A stretch of DNA of 56,974 nt from Sneathiella sp. Its GTDB lineage: Bacteria; Pseudomonadota; Alphaproteobacteria; Sneathiellales; Sneathiellaceae. Below are positions 1-56,974 of the stretch, piece by piece (within the stretch, counting starts at the first letter, position 1; every line of letters starts with the position of its first letter). Location: positions 439,175 to 496,148 of the forward strand of contig NZ_NZMB01000012.1 of the NCBI RefSeq assembly GCF_002694385.1. The letters run 5' to 3'. The translations under genes and the position numbers were made by a program. The notes under the pieces are model-generated. The model was not told the origin of the DNA, searched no databases, and saw nothing but the letters and a program-made list of their open reading frames with translations.

Positions 1-2
1 CG

Positions 3-1157
3 GACAAGAACAACAGGGTCATTTTCATGTCGCAACGGGTTCCTGCCGGGATTCCCAATGTCAGTAATATTATCTACAAACCGCATCGGGAAATAAATAA
101 GGCGACACATCATTATCTGCGGCCCGCCGAAGCGGCCGTTCTGAACGCCCAGGCGGTTTTCCGCAATTGTCTGGAGCTAAAGAAGAAAGGGTTTGAGCCG
201 GATATCATCTGCGCCCATTCCGGATGGGGCAACAGCCTGTATGTCAAGGAAGTCTTTCCAAAGGCGCGGCTGCTCAGCTATGTCGAATGGTATTATCACG
301 CGCACGGGTCGGATGCGGATTATCTGGATCCGTCTGCCATGAGCTATGACAATGCCGCGCGCATTCACAGCAAGAATATCCCCCTTCTGATGGATCTTGC
401 CACATCCGACTGGGGGCAGGTGCCGACCCGGTTTCAACGCACGCAAATTCCCGCTGTATTTCATTCCAAGCTTTCGCTGCTGCATGACGGGGTGGATACG
501 GATTTTTTCAGGCCAAACCCCGATGCGGTAAAGAAAATCGGCAATCTTGACCTCACCCATGCCGGTGAGATCCTGACTTACGCGACACGGGGAATGGAAC
601 CTTATCGCGGTTTTCCCGAATTTATGCGCGCCGCCGCAATGCTGATGAAACGGCGGCCGAAGCTGCATGTTGTGGTTGTCGGCGAAGATCGCGTCGCCTA
701 TGGAGCGAGGCTCCCCGACGGGGAAGGCTGGGGCAAGCGTATGGTCGCCGAGTTGAAGCCCGATCCTGAGCGCCTTCATTTTACGGGACCGCTTGCCTAT
801 GGCGACTATGTGAAAGTGTTGCAGTTTTCAACCGTGCGGGCCTATCTGACCGTGCCCTTTGTGCTAAGCTGGTCCCTGATCGAGAGCCTGGCCTGCGGCG
901 GGCTTGTCGTCGGGTCCGACACCGCGCCCGTGCGGGAAGTAATCCGCCATGGGGAGACCGGTTTTCTTGCCCCTTTTGGCGATCCGGAAGCCTTTGCCCG
1001 GCAAATAGAGGAAGTGCTGGATAATGCCCCGGAGTTTCAGGATATCCGCAATGCCGCGAGGAAGCTGGCGCTTGAAAAATATGCACTTAAAAAGCTGCTG
1101 CCCCGCCAGCTTCGCCTCATAAAGGATGTTGCCGCGGGCCGGATTCCGCCGCATTGA
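3..1157 (+). CDS. Glycosyltransferase family 4 protein, 5' partial
   Basis: This is a GT-B fold glycosyltransferase that probably adds a sugar to a cell-surface glycan, given the heptose genes just downstream; the acceptor is unknown. The C-terminal half holds the nucleotide-sugar donor site: LLHDGVDTDFF, then SWSLIESLACGGLVVGS followed by APVREV, which together give the E-x7-E-type signature of GT4 enzymes. The frame is open to the window edge with no stop before the first ATG at 27, and the preceding residues (DKNNRVIF) look like the strand after the usual N-terminal Rossmann start. The gene therefore begins outside the window, and ATG 27 is internal. It ends with TGA at 1155-1157, 100 bases before gmhA. 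Confidence 0.8.
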   Translation, partial: DKNNRVIFMSQRVPAGIPNVSNIIYKPHREINKATHHYLRPAEAAVLNAQAVFRNCLELKKKGFEPDIICAHSGWGNSLYVKEVFPKARLLSYVEWYYHAHGSDADYLDPSAMSYDNAARIHSKNIPLLMDLATSDWGQVPTRFQRTQIPAVFHSKLSLLHDGVDTDFFRPNPDAVKKIGNLDLTHAGEILTYATRGMEPYRGFPEFMRAAAMLMKRRPKLHVVVVGEDRVAYGARLPDGEGWGKRMVAELKPDPERLHFTGPLAYGDYVKVLQFSTVRAYLTVPFVLSWSLIESLACGGLVVGSDTAPVREVIRHGETGFLAPFGDPEAFARQIEEVLDNAPEFQDIRNAARKLALEKYALKKLLPRQLRLIKDVAAGRIPPH

Positions 1158-1257
1158 ATGAATTTGCAGTACGTTCACATCAACTCGGCATTTGCAGGGG
1201 CGGTAAGATTATACTAACTATGTCCAGTCTACTTCATTTTCAGGCGCGAGGCTTTTC

Positions 1258-1839
1258 TTGGATCCGCTAGATTACTTTAACCGCGAGCTGGACGATCACC
1301 GCGAGATTCTTGCTCGTACGCAAGCCGGGCTCGCGGAGCCGTTTCAGAAGATGCTCCGCCTCTGGGTCGCCGCCATTGAGAGCGGCAACAAAATCATGTT
1401 TTTCGGCAATGGCGGCAGCGCGGCGGATGCGCAGCATCTGGCGGCGGAGCTCGTCATCCGTTTTGTCGATAACCGCAAACCCATTGCCGCCCTCGCGCTT
1501 AATACCGATACCTCGGCGCTTACCGCCGGGGCCAATGATCTTGGCTATGATGAAATTTTCGCCCGGCAGATTGACGCCCTCGGCAAGTCCGGCGATGTTG
1601 CTGTCGGCATCACCACCTCCGGCACCAGCCCCAATGTGGTGAAGGCCCTTGAAATGGCCCGCAGAAAAGGCCTTGTCACCACCGCCTTCACCGGGCGCGA
1701 TGGCGGACGGATGCCGGAGCTCGCCGATGTGGCGCTGATCGTGCCCGCCACCTCCACCCGCCGGATCCAGGAAATGCATATCACCCTTGGCCACATGCTC
1801 TGCGGGGCGCTTGAAAAATCGCTGAAACTGGTTGATTGA
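1258..1839 (+). CDS. gmhA: Phosphoheptose isomerase (SIS domain)
   Basis: The enzyme converts sedoheptulose 7-phosphate to D-glycero-D-manno-heptose 7-phosphate, the first step of ADP-heptose synthesis for LPS inner core. The 193-residue protein is one SIS domain: GNGGSAADAQHLAAEL near residues 50-65 is the sugar-phosphate loop, ITTSGTSPNV near 118-127 is the second loop, and a RIQEMHITLGH segment near 167-177 holds the family's Glu and His. The reading begins at TTG 1258 with a GAGG about 8 bases upstream; no in-frame ATG would give a full-length domain. It is first in the gmhA-hldE-hldD operon, with 3 bases to hldE. No gmhB phosphatase is seen nearby. Confidence 0.9.
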   Translation: MDPLDYFNRELDDHREILARTQAGLAEPFQKMLRLWVAAIESGNKIMFFGNGGSAADAQHLAAELVIRFVDNRKPIAALALNTDTSALTAGANDLGYDEIFARQIDALGKSGDVAVGITTSGTSPNVVKALEMARRKGLVTTAFTGRDGGRMPELADVALIVPATSTRRIQEMHITLGHMLCGALEKSLKLVD

Positions 1840-1842
1840 CCG

Positions 1843-3315
1843 ATGGAAAACCGTTCCTCTTTACTCAAAATCATGGACAAGCTCGCCGATATAGAGGCGC
1901 TGGTTATTGGTGATGTGATGCTCGACCGGTTTGTTTACGGCCGTGCCTCCCGCATCTCTCCCGAGGCGCCGATCCCGATCCTCAGCATCACCCATCAGTC
2001 GCAGATGCCGGGCGGGGCGGGCAATGTGGTGCGGAATATCGCGTCCCTTGGCGGACGGGCGCGCCTTGTCTCCGTCGTCGGGGAAGATGCCGAAGGCATT
2101 GAACTGGAAGCCCTTTTCAAAACGCATAATGCCATGATGCCACATCTGGTGAAATCGGTCGGTCGTCCGACCACGGTCAAGACCCGCTTTATCGCCGATG
2201 GCCAGCAGCTTCTGCGCGGCGATCATGAAGCCTCTCACCCGCTGCAACCGAAAACCGCCGGGAATGTTCTCAAAACCTTCCAGGAGGTGGCGGCATCCGC
2301 CGATATCATTGTGCTCTCTGACTATGCCAAGGGTGTTTTGTCCGATACGGTCCTGCGTCATGTCATCGCCCATGCGAAGGGGAAGGGCATCCCGGTCATT
2401 GCCGATCCAAAATCGCGGGATTTCAGCCGCTATGCGGGGGTCACGCTGCTGACCCCCAACCGCAAGGAGATGGTCGCAGCGAGCGGCATGCCCTGCGATA
2501 CCAACTATCAGGTGGAAGAAGCGGCCCGCTCCCTTATGGCGAAAGCCGGGATTTCGGCCATTCTTGTCACCCGGTCGGAAGCGGGAATGAGCCTTGTCAC
2601 CGCCGATGAGGCCCATCATATCCGCGCCGAAGCGCAGGAAGTCTTCGATGTTTCCGGCGCGGGAGACAGCGTGGTTGCCGCGCTCGCGCTCGCCGTCGCC
2701 GCCGGGGCGTCCCTAAAGGATGCGGCCCGCATCGCCAATCTCGCAGGCGGCATTGCCGTTTCCAAATCCGGCACCGCCGCCGTCACCAAGGCCGAAGTGA
2801 AGCAATCCCTGCATAACATGGAAATTGGCGGGCTGGAAATGAAGGTCACGGGGCTGGACGCCGCGATGGAGCGGGTGTCCAACTGGCGCTCCCGCGGGCT
2901 CAAGGTCGGCTTCACCAATGGCTGCTTCGATCTCGTGCATCCCGGGCATATCTCCTTGATCCGGCAGGCAAAAGCCCAATGCGACCGGTTGATTGTCGGG
3001 CTGAACACCGACGACAGCATCCGCCGCCTCAAAGGGCCGGAGCGCCCCATCACCCATGAAAGCGCGCGGGCCGTCGTCCTCGCCGGGCTGGCCGATGTGG
3101 ATCTTGTCGTGCCCTTTGCCGAGGATACGCCGATCCGCCTGATCGAGACGATCCAGCCGGATGTTCTGATCAAGGGCGCGGATTACACGCGGGAAACCGT
3201 CGTTGGCGCGGATATGGTGGAGGCTTATGGCGGGCGGATTTTCCTCGCCACGCTGAAGGACGGCTTCAGCACCACCGGCACCATTCAGAAAATGCTCGGC
3301 AAAAAGGACGGGTAA
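1843..3315 (+). CDS. hldE: Bifunctional heptose 7-phosphate kinase / heptose 1-phosphate adenylyltransferase
   Basis: HldE phosphorylates D-glycero-D-manno-heptose 7-phosphate at C1, then after dephosphorylation adds AMP to give ADP-heptose. The 490 residues match the full fused form. Residues about 1-320 are a ribokinase-family kinase with GGAGNVVRN near the substrate site and the DVSGAGDSVVAALA anion-hole motif with its catalytic Asp. Residues about 350-490 are the nucleotidyltransferase, with GFTNGCFDLVHPGH carrying the HxGH motif and the distal STTGTIQKM. It lies 3 bases after gmhA and 9 bases before hldD, so the three are surely co-transcribed. Confidence 0.95.
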   Translation: MENRSSLLKIMDKLADIEALVIGDVMLDRFVYGRASRISPEAPIPILSITHQSQMPGGAGNVVRNIASLGGRARLVSVVGEDAEGIELEALFKTHNAMMPHLVKSVGRPTTVKTRFIADGQQLLRGDHEASHPLQPKTAGNVLKTFQEVAASADIIVLSDYAKGVLSDTVLRHVIAHAKGKGIPVIADPKSRDFSRYAGVTLLTPNRKEMVAASGMPCDTNYQVEEAARSLMAKAGISAILVTRSEAGMSLVTADEAHHIRAEAQEVFDVSGAGDSVVAALALAVAAGASLKDAARIANLAGGIAVSKSGTAAVTKAEVKQSLHNMEIGGLEMKVTGLDAAMERVSNWRSRGLKVGFTNGCFDLVHPGHISLIRQAKAQCDRLIVGLNTDDSIRRLKGPERPITHESARAVVLAGLADVDLVVPFAEDTPIRLIETIQPDVLIKGADYTRETVVGADMVEAYGGRIFLATLKDGFSTTGTIQKMLGKKDG

Positions 3316-3324
3316 GGAGGGAAT

Positions 3325-4317
3325 ATGGCAAATCTGGTCCTGGTCACCGGCGGCGCCGGTTTCATCGGCTCCAACATCGTCGCGGCCCTATCGGAGCGGG
3401 GCGAGAAAATCGTTGTCTGCGACTGGCTGGAAAGTGGTGACAAATGGAAAAATATCGCAAAATCAACGATTTGCGATTTTGTCGATCCGGACGATCTGGA
3501 AGGCTGGCTGAACCGCAATGATAGCCGCTTTCGCGCCATCATTCATATGGGTGCGATCTCGGCGACCACAGAGACCAATGGCGATCTGATCCTGAAGCGC
3601 AATTTCGCCCCCACCCGGATGCTGTGGCGCTTTGCGACCGACAACGCCATCCCGTTTATCTACGCCTCCTCCGCCGCGACCTATGGCGATGGCAGCGCCG
3701 GTTTCAACGATGCGGAGAGTGAGGAGGCGCTGAGCCGCCTGCATCCGCTCAATCTTTATGGCTGGAGCAAGCATGCCTTCGACAAATTCGTCGCCCGCGA
3801 GATAAAGCGGGGCGCCGTGACGCCACCGCAATGGGCCGGACTTAAATTCTTCAACGTGTATGGGCCGAACGAATATCACAAGGGCAATATGAAAAGCGTG
3901 ATTGCCCAATGCTATCCGAAAGTTATAAGCGGGGAGGCCGTCACCCTCTTCAAATCCCACCACCCCGATTATGAGGACGGCGGGCAGCTCCGCGATTTCG
4001 TCTATGTGCAGGATTGCGTGAATGTCATCCTCTGGCTGCTCGATAATCCGGAGGTGTCCGGCCTGTTCAACCTCGGCACCGGCAAGGCGAGAAGCTTCAA
4101 AGACCTCGCCGCCGCCGTTTTTGCGGCCGCCGGTATGGACGAAAAGATTTCTTACGTCGATACGCCCGAGCAAATCCGCGACAAATACCAGTATTTTACG
4201 GAAGCCGACATGCAGAAACTCCGCGCCGCCGGCTTCGGCGGCAACTTCCGCAGTTTAGAGGACGGCATCACCGACTATGTCACCAATTATCTTTCAAAGG
4301 ATGATATTTATCGGTAG
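3325..4317 (+). CDS. hldD: ADP-L-glycero-D-manno-heptose 6-epimerase
   Basis: HldD epimerises ADP-D,D-heptose at C6 to the L,D form used by the heptosyltransferases of LPS core. It is an extended short-chain dehydrogenase of 330 residues with the NAD(P) motif GGAGFIGSN near residue 10, the catalytic Tyr-Lys pair in YGWSKHAFD near residue 145, and KFFNVYGPNEYHKG typical of this epimerase. A strong ribosome site (GGAGGG) sits 3 bases before the ATG. It closes the gmhA-hldE-hldD operon. Only 3 bases separate its stop from the stop of the convergent cupin gene, so any terminator must overlap coding sequence. Confidence 0.94.
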   Translation: MANLVLVTGGAGFIGSNIVAALSERGEKIVVCDWLESGDKWKNIAKSTICDFVDPDDLEGWLNRNDSRFRAIIHMGAISATTETNGDLILKRNFAPTRMLWRFATDNAIPFIYASSAATYGDGSAGFNDAESEEALSRLHPLNLYGWSKHAFDKFVAREIKRGAVTPPQWAGLKFFNVYGPNEYHKGNMKSVIAQCYPKVISGEAVTLFKSHHPDYEDGGQLRDFVYVQDCVNVILWLLDNPEVSGLFNLGTGKARSFKDLAAAVFAAAGMDEKISYVDTPEQIRDKYQYFTEADMQKLRAAGFGGNFRSLEDGITDYVTNYLSKDDIYR

Positions 4318-4320
4318 TTT

Positions 4321-4644
4321 CTAAAACCCCTTCGGGTCCGCCGTTAGAAACTCAACTTCGATAAAGGCGCATTCGAAGTCGTTGCCGTTCAGAACATTAT
4401 GTTCGACGCCGGTCTCGCGGAAATAGGGGATGCCGGTTTTAAGCTCGGCGCGGGTGCGGGTGCCGTCCGGGAGGTCGATATCAAGAAAGCCATCGAACAG
4501 CGGCACGACCACATAGTCATATTGATGTGTATGCCATCCCGTGGCATCGCCGCGCTTTTTAAATCGCCATTCGGTGACGCGGGTGCGGGGATTGTCGATA
4601 AAAACGGTGGGGAGGGCGGTGCCCTCGGGGGCGTTAGAACACAT
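4321..4644 (-). CDS. Small cupin-domain protein
   Basis: This is a single-domain cupin of 107 residues. GWHTHQYDYVVVPLFDG (about 36-52) is the first cupin motif with its His-x-His metal ligands, and the later HNVLNGNDF segment resembles the second motif. Such small cupins can be dioxygenases, isomerases or sensors, and nothing here fixes the substrate. Its start overlaps the end of mmcB by 11 bases, so it is probably the last gene of an XRE-mmcB-cupin unit. Confidence 0.7.
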   Translation of the reverse strand: MCSNAPEGTALPTVFIDNPRTRVTEWRFKKRGDATGWHTHQYDYVVVPLFDGFLDIDLPDGTRTRAELKTGIPYFRETGVEHNVLNGNDFECAFIEVEFLTADPKGF

Positions 4645-5086
4645 CGAACTTCTCCTTTATCGGGGTTTCGGCGTCAAACAGGCGGCGGGCGGCGATGCGG
4701 GCGAAGCGCAGCGTGACGTTGCGGCGCCGGGCAGCATTCAGATTGAAATCTGAGGAGGGGCGGAGAATGACCCCGCCGAAACTGTCGGCGACAATCAGGC
4801 CGTTTTCCGGCGGGATCAGCCCTTGCGGGAAATCCGCATCGACGGCGAAATAGAATTCATCACAGAAATCGAGATATTCGCGCCATTTCTCATCGACGCG
4901 ATAGTCGGCGGGGCCGGATTTCACCTCGACAATGATAATGCGGCCCTTCTCATCTATCCCCATGACATCCACCCGGCGGCGGATGCGCAGTTTTACTTCC
5001 GTCAGGCTGTCATATCCCAAATCGAGCAGCAGCTTCTGCACCCCTTGCGCGAGGCGGACAGCCTTGTCGGCGCGGGGCGCGCTCAT
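4634..5086 (-). CDS. mmcB: MmcB-family DNA repair protein
   Basis: MmcB is an alphaproteobacterial SOS-associated protein with a PD-(D/E)xK nuclease-like fold; in Caulobacter it is needed for mitomycin C survival. The 150-residue protein shows the expected layout: LTEVKLRIRRRVDVMGID followed by GRIIIVEVKSG, which supplies the D...ExK active-site pattern, and then an EYLDFCDEFYFAV segment. Its ATG overlaps the stop of the XRE gene by 4 bases (ATGA), indicating translational coupling. I saw no LexA box, but I did not search exhaustively. Confidence 0.82.
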   Translation of the reverse strand: MSAPRADKAVRLAQGVQKLLLDLGYDSLTEVKLRIRRRVDVMGIDEKGRIIIVEVKSGPADYRVDEKWREYLDFCDEFYFAVDADFPQGLIPPENGLIVADSFGGVILRPSSDFNLNAARRRNVTLRFARIAARRLFDAETPIKEKFDVF

Positions 5087-5451
5087 TGCCGGGTGCCGCC
5101 GCTGCCCTTCAGATAGCTCAGCATCTCGCGCAGTCGCAATTCGGGAAGCTGGCGTATCTGCACGGCGAGCAGGTTGGCGTATTCCGTCGCCGTCGGGCTG
5201 AGGCCGCTGGTATCAACGGTCACCTTGGGGTGGGAGAGGGAGGCGAGGCGCTGCAATTCCTCCGCATCGTCCCAGATGATGTTGAAATAATCGCAGATTT
5301 GCGCAACCAGGCTCCAGGACGGGCGGCCGCGATGGCCATGTTCCAGCGCCGAGAGATAGGCCGCGCTGATTTCAAGGTCGGCCGCCATCTGTTTCAGCGT
5401 AATGGAGCGGCTTTTGCGCAGGCTTCTTACGCGAAGGCCAAAAGGTGTCAT
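5083..5451 (-). CDS. XRE-family helix-turn-helix regulator
   Basis: This is a small DNA-binding regulator of 122 residues. Residues about 5-65 form a Cro/C1-type HTH, with ITLKQMAADLEISAAYLSAL as the helix-turn-helix and a following GHRGRPSWSLVAQICDYF helix. The C-terminal third is a short alpha-helical tail without a ligand domain. It is coupled by a 4-base overlap to mmcB. Homologues next to smr and mmcB are common in alphaproteobacteria, so it is probably a resident rather than a phage gene. Its target is unknown. Confidence 0.8.
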   Translation of the reverse strand: MTPFGLRVRSLRKSRSITLKQMAADLEISAAYLSALEHGHRGRPSWSLVAQICDYFNIIWDDAEELQRLASLSHPKVTVDTSGLSPTATEYANLLAVQIRQLPELRLREMLSYLKGSGGTRQ

Positions 5452-5478
5452 TTTTCCATCCCCATATTGCGCCGCGCC

Positions 5479-6159
5479 TCATTTCCGGCTGCGGCGGAGC
5501 AGCACATACAGCGCGCCGCTGCCGCCATGTTTCGGCTGTGCGCTGCGAATGTCAATCACCAGATGCTGAAGATCCGGCGCCCGCAGCCAACTCGGCACCG
5601 CATCGCGGAGGACCCCGCTTCGTTCGCTTCCCATGAAAGGGGCATCCTCGGTTTTCTGCCGGGATGAGCCTTTGCCTGTAATCACCAGCACGCAGCGCAA
5701 GCCCCGGATCTGCGCCGCCGTGATAAACCGGCGAAGCTGCCGATGCGCCTCCGCCCGCGTCAGGCCATGCAGGTCAATCCGCCCGTCAATCTCCATCTTG
5801 CCCTTGCGCAGCCGTTCCGCCGTGCGGCGATCGAGGCCCGGCACGTTCTGACGGCGTGATGGAGTTGTCTCTGTGGCCGAACTATCGCCAGAAAACCCGG
5901 AATTCTGCCATTCCGTCATGGCTCTGGTAAGTTCATCCGCGCTCAGCGAGCGGCGGGAAGGAGGGGAGCTCGGCGCCGCGCCTGCCACCATATTGGTGCT
6001 GGGCGCGCCACCGCCAATATCGTTCTGCACCATAATGGTATCTTTCTCCTGTCCGGTGAAGCGGTTGGAGGCAATCGGATCAATGCTGCGGGCCACATGG
6101 TCCCAGAGATCGCGATCGGCTTTTGAGAGCCCCTTTGCCCGGTTAGTCTTTTTCGGCAT
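5479..6159 (-). CDS. Smr-domain protein (MutS2 C-terminal-like)
   Basis: The protein has a variable, low-complexity N-terminal half (Ser/Gly/Ala-rich, about residues 30-100) and a C-terminal Smr domain. The Smr domain shows IDLHGLTRAEAHRQL and, later, RCVLVITGKGSS, the two signatures of this nicking-endonuclease fold (LDLHG and TGxG). Smr proteins act on branched DNA or RNA; the role of stand-alone copies is not settled. I chose ATG 6159 (MPKKTNR); a TTG three codons upstream is the alternative. The start lies inside the end of lutC, so it is read as the distal gene of that transcript or from a promoter within it. Confidence 0.82.
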   Translation of the reverse strand: MPKKTNRAKGLSKADRDLWDHVARSIDPIASNRFTGQEKDTIMVQNDIGGGAPSTNMVAGAAPSSPPSRRSLSADELTRAMTEWQNSGFSGDSSATETTPSRRQNVPGLDRRTAERLRKGKMEIDGRIDLHGLTRAEAHRQLRRFITAAQIRGLRCVLVITGKGSSRQKTEDAPFMGSERSGVLRDAVPSWLRAPDLQHLVIDIRSAQPKHGGSGALYVLLRRSRK

Positions 6160-6832
6160 CGTCAACAATCAGGATATGCAGGCGGCGCGGCCCGTGCGCC
6201 CCCATGATCAGGGTCTGTTCAATATCCGCCGTGCGCGACGGGCCGGAAATCAAGTTGAGGGTGCGGGGCAGGTTTCCCGCCCCGTATTTCGCCCGAAGCC
6301 GCGCCCAGCTTTCCTCCATCGTGCCGATGATCTGCGACCGCCTGAGAAGAACGATATGGTTTTCAGGCAGGAAATTGAGGGTGGAAGGTGTATCCGGGCC
6401 CGATGCCAGGCAAAGCGTTCCCGTTTCGGCAATTCCAGCAAAGGCCGGGGTGAGGCTGACGTCATCTTCCGCCGTCGCCGCACCGCGGGTGATGTCCAGC
6501 ATCGGCGTCTGATCGAAGGGAAGGGCGTCCAGCGCCGCCTCCGGCGACATTTTGATCTTTGTTGCGAGATTATGATCGCTCAGATAACGGCTCACCGCCT
6601 CCGGCACCGCGTCCAGGGAGGATAGGCGGGTTACCGTCGCGCCAAGGGCTTCGGCCTTGGCCTGAAACAGATCGACTTGCGCCGCAGGGGAAATTTCCGT
6701 CCGCTTTGGTACAAGATTTGGCCTGTGCTCCTCAATCCGGGTTTTCAGCTCCGCGGCTTTTTCCGCCGATAGCGGGCCGCGCCCCAGATTATGGCGGATC
6801 CGGCCGAGGATGCGGCTGCGTGACGACATCAT
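6143..6832 (-). CDS. lutC: LutC-type lactate utilisation protein (LUD domain)
   Basis: LutC is the third component of the LutABC iron-sulphur L-lactate oxidation complex (LldG in some genera). The 229-residue protein is a LUD domain, with GIAETGTLCLASG and a C-terminal GPSRTADIEQTLIMGAHGP, both strongly conserved in the family. The start at ATG 6832 lies in ATGATGA over the lutB stop, with GGGAGAG just upstream, so it is translationally coupled. A longer frame back to 6859 lacks a good ribosome site. Its gene order lutA-lutB-lutC is canonical. Confidence 0.88.
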   Translation of the reverse strand: MMSSRSRILGRIRHNLGRGPLSAEKAAELKTRIEEHRPNLVPKRTEISPAAQVDLFQAKAEALGATVTRLSSLDAVPEAVSRYLSDHNLATKIKMSPEAALDALPFDQTPMLDITRGAATAEDDVSLTPAFAGIAETGTLCLASGPDTPSTLNFLPENHIVLLRRSQIIGTMEESWARLRAKYGAGNLPRTLNLISGPSRTADIEQTLIMGAHGPRRLHILIVDDAEKD

Positions 6833-8253
6833 CTGCTCTCCCGCTGCTGCTTTTTCCATTGCTCCATAAAGGTTTTTCCCTGTGGCGCCGGAAAATCGCG
6901 GACATCGGTCCAGCCCTTGAGAAGCGGCAGGCGGCGGATAACGCCCTTCCTGCCCCCCATGATCTTAAGGGACCGCGCTGCAAAACGGGTCAAGGGCCGG
7001 TAAAGGGCGGGTCTTTTGGCAAAAAACGCCCACAGCCCGATGCCCCAGCGTTCCGGCTTAGGCGTCACTTGCGCTTGAAACGCCTCCTCCCGCCAGTGAC
7101 GCATGATTTTCGGCAACGGAATGCGCACCGGGCAGACTTCCTCGCACCGCCCGCAGAAGGTGGAGGCGCTGGGCAGATGACGCGCTTCCTCCAGCCCGAC
7201 CATATGCGGATTGAGCGCCGCGCCGATGGGCCCGGGATAGACCCAGCCATAGCTGTGCCCACCGACGGCCTGATAAACCGGGCAATGATTCATGCAGGCG
7301 CCGCATTTGAGACAGCGCAGCAAATCCTGCTTATTCGTGCCAAGCAGATCGCTGCGCCCGCTGTCCACCAGCACCACATGAAAATTGGCGGGCCCGTCAA
7401 TATCATCCGTCCGGCGCGGACCCGTGGAAAAGGTGGTATAGACGGACATTTCCTGCCCCGTGGCGGAGCGGGCAAGCAGGCGCAGGAACAGGCTCGCATC
7501 CTCCAATGTCGGCACGACCTTTTCAATGCTGGACACCGCAATATGGGTTTTCGGGAGGGACTGGGTGAGATCGCCATTGCCCTCATTGGTGACAATCACC
7601 GTTGATCCCGTCTCGGCGATCAGGAAATTCGCCCCGGTAATGCCCACATCGGCGGCAACATATTTATCGCGCAGGATACGCCGCGCCTCGTTCACCAGCG
7701 CCTGCGGATCCGTCAGCCGTTCGGAAAACCCATATTTTTCATGATGTTGATGGAACAGATCGCTGACCTGATCCTTCGTTTTGTGCAGCGCCGGGGCGAT
7801 GATATGGCTCGGATATTCATGGGCAAGCTGGATGATATATTCACCAAGGTCCGTCTCGATCGGCTCGATCCCGTTCGCCGCCAGATGATCATTGAGGGCC
7901 ATTTCCTCGGTAATCATGGATTTGCCCTTGGTCACCGTCTTTGCCTCTGCCGCCCGGCAAATCTCCAGCACCGCTGCCCGCGCGTCGGCATAACTGCTGC
8001 ACCAATGCACCTTCCCGCCCTGAAGCAGGACCTGCTCCTCGAAATATTCGAGATAATAATCCAGATTGTCGAGGATATGGTTCTTGAGATCACGGGCCTG
8101 ATCCCGCAGCGCGTCAAATTCCGGAAGCTCGCCTGCCGCTTTTGCCCGGGCAATCGGAAAACCGCCCTTTACCTTGGAAAAGGCTTTCTGGATATTGTCA
8201 TCCTGGAGCGCGCCATGAGCGTTTTTCTTGAAGCGTCGGGCAGTGACCTGCAT
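6829..8253 (-). CDS. lutB: LutB-type iron-sulphur lactate utilisation protein
   Basis: LutB is the central electron-transfer subunit of the LutABC L-lactate dehydrogenase complex. The 474-residue protein has an N-terminal LUD domain (ITGANFLIAETGSTVIVTNE near 205-225), then two 4Fe-4S motifs: CLKCGACMNHCPVY near 315 and CGRCEEVCPVRIPL near 365. The C-terminal DUF3390-like tail is also present. It overlaps lutA by one base and lutC by 4, so the three form one tight operon. The substrate is inferred from the family; other 2-hydroxy acids are possible. Confidence 0.92.
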   Translation of the reverse strand: MQVTARRFKKNAHGALQDDNIQKAFSKVKGGFPIARAKAAGELPEFDALRDQARDLKNHILDNLDYYLEYFEEQVLLQGGKVHWCSSYADARAAVLEICRAAEAKTVTKGKSMITEEMALNDHLAANGIEPIETDLGEYIIQLAHEYPSHIIAPALHKTKDQVSDLFHQHHEKYGFSERLTDPQALVNEARRILRDKYVAADVGITGANFLIAETGSTVIVTNEGNGDLTQSLPKTHIAVSSIEKVVPTLEDASLFLRLLARSATGQEMSVYTTFSTGPRRTDDIDGPANFHVVLVDSGRSDLLGTNKQDLLRCLKCGACMNHCPVYQAVGGHSYGWVYPGPIGAALNPHMVGLEEARHLPSASTFCGRCEEVCPVRIPLPKIMRHWREEAFQAQVTPKPERWGIGLWAFFAKRPALYRPLTRFAARSLKIMGGRKGVIRRLPLLKGWTDVRDFPAPQGKTFMEQWKKQQRESR

Positions 8254-9026
8254 CAGCGGGACTCCTCTCCAAGACCTGGCTCATCCCCCATACCGGCGAG
8301 GATTTCCGCCACATGCAGCACTTTCATGCGCTCTCCCCGCCGTTTCAGCCGCCCGGCAATATTCATCAGGCAGCCGAGATCCCCGGCGGCCAGCGTCTCC
8401 GCCCCGCTTTTCAGCAGATTGTCGATTTTCGTATCGACCATGGACTCTGAAATTTCCGAATATTTCAAACAGAAGGTTCCGCCAAAGCCGCAGCAGGCGG
8501 CGGCATCCTCCGCCTCCCGCAGTTCCAGCCCGTCAACGGCGGAGAGGAGAGCCCGTGGCTGATCGCGCACCTTCATCTCGCGAAGGCTGCTGCAACTGTC
8601 ATGATAGGTGAGGGTCGCCGGATATTTTATACCCTCCGGATGATAGCCACAGACATCATGCAGGAAGGAGGTGAGCTCATATGTTCGCTCTGAAAGCGCC
8701 GCAACCTCCACCATAATGGTATCGTCATCTTCGAAAAGTTCCGCATAGTGGTGGCGGATCATCCCGGCGCAGGAACCGGAGGGGGCAACCACATAGTCAA
8801 ATCCCTGAAAGGCGCGGATAACGGCGCGGGCAATGTCTTTGGTGCTTTTTTTGTCGCCAGAGTTATAGGCAATCTGGCCACAGCAGGTTTGCATTTCCGG
8901 CACCACAATGGTGCAGTTTGCGGCTTCCAAAAGCCGCAGGGCGGCAAAGGCAACTGACGGACGGTTCAAATCAACCAGACAGGTCACGAACAGAGCCACA
9001 TTTTTTCTTGTGTCCGGGTCGGTCAT
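8253..9026 (-). CDS. lutA: LutA-type (Fe-S)-binding protein
   Basis: LutA is the cysteine-rich subunit of the L-lactate oxidation complex, related to the heterodisulphide reductase and GlcF CCG proteins. The 257-residue protein has two CCG domains: MQTCCGQIAYNSGD near residue 50 and AAACCGFGGTFCLKY near residue 180, each forming part of a Cx(n)CCGx(n)CxxC pattern. I start at ATG 9026, which has AGGGAGA about 6 bases upstream; an upstream in-frame start would run into mltA. It heads the lut operon, 59 bases after mltA. Confidence 0.9.
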   Translation of the reverse strand: MTDPDTRKNVALFVTCLVDLNRPSVAFAALRLLEAANCTIVVPEMQTCCGQIAYNSGDKKSTKDIARAVIRAFQGFDYVVAPSGSCAGMIRHHYAELFEDDDTIMVEVAALSERTYELTSFLHDVCGYHPEGIKYPATLTYHDSCSSLREMKVRDQPRALLSAVDGLELREAEDAAACCGFGGTFCLKYSEISESMVDTKIDNLLKSGAETLAAGDLGCLMNIAGRLKRRGERMKVLHVAEILAGMGDEPGLGEESR

Positions 9027-9085
9027 GCAATTCTCCCTGATGCGCCCGGAAACTATACCGCCTGACACATTATTTCGCCAGAAAG

Positions 9086-10330
9086 TTAGCTGGAGGCGTC
9101 TGTTTTTATCGCCTGCGCCAGCGCGTTGGGAAGCAGGATCCACAGCCGTCCCTCGCTTTTCATGCCGCCGGACATGTCATAGGCATATTCCCCATGTCCC
9201 CAGAAGACATCACCGCGCACCGGCCCGCGAATGGCCCCGCCGGTATCCTGCGCCATCATCAAACGGTTGAATTTTTCAATTTCCAGCGGGCTGGAGGAGG
9301 GAGCAACTTCCGTTGACAGCCAGACGGGCACCCCCAGCGGCCAAAATTTCCGATCCACGGCGAGGCTGCGTTCTGGCGTCAGCTCCACCCCTTGCGCGCC
9401 AATCGGCCCGCTGGTCGCGAGTTCACGGAAAAAGACGAAAGACGCATTTTTTTGCATCAGGGCGCTGGCCTTGTCCGGGTTTGCCTCCAGCCAGTCACGG
9501 ATGGCCTGCATGGACATATCCTCTTTGGCGACATAGCCCTGTTCGATCAGGTCACGGCCGATGGCGAAATAGGGATGCCCGTTTTGCGCCGCATAGCCAA
9601 CACGGAGTTCGCTGCCATCGTCCATTTCGATCAGGCCGGAGCCCTGGATATGCAGGAAAAAGGCGTCTACATCGCTGTCCACCCAGACAAATTCGAGATC
9701 GCGGTTCTGAAGGGCGCCCTTGTCAATCCCGGCCCGGTCGGCAAAGGGAACTAGATTTCCATCTTCCACCTTGCCGGCGATGCGGTGGCCTTTCAGCTCC
9801 TCGCGAAAGCGGCCGAGCTCGACCATCACAAGTTCCGGCGGGCGCAGGTAAAGCGGCGTCAGGAAGGGGGGTTTCCGCTCGCGGCTGCCTTTGAGGCTGG
9901 CTTCGTAATATCCCGTGAAAAGCCCGGCGGGCCGATCGTTGTTCAGCACCGCAAAGGGGGTGAAGTTTGCTTCAAAAAACTGCTGCCATGCCGATGTTTC
10001 CGGCGTGAGCGCGCGGGCGCTTTCACACAGCGGCTGCCAGTCGCCGACAACGCCCGCCATACCGGTACCGCCCATTTTCCGCTCGGCCGGGAGATTTTCA
10101 AGCGTGTCGCAGGATTTGAAGAAAGCATCGGCGAAACCGCCAAGATCATCCTTATCCCAATCGGGAAGGTCGGCAAATCCGGCCCTGACAAGAACAAGGC
10201 GTTCTTCCGGCTCTTCGAAAATCGCCTCCTCCCGCAGCAGCCAATAGGCCAGCCCGGCAAGCGCGAGGAGAGCAAGGGCAATCCCCGCTCCCCATTTTCT
10301 GTTCAACTGAAGTGAGTTACGCCAACCCAT
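9086..10330 (-). CDS. mltA: Membrane-bound lytic murein transglycosylase A
   Basis: MltA cleaves peptidoglycan between MurNAc and GlcNAc, giving 1,6-anhydro ends. The 414-residue protein begins with an uncleaved-looking membrane anchor (GIALALLALAGLAYWLL, about 15-31) and has no lipobox, unlike the E. coli lipoprotein. The MltA domain includes AVLNNDRPAGLFTGYYEASL, and the C-terminal 3D domain has MMAQDTGGAIRGPVRGDVFW with its conserved Asp residues. It lies just downstream of the Tim44-like gene (15 bases), an arrangement common in alphaproteobacteria. The ribosome site is weak, so translation may be coupled. Confidence 0.93.
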   Translation of the reverse strand: MGWRNSLQLNRKWGAGIALALLALAGLAYWLLREEAIFEEPEERLVLVRAGFADLPDWDKDDLGGFADAFFKSCDTLENLPAERKMGGTGMAGVVGDWQPLCESARALTPETSAWQQFFEANFTPFAVLNNDRPAGLFTGYYEASLKGSRERKPPFLTPLYLRPPELVMVELGRFREELKGHRIAGKVEDGNLVPFADRAGIDKGALQNRDLEFVWVDSDVDAFFLHIQGSGLIEMDDGSELRVGYAAQNGHPYFAIGRDLIEQGYVAKEDMSMQAIRDWLEANPDKASALMQKNASFVFFRELATSGPIGAQGVELTPERSLAVDRKFWPLGVPVWLSTEVAPSSSPLEIEKFNRLMMAQDTGGAIRGPVRGDVFWGHGEYAYDMSGGMKSEGRLWILLPNALAQAIKTDASS

Positions 10331-10345
10331 GCAACGCGCCCGGGG

Positions 10346-11038
10346 CTATTCAGCGCGGCGGGTGGTGATAAGCAGCCAGTTCGGATTGCGGGATTTGAGA
10401 TTGCGCGCGAAGGTCCAAAGTTCATGCACCATATGCGGCTGCGGATCACCGGCGATGACAACGCCTTCCTCATCCTTGGTCATGGTGATCATTTCCGCAT
10501 CGAATTTTACGGTAACTTCCGCCTCGCGCCCTTCGAGCATCGCATCGGTAATCTCGGCCGAGTGAATGGAGACGATATCCGTCGACATTTTCTCATTCCG
10601 GTCTTCGCGATCCTGGATGGAGGCATCGAAATTCTCGAACACCTTCTCTGACAGCAGCATTTTCAGCGTTTCGCGATCCCCATTTGCAAAGGCGACAACA
10701 ATCGCCTCATAGGCCGCCTGCGCGCCCTGGACAAAGGTTGCGGGATCAAAACTTCTGTCAATCCGGTGGATATCATTGAGCGTCTGCTGAAGCGGCGAGG
10801 CGGCAAACGGCGTTTGTTCGTCCGGGCGTGCCTTGTCACCGAGAAGAATAACATTATCTTCGGACGGTTTTTCTTCGAAATTTCCTTTATGGCCTTCGTT
10901 TACGCGGCGGGAATTATCCTCTCGGCGGGATTGTTCGTGACCCATCCGCCGGCCAAGCACGCTGCGCAGGCGCAGGAATATAAACCCGGCCACCGCCGCA
11001 AGCAGAATAATGTCCAGGAACTGAAAACCGTTGTCCAT
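10346..11038 (-). CDS. Tim44-like domain protein
   Basis: The protein is membrane-anchored and related to the mitochondrial import factor Tim44; the bacterial family is known as TimA and its exact function is uncertain. The 230-residue sequence has an N-terminal membrane segment (FLDIILLAAVAGFIFLRLRSV, about 7-27), a charged linker, and the Tim44 domain from about 85 with FDPATFVQGAQAAYEAIVVA and TLKMLLSEKVFENF. It ends with the usual VHELWTFARNLKSRNPNW. It faces fxsA across a 167-base divergent promoter region and leads the run toward mltA. Confidence 0.85.
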   Translation of the reverse strand: MDNGFQFLDIILLAAVAGFIFLRLRSVLGRRMGHEQSRREDNSRRVNEGHKGNFEEKPSEDNVILLGDKARPDEQTPFAASPLQQTLNDIHRIDRSFDPATFVQGAQAAYEAIVVAFANGDRETLKMLLSEKVFENFDASIQDREDRNEKMSTDIVSIHSAEITDAMLEGREAEVTVKFDAEMITMTKDEEGVVIAGDPQPHMVHELWTFARNLKSRNPNWLLITTRRAE

Positions 11039-11078
11039 AATGATATCTTCAAATTGGGTTTGGTAAAACTTCCAACAC

Positions 11079-11092
11079 CCCTTATGTAAGGG
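11079..11092. promoter_or_regulatory. 14-base palindrome between the Tim44-like gene and fxsA
   Basis: CCCTTATGTAAGGG is a perfect 6-base inverted repeat with a 2-base centre. It lies 41 bases upstream of the Tim44-like start and 114 bases upstream of fxsA. The position suits an operator or an RNA hairpin, but no regulator is indicated. Confidence 0.3.
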
Positions 11093-11205
11093 ATAGGTCT
11101 GTACAAGAAGTTAATGGGTTAAGGGTCCGAGGTCCAGTACCTTGTATCATTCCAGCTTCTTGGGCATCTGTTTGTTACATAGAAGTTTATCGGGGATAAA
11201 CAAGC

Positions 11206-11703
11206 TTGGCTTTGCTGTTTTTAGCGGCTTTGATCGGAATTCCACTGATCGAGATTTTTGTCTTTGTTCAGGTAGGAAGCGAGATCGGCGCCCTCAATAC
11301 CATTATTATCACTATCGTGACCGCCGTGATCGGCGTCGCACTGATCCGCATGCAGGGTCTTGATGTGCTGATGCGGGCGCAAACGACCCTCAATAACCGG
11401 CAAAGTCCGGTCAATGAAATATTCGAGGGATTTCTCCTCGCCATTGGCGGGTTATTCCTGCTGATCCCGGGTTTTGTCACCGATACGATCGGCCTCCTGC
11501 TGCTGATCCCGCCGCTGCGCCGCCTGTTCGCAGGCTACATGGCGCGCCATTCCAAATTTGTGGCGACAGGCTTTCAGAACCGCAATGCCCAATCGCGCGA
11601 TACCGTCATTGACGGAGAGTATGAAGTGATTGACGAGGATCCGGAACGTCTTGGCTCGGGAAGTGAGGCAAACCCGGACAGCCCCTGGTCCAAAGAAAAA
11701 TAA
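11206..11703 (+). CDS. fxsA: FxsA family membrane protein
   Basis: FxsA is a small inner-membrane protein; in E. coli, overexpression relieves F-plasmid exclusion of phage T7, and its cellular role is unclear. The 165-residue protein has three to four membrane segments: MALLFLAALIGIPLIEIFVF, NTIIITIVTAVIGVALIRM and FLLAIGGLFLLIPGFVTDT, followed by TIGLLLLIPPLRRLF. The cytoplasmic tail is acidic and variable. Translation begins at TTG 11206, since the first transmembrane segment starts right there. It precedes secB, as is common near alphaproteobacterial origins. Confidence 0.88.
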   Translation: MALLFLAALIGIPLIEIFVFVQVGSEIGALNTIIITIVTAVIGVALIRMQGLDVLMRAQTTLNNRQSPVNEIFEGFLLAIGGLFLLIPGFVTDTIGLLLLIPPLRRLFAGYMARHSKFVATGFQNRNAQSRDTVIDGEYEVIDEDPERLGSGSEANPDSPWSKEK

Positions 11704-11798
11704 CAGCTTCGCCCTTGTCCCTTGCGGACATCCGTGATAGCCATTTTGGCGACATTTTACCGGCTTTCAGAGCCGCCTTTTCAAGGAGATATCCGTTC

Positions 11799-12308
11799 AT
11801 GTCAGAGGAAGGACAGGCCAAGGCCGCCAATGGGGGCGCCGATGGACAGACCGCACAAAAGCAACCGGCGCTCGCCATTATCCGCCAGTATGTAAAGGAT
11901 CTTTCCTTTGAAAACCCCAATGCGCCCGGCAGTCTGGATCCGGAAAAAGGCGCCCCGGAAGTGCAGCTTGGCGTCAATATCCAGGCCCGCGCCGGCGATA
12001 ATGACCTTTATGAGATTGAACTCAGGATCGAAGTCAAGGCCAACCACGGCGAACAGGCTGCCTTTATCATCGAGCTTGTCTATGGCGGTTTCTTCGTGCT
12101 GCGGGATTTCCCGCCGGAAACCCTGGAAATGGTCTGCATGATCGAATGCCCGCGGCTGCTATTCCCCTTCGCAAGACGCGTGGTTGCCGATGTGACGCGC
12201 GATGGCGGCTATTCCCCGCTGATGCTGGAACCCATCGACTTCGCCAAGCTGTATCGCGATCACAAGGGCCAGATGGCGGGGCAGACCCCGCCGGTCGGCC
12301 ACGCCTGA
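11799..12308 (+). CDS. secB: Protein-export chaperone SecB
   Basis: SecB holds preproteins unfolded and hands them to SecA. The 169-residue protein shows the SecB core from about residue 24: IIRQYVKDLSFENPNAPGSL, then QLGVNIQARAGDNDLYEIEL and ECPRLLFPFARRVVADVTRDGG, followed by PLMLEPIDFAKLY. I use ATG 11799, which has AAGGAGAT 9 bases upstream, rather than an earlier in-frame start at 11715. It converges on dnaQ with a 36-base gap. Confidence 0.95.
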   Translation: MSEEGQAKAANGGADGQTAQKQPALAIIRQYVKDLSFENPNAPGSLDPEKGAPEVQLGVNIQARAGDNDLYEIELRIEVKANHGEQAAFIIELVYGGFFVLRDFPPETLEMVCMIECPRLLFPFARRVVADVTRDGGYSPLMLEPIDFAKLYRDHKGQMAGQTPPVGHA

Positions 12309-12344
12309 TCCGGATATCCTACTCCTGCTGGGGGCGGCGGAATA

Positions 12345-13016
12345 TCAGCTTGTCTGCCGCCAGAGGGGGTCCTTGATTTTTTCAAGAAATGCCTGATGGG
12401 CTGCGCGTTCCGCCTCGCTTGCCCTGTGGGGGCGTGGCGCCCGGACTTCCAGGGTGATGGACGCATTGACATCCTCGTCCCCCGCATCCAGCGACAGGCC
12501 ATGCTGCCGCCCGCCGATCAGTTCCAGATACACTTCGGCCAGCAGTTCCGCATCGAGCAGCGCGCCATGCCGGGTCCGGGCTGAGTTATCAATGCCGAAG
12601 CGGCGGCAGAGCGCATCCAGATTGGCCTGCGCGCCCGGGAATTTCTGCCGCGCCATGGCGACTGTATCAATACTGCGGCTCATCGGCAGGACCGGCTTGC
12701 CAAGACGGGCAAGCTCCGCATTCAGGAATTTCATATCAAAGGCCGCGTTATGGATAACGAGCGGCGCATCACCGATAAAATCCAGAAATTCCGCCATTTC
12801 CTCGGCCATCACCTTATGGCCGCGCAGGAATTGCTCGCTTAAGCCATGCACGCGAAAGGCCGCCTCCGGCATATCCCGTTCGGGATTGATATAGCGATGA
12901 TAGCTGTTGCCACTCGGGATATGGTTGATCAACTCGATACAGCCGATTTCGACAATCCGGTCACCTTGTTCCGGATCAAATCCTGTCGTTTCCGTATCGA
13001 GGACAATTTCACGCAT
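12345..13016 (-). CDS. dnaQ: DNA polymerase III epsilon subunit (3'-5' exonuclease)
   Basis: DnaQ is the proofreading exonuclease of the replicative polymerase. The 223-residue protein has the DEDDh exonuclease motifs: Exo [21 protein letters not shown] near residues 6-25, Exo [18 protein letters not shown] near 90, and Exo [22 protein letters not shown] near 150. The C-terminal part carries the short alpha-binding tail. Its start overlaps the end of coaE by 8 bases, and it is the last gene of ppsR-maf-aroE-coaE-dnaQ. Confidence 0.95.
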
Positions 13017-13599
13017 CCGTCAGCTCATTCACCAGCTTTTTCACCTGTTCAAAGGTTTCATCGATACTGCAATGGGTATTGATGACAAAATCCGCGCGGC
13101 GGCGCTTTTCCGCATCATCCACCTGGCGGGCAAGAATAGCCTCGAATTTTTCTTCTGTCATGTCAGGGCGGGCGAGAACCCGCGCCCGCTGCACATCGGC
13201 CGGGGCGGAGACAACGGCGATCTTATGCACCCGTCCTTCCCCCCCGGTCTCGAAAATAAGTGGAATATCAAGAACAACCAGATGATGCCCTGCCGCCTCT
13301 GCCTCTGCGAAAAAGGCGGCGCGCCCGTCGGCCAGAAGCGGATGAATGACCTTTTCAAGACGCTGGATTTCAGCATCAAAGCCGACAACCAGCTTGCTGA
13401 GACGGGCGCGGTCCACCTGATCGTCAACAACCGCCTCCGGAAAAGCTTCCCGGATCGGCTCCACCCCTTTTCCGCCCTTGGCATAGAGCTTATGGATTTC
13501 CGCATCCGCGTCATAAACAGGGATGCCAAGTTTGCGGAACATCTCTCCGACCGTTGATTTTCCCATACCGATTGATCCGGTCAGTCCCAGAAGCAGCAT
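13009..13599 (-). CDS. coaE: Dephospho-CoA kinase
   Basis: CoaE carries out the last step of coenzyme A synthesis, phosphorylating the 3'-hydroxyl of dephospho-CoA. The 196-residue protein begins [20 protein letters not shown] with its P-loop, followed by [12 protein letters not shown] and [13 protein letters not shown], all characteristic. It starts 4 bases after aroE and overlaps dnaQ by 8 bases. The order aroE-coaE-dnaQ beside the origin is conserved in Caulobacter and relatives. Confidence 0.95.
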
Positions 13600-13603
13600 T
13601 TTC

Positions 13604-14467
13604 TTATCCTTTTAATCCATCCAGAACATGGCGGCGTAAATTTTCATCCACTGCCGGTTTGACGCCGAACCAGGCCTCAAATCCGGCTTTTGCCTGATGC
13701 AGCAGCATGCCGAGCCCGTCAACCGTCCGGCATCCCCGCTTTCGCGCCGCCCGTAAAAGCCCGGTTTCAAGGGGAACATAGACGATATCCGTCACAATCG
13801 CCGATTTTTTGAGGGGGTCGAGACGGATATCGAGCTCCGGCTGACCTTTCATGCCGAGACTGGTGCAATTGACAAGGAGATCGGCCTCTCTCAGCAATTC
13901 CTCGCGTAAATCCCATGCCGCCGCCGTTGCGCCTGCGCCGATATGCCCGGCCAGCGCCTCCGCCCGGGCCAGCGATCTGTTGCAGATAATCACCTTCGTC
14001 ATTCCAAGATCCGTCAAGGCCACAGCAACGGCCCGCGCCGCGCCGCCCGCCCCGAGCAAAACGGCTATCCCCCCGGAAAGCTCCGTCAAATCAAGATGTT
14101 CTGCAAGAGAATCCAGAAAGCCGATGCCATCTGTATTGCGGCCGGTCAAACGACCGTCCGTCTCCACAACCACCGTGTTCACCGCCCCGATCCGCACGGC
14201 GGAAGGGTCAATGATATCGACAATATCAAAGGCGGTTTCTTTCAGGGGGATAGTGAGGTTGGTGCCGCGAAACAAATGACCATTTGCCGCATATTCCGCT
14301 GTCAGGCGTTTTAAGCTGTCGCCGAGTTCTTCAGGGCGCACCGGCCAGGCATGATATTCCGCCGCCAGATTGTATTTTTCAATCCAGTAGCCATGCAGGC
14401 GCGGCGACAGGGAGTGGCTGATCGGCCAGCCCATCACGCCGGCAATTTTTTTTGATTGTTGCGTCAT
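13604..14467 (-). CDS. aroE: Shikimate dehydrogenase
   Basis: AroE reduces 3-dehydroshikimate to shikimate with NADPH in aromatic amino-acid synthesis. The 287-residue protein has the substrate-binding N terminus [20 protein letters not shown] near 14-33, the catalytic Lys region [13 protein letters not shown] near 69-81, the Rossmann loop [16 protein letters not shown], and the C-terminal [18 protein letters not shown]. Its start overlaps the maf stop by 4 bases, so the two are coupled. Confidence 0.95.
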
Positions 14468-15072
14468 GGCGCCAATCCGATCTTGTGGCCGCGCAGGAAA
14501 TCCAGCAGCGGCAGCAGGGGAAGGCCGAGAATGGAGAAGAAATCCCCCTCCACCTTCGCAAACAGATGCGCGCCCAGCCCCTCCAGATGATAGGCGCCGA
14601 CGGATGACAGGATCGCATCGCCCGTCTGTTCCAGATAGGCATCCAGAAACGCATCCTCAAAATGGCGCATGGAGAGACGCGCAATATCCACATGCCGCCA
14701 GATAACTGTTCCGCCTTTCGCAACGCAGACCGCATTGGCAAGGCGATGGGTTTTGCCTTTCAGGGACAGCAGATGCGCGCGGGCATGTTCCATATCGGCG
14801 GGTTTATCAAACCATATATCATTGCATTCCAGGATCTGGTCGGCGCCGATAACAAAGGCCTGCGGGATACGTGCGGAAACCCGTGTTGCTTTCAGCTCCG
14901 CCAGCGCGACGGCAGCATCCCGGATGGGCGCCTTGGCGCCTTGCAGGGAAAATTTAACTTCATCCTCATCCACAAAGGCGGGCTGAATATGAAAGGATAA
15001 TCCGGCATTTTCCAGAAGCCGCGCCCGCGACACACTCTGCGATGCCAGAACAAGCTCTTTTTCCTCATTCAT
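14464..15072 (-). CDS. Maf-like nucleoside triphosphate pyrophosphatase
   Basis: Maf proteins hydrolyse non-canonical or canonical nucleoside triphosphates (dTTP, UTP or m7GTP, depending on subfamily). The 202-residue protein has LASQSVSRARLLENAGL near residue 9, the KATRVSARIPQAFVIGADQI region holding the catalytic Asp, and DAILSSVGAYHLEGLGAHLF near 150-170. I do not assign a subfamily. It sits 2 bases after ppsR and overlaps aroE by 4 bases. In Caulobacter a maf homologue holds the same place beside the origin. Confidence 0.9.
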   Translation of the reverse strand: MNEEKELVLASQSVSRARLLENAGLSFHIQPAFVDEDEVKFSLQGAKAPIRDAAVALAELKATRVSARIPQAFVIGADQILECNDIWFDKPADMEHARAHLLSLKGKTHRLANAVCVAKGGTVIWRHVDIARLSMRHFEDAFLDAYLEQTGDAILSSVGAYHLEGLGAHLFAKVEGDFFSILGLPLLPLLDFLRGHKIGLAP

Positions 15073-15074
15073 GG

Positions 15075-15899
15075 CTAACGGCTCAACTCTTCCTGGCGGC
15101 GGTTATAAAGGGTGACGATCTGCGCCGCCGTTTCCTCCACCGAGCGGCGGGTGACATCAATGATCGGCCAGCCTTCGCGGGTGAACAGCTTGCGGGCGAA
15201 AATCACCTCTTCCTTGATCCGGTCACGGTCCACATAATCGGTTTCGACCGTCTGATTGAGGCTGAGCAAACGGTTGCGGCGGATTTCCGAAAGACGGTCC
15301 GGGCTTGTCGTCAGGCCAATAACCATGGTCCTGCGGTTCAGCGCAAACAGCGATTCCGGTAACGAGATGCTGGGAACAATCGGGATATTCGCCGTTTTAA
15401 AACCGCGGTGGGCGAGATAGAAGGAAGTGGGCGTTTTTGAAGTCCGCGACACCCCGACAAGGATAATCTGCGCTTCATAAAGATCGTCGGTCATCTGCCC
15501 ATCATCATGGGCCATGGTGAAATTCAGCGCCTCGATGCGGCTGAAATAATTCTTGTCCAGCATATGCTGGCGGCCGGGAAGGCGGCGGATTTCCTTCCCC
15601 AGAAAGTCGGAAAAGGCCGTCAGAACGGGGTCGAGCACGGAAACGCAAGGCACGCCGACCCGCTGACAGCCCATTTCCAGCACATCGCGCATTTCCTTGC
15701 TGACCAGGGTATAAAGCACAAGACCGGGCTTTTTCATAATGGATTCAAGGATATCATCGAGCTGCCGCACGGTTCTTGTCAGCGTCCAGACATGTTCGAC
15801 CGGGGTCACCCCCTCAAACTGGACCAATGCGGCCTTGGTCATGGATTGCAGCGTTTCGCCGGTCGAATCCGAAACCAGATGAAGATGAAATTCCGCCAT
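15075..15899 (-). CDS. ppsR: Pyruvate phosphate dikinase / PEP synthase regulatory protein
   Basis: This DUF299-family bifunctional kinase/pyrophosphorylase turns pyruvate phosphate dikinase or PEP synthase off and on by ADP-dependent phosphorylation and Pi-dependent dephosphorylation. The 274-residue protein begins MAEFHLHLVSDSTGETLQSM and has the P-loop-like ILVGVSRTSKTPTSFYLA near residue 145, plus GLTTSPDRLSEIRRNRL. I place the start at ATG 15899; an upstream in-frame extension to 16004 would run through the tandem DnaA-box block and is not part of the family. It is the first gene leftward from the probable origin. Confidence 0.9.
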   Translation of the reverse strand: MAEFHLHLVSDSTGETLQSMTKAALVQFEGVTPVEHVWTLTRTVRQLDDILESIMKKPGLVLYTLVSKEMRDVLEMGCQRVGVPCVSVLDPVLTAFSDFLGKEIRRLPGRQHMLDKNYFSRIEALNFTMAHDDGQMTDDLYEAQIILVGVSRTSKTPTSFYLAHRGFKTANIPIVPSISLPESLFALNRRTMVIGLTTSPDRLSEIRRNRLLSLNQTVETDYVDRDRIKEEVIFARKLFTREGWPIIDVTRRSVEETAAQIVTLYNRRQEELSR

Positions 15900-15917
15900 G
15901 TTGCCGTTTGAAAATCC

Positions 15918-15944
15918 TGTGAATAACGTGAATAACAGGGATAA
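15918..15944 (-). promoter_or_regulatory. Three abutting DnaA-box-like 9-mers
   Basis: On the plus strand the block reads TGTGAATAA, CGTGAATAA, CAGGGATAA with no spacer. On the minus strand these are TTATTCACA (a perfect match to TTATNCACA), TTATTCACG (one mismatch) and TTATCCCTG (three mismatches). It starts 18 bases upstream of ppsR, so bound DnaA could also repress ppsR. Confidence 0.65.
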
Positions 15945-16013
15945 CACGGCTTTTTTGCAATGAGCAAAAATTTTCTCCCCATTCGCCGATTTTTTCGCCG
16001 TCAATTATCCGGC

Positions 16014-16022
16014 TGTGGATGA
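16014..16022 (-). promoter_or_regulatory. DnaA-box-like 9-mer, one mismatch
   Basis: The minus strand reads TCATCCACA, one base from TTATCCACA. It lies in the middle of the ppsR-hemE gap. Confidence 0.5.
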
Positions 16023-16045
16023 TCTTCTTTTTACATGTTTAATCA

Positions 16046-16054
16046 TGTGCACAA
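16046..16054 (-). promoter_or_regulatory. DnaA-box-like 9-mer, one mismatch
   Basis: The minus strand reads TTGTGCACA, one mismatch from TTATNCACA, centred on the palindrome TGTGCACA. Confidence 0.4.
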
Positions 16055-16165
16055 CATCACCGACTGGACCCGAAATGAAACTTATCCCCGATATCCCCAT
16101 CTTTTTGAACACCCTCTGACCTTGTTTTCCAGACGGATACCCCCATAACAGGGAAAGGGTGGATT

Positions 16166-16174
16166 TTATCCCCA
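16166..16174 (+). promoter_or_regulatory. DnaA-box-like 9-mer, one mismatch
   Basis: The plus strand reads TTATCCCCA, one base from TTATCCACA. The same TTATCCCC octamer recurs at 16082-16089, which suggests a repeated lineage-specific motif rather than a chance match. Confidence 0.4.
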
Positions 16175-16293
16175 TAAATCCTATAAAGGGCGGGGATATT
16201 TTTTAATCCCCGGAACCCACAGCAACAAACAACAACAACATCCTTTTTATATAAATATATATTGAAAGGGATAACTATCCGGAAGGGACCCAA

Positions 16294-17331
16294 GTGAGCA
16301 TATCAGAAACAAAAGCTCTGCTCCGAAGCCTGCAAGGGGAACAGATGGCAAGACCGCCCTTCTGGCTGATGCGTCAGGCCGGGCGCTACCTGCCGGAATA
16401 CCGGGCCGCGCGCGCCGATGCCGGCAGCTTTCTCGATCTTTGCTATAATCCGAAGCTGGCCGAGGAAGTGACTTTGCAGCCGCTCCGCCGCTATGGCATG
16501 GATGCGGCCATCCTGTTCGCCGATATTCTCCTTATCCCCCATGCGCTGGGTCAACCGCTTGCCTATCGCGAAGGGGAAGGACCGGTTCTTGATCCCATCC
16601 GCTCCGCCGCCGAGTTGTCCAAACTTGATGTGACGCGCATCCATGAGACACTGGCGCCGGTGTATGAGACAGTCTCCCGCCTGTCACAGTCAATCCCGCA
16701 GAGTTGCACCCTGATCGGCTTTGCCGGGGCGCCCTGGACCGTTGCGACCTATATGGTCGAAGGGCGGGGATCCAAGGATTATGCCCATACAAAACACTGG
16801 ATTTACAGCGATCCGGACGGATTTGGCGAGCTCATGGAAATTCTGGTGGCCTCGACTACGGAATATCTTCTCCGTCAGGTCGCGGCGGGGGCGGAGGTGA
16901 TCCAGATTTTCGATACCTGGGCCGGGGTGCTTCCCGATGATGCCTTCCGCAAATGGGCCATAGAGCCGACGCGGCGCATTGTTGAGGGGCTGCGTGCCCG
17001 CCATCCGGATTTGCCCGTCATTGGCTTTCCCAAGGGCGTGGGCGCCAATATTATCGACTATGTGAAGGAGACAGGCGTGACCGCCGTCAGTCTGGATACG
17101 GGAACGCCGCTTCACTGGGCGGCGCAGGAAGTGCAGTCGCTTGTTCCGGTACAGGGTAATCTCGATCCGCTGCTGCTGGTGGAAGGCGGCGCGGCGATGG
17201 AGCGGAGAATTGCCGAAATCCTTGAAACCCTTGGGAAAAGGCCCTTTATTTTCAATCTTGGCCATGGCATCGTGCCGCAGACGCCGCCGGAAAATGTCGC
17301 ACGGCTGGCGGCACTGATCCGCGGGGAATAG
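16294..17331 (+). CDS. hemE: Uroporphyrinogen decarboxylase
   Basis: HemE removes the four acetate carboxyls of uroporphyrinogen III to give coproporphyrinogen III. The 345-residue protein begins with [17 protein letters not shown] near residues 21-37, containing the substrate Arg residues, then [16 protein letters not shown] with the catalytic Asp region and [16 protein letters not shown]. It starts at GTG 16294 with GGAAGGG about 7 bases upstream. It is the first gene rightward from the probable origin and leads hemE-hemH-hemJ. Confidence 0.96.
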
Positions 17332-17339
17332 GCGATCCG

Positions 17340-18374
17340 ATGGCGAAAAAAGCGGTCATTCTCTTCAATCTCGGCGGTCCGGACAGTCCGGAGGCGGTGG
17401 AGCCGTTCCTGTTCAACCTGTTTTACGATCCGGCCATCATCCGCCTGCCGACACCGCTGCGCTGGCTGGTGGCGAAGCTGATTTCCCGCCGCCGGGCGCC
17501 GATTGCGCAGGAAATCTATGCGGAGCTGGGCGGATCTTCCCCCATTCTGCCGGAGACGGAGGCGCAGGCCCGCGCCCTTGAAAGTGCCCTTGCCGGTCCG
17601 GGCGGGGCGGACAGCTACCGTGTTTTTATCGTCATGCGCTATTGGCATCCCTTCGCGGCGGAGGTGGCAAAGGAAGTGAAAGCCTGGCAACCTGACGAAG
17701 TGCTTCTTCTGCCGCTTTATCCGCAGTTTTCGACAACGACGACGGAATCCTCCTTCAAGGACTGGACCCGCGCCGCAAAATCGGCGGGGCTGACGGCAAA
17801 AACCCGCGCCATCTGCTGCTATCCGGTGGAGGCAGGGTTTATTGCCGCCCATGCGGCATTGATTGCACCAAAGCTGGATGAAATGGCCGGAGAGAAAGTG
17901 CGTCTGCTGTTTTCCGCCCATGGCCTGCCGCAGAAAATTGTCGATGCGGGTGATCCCTATCAGCGACAGGTGGAGGAAACCGCCGCCGCCATTGTGGCGA
18001 CGCTGGGCCGCCCTGATCTCGACTGGCGCATCTGCTATCAGAGCCGGGTCGGCCCGCTCAAATGGCTGGAACCCTCGACAGAGGCGGAAATCGCCCGCGC
18101 CGGCGGGGAAGGGATCAGCCTCATCGTTGTGCCCATCGCCTTTGTGTCGGAGCATTCGGAAACGCTGGTCGAGCTGGATGTGGAGTATGGCAAGCTCGCG
18201 CGGGTTGAGGGCGTGGCGGAATATCACCGCATCCGCACCCTCGGTATCCATCCGGAGTTCATCAAGGGGCTTGCCGACATGATTTTTTCCCTTTCCGATG
18301 CATCAGAGCCGCAAAAGGAGCCGGGTTTTATGACGACCGATACCCCCTGCGACTGTTTATCTCTGGCGTCATGA
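17340..18374 (+). CDS. hemH: Ferrochelatase
   Basis: HemH inserts ferrous iron into protoporphyrin IX, the last step of haem b synthesis. The 344-residue protein has KAVILFNLGGPDSPEAVEPF at its start, VRLLFSAHGLPQKIVDAGDPY-like sequence with the iron-ligand His near residue 195, and YQSRVGPLKWLEPST near 230-245. The C-terminal residues carry a short Cys-containing tail (TPCDC); some ferrochelatases bind an Fe-S cluster with C-terminal cysteines, but the pattern here is too sparse to claim that. The start is 8 bases after hemE. Confidence 0.94.
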   Translation: MAKKAVILFNLGGPDSPEAVEPFLFNLFYDPAIIRLPTPLRWLVAKLISRRRAPIAQEIYAELGGSSPILPETEAQARALESALAGPGGADSYRVFIVMRYWHPFAAEVAKEVKAWQPDEVLLLPLYPQFSTTTTESSFKDWTRAAKSAGLTAKTRAICCYPVEAGFIAAHAALIAPKLDEMAGEKVRLLFSAHGLPQKIVDAGDPYQRQVEETAAAIVATLGRPDLDWRICYQSRVGPLKWLEPSTEAEIARAGGEGISLIVVPIAFVSEHSETLVELDVEYGKLARVEGVAEYHRIRTLGIHPEFIKGLADMIFSLSDASEPQKEPGFMTTDTPCDCLSLAS

Positions 18375-18452
18375 CGCTATTTCCCGTACATAATCCGCTA
18401 TCCGCGGCGCGCGCGGCACAAACCGGACAACAGGGGATAAGAGCCATAAATC

Positions 18453-18902
18453 ATGTATGATTTTCTTGCAGAAATGTACCCCTGGATCAAATCCCTGCAT
18501 ATCATTTCGGTGATTGCCTGGATGGCGGGCATGTTTTATCTGCCCCGTTTGTATGTTTATCATGCGGATGCGGAAATCGGCTCGGACAAGTCGGAAACCT
18601 TCAAGATCATGGAGCGGCGGCTCCTCCGCGGCATCATCAATCCGGCGATGATCATGACGTTTCTGTTCGGCGGGCTGCTGCTGCTGACACCGGGCATTAT
18701 TTATTGGGGCGATATCTGGATCTGGCTGAAGCTGGCGCTGGTTTTCCTGATGGGCGGCTTTCACGGGGAACTGTCAAAATGGCGCAAACAGTTTGAAGCG
18801 GACAGAAATACCCGCCCGGCAAAATTCTATCGCATGGTCAATGAGATACCGACCATTCTCGTGATCGGAATTGTCATTCTGGTGGTTGTCAAACCTTTCT
18901 GA
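18453..18902 (+). CDS. hemJ: Protoporphyrinogen IX oxidase HemJ
   Basis: HemJ is the membrane-bound oxidase that converts protoporphyrinogen IX to protoporphyrin IX in many alphaproteobacteria and cyanobacteria. The 149-residue protein has four predicted membrane segments, with IKSLHIISVIAWMAGMFYLP (conserved His) and LPRLYVYH near the start, MTFLFGGLLLLTPGIIYW, LKLALVFLMGGFHGELSKW and a C-terminal ILVIGIVILVVVKPF. It lies between hemH and rho, so three consecutive late haem genes are together. Confidence 0.93.
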   Translation: MYDFLAEMYPWIKSLHIISVIAWMAGMFYLPRLYVYHADAEIGSDKSETFKIMERRLLRGIINPAMIMTFLFGGLLLLTPGIIYWGDIWIWLKLALVFLMGGFHGELSKWRKQFEADRNTRPAKFYRMVNEIPTILVIGIVILVVVKPF

Positions 18903-18932
18903 AATGCGCCAACTCTCACATATTTCATTTGA

Positions 18933-18957
18933 CTAATGCCGGTAAAACTGGCATTAG
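18933..18957 (+). terminator. Stem-loop after hemJ
   Basis: CTAATGCCGGT and ACTGGCATTAG form an 11-base stem with one G-T wobble around an AAA loop, 31 bases after the hemJ stop. No U-run follows, so it is not a classic intrinsic terminator. It may stabilise the hemJ mRNA end or belong to the rho leader. Confidence 0.4.
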
Positions 18958-19117
18958 ATTCGAAAAATCTACGAACGTTTCCTGTTCACCGATCTCATTG
19001 CACCCTACATTCACAGGCAATCCCCATCGGACCGGTCGCATAAGCGAATTTTGAACATTTCCTTTATAACGGTTTTCTTTTAATCCTTTTCCCTTCCTCA
19101 GGCCGTAGAAAAAATAC

Positions 19118-20377
19118 ATGAATCTTCAAGAACTTAAGAAAAAAACCCCTTCCGAAATTCTGGAACTTGCAGAAGCGCGGGAGATTGAGAACGCGTCCAC
19201 CCTGCGCAAGCAGGAACAGCTTTTCGCCATTCTCAAATATGAGGCGGAAAATGGCGCCGAGATCACCGGCGGCGGGGTTCTGGAGATTTTGCAGGACGGG
19301 TTCGGTTTTCTGCGCTCCCCCGATGCCAACTATCTCGCCGGGCCCGATGATATTTATGTGAGCCCGAGCCAGATCCGCCGCTTTTCGCTCCGCACCGGCG
19401 ACACGGTGGAAGGGCAGATCCGCAGCCCCAAGGATGGGGAGCGGTATTTCGCCCTGCTGAAGGTTCAGAAAATCAATTTTGAGGATCCGGAAAAGGCCCG
19501 TCACAAAATCAATTTCGATAACCTGACGCCGCTTTATCCCGATGAGCGGATCAAGCTGGAAACCCCCGATCCGACGGCCAATAACATCAATTCGGCGCGG
19601 GTGATCGATCTTGTCGCGCCGCAGGGCAAGGGCCAGCGCGCGCTGATCGTCGCCCCGCCGCGGACCGGTAAGACGGTTCTGCTGCAAAATATAGCCAATT
19701 CCATCACCACCAACAATCCGGAGGTCTATCTGATCGTCCTGCTGATCGACGAACGGCCGGAAGAGGTGACGGATATGAAACGCTCCGTCCGCGGAGAGGT
19801 GATCAGCTCCACTTTCGATGAGCCGGCCGCCCGCCATGTGCAGGTCGCGGAAATGGTCATCGAGAAGGCCAAGCGCCTCGTCGAGCATAAGCGCGATGTG
19901 GTTATCCTGCTCGACAGTATCACCCGTCTTGCCCGCGCCTATAACACCGTCGTGCCCTCCAGCGGCAAGGTGCTGACCGGCGGTGTCGATGCCAACGCCC
20001 TGCAACGCCCGAAACGCTTCTTCGGCGCGGCCCGTAATATCGAGGAAGGCGGCTCGCTGACCATCGTCGCCACCGCCCTCATTGAGACCGGCTCGCGCAT
20101 GGATGAGGTGATTTTTGAGGAATTCAAGGGCACCGGCAATTCGGAAATCATCCTTGACCGGAAACTCTCCGACAAGCGCGTCTTCCCGGCCATCGACATC
20201 ACCAAATCCGGTACCCGTAAGGAAGAACTGCTGGTTGACAAGGCGACGCTGCAGAAAATGTGGGTCCTGCGCCGCATCCTCAACCCGATGGGCACCACCG
20301 ACGCCATGGAATTCCTGCTCGACAAGCTGCGCCACAGCAAAACCAATGACGACTTCTTCGATTCCATGAATACGTGA
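19118..20377 (+). CDS. rho: Transcription termination factor Rho
   Basis: Rho is the hexameric RNA helicase that ends many transcripts. The 419-residue protein has the N-terminal helix bundle ([20 protein letters not shown]), the RNA-binding cold-shock domain with [20 protein letters not shown] near residues 64-83, the Walker A loop [18 protein letters not shown] near 180, and Walker [19 protein letters not shown]. The 215-base upstream region is large enough for the leader often used in Rho autoregulation. Next to hemJ, the placement is typical of alphaproteobacteria. Confidence 0.97.
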
Positions 20378-20410
20378 TTTAAAATACCACTAATGGTAAA
20401 AAGGAATCTA

Positions 20411-20449
20411 AATCAATGACTTACGAGTTATATTCGTATGTTATTGATT
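20411..20449. repeat. Large hairpin downstream of rho
   Basis: The arms 20411-20426 and 20434-20449 pair over 16 positions with one mismatch and one G-T wobble around a 7-base loop (GTTATAT). The left arm reads AATCAATGACTTACGA. A further ATTGATT copy follows at 20452-20458. It is A/T-rich, 33 bases after the rho stop and at the edge of the DUF3800 islet. It could be a terminator-like structure or a remnant of an insertion boundary. Confidence 0.55.
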
Positions 20450-20554
20450 CTATTGATTTATTATTAAATTAATAGTATAATGAGAAAGTGGGTCGCCGGA
20501 GAACTCGGGTTGTTGGCTTTTATGTTCAATGGCGTCTATTGGGATGGTTGGAGA

Positions 20555-21457
20555 TTATGATTCTGGCCTATTTGACCTTAGATTAGACGAGCCCGGGTCC
20601 CACCATTGATTTGGATAGCCGTAATATCTAAAAATTTCTTCCTGTTCAGTTTGTAAGTTAGCTGCCTTTAAGCTTGGAATTAGCTTAACTCCATATCCTG
20701 ATGGCTTTGTTAGAGGCTGATCTTTATATTTTGCGATTCTTGGATTAAGTAATTTTGCAAATCGGGTATCACAAGAACCAGTATTATATATATCACAAGC
20801 TTTAAAAAAAGAGCTTGCTACAATATCTGCCAATTGTAAGCCTGCTCTTTCTTCAGCTGAATAAACCTTCAATAGTTTGTATTCTAATACGTCCCAATAC
20901 ATCCTACCAGATTTTATAAAAGTGTTTTCACCTTGTAATCGCATCCAATCATAATAGGCACTCATCTGCGAATAAGATAAACCCCCTCGATTACTATATT
21001 CAACTTTGAGTTTATGTGGTCTTCCTGTTTCTTTAATTGAGTGCCAATTAACAAAATTAGTTACTCTTTCGAGTAGTATTCTTGTCATCCAGCAATAGAA
21101 CCAATTTTTAGATGGAATTTTTGCAGCGAAAGGATTGTTGTATCCTCTCATGTTTTTCTTATTAGAACATACTACAAAATATCGTGCTTCTAAATTTGCT
21201 AATTGATTACATACAAATAACTTTTTATTTTCATTAAGCTTTGCAAAATGCAGGATTTTTGAGTTATGCCGCCATAGGCCATCTTGAATATCTTTTACCC
21301 ATTGTTTTACTTCACTTTCTCGTTCTGCCCTTACAAGAACGGCAGAAATAATTAACCATTCGCTGGAACCATTATTATCAATTGGTCTAATGACTTTAAG
21401 TCCGTCATCGCCAGCTTCATCAATATAAGCGACATATCTGTACAAAATAATATCCAA
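20555..21457 (-). CDS. DUF3800 domain protein
   Basis: The protein belongs to the DUF3800 family, whose function is unknown; members have a predicted RNase H-like fold and often occur as single genes on mobile or defence-rich DNA. The 300-residue sequence opens with YVAYIDEAGDDGLKVI, the family hallmark YxDExGD, and later has YCWMTRILLERVTNF and the second acidic region ERAGLQLADIVASSFF near 205-220. It is strikingly A/T-rich, with many Lys, Asn and Ile codons unlike those of its neighbours, and interrupts the rho-to-mnmE stretch. I infer horizontal acquisition. No partner toxin, antitoxin or transposase gene is beside it. Confidence 0.78.
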   Translation of the reverse strand: MDIILYRYVAYIDEAGDDGLKVIRPIDNNGSSEWLIISAVLVRAERESEVKQWVKDIQDGLWRHNSKILHFAKLNENKKLFVCNQLANLEARYFVVCSNKKNMRGYNNPFAAKIPSKNWFYCWMTRILLERVTNFVNWHSIKETGRPHKLKVEYSNRGGLSYSQMSAYYDWMRLQGENTFIKSGRMYWDVLEYKLLKVYSAEERAGLQLADIVASSFFKACDIYNTGSCDTRFAKLLNPRIAKYKDQPLTKPSGYGVKLIPSLKAANLQTEQEEIFRYYGYPNQWWDPGSSNLRSNRPES

Positions 21458-21513
21458 TTACATGCGAGAAATATAAGTAATATCATACAATCATAAGATT
21501 CAAAATATTACAT

Positions 21514-21542
21514 AAAAAGGCGCCACAATCGGGCGCCTTTTT
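21514..21542. terminator. Bidirectional intrinsic terminator
   Basis: GGCGCC at 21519-21524 pairs with GGCGCC at 21532-21537, flanked by AAAAA and TTTTT, so the hairpin with a U-run works on either strand. It lies 21 bases beyond the end of the quinone oxidoreductase gene, which it probably terminates, and it insulates the DUF3800 gene. Confidence 0.8.
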
Positions 21543-21562
21543 GTTTGGGTTTCGGGAAAAAA

Positions 21563-22537
21563 TCACACCGTAAACACCGTTGATCCGGTGGTTTTGCGCC
21601 CCTCAAGGTCTTCATGGGCCTTGCGGGCTTCACTAAGCGGGTAGGTCTGGTTGATGGTGACCTTGATCGCGCCGCTTTCGACAAGTTTCATCAGATCGCC
21701 CGCGGATTTTTCAAGATCGGCGCGCTTCGCGTTATAGGTCATCAGCGTCGGCCGGGTGATATAGAGCGATCCCTTGGCGCCCAGTACCCCGAGATCGAAA
21801 TTCGTCACCGGACCGGAGGAATTGCCGAAAGAAACCATCAGCCCACGCGGGGAGAGACAATCGAGGGATTTTTCAAAGGTATCCTTGCCAATGGCGTCAT
21901 ACACCACGGGCACGCCCTTGCCGTCCGTTATTTCCATGACGCGCTTCTGGAAATCCTCCGTCCGGTAGTTGATCACATGGCTGCAGCCGAGGGATTTGGC
22001 AAGCTCGCCCTTTTCCTCCGACCCAACGGTGCCGATCATGGTCGCCCCGATATGGCGCAGCCACTGGCAGACGAACAGCCCGACGCCGCCCGCCGCCGCA
22101 TGGAACAGCACCGTATCGCCCTGTTTCACGTGAAACGTCCGTTGCAGCAGATATTCCGCCGTCATGCCCTGCAGCATCATGGCCGCCCCGGTCTGATCAT
22201 CAATGCCGTCCGGGAGTTTGATCAGATTATCCACCGGCATGATGCGCGCTTCCGAATAGGCGCCGATGGGGCGGCCCGCATAGGCGACGCGATCGCCGAC
22301 ATTGAAACCGCTGACGCCCGGGCCCAGCTCCTCGATCACGCCGGCCGCCTCCATGCCGGTGGTCAGCGGCAGCGGGGCAGGGTAGAGACCGGTGCGGAAA
22401 TAGACATCAATGAAATTGAGGCCGACCGCCGTATGGCGCACGCGCGCCTCTCCCGCTCCGGGCGCACCGAGGGTGACCTCTTGCCATTTCATGACCTCCG
22501 GGCCGCCATGTTCCTGCTGGACAATTGCTTTTACCAT
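21563..22537 (-). CDS. NADPH:quinone oxidoreductase (zinc-free MDR family)
   Basis: This medium-chain dehydrogenase/reductase resembles QOR, which reduces quinones with NADPH. The 324-residue protein has EHGGPEVMKWQEV near the start, GLNFIDVYFRTGLYP near residue 40, the family's DTVLFHAAAGGVGLFVCQWL Rossmann loop near 135-155, and no structural zinc cysteines. AAGGAGAGG precedes the ATG. A near-perfect parS sequence (22122-22137) is embedded in its coding region at TFHVKQ. It is separated from ogt by 33 bases and may be co-transcribed with it. Confidence 0.88.
   Translation of the reverse strand: MVKAIVQQEHGGPEVMKWQEVTLGAPGAGEARVRHTAVGLNFIDVYFRTGLYPAPLPLTTGMEAAGVIEELGPGVSGFNVGDRVAYAGRPIGAYSEARIMPVDNLIKLPDGIDDQTGAAMMLQGMTAEYLLQRTFHVKQGDTVLFHAAAGGVGLFVCQWLRHIGATMIGTVGSEEKGELAKSLGCSHVINYRTEDFQKRVMEITDGKGVPVVYDAIGKDTFEKSLDCLSPRGLMVSFGNSSGPVTNFDLGVLGAKGSLYITRPTLMTYNAKRADLEKSAGDLMKLVESGAIKVTINQTYPLSEARKAHEDLEGRKTTGSTVFTV
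22122..22137. other. parS-like site, 15 of 16 bases
   Basis: TGTTTCACGTGAAACG differs from the palindromic ParB site TGTTTCACGTGAAACA in its last base only. It is within the quinone oxidoreductase gene, about 4.7 kb before the main parS cluster and 6 kb from the probable origin. Confidence 0.65.
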
Positions 22538-22570
22538 TTCCCTCTCCTTTTTCCTGCGCCCTGTTCAGTC

Positions 22571-23050
22571 TTATATATCAAAGGATTGCTGCGCCGCTGG
22601 CAAGGCTTTTTCAAGCCGCAGCAGGGCAATCTTCGTTTCCACCCCGCCATCGCCGGAATAGCCGCCGATTTTCCCGCCCGCCGCCAGAATGCGGTGGCAG
22701 GGGATGAGGATCGGGATCGGGTTGGCGCCGCAGGCCGTGCCGACGGGTTGCGCGGCCGATTGCAGCAGTTTCGCAATTTCCCCGTAGCTTTTCGTCCGTC
22801 CCGCCGGAATTTTCCGCATCTCCGCCCAGACTTTTTTCTGAAATTCCGTGCCGGGCGGATCAAGCGGCAGGTCAAAATCGCCGATTTCCCCGTCGAAATA
22901 GCGGTTGAGCTGATCCCGCGCGCCCTCCAGCAGCGGCGTCGCGCTCTGCCATTCCGCGGGCACCCAGCCCCAGTCGAGGGAGATGATTTTCCCGTCCTCC
23001 TCCGTCACGGTGAGATCGCCGACGGGGCTGTGCAGGCTAAGCTGTGGCAT
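22571..23050 (-). CDS. ogt: Methylated-DNA--protein-cysteine methyltransferase
   Basis: Ogt/Ada-type proteins repair O6-alkylguanine and O4-alkylthymine by taking the alkyl group onto a cysteine. The 159-residue protein has the methyltransferase domain with [20 protein letters not shown], then the DNA-binding helix region, and the active-site [20 protein letters not shown] with its Cys near 122. The N-terminal domain is short and lacks the zinc motif of Ada. The start overlaps the end of the DUF255 gene by 14 bases, so they are one transcript. The choice of ogt over other names is by length and domain. Confidence 0.9.
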
Positions 23051-25076
23051 GGCCGGTGGTCTCCTTCAGAAGGGCGGTGAACGCGATCACATCATTGACG
23101 GGCAGCGAACAACTCGGCCCGGTGCAGAGATAGGCGGTCGGTCTGCCGTCCAGGCGGCCCTTGCCCTTTGCCGGATGATCGAAGGGCAGCGCTTCCGTAT
23201 CGGGGAGGATGTTGAGAACCTTCGCGGGCAGGCTGAAATCCTTCAGAACATTCACAAGATCAATGACTTCCGCCTCGCTCCGTTCGCCGATGATAATCAC
23301 CTGCCGGGCGTTGATCAGCGTCTCGAAATTATTGAGAAGCGTCGCCAGCGGGAAGAAATTGCGCCCGAGTTCCGCGGAAAAATAGCGGATCGAGGCCATG
23401 GCCGCCTCAAACGGTGCGCGCGCGCCGGTCAGCAGATGCAGCTTCGCCAGCACTTCCAGCATCACCCCGTTGCCGGAGGGGACGGCGTTGTCCATGGCGT
23501 TCTTGGTGCGGATGATCAGCGCCTCCGCGTCATCGGCGGTGTAGAAATAGCCGCCCGCGTCATCTGCGAAATGACGGCCCAGAATCTCCGTCCATTCCTC
23601 CGCCCGGGCGAGGTAAAACCCCTTGCCGGTCACCTCATGGAGGGTGAGGGCGGCGCGCGCCATATTGGCGTAATCATCGAGCAACCCCGTATGCATTGCC
23701 CGGCCCAGGCGGTAGCTGTGCGAGAGGCGGCCGTTCTCTTCCATGGAATGCGTTGTCAGGGCGACGAAGGCCTTCTCCGCCGCCTCGATCCAGTGCGCCT
23801 CGTCAAAATAATGCCCGGCACGGGCGAGGGTGGCGATCATCAGGCCGTTCCAGTCGGTCAGCACCTTGTCATCGAGCCCCGGCCGAATGCGGGTTTCCCG
23901 CGCTTCAAACAGCTTTTGGCGCCCTCGCGCCAGCCGTTCCTCTGTCGCCTCGTCAAGCAATTCGGGATATTTCAACCGATTGATAATGTTGGTATTTTCC
24001 CAGTTTCCTTCGGGCAGGATGGCGTGAATTTCGCAAAATTGCGCGGCCTCATCGCCGAGAATTTCCTCAATCTCCGCTTTCGACCAGACATAAAACTTGC
24101 CTTCCACGCCTTCGGAATCCGCGTCGATCGTGGCGGCGAAACCGCCTTCCGCTGTCACCATCTCGCGCAGCAGCCAGCCGACCGTCTCATAGATGCGCGC
24201 CTCGAACAGCTCCGATTTCGTCTCGTGATGCACGGTCAGCATCAGATCGAGGATCTGCGCATTGTCATAGAGCATCTTTTCAAAATGCGGCGCGAGCCAG
24301 TATTGATCGGTGGAATAGCGGGCATAGCCGCCGCCCAGATGATCATAGATGCCGCCCTGCGACATGGCGGTCAGCGCCTTGATCACCACTTCGGAAAGCG
24401 CGGTATTGCCCGTCCGCAGATAGCTGCGCCAGATATTTTCCAGCACATAAACCTGCGGGAATTTCGGGGCGGAGCCGAGACCGCCATGCACCGGGTCGGC
24501 TTCCTCCGCATAGCGGGCGGCGATGCGGTCCAGCACCTCGATCGTCAGCTTCGGCCGCTCCCCGTCATTGCTTTCATTGAGCTTTTTCAGCGCCGATTTG
24601 AGGGCGTCGCGGTTTTTCGTCACCTTTTCAGGCTCGTTTTTGAAAATCTCCGCGACCGTGGTCAGCACATTCTGAAAGCTCGGGCGGCCATAGGCGGTGG
24701 TGGGTGGGAAGTAGGTGCCGCCCCAGAACGGCTCCCCGTTTGAGTTCAGGAACATGGTCAGCGGCCAGCCGCCCTGTTCGCCCAGAAGTGCGAGGGCACT
24801 CTGGTATATCTGGTCGATATCGGGGCGTTCCTCCCGGTCCACCTTGATATTGATGAACATCTCGTTCATCAGCGTCGCCGTCGCGTCATTCTCAAAGCTT
24901 TCATGGGCCATCACATGGCACCAGTGGCAGGCGGCGTAACCGACGCTGAGCAGGATCGGCTTGCCCTCTCTTTTCGCAAGGGCGAGGGTTTCCGCGCTCC
25001 AGGGTTGCCAGTGGACGGGATTGTCGGCATGTTGAAGGAGATAGGGGCTCGTTTCCGCGCCCAGCATGTTTTTCAT
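23037..25076 (-). CDS. Thioredoxin-fold DUF255 protein (YyaL/SPATA20 family)
   Basis: Members of this widespread family join an N-terminal thioredoxin-like domain to a glycosidase-like (alpha/alpha)6 toroid; the function is not established. The 679-residue protein starts [20 protein letters not shown], has [20 protein letters not shown] with the CxxC pair near 50-55, and later [21 protein letters not shown] use ATG 25076, with AGGA about 7 bases upstream; ATG 25103 is an alternative and the frame is open much further upstream. It is divergent from the small DUF6489 gene, with 100 bases between starts. Confidence 0.88.
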
Positions 25077-25176
25077 GGCGGCATCCTGTTTTGCTGGTGG
25101 CATTGCCTCTCGGGGCGTTATATTATCCAGTTGTAGCAGAGCCGCCGCCGCCGGATCAATGAGGAGTGACCCGTTC

Positions 25177-25422
25177 ATGAAAATTACTGTCGATATTGAT
25201 TGCACGCCGCAGGAGGCGCGGACCTTCCTCGGCCTGCCGGAAGTGGAGCGCATGCAGGAAGCCGTCATGAAGGAGCTGCAGGCGAAGATGCTGGAAAATA
25301 TCGCCCATCTTGACCCAGAATCCATGATGAAAACCTGGTTGCCGGCCGGTATGCAGGGGTTTGAGCAGATGCAGAAGATGTTCTGGTCGCAGTTCAATAC
25401 CCCCGATAAGGCCGAAAAGTAA
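25177..25422 (+). CDS. Small DUF6489-type protein
   Basis: The protein has 81 residues and starts [20 protein letters not shown], then [16 protein letters not shown] and a Met-rich helical end. I recognise it as a conserved alphaproteobacterial small protein of unknown function. GAGGAG lies 11 bases upstream of ATG 25177, so the longer frame back to 25066 is rejected. It is 23 bases ahead of mnmE and probably co-transcribed with it. Its amphipathic helices suggest a binding or membrane-surface role, but that is a guess. Confidence 0.75.
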
Positions 25423-25445
25423 CGGCGTCGCCCTCGGGAGCTGGC

Positions 25446-26777
25446 ATGGGATTCTCAGAGACAATTTTTGCGCTGGCCAGTGGCCGGGGCCGCGCCGGGG
25501 TGGCCGTTGTCCGCCTGTCGGGGCCGAATGCGCGGGATGCGCTGGCCAGAATCAGCCGGAAAGAGTTGCCGGAGCCGCGCCGCGCGACGCTTCGCGCCTT
25601 ATATAGATCATCGGACAATTCCATTATAGATCAATCACTTGTCATCGCATTTCCGGGGCCGGACAGCTTTACCGGCGAAGATGTGGTGGAATTTCACCTG
25701 CATGGCGGCCCGGCCATCCTGACGGCGCTGTTTGCCGAGCTCGCGGCGTTTGACGGGTTCCGACCGGCGGCGCCGGGGGAGTTTACCCGCCGCGCGTTTG
25801 AGCATGGCAAGATGGATCTGACGGCGGCGGAAGGGCTCGGCGATCTTGTCAATGCCGAGACGGAGGCGCAGGCGCGGCAGGCGCTGCGCCAGATGCAGGG
25901 GGAGCTCGGGCGGCTTTATGAGGGCTGGCGCGCCGCGCTGATTGCCGCCCTTGCGCATCTGGAGGCGGATATCGACTTTCCCGATGAGGATCTGCCGGAC
26001 GGGGTGGCGGCGGCGATTGCCCCGAAAATTGCCGGTCTTCGCGCGGAAATCACGGCGCATCTCGCCGATGGGCACCGCGGCGAGAAAATCCGCGAGGGGC
26101 TGGATATCGTGATCCTGGGCCAGCCGAATGTCGGAAAGTCGAGCCTTCTCAATGCGTTGGCGCGGCGCGATGCGGCCATTGTCTCTGATCAGGCGGGCAC
26201 GACGCGGGATATTATCGAGGTGCCCATGGATCTCGCGGGCTATCCGGTCACCTTTGCCGATACGGCGGGGTTGCGCGCCTCGGGCGATGCGATTGAGCGC
26301 GAAGGGGTCCGCCGGGCGGAGGCGCGGGCGGCGCGGGCGGATATCCGCCTTTTCATGACCACGGCGGAAAACCCGGACATCCCGGCCGATTTTGCCGCCT
26401 TATTTCGCGCCGGCGATTATCATCTGGTCAACAAGACCGATCTTGCGGCCTTTACGGCGGCGAAGGGGGGCGATGCGCGGATATTTCCCCTCTCCGTTAC
26501 CTCCGGGGCGGGGCTTGAGACATTCCTCGCGGCGCTGGAGGCCGATGTGACGGAGCGGCTCGATCTTTCCGGCGCGCCCGCCCTGACAAGGCTGCGCCAT
26601 CGTCAGGCCCTCGAAGAATGCGCGGAGGCGCTTGTCCGTTTTGAGCGGGCCGCGGCGCCGGAACTGGCGGCGGAGGATGTGCGCCTCGCCGTGCGGGCCC
26701 TCGGGCGGATCACCGGGCGTGTGGATGTGGAAGATATCCTCGATGTGATTTTCGGGGATTTCTGTATCGGCAAATAG
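25446..26777 (+). CDS. mnmE: tRNA modification GTPase MnmE
   Basis: MnmE works with MnmG to make 5-carboxymethylaminomethyluridine at the wobble base of certain tRNAs. The 443-residue protein has the N-terminal folate-binding domain ([13 protein letters not shown] near 81-93), the G domain with [20 protein letters not shown] near 223, [16 protein letters not shown] and NKTD motifs, and it ends in the invariant CIGK whose Cys is needed for modification. GGGAG precedes the ATG. mnmE is followed by a 199-base parS-bearing gap and then mnmG. Confidence 0.96.
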
Positions 26778-26803
26778 GATTTTGGCCTGAAACCCCTATG
26801 CAA

Positions 26804-26819
26804 TGTTTCACGTGAAACA
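26804..26819. other. parS site 1 (perfect)
   Basis: TGTTTCACGTGAAACA matches the ParB-binding palindrome at all 16 bases. It is in the mnmE-mnmG gap, 27 bases after the mnmE stop, and is the first of three in 98 bases. Confidence 0.95.
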
Positions 26820-26846
26820 TTTTGGAGTATGAAGAGGGCGTTTCAA

Positions 26847-26862
26847 TGTTTCACGTGAAACA
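26847..26862. other. parS site 2 (perfect)
   Basis: The site is a full 16-base match in the mnmE-mnmG gap, 43 bases after site 1 from start to start. Confidence 0.95.
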
Positions 26863-26885
26863 TTTTTGACCCCAGCCGCCGTCGA

Positions 26886-26901
26886 TGTTTCACGTGAAAC
26901 A
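26886..26901. other. parS site 3 (perfect)
   Basis: The site is a full 16-base match in the mnmE-mnmG gap, 39 bases after site 2 and 75 bases upstream of the mnmG start codon. ParB loaded here could influence mnmG transcription. Confidence 0.95.
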
Positions 26902-26976
26902 TTTTCTTGGGGTCGATTCTGCCCTTGTCAAAAAAGCCGAGTCTCTATATTTAGAGCCAGATATTGCGGAGTTTTT

Positions 26977-28839
26977 ATGAGCAAATTTGATGTCATCGTC
27001 ATCGGGGGAGGGCACGCAGGCTGCGAGGCGGCGGCGGCGTCCGCGCGACTCGGGGCGAAGACCCTGCTGATCACCCATAAGCTGGAGACCATTGGCGAAA
27101 TGTCCTGCAATCCGGCCATTGGCGGGCTGGGGAAGGGACATCTGGTGCGGGAAATTGATGCGCTGGATGGCGTTATGGGCCGGGTGGCCGATGCGGCGGG
27201 CATTCAGTTTCGCCTTTTGAACCGGCGCAAGGGGCCCGCCGTCCGGGGTCCGCGCGCTCAGTCGGACCGCAAGCTCTATCGCGAGGCCATGCAGGCGGCC
27301 CTCATGGATCAGGAAAACCTGACCCTCCGCGCGGCAGCGGTGGAGGATCTGATGGTTCAGGACGGCGCGGTCACAGGCGTGATTACCGCCGACGGCACCG
27401 AGATATCCGCCGCGAAAGTCATTCTGACCACCGGCACTTTCCTGCGCGGCCTGATCCATATGGGGGAGAAGACGTTTCCCGCGGGGCGGATCGGCGATGC
27501 GCCCTCCATGGGGCTGTCCGCCACTCTTGAAAAGGCAGGCTTTATTCTTGGTCGTCTGAAAACCGGGACGCCCGCGCGTCTTGATCGGAACAGCATCAAC
27601 TGGTCCCTTCTGGAAGAGCAGCCGGGCGATGAGGTGCCGGTGCCCTTCTCCTTTATGACGGACAGAATCACGACGCCGCAGATCTCCTGTCATATTACGA
27701 CGACGACAGAGGCGACGCATCGGGTTATCCGCGATAATCTGCACCGCGCGCCGATGTATTCCGGGCAGATTGAGGGGACGGGGCCGCGCTATTGCCCGTC
27801 GATCGAGGATAAGGTTGTGCGCTTTGCCGACAAAACGGGCCATCAGATCTTTCTGGAGCCTGAAGGGCTGGATGATGACACCATTTATCCCAACGGGATT
27901 TCCACCTCTCTGCCCGAAGAGGTGCAGATGGCCTTTCTCAGGACCATTCCCGGCCTTGAAAAGGTGGAATGGTTTCGCCCCGGCTATGCCATTGAATATG
28001 ATTTCGTTGATCCGCGCGAATTAAAGCCGACGCTGGAAACCCGGCGGCTCAAAAATCTGTTCCTGGCGGGGCAGATCAACGGCACGACCGGATATGAAGA
28101 GGCGGAGGCGCAGGGGCTGATGGCCGGACTGAACGCCGCGCGGGCGGCCGGTGGCGGGGCGGATATTGTTCTCGACCGGGCCGACGCCTATATCGGTGTG
28201 ATGATTGACGATCTGGTAACGCGCGGGGTGACGGAGCCCTATCGCATGTTTACCTCCCGCGCTGAATACCGCTTGATTCTGCGCGCCGATAATGCGGATC
28301 AGCGGCTGACACCGCTCGGGGTCGCGCTTGGTTGTGTCGGATCGGCGCGGGCCGCGCATTTTAACCGCAAAAGCACGGAACTTGCGCGGGCGCGGGCGGT
28401 TTTTGACGGCCTTAAGCTGACCCCCAATGAAGCGCGCCAGCAGGGGCTGAATGTGAATCAGGACGGGGTGCGGCGCTCGGCCTTCGATCTGCTGGCCTAT
28501 CCGGATATTGACGGGGAGGACATTCTCCGTATCTGGCCGCAGGTGGCGGAAATTGCCCCGGATATTCGCGAACAGCTCGCCATCGACGCGCTGTATAGCG
28601 GCTATCTGGAGCGGCAGAAGGCGGATATCCGCGATTTCCGCAAAGATGAGGAGCTGACCCTGCCGGAAAACATCCGGTTTGAAGAAGTGGCGGGGCTGTC
28701 CACGGAAATCCGTTTGAAACTGTCGGAGGTGCGGCCGACAACGCTGGGCCAGGCCGCGCGTATTTCCGGCGTCACCCCGGCGGCGCTGACGGCGCTGCTC
28801 TCCTATGTCAAGCGCGGCGTCCATCGCCAGCATGGGTGA
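26977..28839 (+). CDS. mnmG: tRNA uridine-5-carboxymethylaminomethyl modification enzyme MnmG
   Basis: MnmG (GidA) is the FAD-dependent partner of MnmE in wobble uridine modification. The 620-residue protein begins [20 protein letters not shown] with its FAD dinucleotide fold, then [20 protein letters not shown] near residues 47-66, the [19 protein letters not shown] segment, and the catalytic-Cys region [15 protein letters not shown]. The true start is ATG 26977 (GGAG 6 bases upstream); an in-frame extension back to 26866 would translate parS site 3 and is not in the family. It overlaps rsmG by 8 bases. Confidence 0.96.
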
Positions 28840-29482
28840 GGGCGATTCCCGATTAGACGCGGCGGGATTTCAGGCCGCCAGCAATGTTTCACGTGAAACA
28901 TTGGACCGGCTTGAGACCTATGCCGGGCTGCTGGAAAAGTGGCAGAAGGCCATCAATCTCGTTGGAAAATCGACGCTGCCGGACCTGTGGCGGCGGCATA
29001 TGCTCGACAGTTATCAGCTCCTGGTATTGGCGGGCCGCGGGGCGGGATGTTGGCTCGATCTCGGCAGCGGCGCGGGATTCCCGGCGCTCGTCGTGGCGAT
29101 CTGCGGTAATTATGACGTTCACGCCATTGAAAGCGATCATCGCAAATGCCTGTTCATGGGAAATGTTTCACGTGAAACATTGGCCGACCTCACCGTGCAT
29201 CGCGGCCGGATTGAGGAAATTCCGCCCTTTCGCGCCGATGTCATCTCCGCCCGCGCCCTCGCGCCGCTTGAAAAGCTGCTCGAACTGGCGGCCCCTTTTG
29301 CCCATGCGGACACAGAGTTTCTGTTTTTAAAGGGGCAAGATGTAGATGAGGAATTGACCAAAGCTTCTAAATGTTGGATTATGAAGGTCGAAAAACACCG
29401 TAGTGTAACAAGTGAAGACGGCACAATCCTGAAAATCACTAATTTGCGCCGCCGCTCACCTTCAACAGAGGCAGTATCATGA
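28832..29482 (+). CDS. rsmG: 16S rRNA (guanine-527-N7)-methyltransferase
   Basis: RsmG (GidB) methylates G527 of 16S rRNA; its loss gives low-level streptomycin resistance. The 216-residue protein has the SAM-binding motif [17 protein letters not shown] near residue 70. Two perfect parS sites are inside the gene and both are read in the frame that gives Asn-Val-Ser-Arg-Glu-Thr (residues 18-23 and 111-116). I take ATG 28832, inside the mnmG end; ATG 28805 is an alternative. The C-terminal 30 residues are variable. It overlaps parA by 4 bases. Confidence 0.93.
28885..28900. other. parS site 4 (perfect), inside rsmG
   Basis: This perfect 16-base palindrome is in coding sequence near the 5' end of rsmG, giving NVSRET in the protein. 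It lies in a region of low constraint before the methyltransferase core. Confidence 0.95.
29164..29179. other. parS site 5 (perfect), inside rsmG
   Basis: This perfect 16-base palindrome in the middle of rsmG again encodes NVSRET. It sits 279 bases after site 4 and about 300 bases before parA. Confidence 0.95.
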
Positions 29483-30294
29483 CACTGGACAAGGCAGGTC
29501 TCAAGGTTCCGGCAACGGCGCGTATCCTGGCAATTGCCAATCAGAAGGGCGGCGTCGGCAAAACCACAACGGCAATCAATCTGGCAACGGCGCTGGCCGC
29601 CATTGGCCAGCGGGTGCTGATTATCGACATTGACCCGCAGGGAAATGCCTCGACCGGGCTTGGGATCGAGCGTGATGACCGGGAGAAAAATGTCTATGGC
29701 GTGCTGATGGGGGAGACGCCGATCCGCGCCGCCATTCACAAAAGCAAGATTCCGCAGCTTGATCTGGTGCCCTCCACCGCCGATCTGTCAGGGGCGGAGC
29801 TGGAACTCATTGAACTGCCGCGGCGCAGCCACCGTCTTTATGATGTGGTGTCCGAAGTGCGCGGCGATTATGATTATATCCTGGTCGATTGCCCGCCGTC
29901 CCTCAATCTGCTGACATTGAACGCGATGGTCGCCGTTCACGCGGTGATTGTTCCGCTGCAATGCGAGTTTTTCGCCCTTGAAGGGCTCAGCATGTTGATT
30001 AAGACCATCGAACGGGTGCGCGCGACCCTCAATCCGGGGCTGGAAATCCAGGGCGTGGTGCTGACCATGTTCGACAGGCGCAACAATCTGTCCATTCAGG
30101 TGGCGCAGGATGTGCGCGATTTTCTCGGCGACAAGGTGTATCGCACCGTTATTCCGCGCAACGTGCGGGTCTCCGAGGCGCCGAGCCACGGCAAGCCGGT
30201 GCTGATCTATGATCATCGCTGCGCCGGAAGCCAGGCCTATATCCGCCTTGCCAGTGAAGTGATCCGGCGCGAACGACATCTCAATGCGGCCTGA
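29479..30294 (+). CDS. parA: Chromosome partitioning ATPase ParA
   Basis: ParA is the Walker-type ATPase that moves ParB-parS complexes across the nucleoid. The 271-residue protein has the deviant P-loop AIANQKGGVGKTTTAINLA near residues 19-37, LIIDIDPQGNASTGLGIERD (A' and Walker B region), and the YDYILVDCPPSLNLLTLNAM switch region near 136-155. Its ATG overlaps the rsmG stop by 4 bases. With parB 23 bases downstream it forms the standard alphaproteobacterial partition operon. Confidence 0.96.
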   Translation: MTLDKAGLKVPATARILAIANQKGGVGKTTTAINLATALAAIGQRVLIIDIDPQGNASTGLGIERDDREKNVYGVLMGETPIRAAIHKSKIPQLDLVPSTADLSGAELELIELPRRSHRLYDVVSEVRGDYDYILVDCPPSLNLLTLNAMVAVHAVIVPLQCEFFALEGLSMLIKTIERVRATLNPGLEIQGVVLTMFDRRNNLSIQVAQDVRDFLGDKVYRTVIPRNVRVSEAPSHGKPVLIYDHRCAGSQAYIRLASEVIRRERHLNAA

Positions 30295-30317
30295 CGGGCC
30301 TGAATGCGGTTGACCCT

Positions 30318-31445
30318 ATGAGCGACGATATTTCAAAGAAAAAACTCGGGCGGGGGCTGTCGGCGCTGCTCGGCGATGATATGGCCAGCGACTATGCGGA
30401 TCTGGACAAGGTCCGCTCGACCAAGGAAGTGCCGGTCGAACAACTGCGCGCCAACCGCTATCAGCCGCGCCTCGACTGGGATCAGGAGGCGCTTGAGAAT
30501 CTTGCAGCCTCTATCGCGGAGAAAGGCGTTCTGCAACCTATACTTGTCAGGCGGAACCCCACGTCCGACAGCGAATATGAAATTGTCGCCGGCGAGCGGC
30601 GCTGGCGCGCGGCGCAGATTGCGCAGCTTCACCAGGTGCCGGTCATCATCAAGGATCTGACCGACGCCGAAAGCATGGAAATCGCGCTGATCGAGAATAT
30701 CCAGCGCGAAGACCTCTCTCCCATCGAGGAGGCGGAAGCCTACAAGCGGCTGATGGGGGAGTTTGACCATACGCAGGAAAGCCTCGCGCTGCATGTCGGG
30801 AAAAGCCGGGCGCATGTGGCGAATGTCATGCGGCTGCTGACCCTGCCGGGGTCGGTGCAGCGGCTGGTGCGCGATGGCAAGCTGTCCGCCGGGGCGGCGC
30901 GGACACTGATCAATCACGACGATGCCGAGGCGCTGGCGAAAAAGATCGTGGCCGAGGGTCTGAGCGTGCGGGCGGCGGAAAAGCTGGCGCAGCGCAAGAA
31001 GATAGACCCGCTGACCACCGACGGTTCCGGCCCGCCCGGCAAGATGGCGCGCAAATTCGCGAAAGAAATGGCAAAAACCGCCGATGTCCGCGCCCTTGAA
31101 TATGATCTGTCCAACGCCGTCGGCATGGAGGTGGATATTGATCATTTTTCGGACGGCCACGGAAAAATCACCATTCTGTATTCCAATCTGGACCAGCTTG
31201 ATGATGCGTGCCGCCGCCTGACGCGGGAGCCGCTGCATATGATCCGCGAGGAGGATCCTATTGAGCCGGGCTACAGCAGCGTGGATGACGGCGTATATCT
31301 CGATGATGAGCCGGATGAAAACGGCTATTATCCGAATCCCAACCTGCCGCGGGGCGACAGGGAGGCGAGCCGTGAGGACGCACCGGACGATGACAGCCCT
31401 GACGATGAAATCAGGGACGCCCTTGATGAGGCGCTGAAAGACTGA
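30318..31445 (+). CDS. parB: Chromosome partitioning protein ParB with acidic C-terminal tail
   Basis: ParB is a CTP-dependent DNA clamp that loads at parS and spreads. The 375-residue protein has the ParA-contact box KKKLGRGLSALLGD (8-21), the CTP-binding GERRWRA (92-98) and ENIQREDLSPIEEAEAY (126-142), the helix-turn-helix around LALHVGKSRAHVANVMRLL (156-174), and the dimerisation domain ending near 302. Residues 311-375 form an extra acidic, Pro-rich tail (25 Asp/Glu of 65) not usual in ParB, which is typically near 290 residues. It follows parA by 23 bases. Confidence 0.95.
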   Translation: MSDDISKKKLGRGLSALLGDDMASDYADLDKVRSTKEVPVEQLRANRYQPRLDWDQEALENLAASIAEKGVLQPILVRRNPTSDSEYEIVAGERRWRAAQIAQLHQVPVIIKDLTDAESMEIALIENIQREDLSPIEEAEAYKRLMGEFDHTQESLALHVGKSRAHVANVMRLLTLPGSVQRLVRDGKLSAGAARTLINHDDAEALAKKIVAEGLSVRAAEKLAQRKKIDPLTTDGSGPPGKMARKFAKEMAKTADVRALEYDLSNAVGMEVDIDHFSDGHGKITILYSNLDQLDDACRRLTREPLHMIREEDPIEPGYSSVDDGVYLDDEPDENGYYPNPNLPRGDREASREDAPDDDSPDDEIRDALDEALKD

Positions 31446-31471
31446 TCAACCCATAAGGGTAATTTACCCGG

Positions 31472-32368
31472 TCAGTGTGGCGCCGCGCGGAAGCTTTCCA
31501 GCAGAAAATCGAGAAAAACCCGCACTTTCGGGGAAAGATTGCGCCGGGTGCAGTAAACGGCGAAGATATCCGTCGGTTCCTCCTCATATCCGGGCAGCAG
31601 GCGGATCAGACGCCCTGCGGCGATGTCTTTTTCCACCAGATAGGAAGAGAGCTGCGCAATGCCGAGCCCGGCAAGAGCCGCATGATACACGGCATCGGCG
31701 CTGTTGGCGGCGAAATTCCCGTCTGCATGAATGGTCCATTTGTGCGGGCCATCGCGAAAATGCCAGTCATTCCAATGCGACACCGTCGAGACGGAGAGGC
31801 AGTTGTGATCCGTCAGCGCCTCCGGCGTCTCCGGCGCGCCATGGGCGGCGATATAGGCGGGAGAGGCGCAGAGAATGCGCCGGCTGCTGCCGAGTTTGCA
31901 GGCGATGGCGGAGCTGTCGGTGATCTGCTCGGGAAAGCGGATGGCGAGATCAAAATCGGAATCGGAGAGGTTTACGGCGCGGTCCGTCAGCTCCAGCGTG
32001 ATCGTCACCTCCGGATATTTCGCGGTGAACAGCGGCAAGATCGGCAAAAGCCGTGCCTTGCCGAAGGCAACGGTTACCGCCATATGCAGATTGCCCTTTG
32101 GCGTGCCGCTGAAAGACAGGGCGAGCGCCTCCGCGCGGGAGACTTCCGCCGAAATTTCCGCGCAGCTCTCATAGAAGGAGCGGCCTTCCGCCGTCATCGA
32201 CACCTGCCGTGACGACCGGTTGAGCAGCCGCACGCCGAGCTTGTCTTCAAGCTGGCCGATCTGCTTGCTGACCGCCGAAGGGGTCAGGCCAAGGCTGCGG
32301 GCGGTCGCGGAAAAACTCCCGTGATCCACCACGCTGGCGAACAAAATCATCTGGCTGGCGAGATCCAT
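31472..32368 (-). CDS. LysR-family transcriptional regulator
   Basis: The protein has 298 residues with the LysR winged helix at the N terminus (SFSATARSLGLTPSAVSKQI near 17-36) and the effector-binding domain after residue about 90, which includes ITLELTDRAVNLSDSDFDLA. The start is ATG 32368, since GGAGGT lies 6 bases before it; the earlier in-frame ATG 32380 would place that ribosome site inside the gene. It is divergent from a small protein and GNAT gene across 147 bases that carry an inverted repeat, so these are its likely targets. Confidence 0.88.
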   Translation of the reverse strand: MDLASQMILFASVVDHGSFSATARSLGLTPSAVSKQIGQLEDKLGVRLLNRSSRQVSMTAEGRSFYESCAEISAEVSRAEALALSFSGTPKGNLHMAVTVAFGKARLLPILPLFTAKYPEVTITLELTDRAVNLSDSDFDLAIRFPEQITDSSAIACKLGSSRRILCASPAYIAAHGAPETPEALTDHNCLSVSTVSHWNDWHFRDGPHKWTIHADGNFAANSADAVYHAALAGLGIAQLSSYLVEKDIAAGRLIRLLPGYEEEPTDIFAVYCTRRNLSPKVRVFLDFLLESFRAAPH

Positions 32369-32427
32369 CGAGACCTCCATCTATTCCTCTGAGGCAAAGC
32401 AGCTATGACAAAACAGGGGCTTATCAA

Positions 32428-32467
32428 ATGCTGCGCTGCGACATACATTGATTGTGCAATGCAGCAT
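32428..32467. promoter_or_regulatory. Inverted repeat in the LysR divergent region
   Basis: ATGCTGC at 32428-32434 and GCAGCAT at 32461-32467 are a perfect 7-base inverted repeat with a 26-base spacer, lying between the LysR gene and the small coupled gene. The ends are a plausible LysR-type operator, with ATTGATTGTGCAAT between them. Confidence 0.4.
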
Positions 32468-32515
32468 AACTATGGCTGCGATCAAGGTCATTCGCAAGAG
32501 TAAAAGGAGCATATT

Positions 32516-32761
32516 ATGACGAATATCTATCAGGATCGTCCTGCTGACGAGATTACGATTGCGGACCTTGCGCGACACATCCGGGAGGGCCGGCGGCTGC
32601 GCAGTGAAGAAGCGCACAGGCTGCTGGGATGCTTTAACGCATTGGTTCGCAATGGATTTACCACTGTTGGAAAAGGATTCGCGGCTATTGGCAGGCGGAT
32701 TGCTTCCAGCATGGAAACAAAGGCCGCCCGCATGCAGAAAACGGGCATGTTCTATGAATAG
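32516..32761 (+). CDS. Small hypothetical protein, coupled to a GNAT gene
   Basis: I do not recognise this protein. It has 81 residues, is basic in the second half, and reads ITIADLARHIREGRRLRSEE in the first half; it ends RMQKTGMFYE. AAGGAG lies 8 bases upstream of ATG 32516. Its stop overlaps the start of the following acetyltransferase gene (ATGAATAG), so the pair is translationally coupled. The position, directly divergent from LysR, suggests it belongs to the regulon. It could be a small adaptor or substrate, which remains a guess. Confidence 0.6.
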   Translation: MTNIYQDRPADEITIADLARHIREGRRLRSEEAHRLLGCFNALVRNGFTTVGKGFAAIGRRIASSMETKAARMQKTGMFYE

Positions 32762-33302
32762 CCAACCGGCGATAACGGGCTTGCCTGTACGTCCGGGCCC
32801 TCTCGCGCCTTTTTATCGCGAATTGCGCCCGGCCGAACATGGCCTGTTGCAGGATCATATATTCCGGCTCAGCCCGGAAAGCCGCATCCTGCGCTTCGGA
32901 TATCCGACATCCGACTATACGGTCAGCCGCTATTGCGCCAATGAAAACCAGCCGCTGCCGATTATCTGCGGCGCGTTTGTCGGCGATGTGCTGCGCGGGG
33001 TGATCGAGCTGCGCTTTGGCGGCGAATTGCCGGAAAAGGCGGCGGAAATCGCCATCAGCGTCGAAGACGACTGGCGGGATATGGGCATGGGCACGGCGCT
33101 GATGACGCTCGCCTTTCGTCTCGCGCGCGATCACGGGCTGACGATGCTGGAGGTGAATTTCGTCCCGCATAATACGCCGATGCGCCGTCTCGCCCGCAAG
33201 TTCGGCGCCAGATTCTCCACCCAGACGGGCCTGATCAAGGGCAGCTTTTCCCTTACCGATCAGGGCTTTGCGGCAGTAGCCGGGTCCAGGACCGCCGCCT
33301 GA
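32754..33302 (+). CDS. GNAT-family N-acetyltransferase
   Basis: The protein has 182 residues and one GNAT domain. DDWRDMGMGTALMTLAFRLA near 97-116 is motif A, carrying the RxxGxG/A acetyl-CoA loop, followed by LTMLEVNFVPHNTPMRRLAR of motif B. The N-terminal FYRELRPAEHGLLQDHIFRL is typical of GNAT proteins that act on small molecules or protein lysines; no substrate can be named. Start ATG 32754 overlaps the upstream small gene. It converges on the PPOX-family gene with a 43-base gap. Confidence 0.83.
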   Translation: MNSQPAITGLPVRPGPLAPFYRELRPAEHGLLQDHIFRLSPESRILRFGYPTSDYTVSRYCANENQPLPIICGAFVGDVLRGVIELRFGGELPEKAAEIAISVEDDWRDMGMGTALMTLAFRLARDHGLTMLEVNFVPHNTPMRRLARKFGARFSTQTGLIKGSFSLTDQGFAAVAGSRTAA

Positions 33303-33345
33303 GCCGCCCGCTGGTGGCCCCGTCCGCCACTCAACCTGTCGATCC

Positions 33346-33966
33346 TCACCAGAGGGTGGATTGCTGGCGGGCGGGGAGCCCGGCATCATACGCATCCGCA
33401 TCAAACCCGGGCAGGGCGCCTTTCGTCATCTGCCCGGCCGTCGGGACATCCCCCTTTGCTAGCTGCGCCGCCGCATCCCACAGTTTCGCGCGCTTGATCG
33501 CCCGCGCGCATTGGAAGTAAACGGCCTCAATCCCGATTATCAGCACGGTCACCGGCGCCTTGTCGCCAACGGTGAAACTCTCCAGAAGATCCGGATCGGT
33601 GGTCAGGCGGGCGCGGCCATTGACGCGCAATGTTTCCTCGATCCCGGGGATGAGAAACAGCAGTGCAACACGCGGATCGGTAACAATATTGCGCAAGGAA
33701 TCGATGCGGTTATTGCCGCGCCGGTCGGGAAAGGCGATATGCCGGTCATCGAGGATGCGGAGAAGCTGCCCCGCCGCATCGCCGCGCGGGGAACAGTCAA
33801 GCCCGCCCGGCCCGCTGGTCGCAAGGGTGAAAAACGAGGCCTTTTCCAGCCAGCGGCGGTATTCCGGCGTCAGCGCCGCCGTTTCCTTGGCGATGGAATT
33901 GGGATTGACCGGGCCATACAGCGCCTCCAGCGCCGCGAGAGAGGTGATTTCGTCTGACTGCGCCAT
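33346..33966 (-). CDS. Pyridoxamine 5'-phosphate oxidase-family FMN protein
   Basis: The 206-residue protein has the split-barrel fold of the PPOX family. GPGGLDCSPRGDAAGQLLRI near residues 54-73 and RRGNNRIDSLRNIVTDPRVA near 81-100 are like those of the MSMEG_1061/DR2398-type subfamily, with a C-terminal FQCARAIKRAKLWD that contributes to the flavin site. Such proteins bind FMN or F420; the substrate is unknown. It is the last of the minus-strand pair after the HAD gene. Confidence 0.78.
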   Translation of the reverse strand: MAQSDEITSLAALEALYGPVNPNSIAKETAALTPEYRRWLEKASFFTLATSGPGGLDCSPRGDAAGQLLRILDDRHIAFPDRRGNNRIDSLRNIVTDPRVALLFLIPGIEETLRVNGRARLTTDPDLLESFTVGDKAPVTVLIIGIEAVYFQCARAIKRAKLWDAAAQLAKGDVPTAGQMTKGALPGFDADAYDAGLPARQQSTLW

Positions 33967-33990
33967 GCTGCGCCTTTCCGATTGAAAGTT

Positions 33991-34148
33991 TCAGTGTTCC
34001 GCCGCTGAGGACGGCCGATCCAGCGTCTCCGCCCATTCTTCCGTCCAGTGATCGAAAGAGGCAAGCTTTTTTACCAGTGTCACCTGTTGCGTTCTATGGC
34101 CAATATCGCCCGGATAGAGACAGAGGATTTCGCCGCGAAATTTCCGGA
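33991..34148 (-). other. Protein-like open frame without a start codon
   Basis: In the 182-base gap between the HAD and PPOX genes, the minus strand has an open frame with no ATG that reads GEILCLYPGDIGHRTQQVTL, then VKKLASFDHWTEEWAETLD, and ends in TGA at 33991-33993. The composition is protein-like. It could be the tail of a decayed gene, an alternative-start peptide (a GTG is present), or chance. I do not recognise it. Confidence 0.25.
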
Positions 34149-34796
34149 TTAAATCCCGAGAAGGGCCGGCAGCGCGCTCATATCCTTGAAAATCGTTGCG
34201 CCCGCGGCGGCGAGTGTTGCGCCGTCGCCATGCGGCGCATAGCCGAGGCAGGGGATGCCCGCCCGCGCCGCGCCGGTGGCGCCAAGGGGGCTATCCTCCA
34301 CCACGATGGCCTGATGGGCCGGAATGGAAAAGGCGGCGAGCGCGGCCTGAAACAGCGCCGGATCGGGTTTGGACACCCTGAGGCTATGGGCCGAGAAAAT
34401 CGCTCCGTCAAAGCGGGGATACAGGCCAGGAAGGCCGAGGGTGATCTGCATTTTCGCCTCACTCCCGTTGGAGGCGACGCAAAAGGGAATACCTGCCGCC
34501 TCCAGCCGGTCAAGCACTTCCGGAATGCCGGGAATGGCCTCAACGCCCTGTTTTAAAGCCGCAAATTCCTCGCTATATACCTCGTCGATCCAGTTGTCCG
34601 GCAGGACGGCGCCCATTTTCTCGACGGCCGGGCGGATATTGAGCATGCTCCAGCCCGTAAAGAGACGGAGGCAGTCCTCCGTCGTGAGATCAAGGCCATA
34701 ACCGCGCAGATTGGCGGCCAATGCGGCGCAGGAAACCGGCTCCGTATCCACAAGAACGCCGTCGCAATCGAAGATGACAAGTTTGGGCCGCGGCAT
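34149..34796 (-). CDS. HAD-family phosphatase
   Basis: The protein has 215 residues with the subfamily IA HAD motifs: VIFDCDGVLVDTEPVS (motif I with the nucleophile Asp near 10), VASNGSEAKMQ (motif II), RVSKPDPALF (motif III Lys), and VVEDSPLGATGA (motif IV). The layout is that of the phosphoglycolate/beta-phosphoglucomutase-like group, with an alpha-helical cap. The substrate is uncertain. It abuts holA (its ATG directly follows the holA stop), so it is likely co-transcribed. Confidence 0.87.
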   Translation of the reverse strand: MPRPKLVIFDCDGVLVDTEPVSCAALAANLRGYGLDLTTEDCLRLFTGWSMLNIRPAVEKMGAVLPDNWIDEVYSEEFAALKQGVEAIPGIPEVLDRLEAAGIPFCVASNGSEAKMQITLGLPGLYPRFDGAIFSAHSLRVSKPDPALFQAALAAFSIPAHQAIVVEDSPLGATGAARAGIPCLGYAPHGDGATLAAAGATIFKDMSALPALLGI

Positions 34797-35816
34797 TTAT
34801 CGTCTCCGGTTCGCCATGGAAATGCGCATCAGGGCCCGGCGGCAAATCGCTTCTTCCGGATAACCCGTTGATTTGCATTTAATTTCCGCATCGAGAAGAA
34901 TATCGAGACAAATCGCCATATGAGCGCTGGCCCGGCCGCCGATCTGCGCCGCCGCCTTTTTCTGGTTGAAAAAGGGAATCCCGGCCTTGCGGATGGCGTC
35001 TTCGGTGCGCAGCCCCGCATCGCGCAACGCCGCCGCCTTGTGCAGCTGTTTGAGTTGCCCCTGCAGAATGCGCAAGAGGCCGATGGGGCTTTCCCCGGCG
35101 GAAAAGGCCTTGTTCATCTGCCTCTCCAGCCCCTTGAGATCGCCGAGCAGCGTGGCATCAACAATGTCGAAAATACTCTGGGCCGAAGAATCGCCGATAT
35201 TCGCCCGCACATCCTCGAGTGTGAGAGGTTCGCTGCGCCCGTGCATATACAGAACGAGCTTATCCAGCTCCTGGCGGGAAACCGCCCGGTCACTGCCGAG
35301 ATTTTCACGCAGATAGTCGATAATCTCCCGCGCAGGGGCAAGCCCGGCCTCGCCCAGCACCTCGTTGATCAGCGCGAGGATATCCTGACCCCGGTCATGC
35401 TGGCAGGGAATGACAACCCCCTGTTCCGCCTTGCTGACCGCTTTGACGAGGGCGCTGTCTTTACGGATATCGCCCGCTTCGATCACGATGAGGCTGTCGG
35501 GCAGGGGGATTTCCAGCAGCGGTTCGATATAGCTTTTTGAGTTGGCGTTCGCGCCGCGCAGACGCACCACCCGCTCGCCCCCCATCATGGAAAGGGCGGT
35601 GGCTTCATCCATCATCCGGGCCGGATCGGCCGCGATATCGGCGGCCTCCAGCTCGCTATAGCGGAAAGGGTCATCCAGACTGTCCAGGACGGAGAGGCAA
35701 AGGGCGCGCGCGAGTTCGCGCACCAGCCCTTCATCGGGCCCGAAAAACAGGAAAACCCGATGTGTCGCGTCGCGGGCTTTGAGATAGGCGGGGAATCGGC
35801 TGCTGCTCATCTCCAC
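34797..35816 (-). CDS. holA: DNA polymerase III delta subunit
   Basis: HolA is the clamp-loader delta subunit that opens the beta clamp. The 339-residue protein has the N-terminal HRVFLFFGPDEGLVRELARA near 18-37, the SLIVIEAGDIRKDSALVKAV segment near 108, and the C-terminal helical region PIGLLRILQGQLKQLHKAAA. Identity rests on overall family pattern and the lptE-holA neighbourhood. It starts 4 bases after lptE, with leuS upstream. Confidence 0.88.
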   Translation of the reverse strand: MEMSSSRFPAYLKARDATHRVFLFFGPDEGLVRELARALCLSVLDSLDDPFRYSELEAADIAADPARMMDEATALSMMGGERVVRLRGANANSKSYIEPLLEIPLPDSLIVIEAGDIRKDSALVKAVSKAEQGVVIPCQHDRGQDILALINEVLGEAGLAPAREIIDYLRENLGSDRAVSRQELDKLVLYMHGRSEPLTLEDVRANIGDSSAQSIFDIVDATLLGDLKGLERQMNKAFSAGESPIGLLRILQGQLKQLHKAAALRDAGLRTEDAIRKAGIPFFNQKKAAAQIGGRASAHMAICLDILLDAEIKCKSTGYPEEAICRRALMRISMANRRR

Positions 35817-35820
35817 CGGA

Positions 35821-36321
35821 TCAGCGCCCCGAGAAGAAAACCGACAGCTGCTGGTTTATCTGCTCAGCCGCCACCAGCGCGGCGCGCCGCCGGGCGTTGT
35901 TGCCAGCGGACAGATTGGCAAACTCCGATTCCACCACGTTATAGGCGGCCAGATTCTGCGTTGATCCGGAATAGATGACCTGTTTCGTCTTGAGATCAAC
36001 AAGGTCGAAATGACTGTTGAGCCGCATATTATAACGGGTCGTGGTGTCATCGCTCTGAATGGCGAGACCTTCGGACATTTCCTCGATCCGGATACTCAGA
36101 CGATAGGACGGCTTTGCGGGAGTGCCATACGGATTGGCGAGATCCAGCAGCTCGTTGCGCAAGGTCTGGCCGGTGCGGCCGCGGATCGGTTCGATATAGG
36201 TGAGCGCCAGCTTTTCCTGCACATTGGCATTGCGCGTGGCGCTGCCATACAGCGGCTGGAACCCGCAGGCCGACAGCAGGCTTAAGATAAGAAAAACAAG
36301 GCTGACCCTAAATAACGACAT
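35821..36321 (-). CDS. lptE: LPS-assembly lipoprotein LptE
   Basis: LptE is the outer-membrane lipoprotein plug of the LptD translocon for LPS. The 166-residue protein begins with a lipoprotein signal peptide, [20 protein letters not shown], whose lipobox is LSAC with Cys at about residue 19, followed by GFQPLYG, characteristic of alphaproteobacterial LptE. ATG 36321 overlaps the leuS end by 14 bases; an upstream frame to 36435 runs inside leuS and is rejected. Confidence 0.88.
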
Positions 36322-38869
36322 TGACGATCCGGTTTGGCACGATGATGATTTTGCGAATGGCGGCATCGCCAATCGCATTCTGGACCGTTTTCTGCGCCAG
36401 TGCAATTTCTTCGATCTTTTCTTTCGTCTCGTCAACCGCCACCTCTATGGTGCCGCGCAGCTTGCCTTTGACCTGAACGGCGAGGGTGACCCTGTCTTCC
36501 ACAATGAGGGAGGGGTCGGCTTCGGGCCAGCGGGTTTCCACCAATATGGTGTCATGGCCCAGCATTTGCCACAGCTCTTCCGCCAGATGCGGCATCATCG
36601 GGCCGACCAGCTTGACGATCATTTCCATGCTTTCACGCAGCGCCCATTTGATATCCGCCGCGTCGCTGAACTTCACTTCGCCCAGGGCGTTCATGAACTC
36701 ATAGATGCGGGCGATGGCGTTATTGAAATGCAGGTTTTCAATATTTTCTGTAACCTGCAACACCGTTTTATGGGCGATCTTGCGCAGCTTCTTCGCCGCA
36801 TCGGAAAATTCGCCGGGTTCCGCTGTGCCAATGGGGGCGATGGCGTCGACATTTTCAGTGATATAGCGGTAAAGCCGTTGCTTGAACCGCCAGGCGCCGG
36901 TGGCGCCCGCATCGGTCCATTCCATGTCGCGGTCCGGCGGGCTGTCGGACAGGACATACCAGCGCGCGGCGTCGGCGCCGAATTTTTCGATAATCGCGCC
37001 GGGATCAACGACGTTCTTCTTCGATTTCGACATTTTTTCGACCCCGCCGACGGTGACGGGCTTGCCGGTTGCGAGCTCCACCAGCTTGCCTGCGTCATTC
37101 TGGCCAACCTCATCCGGCAGCAGCCAGTCGCCGCTGGCCGATTTATAGGTCTCATGGGTGACCATTCCTTGCGTGAACAGCCCGGCGAAGGGTTCCGCCA
37201 CATGCGACCAGCCGGTCTGCATCATGGCGCGGGAATAGAAGCGGGAATAGAGCAGATGCAGGATCGCATGCTCAATGCCGCCGATATACTGATCGACAGG
37301 CAGCCAGTAATCCACCTTGTCCCGCTCCACCGGCAGATCGGCGCGGGGGGAGCAGAAGCGCGCGAAATACCAGGAACTGTCGACGAAGGTATCCATCGTG
37401 TCGGTCTCGCGCGTCGCATCACCGCCGCATTCGGGGCATTTGACATGTTTCCATGTCGGATGATGATCGAGCGGGTTGCCAGGTTTATCAAAGGTCACGT
37501 CATCGGGGAGCTTGACGGGGAGGTTTTCTTCCCTCTCCGCCACCGTGCCGCATTTTGCGCAATGGATCATCGGAATCGGACAGCCCCAGTAGCGCTGCCG
37601 CGACAGGCCCCAGTCGCGCAGGCGGTAGTTGATCTTTTCCGTGCCCTTGCCCATTTCCTCCAGCCGGCGGATAATCTCGGACTTCGCGGCCTCCACCTCC
37701 AGGCCGTTCAGGAAATCGGAGTTGATGATCTTTCCGGGGCCGGTATAGGCGGTATCAAGGATTTCCGGCGCGGTTTCTCCGTCCGGCGAGACAACCGGCG
37801 TGACTTCAAGGCCGTATTTCCGCGCGAAATCCAGGTCGCGCTGGTCATGGGCGGGACAGCCGAAGATGGCGCCCGTGCCATAGTCCATCAGCACGAAATT
37901 GGCGACATAGACCGGCAGGGTCTTGCCGGGAATAAAGGGGTGGGCGACTTTGAGGCCCGTATCGACGCCTTTTTTCTCCGCCTTTTCGATGGCTTCCTCG
38001 CTGGTGCCCATCTGATGGCATTCGGCGACGAAGGCTGCGACCTTCGCATCATCCTTCGCTAGCTGTTGGGTCAGCGGATGATCGGCGGAGATGGCCATAA
38101 AGCTCGCGCCGAACAACGTATCGGGCCGCGTGGTATAGATATCGAGCGGGTCCTGTTCGTCAATGATCTCAAAGGCAATGCGCGCGCCCTGACTGCGGCC
38201 GATCCAGTTCTGCTGCATCAGCCGGACGCGGTCGGGCCAACGGTCGAGCGTTTCCAGGGATTTCAGCAGTTCCTCGCTGTAATCGGAAATGCGGAACATC
38301 CATTGATCGAGCTTGCGTTTTTCGACCACGGCGCCGGAGCGCCAGCCCTTGCCGTCGATCACCTGTTCATTGGCGAGCACGGTCATATCGATCGGATCCC
38401 AGTTGACCCAGCTTTCCTTGCGATAGACAAGGCCTTTCTTGAAGAAATCGAGGAACAGCTTCTGCTGATGCCCGTAATAGCCGGGGTGGCAAGTGGCGAT
38501 TTCCTTGCTCCAGTCCAGCGAGAGGCCCATGCCCTTCAGTTCGGCCCGCATATTGTCGATATTGGCATAAGTCCAGTCGGCGGGATGGACGCCCTTGTCG
38601 CGGGCGGCGTTCTCGGCGGGCAGGCCGAAAGCATCCCAGCCCATGGGATGCAGTACGTTGAAGCCCTGCGCCTTTTTATAGCGCGCAACCACATCGCCCA
38701 TGGTGTAGTTGCGGACATGGCCGATATGGATGCGCCCCGACGGATAGGGAAACATCTCCAGCACGTAATATTTGGGGCGTGAGGGGTCGGCCTCAACCTC
38801 GAAACTGCGCTTGTCGGCCCAGATGGCCTGCCATTTGGCTTCTACTTCTTTTGCATTATAGCGGGACAT
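36308..38869 (-). CDS. leuS: Leucyl-tRNA synthetase
   Basis: LeuS charges tRNA-Leu. The 853-residue protein is a class I synthetase with [20 protein letters not shown] (HIGH motif, about 43-62), a zinc pair in CAKCG and CPECGG, the editing domain with a [13 protein letters not shown] threonine-rich stretch, and [10 protein letters not shown] (KMSKS) near residue 615. The C-terminal domain ends near NRIVNVVI. The gene overlaps lptE and is part of the leuS-lptE-holA operon conserved in alphaproteobacteria. Confidence 0.97.
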
Positions 38870-38979
38870 AGCTGCTTCCCGTTCAATCCTGATCAGTCGA
38901 TGATAAAATATGAGGCCGCCTCACATCACCCTGCCGCAGGCAAGGGCACGAAAAGGGAGGCGACCTTGTTATTAAAGAG

Positions 38980-39525
38980 TTATTCGCCTTCCCGGGCGAT
39001 GCGGAGATCCCGCGCCTTGGCAAGGATAGCGTTTTCGATATCCGTTGTGACGGTGGGTGACAGGGTAACGGGCACCCACTGGTTTGACACGTCGAGATTC
39101 TGCTTGAAGGCGGTGACGCGCAGGCCGTCGGCGCGCAGGCGCCGGTCGAGAATATAGACGGTCACCTTGAAGCGCTCGCTCGGCGAATCAGGGGAGGTAT
39201 ACCAGTCTGTAATGATGACGCCGCCGAACGGATCCGCCGAAGAGAGGGGCATGAAGGACAGCGTATCGAGGGAGGCGCGCCATAGATAGGCGTTAACACC
39301 GAGCCCACCGCCGCCGCCAACGCCATCCTGAAGGGACTTGTCATCGCCGCCCAAAATGCCGCCGCTGCCGAAGATCGTGTCCGTCGGCGCATTGCCTGTC
39401 TGATACACCTGCCCGCGCCGTGATGTCGGAAAAGTGGAATCGGCGCCCAGATCAGATTCGCAAGCGGTGAGCAACAGCGCCAGAAAGCAGGCCCCTGCAG
39501 AAACGAATATCCGATGTCGTGTCAT
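38980..39525 (-). CDS. DUF3576 lipoprotein
   Basis: The 181-residue protein has a lipoprotein signal peptide (FVSAGACFLALLLTACESD, lipobox LTAC near residue 22), a Gly-rich linker, and the DUF3576 domain with GVNAYLWRASLDTLSFMPLS and PFGGVIITDWYTSPDSPSER near 110-140. DUF3576 is found in alphaproteobacteria upstream of leuS, and its function is unknown; a role in the envelope is likely from its location. It is 110 bases upstream of leuS on the same strand. Confidence 0.87.
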   Translation of the reverse strand: MTRHRIFVSAGACFLALLLTACESDLGADSTFPTSRRGQVYQTGNAPTDTIFGSGGILGGDDKSLQDGVGGGGGLGVNAYLWRASLDTLSFMPLSSADPFGGVIITDWYTSPDSPSERFKVTVYILDRRLRADGLRVTAFKQNLDVSNQWVPVTLSPTVTTDIENAILAKARDLRIAREGE

Positions 39526-39864
39526 AATCCTAGAAATCCTTATGTCTTTTGGCCATTGGACGTGTCAATTCGGGCGAAATAAAGGTGGCTGAGTTTATGC
39601 CAGCTTTCCTGTCCGGACAACAGCAGAAAATTAAGGAATCCGGCGCAATTTGATCAATGCCGCCCCGGCACCCGGAAACAGAGCCTGATCAGTTTGTGGC
39701 TTTTTTGGCACAGTCCGGCAATTTTGGCCAAATAGCCAACGTCTTGCGCTTGACCGGAGAGGCATTAACCGACTTTACTCCCTATTGACTAACAGGGCCG
39801 TCAGGTCTTGCGTCTGTATTTTTAATCTAGTTCTCTGGCTTTAATAGAGCAGAGGGGAGACAAA
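39526..39864. other. Non-coding region upstream of the porin gene
   Basis: This 339-base gap has no credible gene. It must hold the divergent promoters of the DUF3576 lipoprotein and the porin. One candidate promoter is TTGACC (39750-39755), an 18-base spacer and TTTACT (39774-39779), which leaves a leader of about 80 bases or less. A strong GAGGGGAG ribosome site precedes the porin ATG. I see no repeats. Confidence 0.5.
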
Positions 39865-40953
39865 ATGAAAAAAGCAATCTTGGGTACAACAGCGCTTGTA
39901 GCCGTTGGTGCGCTGGCTGCAGCACCGGCTTCCGCCGCTGAAAAAATCAAGCTCGGCCTTGGCGGCTACATGCATTCCACCTATTTCTATCAGGATTCGG
40001 ATGAGCCGGCCGGTACGCCGAACCGCGCATCTGACCGGGTAACGCAGGAAGGCGAAGTTTTCTTCACCGGCGAAACGACGCTCGATAACGGTATCAAATT
40101 CGGCGTCAACATCCAGCTCGAAGCCTATACAAAAGCCGACCAGCTTGACGAAACCTACATCTATGTTGATGGTTCCTTCGGTCGCGTTCTGATCGGTTCA
40201 GAAGACAGTGCTGCATACCTGATGCATTACGACAGTCCGTCACCGGTTCCGATGTACTCCGCTGATTCGCCCAACATTTGGCCGACGGGTCAGGTGAACA
40301 CCACCCGTCCGAACCTGTTCGGATTCCAGGACGTGGACAAGATTACCTATTTCACACCGCGTTTCGCCGGCTTCCAGTTGGGTGGTTCTTATGTTCCCGA
40401 TGGAACCTCTGAAACGGGTTCCCTTGGAAATAGCCAGTATTCGGCCCCGAACCCCAAAGCCGGTCTTGATCGCAGTTGGTCAGCTGCGGCCAACTATGTC
40501 AACAAATTTGGTGCTGTTGACGTAGCGTTCTCCGCAGGTTATCAGGAGGGGAAAGTTTTTGGTGCTGCTGAAGATATGAGCGAATACTCTTTTGGTACTT
40601 CTATTGGCGTTGCAGGCTTCACAATCGGTGGTGGTTATAAACAGGTAAAGGACATAGCCGGTATTTCTGATAATGACAGCAAGGTATGGTCCGCAGGTCT
40701 GAAATACGGCATGGGTCCATGGGCAGTTGGTGTTCAGTACGCCAAGACGACTTTCGATCAGCTTCAGACTGTTGGTACGGGCACTCTTGATGATCAGGAT
40801 ACCTGGATCATCGGTGGTCAGTACACACTCGGCCCCGGAATCACGGCCTTCGGTGGTGTGCAGATGGACGACAACAACCTGACTGCAAGCTCGTCAACTC
40901 GTATGGCTGGCGAGACGAATACGTTCTTCGTTGGTACAGCTCTCTCCTTCTAA
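39865..40953 (+). CDS. Outer-membrane porin
   Basis: The 362-residue protein has a signal peptide MKKAILGTTALVAVGALAAA with APASAAEK (cleavage after about residue 24), then a beta-barrel porin of Gram-negative type, with alternating aromatic strands (YMHSTYFYQDSD, GVQYAKTTFDQ) and the C-terminal Phe (NTFFVGTALSF) needed for assembly. The GRVLIGSEDSAAYLMHYDSP region is a typical loop. A strong ribosome site and an intrinsic terminator suggest high expression as a monocistron. Its codon use is less extreme in GC than its neighbours, consistent with a highly expressed gene. Confidence 0.9.
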   Translation: MKKAILGTTALVAVGALAAAPASAAEKIKLGLGGYMHSTYFYQDSDEPAGTPNRASDRVTQEGEVFFTGETTLDNGIKFGVNIQLEAYTKADQLDETYIYVDGSFGRVLIGSEDSAAYLMHYDSPSPVPMYSADSPNIWPTGQVNTTRPNLFGFQDVDKITYFTPRFAGFQLGGSYVPDGTSETGSLGNSQYSAPNPKAGLDRSWSAAANYVNKFGAVDVAFSAGYQEGKVFGAAEDMSEYSFGTSIGVAGFTIGGGYKQVKDIAGISDNDSKVWSAGLKYGMGPWAVGVQYAKTTFDQLQTVGTGTLDDQDTWIIGGQYTLGPGITAFGGVQMDDNNLTASSSTRMAGETNTFFVGTALSF

Positions 40954-40978
40954 TCTGAAGGTCGCTAGAGATAGAGGA

Positions 40979-41006
40979 GGGCAGGTTTTCCTGCCCTTCT
41001 TTTTTA
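40979..41006 (+). terminator. Intrinsic terminator after the porin gene
   Basis: GGGCAGG and CCTGCCC form a perfect 7-base stem around TTTT, followed by TTCTTTTTT. It lies 25 bases past the porin stop. It precedes, and separates the porin from, the sulfotransferase gene. Confidence 0.85.
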
Positions 41007-41071
41007 TTGTTTGCACTCATCTGGCTGACTATTTTCTCCATAGAAACGATCATCAGGGAAACGGCAATACT

Positions 41072-41911
41072 ATGGGCGGAATAATCTGGCTGGCATCCTA
41101 TCCGAAATCGGGGAATACCTGGGTTCGCACCTTTTTGCATAACCTGCTGCTCAATGCTGACCGGCCGGCGGACCTTAACGAACTCTCAAAATTCACCATC
41201 GGGGATGGCAACAAGGGCTGGTATGAGCAGGTGACGGGCAAGCCTTTCGCCAGTTTCAGCCCCGAAGAAATCGCCGCCCTGATCCCGAAGGTGCATCGGG
41301 CTTATGCCCTGTCGCGAACCGATTCCGTTTTCGTCAAAACCCACAATATGTTCGGCAAAATTCATGATGTGCCGCTGATCACGCCGGAATATACGGCGGG
41401 CGCGGTCTATATTCTGCGCAATCCGCTCGACGTGGTGATTTCGCTGTCCGATCATTATGGCACGGACATTGATCAGGGCGTCGAGATGATCACCAACCCC
41501 GAGGCGTTCAGCGCCGAGACGGATCGCAAGCTGGCGGATTATCTCGGCTGTTGGACGACCCATGTCACCTCCTGGCTGACCATGGAAAAATCGCGGCGGC
41601 ATGTCATGCGGTATGAGGATATGCTGTTCAAGCCGGAGGCGGCGTTTGGCGGCCTCGCGAAATTTCTCGGATTAAAGCCGCCGAAGGACCGGCTGCGGCG
41701 GGCGATCAAATTTTCCTCCTTCAAGGAATCGCAAAAGCAGGAACAGGAAAAAGGCTTCGTCGAACAGTCAGACAAGGCGGAAAAATTCTTCCGGGTCGGC
41801 AAGGCCGGACAGTGGAAAACCGTTCTGAACAAGGCGCAGATTGACGCCATTGTCGCGGCGCATCGGGATATGATGGGAAAATTCAAATATCTGCCGCCCG
41901 GCTATAAATAG
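41072..41911 (+). CDS. Sulfotransferase domain protein
   Basis: The 279-residue protein resembles PAPS-dependent sulfotransferases. GGIIWLASYPKSGNTWVRTF near residues 2-21 is the 5'-phosphosulphate loop, and GAVYILRNPLDVVISLSDHY near 110-129 is the 3'-phosphate region; VMRYEDMLFKPEAAFGGLAK near 180 is also typical. The acceptor is unknown, perhaps a surface glycan or lipid. Start ATG 41072 has AGGGA upstream; an earlier frame from 40931 would read through the porin terminator. Its promoter probably lies between 41007 and 41071. Confidence 0.85.
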   Translation: MGGIIWLASYPKSGNTWVRTFLHNLLLNADRPADLNELSKFTIGDGNKGWYEQVTGKPFASFSPEEIAALIPKVHRAYALSRTDSVFVKTHNMFGKIHDVPLITPEYTAGAVYILRNPLDVVISLSDHYGTDIDQGVEMITNPEAFSAETDRKLADYLGCWTTHVTSWLTMEKSRRHVMRYEDMLFKPEAAFGGLAKFLGLKPPKDRLRRAIKFSSFKESQKQEQEKGFVEQSDKAEKFFRVGKAGQWKTVLNKAQIDAIVAAHRDMMGKFKYLPPGYK

Positions 41912-42013
41912 GCTTTTTGCAGAAAAATAGTCGTAAGCGGGACGATTTTACGCAATCTGCCTCTTTTAATGCAGGATACTGCAGAGTTTTCACATTAGCG
42001 AAAGGTCCGTCAC

Positions 42014-42706
42014 ATGGCCGCCGACGCCACCAGCATCAGAAAAGAAATCGCCGCCAATTTTTCAGAAATCAACGCCCGCATTGCAAAAGCGGCGGCTAAA
42101 TGGGGGCGAGGCGCGCCGGGAATTGATCTGATCGCGGTCAGCAAGCGCCAGCCGGATGAGCTGGTGGCGGCGGCGCTGGAAAACGGTCACCGGCTGTTCG
42201 GCGAAAACCGGGTGCAGGAGGCCGCGGGCAAATGGCCCGCCTTTCGCGAACGATATCAAGGGATCGAGCTGCATCTGATCGGCCCCCTGCAAAGCAACAA
42301 GGCGAAAGAGGCCGTTGCTCTGTTCGACGTGATCGAGACGGTCGACCGAGTGAAAATTGCCCGCGCTCTGGCCACGGAAATGCAGGCGGCGGGGCGCATT
42401 CTGCCGGTCTATATTCAGATCAATACGGGAAAGGAGCCGCAGAAAGCCGGTATTTTCCCCGAAGAAGCGGATGCCTTTATCCGGCAGTGCCGGGAAGAAT
42501 TTGGCCTGAATGTCGTGGGGTTGATGTGCATCCCGCCGGTGGAGGAACAGCCCGCACCACATTTCGCCCTGCTGGCGCGGATCGCGGAGCGCAATGGCCT
42601 TTCCCGCCTCAGCATGGGGATGAGCGCCGATTTCGAAACGGCGGTGCAGTTCGGGGCCACATCCGTGCGTGTCGGAACGGCGCTGTTCGGCCTGCGGGAG
42701 GGCTGA
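42014..42706 (+). CDS. YggS-family PLP-binding protein
   Basis: YggS/PLPBP proteins bind pyridoxal phosphate and help vitamin B6 homeostasis, with no known catalytic activity. The 230-residue protein has LIAVSKRQPDELVAAALENG with the PLP Lys near residue 37, FGENRVQEAAGKWPAF, HLIGPLQSNKAKEAV, and the C-terminal LSMGMSADFETAVQFGATSV phosphate-binding loop. The start at 42014 fits the usual N terminus. It stands alone, 102 bases after the sulfotransferase. Confidence 0.93.
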   Translation: MAADATSIRKEIAANFSEINARIAKAAAKWGRGAPGIDLIAVSKRQPDELVAAALENGHRLFGENRVQEAAGKWPAFRERYQGIELHLIGPLQSNKAKEAVALFDVIETVDRVKIARALATEMQAAGRILPVYIQINTGKEPQKAGIFPEEADAFIRQCREEFGLNVVGLMCIPPVEEQPAPHFALLARIAERNGLSRLSMGMSADFETAVQFGATSVRVGTALFGLREG

Positions 42707-42802
42707 CCCCGGCGGCTGTCAGAACAGGCTTCGTCGGATGCGTCGCCGCCGCGGAAGAAGGAATATTTGGCAAGGGCACTGCCCGGCGGGGGCATGGCGC
42801 GC

Positions 42803-43315
42803 TTATCCGGCATGGATATGCAGGGCGCTGTCTGCCTCAAGCGCGGCCAGGAGGGCGAGAAGATCCGCCTTTTTAAGGGCAACGCAGCCTTCCGTCGGGC
42901 CATAATCAGGGCGCGCCACATGCATGAAAATGCAGCTTCCCGCGCCTTTCACGGGCGGATCGTCATTATGGCCGAGCACGACAACAAGGTCATAGAGATC
43001 ATCTCCCCGCCACAGGGTTTCATGACGCGCCGCAAACGGCAGGCGGACAGGACGGTTATAGGCCTCGCTCCCCGGATCATCGCACCAGCCATCCTCCGGC
43101 TCAATAGGGCGGGAGACCAGGGAGGTTGCGGGCGGAGACATCTTGTCCGCCCGGAAATGCAGCCCACGCAGCGGAAAGCGACCGGCCGGGGTGGCGCCGT
43201 CGCCCTCCCGCTTTTGCAGGGTGATGCCGGATTTGCCAAGGGCGCAGTCAAAGGCAAGCTCGCCAAAGCGGAGCCTGCCGCGCGTGCCGTCAGTGGCGGT
43301 TACATGCATATCCAT
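42803..43315 (-). CDS. L,D-transpeptidase family protein
   Basis: The 170-residue protein has the YkuD fold. ITLQKREGDGATPAGRFPLR is an early conserved block, and the active site is in FMHVARPDYGPTEGCVALKK near 130-149, with His and the catalytic Cys in the pattern H-x(n)-G-C. No signal peptide is obvious, so either it is a short form or the substrate is cytoplasmic. Related proteins make 3-3 cross-links or tether lipoproteins; this one is closest to small single-domain forms often of unknown role. It stands 47 bases from a hypothetical gene. Confidence 0.82.
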   Translation of the reverse strand: MDMHVTATDGTRGRLRFGELAFDCALGKSGITLQKREGDGATPAGRFPLRGLHFRADKMSPPATSLVSRPIEPEDGWCDDPGSEAYNRPVRLPFAARHETLWRGDDLYDLVVVLGHNDDPPVKGAGSCIFMHVARPDYGPTEGCVALKKADLLALLAALEADSALHIHAG

Positions 43316-43362
43316 GGGCGCAGTCTATCCGCAAGATGATGAAAAGTCATCCATGCGGGCGA

Positions 43363-44277
43363 TTATGGCGAAACACCGCCTGCATCCGTGTCGGCGATGA
43401 ACTCCGCCGGAACCACGCGGTTCATGGCGTTGCTGCGCTGCTGATAGGCGGCGCTCGCGGCTTCGGCGCTGATTGCCGGACTACCGGGCGCGGCGGGCGG
43501 CTGGGCGCGGAAACTCTGGAAGACCGCATGAAGCTGCTCTTCCGTCAATTCCGGCGTTTTGGCCTGTTCAACCTGTTGCAGGATAAGCGGCTTCTGCCCC
43601 CGCCATTCAAGCCCGCCTGGCATATCATGGGCGGCGGCTTCCGTTGCTGCAAGGCCTGCGGTCGCCGGGGGCATCGCCCTTTCGGGCGCTTTCAGAGATG
43701 CGGGAGGGGCAAAAGGGGCAATCAGGGAAGGGGTGGTCCCATCCGCTGTCGACATCAGGGCAGGCGTCACGGCGCCACCGGCAAGGGAGTTTCCGGTCAT
43801 GTCGGCAGGCAGGGCGACGACCGTATTCTCAACAGGGGCATTTGTCGCAGGCGTATCGGCGATCAACACGTCGCTTTCGCCCTCCGGCGCGGTTTCGTCC
43901 TCTCCGGAAAAGAAGGCGACAACATGTTCCCCGACATCGAGGCCGGTGGCCTCTTCAATGGCGGAGTTGACAAGCGAGGCGGCAAAGCCGATCGCGCCGC
44001 CGTAAAGAGTGCCGCCGATCATGCGCGATCCGGGGCTGATCTCATCCCCGGTGAGTTCCCGGTACAGGGTTGAAAGACCGGGAATATGTTGCAGCGGATT
44101 AATGATATCGAGGAAGTCGGCAAATCCGAACCCATCTTCGCCAAAGCCGTCTTTACCGGCCACCGTCTCCCCCTTCGCGGCCCCGGATTCTTCCGGCACA
44201 TAGCGCGCAAAGGAATCGCCCATCAGCGCACGGCCGAGATAGGCATAGGGGTCATGGGTTATGGCATCTGTATACAT
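43363..44277 (-). CDS. Hypothetical alphaproteobacterial protein, Ala/Glu-rich
   Basis: I cannot assign a function. The 304-residue protein starts MYTDAITHDPYAYLGRALMG and has a conserved-looking central block FLDIINPLQHIPGLSTLYRE then LTGDEISPGSRMIGGTLYGG and AIGFAASLVNSAIEEATG, about residues 50-110. That block has a short hydrophobic stretch that could insert in a membrane. The rest, residues 120-304, is low-complexity, rich in Ala, Pro and Glu. GGAGGAG-like sequence precedes the ATG. It is flanked by an L,D-transpeptidase gene and ribA, which give little guidance. Confidence 0.7.
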   Translation of the reverse strand: MYTDAITHDPYAYLGRALMGDSFARYVPEESGAAKGETVAGKDGFGEDGFGFADFLDIINPLQHIPGLSTLYRELTGDEISPGSRMIGGTLYGGAIGFAASLVNSAIEEATGLDVGEHVVAFFSGEDETAPEGESDVLIADTPATNAPVENTVVALPADMTGNSLAGGAVTPALMSTADGTTPSLIAPFAPPASLKAPERAMPPATAGLAATEAAAHDMPGGLEWRGQKPLILQQVEQAKTPELTEEQLHAVFQSFRAQPPAAPGSPAISAEAASAAYQQRSNAMNRVVPAEFIADTDAGGVSP

Positions 44278-44361
44278 ATCACTCTCCTCCCGCCTGTCTA
44301 TGCAAGGAGGATGCCAGCCAGATTGCCGATTTTCCGGGACGGGCAGAACCGATAGAGAGAA

Positions 44362-44384
44362 GGGGCGGCAAAAACTGCCGTCCC
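44362..44384 (-). terminator. Candidate terminator after ribA
   Basis: On the minus strand GGGACGGCA and TGCCGCCCC pair over 9 positions with one wobble around GTTTT, then TTCTCTCT follows. It starts 13 bases past the ribA stop. The T-rich tail is weak, so function is uncertain. Confidence 0.45.
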
Positions 44385-44396
44385 GCGCGCGTCGCC

Positions 44397-45518
44397 TTAC
44401 AAATAATGCCCACTTCGCTTTTTCTTGGTAAGCAGATACAGCTCGTTATGGGTGTTGGACGGGAATTTATGCGCGACGCGCTCCGTCACCTCGATGCCCT
44501 GCCGTTCCAGCCCCTCGACCTTTTCCGGATTGTTGGTCATGAGGCGGATCTTGGTGATGCCAAGTTGTTTCAGCATCTCCGCCGCCGGGTGAAAAATCCG
44601 TTCATCCGCATCAAAGCCGAGCCGTTCATTGGCGTCAATGGTATCAAATCCCTGTTCCTGCAGCTTGTAGGCGCGCAGCTTGTTGATCAGCCCGATGCCG
44701 CGGCCTTCCTGCGCCAGATAGAGGAGAACGCCGCCGCCTTCATCCCCGAGCGCTTTAAGCGCGCCGCGAAGCTGCTCCCCGCAGTCGCATTTGAGGGAGC
44801 CGAGAAGATCGCCGGTGAAACATTCCGAATGCAGGCGGGCAAGCACAGGCGAGCGGCGATCAGGGTCGCCAACAACAATCGCCAGATGCTCGATCCCGCC
44901 ATCCTGCGGGCGGAAGGCATGAAAGGTTGTATTCTCGGAGGCCTGAAGCGGGACTTTGGCCGAGGCGACTTTTTTAAGCCGAAGGGCCGCCGTTTCCTCA
45001 AAGGACAGGATATCCTCGATATCAATAACGATCAGACCATGATCTTCGGCCAGTCCCGCCACCTGTTGCAGATCGAGCGGGGCCGCCAGGACGGACGGCA
45101 GCAGGCGCGAAAGCTTGGCGAGCTTGACGGCGGCGGAATAACTGGGCGGCAGGGGACCCTTGAGCCGCGTAAAAGGGCCGCGCAGCGGCTGGTCCAGATC
45201 ATAGACCGCATCGGCAAGCCCGCGCATCATCGGCGCATCCATCCAGTCATCTATGCGGATAGACACAGCGTCATCGCCGGTCGGCAGGATATGCAGCACA
45301 TTGGCGCGATGGGCCGTCAGCACGAGGACGGGGGTCTCCCCGCTGCGGGCGCCAAGGGCGGACAGCTCGGGATCATAGGCCATTTCAGTCGCGAGAATGA
45401 GCGCGGCCTCCTTGTCTCCCCGGACAATGAGGCTCAAGCCCCGGCGTAAATCCGCAAGCGCGCGGTCAACCGCGCGCAGCCGTCCAAGATCTGTTTCGTC
45501 GTTTTTATTCCTGGTCAT
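44397..45518 (-). CDS. ribA: GTP cyclohydrolase II with degenerate DHBP synthase-like N-terminal domain
   Basis: RibA converts GTP to the first intermediate of riboflavin synthesis. The C-terminal half (about 190-373) has all cyclohydrolase II marks: the zinc cysteines in SECFTGDLLGSLKCDCGEQL (C-x10-C-x-C), AQEGRGIGLINKLRAY with the catalytic Arg region, and RLMTNNPEKVEGL. The N-terminal half resembles a DHBP synthase fold (RAVDRALADLRRGLSLIV) but lacks the acidic DxEDRENEGD metal site, so it is probably inactive. ATG 45518 is chosen over a longer frame from 45539. It faces an orphan response regulator across 286 bases. Confidence 0.9.
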   Translation of the reverse strand: MTRNKNDETDLGRLRAVDRALADLRRGLSLIVRGDKEAALILATEMAYDPELSALGARSGETPVLVLTAHRANVLHILPTGDDAVSIRIDDWMDAPMMRGLADAVYDLDQPLRGPFTRLKGPLPPSYSAAVKLAKLSRLLPSVLAAPLDLQQVAGLAEDHGLIVIDIEDILSFEETAALRLKKVASAKVPLQASENTTFHAFRPQDGGIEHLAIVVGDPDRRSPVLARLHSECFTGDLLGSLKCDCGEQLRGALKALGDEGGGVLLYLAQEGRGIGLINKLRAYKLQEQGFDTIDANERLGFDADERIFHPAAEMLKQLGITKIRLMTNNPEKVEGLERQGIEVTERVAHKFPSNTHNELYLLTKKKRSGHYL

Positions 45519-45804
45519 TGTGCCTGAACCCGGTGCCAATGGAAGAATTGGTGAGTTGGTGAGAGAGTATTAGCAGGACGGAGCCGCTCGCCGCAAATGT
45601 TAAGTTATAACAATATCTGTTGCAGGCCGGATTTTCCGGCTTGTTGTGACAGGGGCTATGCTGCGGGATTTATGAATTTCCCATCACGTAACTGTGAAAA
45701 AGCATTGTTCCAAGGCGTTATTGCCCTTGAATATCCCGTCATGCTACCAATTTTTTAACAGAACGGGTGAAAAGCCCTGTAAGTTCATAACGGGAAGGAA
45801 GCCG

Positions 45805-46506
45805 ATGACGGGGGCCAAGAAAATACTTCTGGTGGATGATGATGCCGCCCTGCGGGAGACGCTGGCAGAGCAGCTGGATCTGCATCAGGAATTTGACATC
45901 AGCCAGGCGGGCACGGCGGCCGAGGCGATGGCCAGCATCAAGGACGCCCATTTTGACCTGATCCTGCTGGATGTGGGCCTGCCGGATATGGACGGGCGGG
46001 AAGCCTGCAAGCTGATCCGCAAGGGCGGTAACCGGACGCCGGTCATCATGCTGACGGCGCAGGACAGCGATGCTGACCAGATTCTCGGCCTTGAGGCGGG
46101 CGCCAATGATTATGTGGCCAAGCCGTTCCGTATTGGCGTTCTGCTGGCGCGATTGCGATCCCACCTCCGCCAGCATGAGCAGAGCGAGGACGCCGTTTTC
46201 ACCATCGGGCCCTATAGCTTCCGCCCGGCGTCCAAGCTGATGCTGCACAAGGAGACAAACCAGAAAGTGCGGCTGACGGAGAAGGAAACCTCCATCCTTA
46301 AATATCTCTATCGCGCCGGAAACAAGGTGGTGACGCGGGATATCCTGCTGAATGAGGTGTGGGGCTATAACGCCGGGGTCACGACCCATACGCTGGAAAC
46401 CCATATCTATCGCCTGCGCCAGAAGATTGAGAAGGAACCCTCTGCGGCGACGATCCTGATTACGGAGCCTGGCGGATATCGCCTTGCCCCGGACGGGGCG
46501 GGCTAA
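45805..46506 (+). CDS. OmpR-family response regulator (orphan)
   Basis: The 233-residue protein has the receiver domain first (KKILLVDDDAALRETLAEQL with the acidic pocket near 11-13, LILLDVGLPDMDG with the phosphoacceptor Asp near 56, MLTAQD Thr and NDYVAKPF Lys) and a winged-helix domain after 125 (RLTEKETSILKYLYRAGNKV, HIYRLRQKIE and GGYRLAP). The start is ATG 45805 with GGGAAGGAAG upstream; the frame back to 45694 is not family sequence. No histidine kinase lies beside it, so the partner is elsewhere. It overlaps folC by 4 bases, tail to tail. Confidence 0.92.
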   Translation: MTGAKKILLVDDDAALRETLAEQLDLHQEFDISQAGTAAEAMASIKDAHFDLILLDVGLPDMDGREACKLIRKGGNRTPVIMLTAQDSDADQILGLEAGANDYVAKPFRIGVLLARLRSHLRQHEQSEDAVFTIGPYSFRPASKLMLHKETNQKVRLTEKETSILKYLYRAGNKVVTRDILLNEVWGYNAGVTTHTLETHIYRLRQKIEKEPSAATILITEPGGYRLAPDGAG

Positions 46507-47804
46507 CCGTTTTCCCGCAAGACCTGCCCGGCGAGATAAAGGCTGCCGGTGATCAGCAGGCGGCAGGGCGCGCGCCTCAGATCATCTTGCAGCGCCGTCA
46601 TCGCCGCCATGAGGGAAGGCATTGCCGCCGCGTCGATCCCGCCCGTGCGGGCAAGCGTGGCCAGCTCCTCTGCCGAGGTGGCGTTCGCTTCGCCGGGAAT
46701 GGCGATGCAGCATCCCCGCGCGATCACGGGGGAAAGATTTCTGAAAAAGGATGTCTGATCCTTCGTTTTCAGCATCCCGGCCACCATAAAGGTGGGCTTT
46801 CTGTCTTTTTGGTTCCACTCATCGAAGCTGGCGGCGATTTCCGCTGCGGCGGCGGGATTATGGCCGCCATCGAGCCAGACTTCCACATGATCGGGCAGGC
46901 TGTTCATCAGGGGCCCGCGCGTCAGGCGTTGCATCCGGCCCGGCCACTCGACCCGTCGAAGCCCTTCGGCAATGGCAGCATCAGAGACGGTAAACCCTTT
47001 TAACCGATCGAGGCAGGCGATGGCCGTCCCGGCATTGGCAATCTGGTGACGCCCGTTAAGGGCGGGCAGGGGAAAGGTCCGAACGCCGCCCTCATTGCGG
47101 TAGCGCCAGCCCTCCTCCATGGGGTCCGCGAACCAGTCCCGGCCATATATATATGTGGGGGAGGCCAGCGTTCCTGCCGTTTTTTCCAGTACCTCACGGG
47201 CAATAGAGACTTGCGGACCAATCACGACCGGTACATTTTTCTTTATGATACCGGCTTTTTCCCCGGCGATACCGGCAAGATCGGTGCCGAGAAAATCCGC
47301 ATGATCCTGGGAAATGGGCGTGATGGCCGTGAGGGCGGGGCGTGCCACCACATTGGTGGCATCAAAGCGTCCGCCAAGCCCGGTTTCCAGCAGCAGGATA
47401 TCGCCCTTTGTCTCGGCGAAGGCCTTGAAGGCGGCGATGGTGGTGATTTCGAAATAGGTGATGGGCGTGTCGCCATTGGCCGTTTCACACTCGGCCAAGA
47501 ACCGGCTGAGCTCCTCCTCCGCAATAATGTTACCGGCGAGGCGGATCCGCTCGGCAAAGCGGACGAGATGGGGGGAAGTGTAGACATGCACGCGGTAGCC
47601 GGCCGCCTCCAGCATCGCCCGGAGATAGGCAAGCAACGAGCCCTTGCCATTTGTGCCCGCCACATGGATAACGGGCGGCAGGCGAAGATGCGGATGATCC
47701 AGCTTTGCCAGTAGCGGCATCATCCGGTCCAGCGTCAGATCAATAATCTTCGGATGCAGCGACATCATCCGCGTGAGGATGCGGTCGCTCTCATTTTCCG
47801 TCAT
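46503..47804 (-). CDS. folC: Bifunctional folylpolyglutamate synthase/dihydrofolate synthase
   Basis: FolC makes dihydrofolate from dihydropteroate and then adds glutamates. The 433-residue Mur-ligase-fold protein has VIHVAGTNGKGSLLAYLRAM (P-loop near 46-65), GLGGRFDATNVV near 140, ITPISQDHADFLGTDL near 160, and VWLDGGHNPAAAAEIAAS near 310. It is 13 bases after accD, the last gene of the accD-folC pair conserved in alphaproteobacteria. Confidence 0.95.
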   Translation of the reverse strand: MTENESDRILTRMMSLHPKIIDLTLDRMMPLLAKLDHPHLRLPPVIHVAGTNGKGSLLAYLRAMLEAAGYRVHVYTSPHLVRFAERIRLAGNIIAEEELSRFLAECETANGDTPITYFEITTIAAFKAFAETKGDILLLETGLGGRFDATNVVARPALTAITPISQDHADFLGTDLAGIAGEKAGIIKKNVPVVIGPQVSIAREVLEKTAGTLASPTYIYGRDWFADPMEEGWRYRNEGGVRTFPLPALNGRHQIANAGTAIACLDRLKGFTVSDAAIAEGLRRVEWPGRMQRLTRGPLMNSLPDHVEVWLDGGHNPAAAAEIAASFDEWNQKDRKPTFMVAGMLKTKDQTSFFRNLSPVIARGCCIAIPGEANATSAEELATLARTGGIDAAAMPSLMAAMTALQDDLRRAPCRLLITGSLYLAGQVLRENG

Positions 47805-47817
47805 GCGGGAAAGGTCT

Positions 47818-48774
47818 CTATTTGCTGTCCCCGGATGCAGGCTGGGCGGATCCGCCCTTTATGTCGGAGACTTTTTCCGTCGCTGCCTTTTTGCCATTTC
47901 CCTTTGTTGTTGCGGGCGGCAGTTTCAGCGTGCTGGCGAGCAGATCGACCAGCCGGGCAAGAGTATCGCGCATCTCCCGGCGATGGACAACCATGTCCAG
48001 CATCCCGTGATCGAGCAGGAATTCCGCCCGCTGAAAGCCTTCGGGCAGGGTTTCGCGGATCGTTTCCTCAATCACCCGCGGCCCCGCAAAACAAATAAGC
48101 GCGCCCGGTTCGGCAATCTGGATATCACCCAGCATGGCGTAGGACGCCGTGACGCCGCCGGTCGTCGGATCGGTCAGGACAACGATGAAGGGCAGGCGAT
48201 GTTCCTTAAGGCGTTGCACGGCAACGGTTGTCCGTGGCATCTGCATGAGGGAGAGAATACCCTCCTGCATCCGGGCGCCGCCTGCCGCGGAAAACAGGAT
48301 AAGCGGCGCTTTTTGCAGGATGGCGAGCTTGGAGGCCGCGACGATGGCCTCCCCCACAGCGAGGCCGAGCGATCCCCCCATGAAATCGAAATTCTGCACC
48401 GCGATGACGGCGGCATTGCCCTTCAGCTTACCATGGGCGACTTTCATGGCGTCTTTATCGCCCGTCTTGTGGCGGGCTTCTTTCAGACGGTCCGTATAGC
48501 GCTTGGAATCGCGGAATTTCAGCGGGTCAAGCGGCACTTCCGGAAGTTCGATCTGGTCATATTTGCCGTCATCGAACAGCGCATCAAAACGTTCCTTCGG
48601 CGAGACGCGCATATGATAGTCGCAATGGGTGCAGACATTCTGATTGGCCACAAGGTCGCTATGGAAAATCATCTGGCCGCAATCCGGGCATTTGACCCAG
48701 AGATTGTCGGGCGTTTCCTGTTTCGTCGTCAATTGCCGGAATTTCGGCAGGACCTTGTTCGTCAACCAGTTCAT
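47818..48774 (-). CDS. accD: Acetyl-CoA carboxylase carboxyltransferase subunit beta
   Basis: AccD, with AccA, transfers the carboxyl from biotin to acetyl-CoA to form malonyl-CoA. The 318-residue protein has the N-terminal four-Cys zinc ribbon ([20 protein letters not shown] then THCDYH) near residues 26-48, [17 protein letters not shown] near 135, and the carboxyltransferase core with [20 protein letters not shown]. The C-terminal 35 residues are Lys-rich and variable. It lies 12 bases after trpA. Confidence 0.96.
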
Positions 48775-48786
48775 AATCGCGTCCTG

Positions 48787-49605
48787 TTACGTCTTTTTTA
48801 CACTCCGGATGCCCGCGGAAATCTCCCGCGCCAGATCAAGCACCCGTTTTACCGCATCTTTATTGTCGCTGCCAAGGGCGACCTGTTCCACCAGCGCCGT
48901 GCCGACAACGGCGCCATCGGCAATTTTGGCAATCTCCGCGGCCTGCGCCCCTGTCCGGATGCCAAAGCCGACGGCAATCGGCAAGTCCGTCGCCTTGCGG
49001 ATGCGCTGAAGGGCGGTGGCGACATCGGCGGGCTTTGGGGCGGCCGCTCCCGTCGTTCCGGCGATGGAAACATAATAAAGGAAGCCCGAAGAATTGGCGA
49101 GAACCTTGGGAAGGCGTCTGTCGTTTGTCGTCGGGGTCGCCAGGCGGATGAAGTTGAACCCGGCGGCGCGGGCGGGCAGGCATAGCTCGCTGTCCTCCTC
49201 GCTCGGCAGGTCGACAACAATCATCCCGTCAATTCCGGCGGCGCGGGCATCTTTGAGGAAGCGATCCACGCCATAGGAATAAATCGGGTTGTAATAACCC
49301 ATCAGGACAATCGGTGTTTCATCGTCTGTTTTGCGAAATTCCGCAATAAGATCAAGCGTTTTGCGAAGGGTTGTCCCACTCGCAAGGGCCCGCAGGCCCG
49401 CCTGCTGGATCGCCGGACCATCGGCCATTGGATCGGTGAAGGGAAGGCCGACTTCAATGATATCCGCGCCCGCCGCCGGCAGTCCCTTGACAATTTCGAG
49501 GGCACTTTCAAGGTCGGGATCGCCCGCCATGACATAGGTGACAAAGGCGGCGCGGCCTTCGGCTTTCAGCGCACGGAAGCGGCGGTCAATACGTGTTTCG
49601 CTCAC
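48787..49605 (-). CDS. trpA: Tryptophan synthase alpha chain
   Basis: TrpA cleaves indole-3-glycerol phosphate to indole and glyceraldehyde 3-phosphate. The 272-residue TIM barrel has [40 protein letters not shown] with the catalytic Glu near 50, [13 protein letters not shown] near 105, and DLPSEE followed by GTTGAA near 185. Its start overlaps the trpB stop by 4 bases, the usual coupling of these two subunits. Confidence 0.97.
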
Positions 49606-50813
49606 AGATCAACCCCCAATGCGCTGGCAACGGTGAAAATATCCTTATCGCCCCGCCCGGAAAGATTGACGACGATAATGTGGTCTTTCGGCAGGTCCGG
49701 CGCGATTTTTTCAAGATGGGCAAGCGCGTGGGAGGATTCCAGCGCCGGAATGATCCCTTCAAGGCGGCAGCAAAGCTGAAATGCGTCCAATGCCTCCTGA
49801 TCCGTGGCATTCACATATTTGACCCGCCCGACATCATTGAGCCAGGAATGCTCCGGCCCGATGCCGGGATAATCCAACCCGGCGGAGATGGAATGAGCCT
49901 CCAGAATCTGCCCATCGTCATCCTGAAGCAGATAGGTGCGATTACCATGCAGCACGCCCGGCCGCCCGCCTTTCAGCGACGCGGCGTGCTTATCCGTGTC
50001 GATCCCGTGACCCGCGGCCTCCACGCCGATAATCTCGACGCTTTCTTCATCAAGGAAGGGATGGAATAGCCCCATGGCGTTTGATCCGCCGCCGATACAG
50101 GCAAGCAGCGTATCGGGCAGGCGGCCTTCGGCTTCCCTCATCTGGCGGCGGGTTTCCTCGCCGATGATGCATTGAAAATCACGGACAAGCTGCGGATAGG
50201 GGTGCGGCCCGGCCACCGTACCGATGATATAGAAGGTATCGGCGACATTCGTCACCCAGTCGCGCAGCGCTTCATTCATGGCGTCTTTCAACGTGCGCGC
50301 GCCGGATTTGACGGGGATAACCTCCGCCCCCAGCAGCTTCATGCGGAAGACATTGGGTTTCTGCCGTTCGATATCCGTCTCGCCCATATAAATTGCGCAT
50401 TTGAGACCGAAGCGCGCGGCGACGGTGGCGGTGGCGACGCCATGCTGCCCCGCGCCGGTTTCCGCAATGATGCGGGTTTTGCCCATGCGGCGGGCGAGCA
50501 GGATCTGCCCCATGCAGTTGTTGATCTTGTGCGCGCCGGTATGGTTGAGGTCCTCGCGTTTGAGGTAAATCTTCGCCCCGCCATAATGTTCCGTCAGCCG
50601 CTCGGCAAAATAAAGCGGGGATTCGCGGCCGACATAATGCTTCAGCAGGCCGGAAAGCTCCTTTGCAAATTCCGGGTCTTTTTTGGAGGCTTCATAGGCG
50701 GCGTCCAGCTCAAGGATGAGCGGCATCAGCGTTTCGGCGACAAACTGCCCGCCGAAAATGCCGAAATGGCCCGTTTCATCCGGCCCGGTGCGATAGCTGT
50801 TCAAATTTGACAT
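49602..50813 (-). CDS. trpB: Tryptophan synthase beta chain
   Basis: TrpB joins indole and serine to make tryptophan. The 403-residue protein has [20 protein letters not shown] with the PLP Lys near residue 93, [20 protein letters not shown], and the phosphate loop [15 protein letters not shown]. Its start is 20 bases after trpF, and it overlaps trpA by 4 bases. Confidence 0.97.
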
Positions 50814-50833
50814 GCCTTTTTATGCCTCAAACA

Positions 50834-51493
50834 TCATTCTTCTGTTTCAATTTTTGCGACGGCTTTCAGAAAAGCCTCAATCGCGGCGGGATCCTTGCGT
50901 CCCGGTTCAAATTCCACGCCGGAGGAGGTATCGACAATCCTCGCCTTCGAAATGCGGATGGCGTCAGCAATATTTCCGGCATTCAGACCGCCCGCCAGCA
51001 TCCAGGGTGTTGAAATCCTGATCCCGGCCAGCAATTCCCAATCGAAGGCAAGCCCATTCCCGCCCGGCAAGGCATTTTCCGTGTTTTTAGGCTCTTTTGC
51101 ATCAAACAGCAACATATCCGCAATGCCGTCATAGGACGGAATGGCCTTGAGGGAGGCGGCGCTGTCAATTTTCACCGCCTTGATGACCGGAAGGCCGAAG
51201 CGGGTTTTGATGTCTTTAACCCGCTCCGGGCTTTCACTGCCATGAAGCTGGATCCAGTCGAGGGTCATTTTTTCCAGCACCTCTATAATGTCGGTATCGT
51301 CCGGATCGACGAAAAGTCCGACTTTCTGCGCGGTTCCCGTGGCTCCGGCGGCCAGTTCCGCGGCCTGCTCGGGGCGGATGCTGCGCGGGGAGGGCGGATA
51401 GAAGACAAAGCCGACAAAGGCAGCGCCATGGCGCAGGGCGGCATCAAGGGAGGCGGCGTCATTCAGCCCGCATATTTTGGCAAGGACGGCCAT
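50834..51493 (-). CDS. trpF: Phosphoribosylanthranilate isomerase
   Basis: TrpF performs the Amadori rearrangement of phosphoribosylanthranilate. The 219-residue TIM barrel begins AVLAKICGLNDAASLDAAL with the catalytic Cys near residue 8, then GAAFVGFVFYPPSPRSIRPE near 24-43 and IQLHGSESPERV near 98. ISTPWMLAGGLNAGNIADAI near 165 is the phosphate-binding end with a catalytic Asp replaced by the usual region. It starts at ATG directly after the pyrF stop, so the two are tightly linked. Confidence 0.95.
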   Translation of the reverse strand: MAVLAKICGLNDAASLDAALRHGAAFVGFVFYPPSPRSIRPEQAAELAAGATGTAQKVGLFVDPDDTDIIEVLEKMTLDWIQLHGSESPERVKDIKTRFGLPVIKAVKIDSAASLKAIPSYDGIADMLLFDAKEPKNTENALPGGNGLAFDWELLAGIRISTPWMLAGGLNAGNIADAIRISKARIVDTSSGVEFEPGRKDPAAIEAFLKAVAKIETEE

Positions 51494-52204
51494 TCAGGCG
51501 GCAATGTCCCGGACAATGGCGCGGGCGGCGGCGGCCGGATCATCCGCTGCGGTAATCGGTCGACCGACCACGAGATAGCTGGCCCCGTCCCGGATTGCTT
51601 CGACCGGGGTTTTCACGCGCTTCTGGTCGCCGATATCACTCCCGGCCGGGCGAATGCCCGGAACCACCAGCTTGAAGTCTGGCCCGCAGGCGCGGCGCAG
51701 CGCGGCAATTTCGCGCGGACTGCAAATAACGCCATCGGCGCCATTTTGTTGCGCAAGTTCGGCCAGACGCAGAACCTGTGCCTCTGCGGTATCCGTTACG
51801 CCAATGGCGGTGAGGTCCGCATCATCCATGCTGGTGAGGACAGTAACCGCGAGGATCAGGGGGCGGTGATCGCCAAACTCCGCCGCGGCCTCTGCGGCGG
51901 CGCGGATCATGGCGGGCCCGCCGCTCGCATGGATGGTCATCATGGACGGATTCATCCGCCGGGCGGCGGCGCGCACGCCGCCTGCGACCGTGTTCGGGAT
52001 GTCATGAAATTTAAGATCGAGGAACAGCGGCGTTTCCGCGCCCGCGACGGCCATGACGCCTTCCGGTCCATGGGCGGTGAAAAACTCCTTACCGAGTTTC
52101 AGCCCGCCGGAAATGGCGGCAAGCGTCTGGCCGAGCGCCATCGCCGCCGCCAGATCGGTCGTGTCGATGGCGGTGAAAATGGCATTTTTCGGCGGTTGTC
52201 TCAT
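51494..52204 (-). CDS. pyrF: Orotidine 5'-phosphate decarboxylase
   Basis: PyrF makes UMP from orotidine 5'-phosphate. The 236-residue protein has IFTAIDTTDLAAAMALGQTL at the start with a substrate Asp, ETPLFLDLKFHDIPNTVAGG near 65-84 with the catalytic Lys-x-x-Asp pattern (DLKFHD), and PGIRPAGSDIGDQKRVKTPV near 185-204. ATG 52204 has GAGGG about 8 bases upstream; a start at 52267 would add 21 residues not found in the family. Upstream lies the ornithine cyclodeaminase-family gene, 105 bases away. Confidence 0.95.
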   Translation of the reverse strand: MRQPPKNAIFTAIDTTDLAAAMALGQTLAAISGGLKLGKEFFTAHGPEGVMAVAGAETPLFLDLKFHDIPNTVAGGVRAAARRMNPSMMTIHASGGPAMIRAAAEAAAEFGDHRPLILAVTVLTSMDDADLTAIGVTDTAEAQVLRLAELAQQNGADGVICSPREIAALRRACGPDFKLVVPGIRPAGSDIGDQKRVKTPVEAIRDGASYLVVGRPITAADDPAAAARAIVRDIAA

Positions 52205-52309
52205 GTCCGGACCCTCATCCGCATAGATATAGGCGAAATCTGCCGCGATAATAGAGGCTTTTGCCAAAATGAAAAGCGATAGAGACGCTTTCCTGCCGCA
52301 TTTTTGCGG

Positions 52310-53254
52310 TTATTTGCCGCTGCCTGACTCAAAGGCGAGAATGGCGGCGGCCAGATCTTCGAGCGCGGCGCCCGTTGATTTGAAGAGGGTGATTTCGGCT
52401 TCTGAGGCGCGGCCCGGATGGGCGCCCTGGCAAAGATCGAAAAGATCGGCGCGGAGATCGCTTTCGCGGATCAGTCCGACGGCCAGCGGCTGCACGATAT
52501 CGCCCGCTTCCTTAAGGCCGCCCTCCCGGGTATCGACAAAAAGGCTGGTGCGCTGGACGGCCGTATCATCGCTTTCGCGCATGGCCGGGGTGAAGGCGCC
52601 GACGAGATCGAGATGCGCGCCGTCTTGCAGCCAGTCCCCCTGAATGAGAGGTTCGGTTGAAAGCGTCGCGCAGCTGATAAGGTCACTTGCGCGCGTGGCG
52701 GCCTCAAGATCGGTGACGGCGCGAGTCGGAAACCCTTCCTTCGCCAGCAATGCCGCAAGGTTCGCGGCGCGTTCCGGCCGGTGGTTCCAGATGGTGATAT
52801 CGGAAAAATCCCGGACGCTGGCATGGGCACGGATCAGACAGGGCGCCATTGCGCCCGCGCCGACCATCAGCATTTTTGTGGCGTTTTTGCGGGACAGGTA
52901 GCCTGCGGCGAGGGCCGAGGCCGCCGCTGTTCTGCGGGTTGTCAGCTCTCCTGCATCCATGAGGGCAAGGGCGCTGCCTGTCCGTGCATCAAATAGCTGA
53001 TAGGTCCCCTGAACGGACGGGAGGCCCCTTGCGCCATTTTCCGGCATGACGGTCACGGTTTTAAGGCCGAGATAGCCATCCGCCTGCCAGGCGGGCATGA
53101 TCAGTAACGTGCCGCCCTTGTCGTTCTGCGGCTCCAGCGCGTGATGATGGCGCAGCGGCTGGGTACAGCCCGACTGAAACATACGGCGTAGCGCCTCAAT
53201 CAGGGCGGGATATTGTAAAGCGGCGGTAATTTCCGCATTTTCAATAATCCGCAT
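52310..53254 (-). CDS. Ornithine cyclodeaminase / mu-crystallin family protein
   Basis: The family includes ornithine cyclodeaminase, alanine dehydrogenase (archaeal type) and ketimine reductases. The 314-residue protein has the substrate-binding N terminus, GLKTVTVMPENGARGLPSVQ near 65-84, the STRKNA-like ALDAGELTTRRTAAASALAA, and the Rossmann loop NATKMLMVGAGAMAPCLIRA near 121-140. The closest activity cannot be chosen from sequence alone. ATG 53254 fits the family; it follows lapA by 7 bases. Confidence 0.85.
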   Translation of the reverse strand: MRIIENAEITAALQYPALIEALRRMFQSGCTQPLRHHHALEPQNDKGGTLLIMPAWQADGYLGLKTVTVMPENGARGLPSVQGTYQLFDARTGSALALMDAGELTTRRTAAASALAAGYLSRKNATKMLMVGAGAMAPCLIRAHASVRDFSDITIWNHRPERAANLAALLAKEGFPTRAVTDLEAATRASDLISCATLSTEPLIQGDWLQDGAHLDLVGAFTPAMRESDDTAVQRTSLFVDTREGGLKEAGDIVQPLAVGLIRESDLRADLFDLCQGAHPGRASEAEITLFKSTGAALEDLAAAILAFESGSGK

Positions 53255-53261
53255 CGCCGGA

Positions 53262-53630
53262 TCAGGACGCGGCGTGATGTTCAAGCTGCCGCGCGGGCGT
53301 GGATGGCGGCGGTGCGGCCGGGGCCGGGCCTTTGGCCCGTTCCTGCTCCAGCTCCGTGCCGAGTTTTTCATTCCTGGCGGTCATCTCGTCAAGCTTGCGA
53401 TGCAGGCTGCGGCTTTCCATCCGGGCGGAGGTCCGGCGCAGCCAGCCCGACAGCGCGCCGATCAGCAGACCGAGAAATCCGGCGGCCAGCAGCAGAATAT
53501 AAAGCGGCAGGTCAAACACGAAGGGAAGCGGATCAAGCGAGAAGGTAACGGTTTCCCGGTTCGCGATGCTGAGCATAGCGACGACAAGAGCAATGATCAA
53601 AAACAGGATCAGGGAAATGAATTTCAGCAT
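53262..53630 (-). CDS. lapA: LapA-domain membrane protein
   Basis: LapA (LPS assembly protein A) is a small inner-membrane protein linked to LPS quality control in E. coli through LapB. The 122-residue protein has two membrane segments, FISLILFLIIALVVAMLSIA and LPLYILLLAAGFLGLLIGAL, then a positively charged GWLRRTSARMESRSLHRKLD and a coiled-coil tail ending in Ala/Pro-rich sequence. The start is ATG 53630. In alphaproteobacteria lapA commonly follows ihfB, as here; no lapB is next to it. Confidence 0.85.
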   Translation of the reverse strand: MLKFISLILFLIIALVVAMLSIANRETVTFSLDPLPFVFDLPLYILLLAAGFLGLLIGALSGWLRRTSARMESRSLHRKLDEMTARNEKLGTELEQERAKGPAPAAPPPSTPARQLEHHAAS

Positions 53631-53698
53631 GCCAGCCTTCCGGTTCGGATAAGGATCGCAACCAGATTTAACAAATTGAGGGCTGCCGGTAAAGCCGG

Positions 53699-53983
53699 TC
53701 AGCCGTTGCCGTTCAGCCTGTCCCGGAGCTCCTTGCCGCATTTGAAATAGGGGACATATTTCTTGTCCACCTGAACGGCCTCTCCGGTACGCGGATTGCG
53801 GCCGACACGGGCGGCGCGTTCTTTGGTGGAAAAGGCCCCGAAGCCGCGCAGTTCGACCCGGTCGCCGCGCGCCAGGGCATCCGATATCTCGTCAAAAATC
53901 GTGGTGACGATCCGCTCCACATCCCGTTGATAAAGATGGGGATTGTTTTCCGCGATGATTGTTATGAGCTCAGACTTTATCAT
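53699..53983 (-). CDS. ihfB: Integration host factor subunit beta
   Basis: IhfB pairs with IhfA to bend DNA in recombination, replication and transcription. The 94-residue protein is a complete HU/IHF fold: [20 protein letters not shown] helix, [20 protein letters not shown], and the DNA-binding arm [20 protein letters not shown] followed by [10 protein letters not shown] with the tip Pro. The [18 protein letters not shown]-terminal helix is that of IhfB. It lies 55 bases after sppA. Confidence 0.96.
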
Positions 53984-54038
53984 TTGACTCTCCCCCGTCA
54001 GTAATGCCTATGCCGTTTCGTCCGGAATTTTCTGATAT

Positions 54039-54944
54039 TTATTCAGGTTGCCAAAGGGAAAGCAGTCCGTCAAGTGTAAGCCTTTCTGGTAAAACGCTTT
54101 TCCCCATCATTTCACTGAAAAGCCGGGCAATCAGGGGTTTTGGCTCGCTGTAATCGACGGTCCGAAGCGGCAATCCCGCCGGGACATCCCGTTCCGATTC
54201 CAGCCAGCGTTTCGCTTCCTCAAGCCCCCCGATCTCGTCAATCAGGCCGTTTTCCACCGCGATCAGGCCGATCATGATGCGTCCGTCGGCCAGCTTGCGC
54301 GCGTCTTCCTCCGCAATCGGGCGGCGGTCTGTGACAAGGCCGAGGAACCAGTCATATGTCGCGCTCACCATCGCCTGAAGATTTTCCCTGCCCGCTTCGG
54401 AGATCGGCTTGAAGGGAGACGGTTCGCCTTTCAGTTCACCGGAGGTGATGGCCGTTGCGCTGACGCCAACTTTTTTCATCAACTCGGAAATTTCGGTCAG
54501 CTGCACAATCACGCCAATGGAGCCGACGATGGAGGATTCGCCCGCGAAAATGCGATCTCCCGCCAGCGCGGTCAGATAACCGCCGGAGGCGCCAACCGTT
54601 CCGATCACGGCGACGACCGGCTTTTCCTCGCTCACGCGGCGCAGCGCCTTGTACAGACGTTCGCTGCCGTAGGTGGAGCCGCCGGGGCTGTTGATATAGA
54701 CAATCAGCGCCTTGGCGGATGGATCGTGCAGGATGTGATCGAGCGCATTGTGGCGGCGGTCATTTTCAACAATGATTTCCGTCACATCGAGACGGGCGAT
54801 GTGATCCCTTGGCGTATCCGACTGCCAGTCGGTAAAAATCCAGACGCCGATGCCGATCAGCAGCAGCAGGGCGACAATGCGCCAAAAAGTCAGGCGCCGC
54901 TTGAGACGGCGCCTGACGGTATCATGATCGCTACCGGCGGACAT
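54039..54944 (-). CDS. sppA: Signal peptide peptidase SppA
   Basis: SppA is a membrane serine protease that degrades signal peptides after release. The 301-residue protein is the short 36-kDa type, with one N-terminal membrane anchor (FWRIVALLLLIGIGVWIF near 22-39), the SPGGSTYGSERLYKAL oxyanion region near 88, the catalytic Ser in GTVGASGGYLTALAG near 125, and the Lys near 170-180 in ITSGELKGEPSPF. It is flanked by rpsA and ihfB. Confidence 0.93.
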   Translation of the reverse strand: MSAGSDHDTVRRRLKRRLTFWRIVALLLLIGIGVWIFTDWQSDTPRDHIARLDVTEIIVENDRRHNALDHILHDPSAKALIVYINSPGGSTYGSERLYKALRRVSEEKPVVAVIGTVGASGGYLTALAGDRIFAGESSIVGSIGVIVQLTEISELMKKVGVSATAITSGELKGEPSPFKPISEAGRENLQAMVSATYDWFLGLVTDRRPIAEEDARKLADGRIMIGLIAVENGLIDEIGGLEEAKRWLESERDVPAGLPLRTVDYSEPKPLIARLFSEMMGKSVLPERLTLDGLLSLWQPE

Positions 54945-55001
54945 CTTCGGCCTTTCGCAGGAACGGATGGGCGGTTGCGATCTTCATATGCGAATATCCT
55001 G

Positions 55002-56723
55002 TTATTCGGAGCCGGCGTTGTCGTCGGCCGCCTTGCGCATGGCAGCGCCCAGGATATCGCCAAGAGAGGCGCCGGCGTCGGAGGAGCCATACTGCGCGAC
55101 GGCTTCCTTCTCTTCCTCAACCTCGCGGGCCTCGATCGACAGGGTGACCTTGCGGGTCTTGTTGTCGATGGCCGTGATCTTGGCATCAATCTTGTCGCCA
55201 ACGGCAAACCGGTCGGGGCGCTGTTCAGCGCGGTCGCGGCTCAGGTCATTCTTGCGAATAAATCCGACCACGCCATCGCTGATTTCAACGTCAAGACCGG
55301 CATCCTGAATCTTGGAGACCGTACAGGTGACAACGGCGCCCTTCTTCAGTTCGGCGGCACCGGCGAAGGGATCTTCACCGAGCTGCTTGATGCCGAGGGA
55401 AACGCGTTCCTTTTCAACGTCGATATCGAGAACCTTGGCCTTGACGACATCGCCTTTCTTGTAGTCCTGAATGGCCTGTTCGCCCGGCGTGCTCCAGTCG
55501 ATATCGGACATGTGAACCATGCCGTCCACGTCATTTTCAAGACCGACGAACAGACCGAATTCGGTGATGTTCTTGACGGTGCCTTCAATGGTGGAGCCAA
55601 CCGGAGTTGTCTGGGCGAAGCTGTCCCACGGATTGTCCATGCACTGCTTCAGGCCGAGGCTGATGCGGCGGCGAGCCTGATCGACTTCCAGAACCATGAC
55701 TTCCACTTCCTGCGAGGTGGAGACGATCTTGCCCGGATGTACATTCTTCTTCGTCCAGCTCATTTCGGAGACATGGACAAGACCTTCGACACCGGCTTCC
55801 AGCTCGACAAACGCGCCGTAGTCGGTGATGTTGGTGACGCGGCCCGTGAATTTGGCGCCGACCGGGTACTTCGCTTCGAGCGCTTCCCATGGATCTTCCT
55901 CAAGCTGCTTCATGCCGAGGCTGATGCGCTGGGTATCCTTGTTGAGGCGGATCACCTGAACCTTGACCGTCTCGCCGATGCTGAGCGCTTCGGACGGATG
56001 GTTCACGCGGCGCCAGGCAATGTCGGTCACATGCAGCAGGCCGTCCACACCGCCGAGATCGACGAACGCGCCGTAATCGGTGATGTTCTTGACGACGCCT
56101 TCCAGCGTCTGGCCTTCTTCCAGCGTGCCGATCAGCTCGGAGCGGGCTTCGGCGCGGCTTTCTTCCAGAACGGCGCGGCGGGATACAACAATGTTGCCAC
56201 GGCGGCGATCCATTTTCAGGATCTGGAAGGGCTGCGGAATACCGCGCAGCGGGCCGATGTCGCGGACCGGGCGAACGTCCACCTGGCTGCCGGGCAGGAA
56301 GGCGACGGCGCCGGAAAGATCAACGGTAAAGCCACCCTTGACGCGGCCGAAGATGATGCCATCGACGCGTTCGTTCTTGTCGAAGGCGACTTCCAGCTTT
56401 TCCCAGGCTTCTTCGCGGCGGGCCTTATCGCGGGAGAGGACAGCCTCGCCAGCGGCGTTTTCAATTCTTTCCAGAAAAACCTCGACGGTGTCGCCGGCTT
56501 TAAGGTCGGCGTCCTGACCGGGGCTTGCAAATTCCTTCAGCGGAACCCGACCTTCGGATTTGAGGCCAACGTCGATGATGGCGAGGTCGTTTTCGATGCT
56601 GATAACCGTCCCTTTGATGACGGTGCCTTCAAGGCTGTCGCTGGCGCCATAGGATTCATCGAGAAGGGCGGCAAAATCCTCAATGGCGGGCATGCCTTCG
56701 TCGGCAAGTGATGTGTCTGTCAT
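55002..56723 (-). CDS. rpsA: 30S ribosomal protein S1
   Basis: S1 binds mRNA on the small subunit and helps initiation. The 573-residue protein has six S1 domains, the standard for this protein, each with a core such as GVVKNITDYGAFVDLGGVDG, LLHVTDIAWRR and GRVTNITDYGAFVELEAGVE. The last domain is VVTCTVSKIQDAGLDVEISD. It starts at ATG 56723; the frame back to 56798 is not S1 sequence. The order cmk-rpsA is nearly universal in proteobacteria and the leader between them is 152 bases. Confidence 0.97.
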   Translation of the reverse strand: MTDTSLADEGMPAIEDFAALLDESYGASDSLEGTVIKGTVISIENDLAIIDVGLKSEGRVPLKEFASPGQDADLKAGDTVEVFLERIENAAGEAVLSRDKARREEAWEKLEVAFDKNERVDGIIFGRVKGGFTVDLSGAVAFLPGSQVDVRPVRDIGPLRGIPQPFQILKMDRRRGNIVVSRRAVLEESRAEARSELIGTLEEGQTLEGVVKNITDYGAFVDLGGVDGLLHVTDIAWRRVNHPSEALSIGETVKVQVIRLNKDTQRISLGMKQLEEDPWEALEAKYPVGAKFTGRVTNITDYGAFVELEAGVEGLVHVSEMSWTKKNVHPGKIVSTSQEVEVMVLEVDQARRRISLGLKQCMDNPWDSFAQTTPVGSTIEGTVKNITEFGLFVGLENDVDGMVHMSDIDWSTPGEQAIQDYKKGDVVKAKVLDIDVEKERVSLGIKQLGEDPFAGAAELKKGAVVTCTVSKIQDAGLDVEISDGVVGFIRKNDLSRDRAEQRPDRFAVGDKIDAKITAIDNKTRKVTLSIEAREVEEEKEAVAQYGSSDAGASLGDILGAAMRKAADDNAGSE

Positions 56724-56875
56724 ATTTGATTTCCTTAACGATCCTGCTATCAGGCCAAACCGGTCATCCGGCGGATCCATGGCCACTTGCTTCCCCAAAT
56801 CTGGATACGCACGCGAGAGAAGCGTTGTTGATATCTGTTCCGGCGTGGTCGGAACCGTAACTCCTTAATATAAAG

Positions 56876-56974
56876 TCAGGCCGTGTCAATTATATGGCAG
56901 GCCGCACTGAATGCCGCTTCTATATCCAATTTCGAGGTATCTAGCAAGTGGGCATCATCGGCTTTTTTAAGCGG
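56876..56974 (-). CDS. cmk: Cytidylate kinase, 3' end only
   Basis: The minus strand from the window edge reads PLKKADDAHLLDTSKLDIEA followed by AFSAACHIIDTA and then TGA (56876-56878). This is the C-terminal signature of cytidylate kinase, which phosphorylates CMP and dCMP. Only the last 32 codons are inside the window. It precedes rpsA on the same strand, as in most proteobacteria. Confidence 0.9.
   Translation of the reverse strand, partial: PLKKADDAHLLDTSKLDIEAAFSAACHIIDTA

Follow-up and report, generated by a model that had tools for sequence, protein, structure and literature searches.

The DNA analysed here (hereafter the window) is a 57-kb stretch of 56,974 nucleotides that sits in contig C1 (684,534 bases) of a Sneathiella draft genome (3.6 Mb, 30 contigs). 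It contains a gap without genes between ppsR, whose product matches PF03618 (Kinase-PPPase, which we take to be COG1806/DUF299), and the divergent gene hemE, which encodes uroporphyrinogen decarboxylase (PF01208; Table 1). A first-pass annotation had described this gap as 394 bases long, and both the open reading frames and the Pfam matches place its ends at exactly the same bases. The neighbouring genes it had named, maf, aroE, coaE, dnaQ and secB, agree with Pfam, dnaQ by an exonuclease domain only. The claim that genes on both sides run away from the gap holds for the adjacent genes (five on the left, four on the right) but fails for secB, which lies at 11715 and is oriented toward the gap, and the net strand bias over 60 kb is near zero (0.07 left, 0.02 right, by greedy ORF gene calls). 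No RNA family was found in the window at the gathering score of an Rfam scan, and a tRNA scan of the window found none. As had been noted, dnaA is outside the window: we found it at C1:420130-421548, ~34 kb to the left of the gap. Just left of the window, at C1:438385-439009, a PF01555 DNA methyltransferase domain is present as two adjacent pieces in different frames, as if frameshifted.

Table 1. Features of the ppsR-hemE region (positions in the window; C1, contig coordinates).
Feature	Position	Strand	Evidence
Candidate oriC, ppsR/hemE intergenic gap	15900..16293		Gap length in relatives, skew change-point, box density
ppsR (COG1806/DUF299, PF03618 Kinase-PPPase), left boundary gene	15075..15899	-	Pfam E 6e-93
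hemE (PF01208), right boundary gene, GTG start at 16294	16294..17331	+	Pfam E 1.8e-120
DnaA box TTATTCACA, first of genus-conserved tandem pair (consensus TGTGGATAA on +)	15918..15926	-	Pattern scan, alignment
Second tandem DnaA box TTATTCACG (consensus TGTGAATAA on +)	15927..15935	-	Scan, alignment
Weak box-like GGGATAAC after tandem pair, strongly conserved	15938..15945	-	Alignment
DnaA box TCATCCACA, one mismatch, kept in part of genus	16014..16022	-	Scan, alignment
W-box-like TTATCCCCG; TTATCCCC invariant in 23/23	16082..16090	+	Scan, alignment
W-box-like ATATCCCCA, tandem with TTATCCCCG, less conserved	16091..16099	+	Scan, alignment
DnaA/W-box TTATCCCCA inside conserved block GGATTTTATCCCCA	16166..16174	+	Scan, alignment
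W-box-like ATCCCC, invariant in 23/23	16206..16211	+	Scan, alignment
DUE-side DnaA box position, degenerate: GAACCCACA, 3 mismatches to TTATCCACA	16213..16221	+	Alignment
Triplet (trio-like) element, 3'-TTT GTT GTT GTT GTA-5'	16227..16241	-	Period-3 C on + strand
Predicted AT-rich DNA unwinding element (DUE)	16243..16263		Weakest 20-bp duplex, 16243-16262
Box-like AAGGGATAAC (GTTATCCCTT), conserved, beyond AT-rich block	16266..16275	-	Alignment
Five exact parS sites, probable partition centre	26804..29179 (C1:465978-468353)		Pattern search; reversed pattern 0

Alphaproteobacterial origins of the hemE/COG1806 kind are recognized by several criteria, and we compared the gap with those that sequence can address. 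Its boundary genes are hemE and COG1806/DUF299 by their matches to PF01208 and PF03618, and its 394 nt fall inside the 200-1000 bp given for such origins. Its AT content is raised, with a GC fraction of 0.414 as compared to 0.582 in the window and 0.568 in 400 kb of the contig. The gap is also enriched for DnaA sites in a scan that covered 400 kb of the 3.6-Mb draft: it holds five TTATNCACA-like sites, where 394 nt contain 0.17 on average, and none of 1015 non-overlapping 394-nt segments contains five or more. The gap had been described as holding one perfect and several one-mismatch DnaA boxes, which is correct against TTATNCACA (one exact site, the first box of the tandem pair, and four sites with one mismatch that start at 15927, 16014, 16046 and 16166) but not against the strict consensus TTATCCACA, for which the gap contains no perfect match and three sites with one mismatch. 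The exact hexamer ATCCCC occurs five times in the gap, a count that one of the 1015 segments equals; the top place for this hexamer in the 400 kb is the gap itself, and the runner-up has three copies.

To compare this region among relatives, we searched 40 of them for hemE and obtained a match in 37; one congener was left out since its hemE is cut at a contig end (G013). The ppsR-gap-hemE layout is present at all 22 same-genus loci, with gaps of 393-421 nt and hemE identity down to 69%. In an alignment of 23 rows, conserved blocks follow one another from the ppsR side as two tandem leftward boxes with GGGATAAC, GTTATCCCC with a tandem ATCCCC-like site, GGATTTTATCCCCA, AATCCCC with a box, the triplet element, the AT-rich block and AAGGGATAAC. 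Another criterion for origins of this kind is a similarity to close relatives above expectation, and the comparison made here is one within the gap: the mean major-base frequency is 0.83-0.92 in these motif blocks as compared to 0.62 in the other 257 columns of the gap alignment, and 21 of the 34 columns in the block that contains the tandem boxes (15916-15949) are invariant. The DUE-side box is more variable: it has no mismatch or one mismatch at 12 of the 19 Sneathiella loci where our script located it, and this box, which adjoins the triplet element, reads TTATCCACA or TTATTCACA in the deeper species and carries at least two mismatches in the closer relatives of the window. The ATCCCC core beside this degenerate box is invariant throughout the genus alignment.

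The gene arrangement extends outside the genus, as ppsR is divergent upstream of hemE at 73 of 80 named loci (the best 80 of 571 confirmed relatives). Of the other seven, four have less than 1 kb of upstream sequence and three lack ppsR in 2.4 kb or more. The same arrangement was found in 33 of 40 class samples, which were hand-chosen from the 122 genomes with a hemE match (of 144) and weighted to better matches.

The first-pass annotation had pointed to an A/T-rich block at about 16241-16267, and duplex stability calculated from nearest-neighbour energies bears this out, as the weakest 20-bp duplex in the 57-kb window lies there. At greater duplex lengths, weaker places exist elsewhere (one at 27 bp, three at 50 bp and six at 80 bp), all of them in an AT-rich island at 20400-21500. 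This island (GC 0.43 over 20001-22000) is 4.3 kb to the right of the candidate origin, between rho and an mnmE-like ORF; it holds a 300-aa minus-strand ORF and looks like an insertion.

Between the DUE-side box and the AT-rich block, the plus strand carries a C at every third base. At 19 Sneathiella loci, 5.58 of six triplets past the box begin with this base as compared to 2.95 in shuffled sequence (SE 0.17); the values are 4.82 and 3.54 (SE 0.13) at 44 other alphaproteobacterial loci and 4.24 and 3.31 (SE 0.27) in 17 class samples. The signal is thus strong within Sneathiella and weaker beyond it. The phase was the best of three in data and shuffles alike. Counts were made on loci with a pattern-found DUE-side box (19 of 23 Sneathiella, 44 of 73 other alphaproteobacterial and 17 of 33 class-sample loci); the element is visible in the alignment of the four Sneathiella rows left out (L025, L030, L032 and L034). 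We excluded L054-L058 from the set of other alphaproteobacterial loci as apparent duplicates of G003, G021, G020, G010 and G007, and did not pool this set with the class samples because the two overlap (L247 is an apparent duplicate of L101 with the same element). Several named loci are near-identical to one another.

On the minus strand read 3' to 5', which is the DnaA-trio convention, the triplets read G-N-N. The middle base at the 19 Sneathiella loci is T in 50 cases, A in 28, G in 28 and C in none (n = 106), and the third base is T in 82 and A in 24. Nineteen of the 28 middle G residues belong to the sixth triplet, which is CCT on the plus strand in every row and may lie outside the element; without it, T accounts for 50 of 87 middle bases. 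Outside the genus, the middle base is G in 81, T in 66, A in 62 and C in 3 cases, and the third base is A in 105, T in 80, G in 24 and C in 3.

We considered whether the triplet element is a by-product of a short coding frame, a hemE leader or base composition that makes no contact with DnaA. A period of three is typical of coding DNA, no stop codon interrupts any of the three plus-strand frames within the short triplet stretch, and the weaker effect outside the genus is in keeping with this reading. Nevertheless, a stop at 16252 closes the hemE frame between the element and the start codon, the shuffles preserve the composition of each segment, and the genus alignment has the pattern at a fixed place between the last box and the AT-rich block. 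A coding origin of the element is unsupported, although a short peptide could be encoded there. On this evidence, we regard a by-product as unlikely, and treat the triplets as a candidate site of DnaA contact.

A shift in GC skew is another criterion for origins of the hemE/COG1806 kind, and such a shift is present at this locus. Raw cumulative skew over C1:255001-655000 has the form of a V, which falls to ~420 kb, is near flat to 465 kb and then rises. A skew minimum had been predicted at the gap; in these 400 kb, the strand-corrected switch is 983 nt from the gap, but the raw minimum is at C1:463,768 (position 24,594 of the window), 8.5 kb to the right and past both minus-strand ORFs and an AT-rich stretch. 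The corrected switch comes from a change-point model fitted to third-position skew, with gene strand entered as a covariate. Gene calls followed a greedy longest-ORF rule, which makes the figures approximate, and the scores of the model assume independent genes and Gaussian errors and serve as a guide, not as a formal test. In the source genome, the gap itself scores 0.40 log units worse than the change-point and the dnaA position 20.3 log units worse. The corrected change-points in six relatives (G003, G005, G014, G021, G012 and G022) are 52, 53, 49, 366, 1247 and 5134 nt from the gap. Thus, the change-point is within 1.3 kb of the gap in six of seven genomes and 5.1 kb off, to the right, in one (G022). 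The gap scores within 2.2 log units of the best position in all seven (2.2 in G012).

The complete genome of one congener (G012, 3.94 Mb) allowed us to follow skew around a whole chromosome. In 27 sampled 20-kb stretches, the sign changes once at the origin region and once more in the interval 2.0-2.2 Mb. Skew is negative in all 14 stretches that run from 2.2 Mb across the start of the record to 40 kb, with hemE at 37 kb, and positive in 12 of the 13 that cover 40 kb to 2.02 Mb, the exception being one at 60 kb (-0.006). In two complete congener records, the dnaA match begins at bases 140 and 23 and hemE follows ~36 kb later, so numbering from dnaA starts these two records ~36 kb from the likely origin.

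A probable partition centre lies on the same side of the gap as hemE. Its five exact parS sites are flanked by ORFs that we read by eye as mnmE, mnmG/gidA, gidB, parA and parB, and all seven genomes have a parS cluster on the right of the gap, at a distance of 9.6-13.8 kb. The source genome contains 12 parS sites that are exact or have one mismatch, as compared to none for a reversed-pattern control. Further copies are at C1:403145, C1:506683 (one mismatch), C1:593574 and position 22122 of the window (one mismatch), a spread of ~190 kb around the origin; G022, like the source genome, has scattered parS sites farther off.

As position, anatomy and skew agree, we conclude that the ppsR-hemE gap is very probably the chromosomal origin of replication (oriC) of Sneathiella and of the known hemE/COG1806 kind. 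The support for this conclusion is sequence-based and consists of position, conservation, site enrichment, duplex weakness and the skew switch, which also sustain the earlier proposal of an origin made from position and motifs. Several observations count against it: no box in the gap matches TTATCCACA perfectly, the one next to the AT-rich block is degenerate, the raw skew minimum lies 8.5 kb to the right here and ~8 kb to the right in two of six relatives, the corrected change-point of G022 is 5.1 kb off, and in G012 the gap scores 2.2 log units below the best place. It is very improbable that the gap is instead a mere divergent promoter of ppsR and hemE, at which DnaA serves as a transcription factor and the origin is elsewhere, e.g. 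at dnaA. The gap does separate two divergent gene starts, and DnaA boxes occur in promoters as well, but a conserved array of boxes over ~400 nt together with a melting block exceeds the needs of two promoters. Furthermore, the dnaA position loses 5.1 to 38.6 log units in all seven genomes and no more than 26 nt separate dnaA from the preceding ORF, both of which speak against an origin at dnaA. Also very improbable is an origin up to ~8 kb to the right (16.3-25 kb of the window) that has the gap as a neighbouring DnaA-titration site, since the raw minimum described above, raw minima ~8 kb to the right in two of the six relatives and the corrected change-point of G022 are set against corrected change-points that three relatives place no more than 53 nt from the gap and this genome 983 nt from it, raw minima within 1.2 kb of the gap in four of seven genomes, and the absence of a comparable box cluster from 16.3-25 kb.

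For the proposed Sneathiella origin, the arrangement of sites suggests how initiation could proceed. DnaA would bind the tandem boxes near ppsR and a row of weaker, W-box-like ATCCCC sites, and loading would advance toward hemE. The last boxes would set the DnaA oligomer beside the triplet element, where one strand may be gripped while the AT-rich block melts and helicase is loaded.

PMC1914354 names the same boundary genes for the Caulobacter crescentus origin (Cori), an experimental origin, which places the Sneathiella origin with a known kind, and lists Cori as 404 bp and four Rickettsia origins as 383-396 bp. The Sneathiella gap resembles hemE/COG1806 origins in its length of ~400 nt, raised AT, DnaA boxes and a nearby par locus. 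It also shares the W-box core, given as TCCCCA for Caulobacter in PMC4285127, with three copies in the source gap and at least one in 21 of 23 Sneathiella gaps. Unlike Caulobacter, the G-box TGATCCACA is present in 0 of 23 Sneathiella gaps, and the CtrA site TTAA-N7-TTAA is found in none of the 23 as an exact match and in two with one mismatch (mean 0.09 per gap as compared to 0.56 in shuffled gaps). CtrA is nonetheless encoded (NF045991, 419 bits, cut-off 350). As the sites are absent despite the presence of ctrA, repression of this origin by CtrA through its standard sites is unlikely, and we rejected this form of control. We did not treat CtrA sites as defining, because PMC1914354 lists hemE-side origins that lack them, namely those of Ehrlichia ruminantium, where sites emerge only with two mismatches, and of one Wolbachia strain.

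A CcrM-like methyltransferase is also encoded (best model CcrM, 629 bits, under the cut-off of 830); its site GANTC is absent from the source gap and occurs at least once in 11 of 23 Sneathiella gaps. GANTC is depleted throughout C1:255001-655000 (486 copies, where five first-order Markov sequences average 1917), so absence from the gap says little on CcrM control. An IHF site is a further criterion for origins of the hemE/COG1806 kind; with one mismatch to the consensus allowed, IHF-like sites are absent from the source gap and present in 12 of 23 gaps (mean 0.65 as compared to 0.72 in shuffled gaps).

For Hyphomonas neptunium, PMC6650430 reports a marker-frequency maximum close to hemE. Six of the loci we examined are Hyphomonas loci or align with them (L125, L126, L127, L129, L130 and L132, including two MAG loci). 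Their gaps contain one TTATCCACA-like box (one mismatch) in total and two to four copies each of TGTGACTC, which is expected ~0.01 times per gap by chance and contains the CcrM site GANTC. One of these genomes (G058) yielded a single DnaA match, which shares 31% identity with the Sneathiella protein, and it is possible that these loci are served by a divergent DnaA with an altered box.

The unwinding side of the Sneathiella gap has the layout of the Bacillus subtilis basal unwinding system (BUS), with a box, a short spacer, triplets with a conserved 3' G and AT-rich DNA in the same order. The two differ in that the B. subtilis DnaA-trio is 3'-GAT-5' and the middle base in Sneathiella is most often T. 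The BUS rule of PMC8287927 asks for at least three 3'-NAN-5' trios no farther than 16 bp from a DnaA box. In its single-box form, this pattern is absent from the unwinding side of the source gap and present there in four of 23 Sneathiella gaps, and we set this form of the rule aside for the unwinding site; anywhere in the gap, it occurs in 20 of 23 (the source gap included) as compared to 36% of shuffled gaps. In Escherichia coli, recruitment of ssDUE needs TTGT and TTATT on the T-rich strand (PMC5742627). Like E. coli, the Sneathiella minus strand has TTGT repeats, with TTGTT 50-110 nt before hemE in 21 of 23 gaps; unlike E. coli, TTATT is present in two of 23 gaps and IHF-like sites are no commoner than in shuffles. 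The Thermotoga maritima oriC, according to PMC10316083, has TAG repeats in a DUE that combines a module of triplets for binding with an AT-rich one for unwinding. Sneathiella is similar in this two-module plan at the level of sequence, and its triplets and DnaA box are not those described there for T. maritima.

We also asked how the triplets relate to the residues of DnaA that contact them. For Bacillus DnaA, PMC10721633 reports that Asn187 contacts the middle A and that Arg202 and Glu228 contact the G; C is tolerated as the middle base, and T and G impair function. In an alignment to the 8btg DnaA chain, the Sneathiella protein carries Tyr, Lys and Glu at positions 187, 202 and 228, respectively; of the two residues that read guanine, Glu228 is thus retained and Arg202 gives way to the similar Lys. 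Across DnaA from 30 alphaproteobacterial genomes of our choosing, the Asn187 position is Tyr in 28, Phe in one Sneathiella (G005) and Ser in one very divergent Hyphomonas protein. The triplets of G005 (locus L043) are not visibly different from those of other Sneathiella, so there is no support from within the genus for a link between residue and triplet, and the relaxed middle base and the changed residue are one class-level coincidence without independent replicates. As a tentative and still doubtful proposal, alphaproteobacterial DnaA may open the origin on a relaxed 3'-GNN-5' code (3'-G[T/A/G][T/A]-5' in Sneathiella) instead of 3'-GAT-5', with DnaA and the unwinding element having drifted together.

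These analyses locate a probable origin for the genus Sneathiella, for which we found no origin description in the open-access literature searched, and provide a footprint across 23 genomes that resolves DnaA sites, triplet element and unwinding block to single bases. Should a relaxed triplet code indeed exist, scans for trios that require A in the middle would put the unwinding site of Alphaproteobacteria in the wrong place, and single-stranded origin recognition by DnaA outside Bacillus would be testable through swaps of one residue and a few bases.
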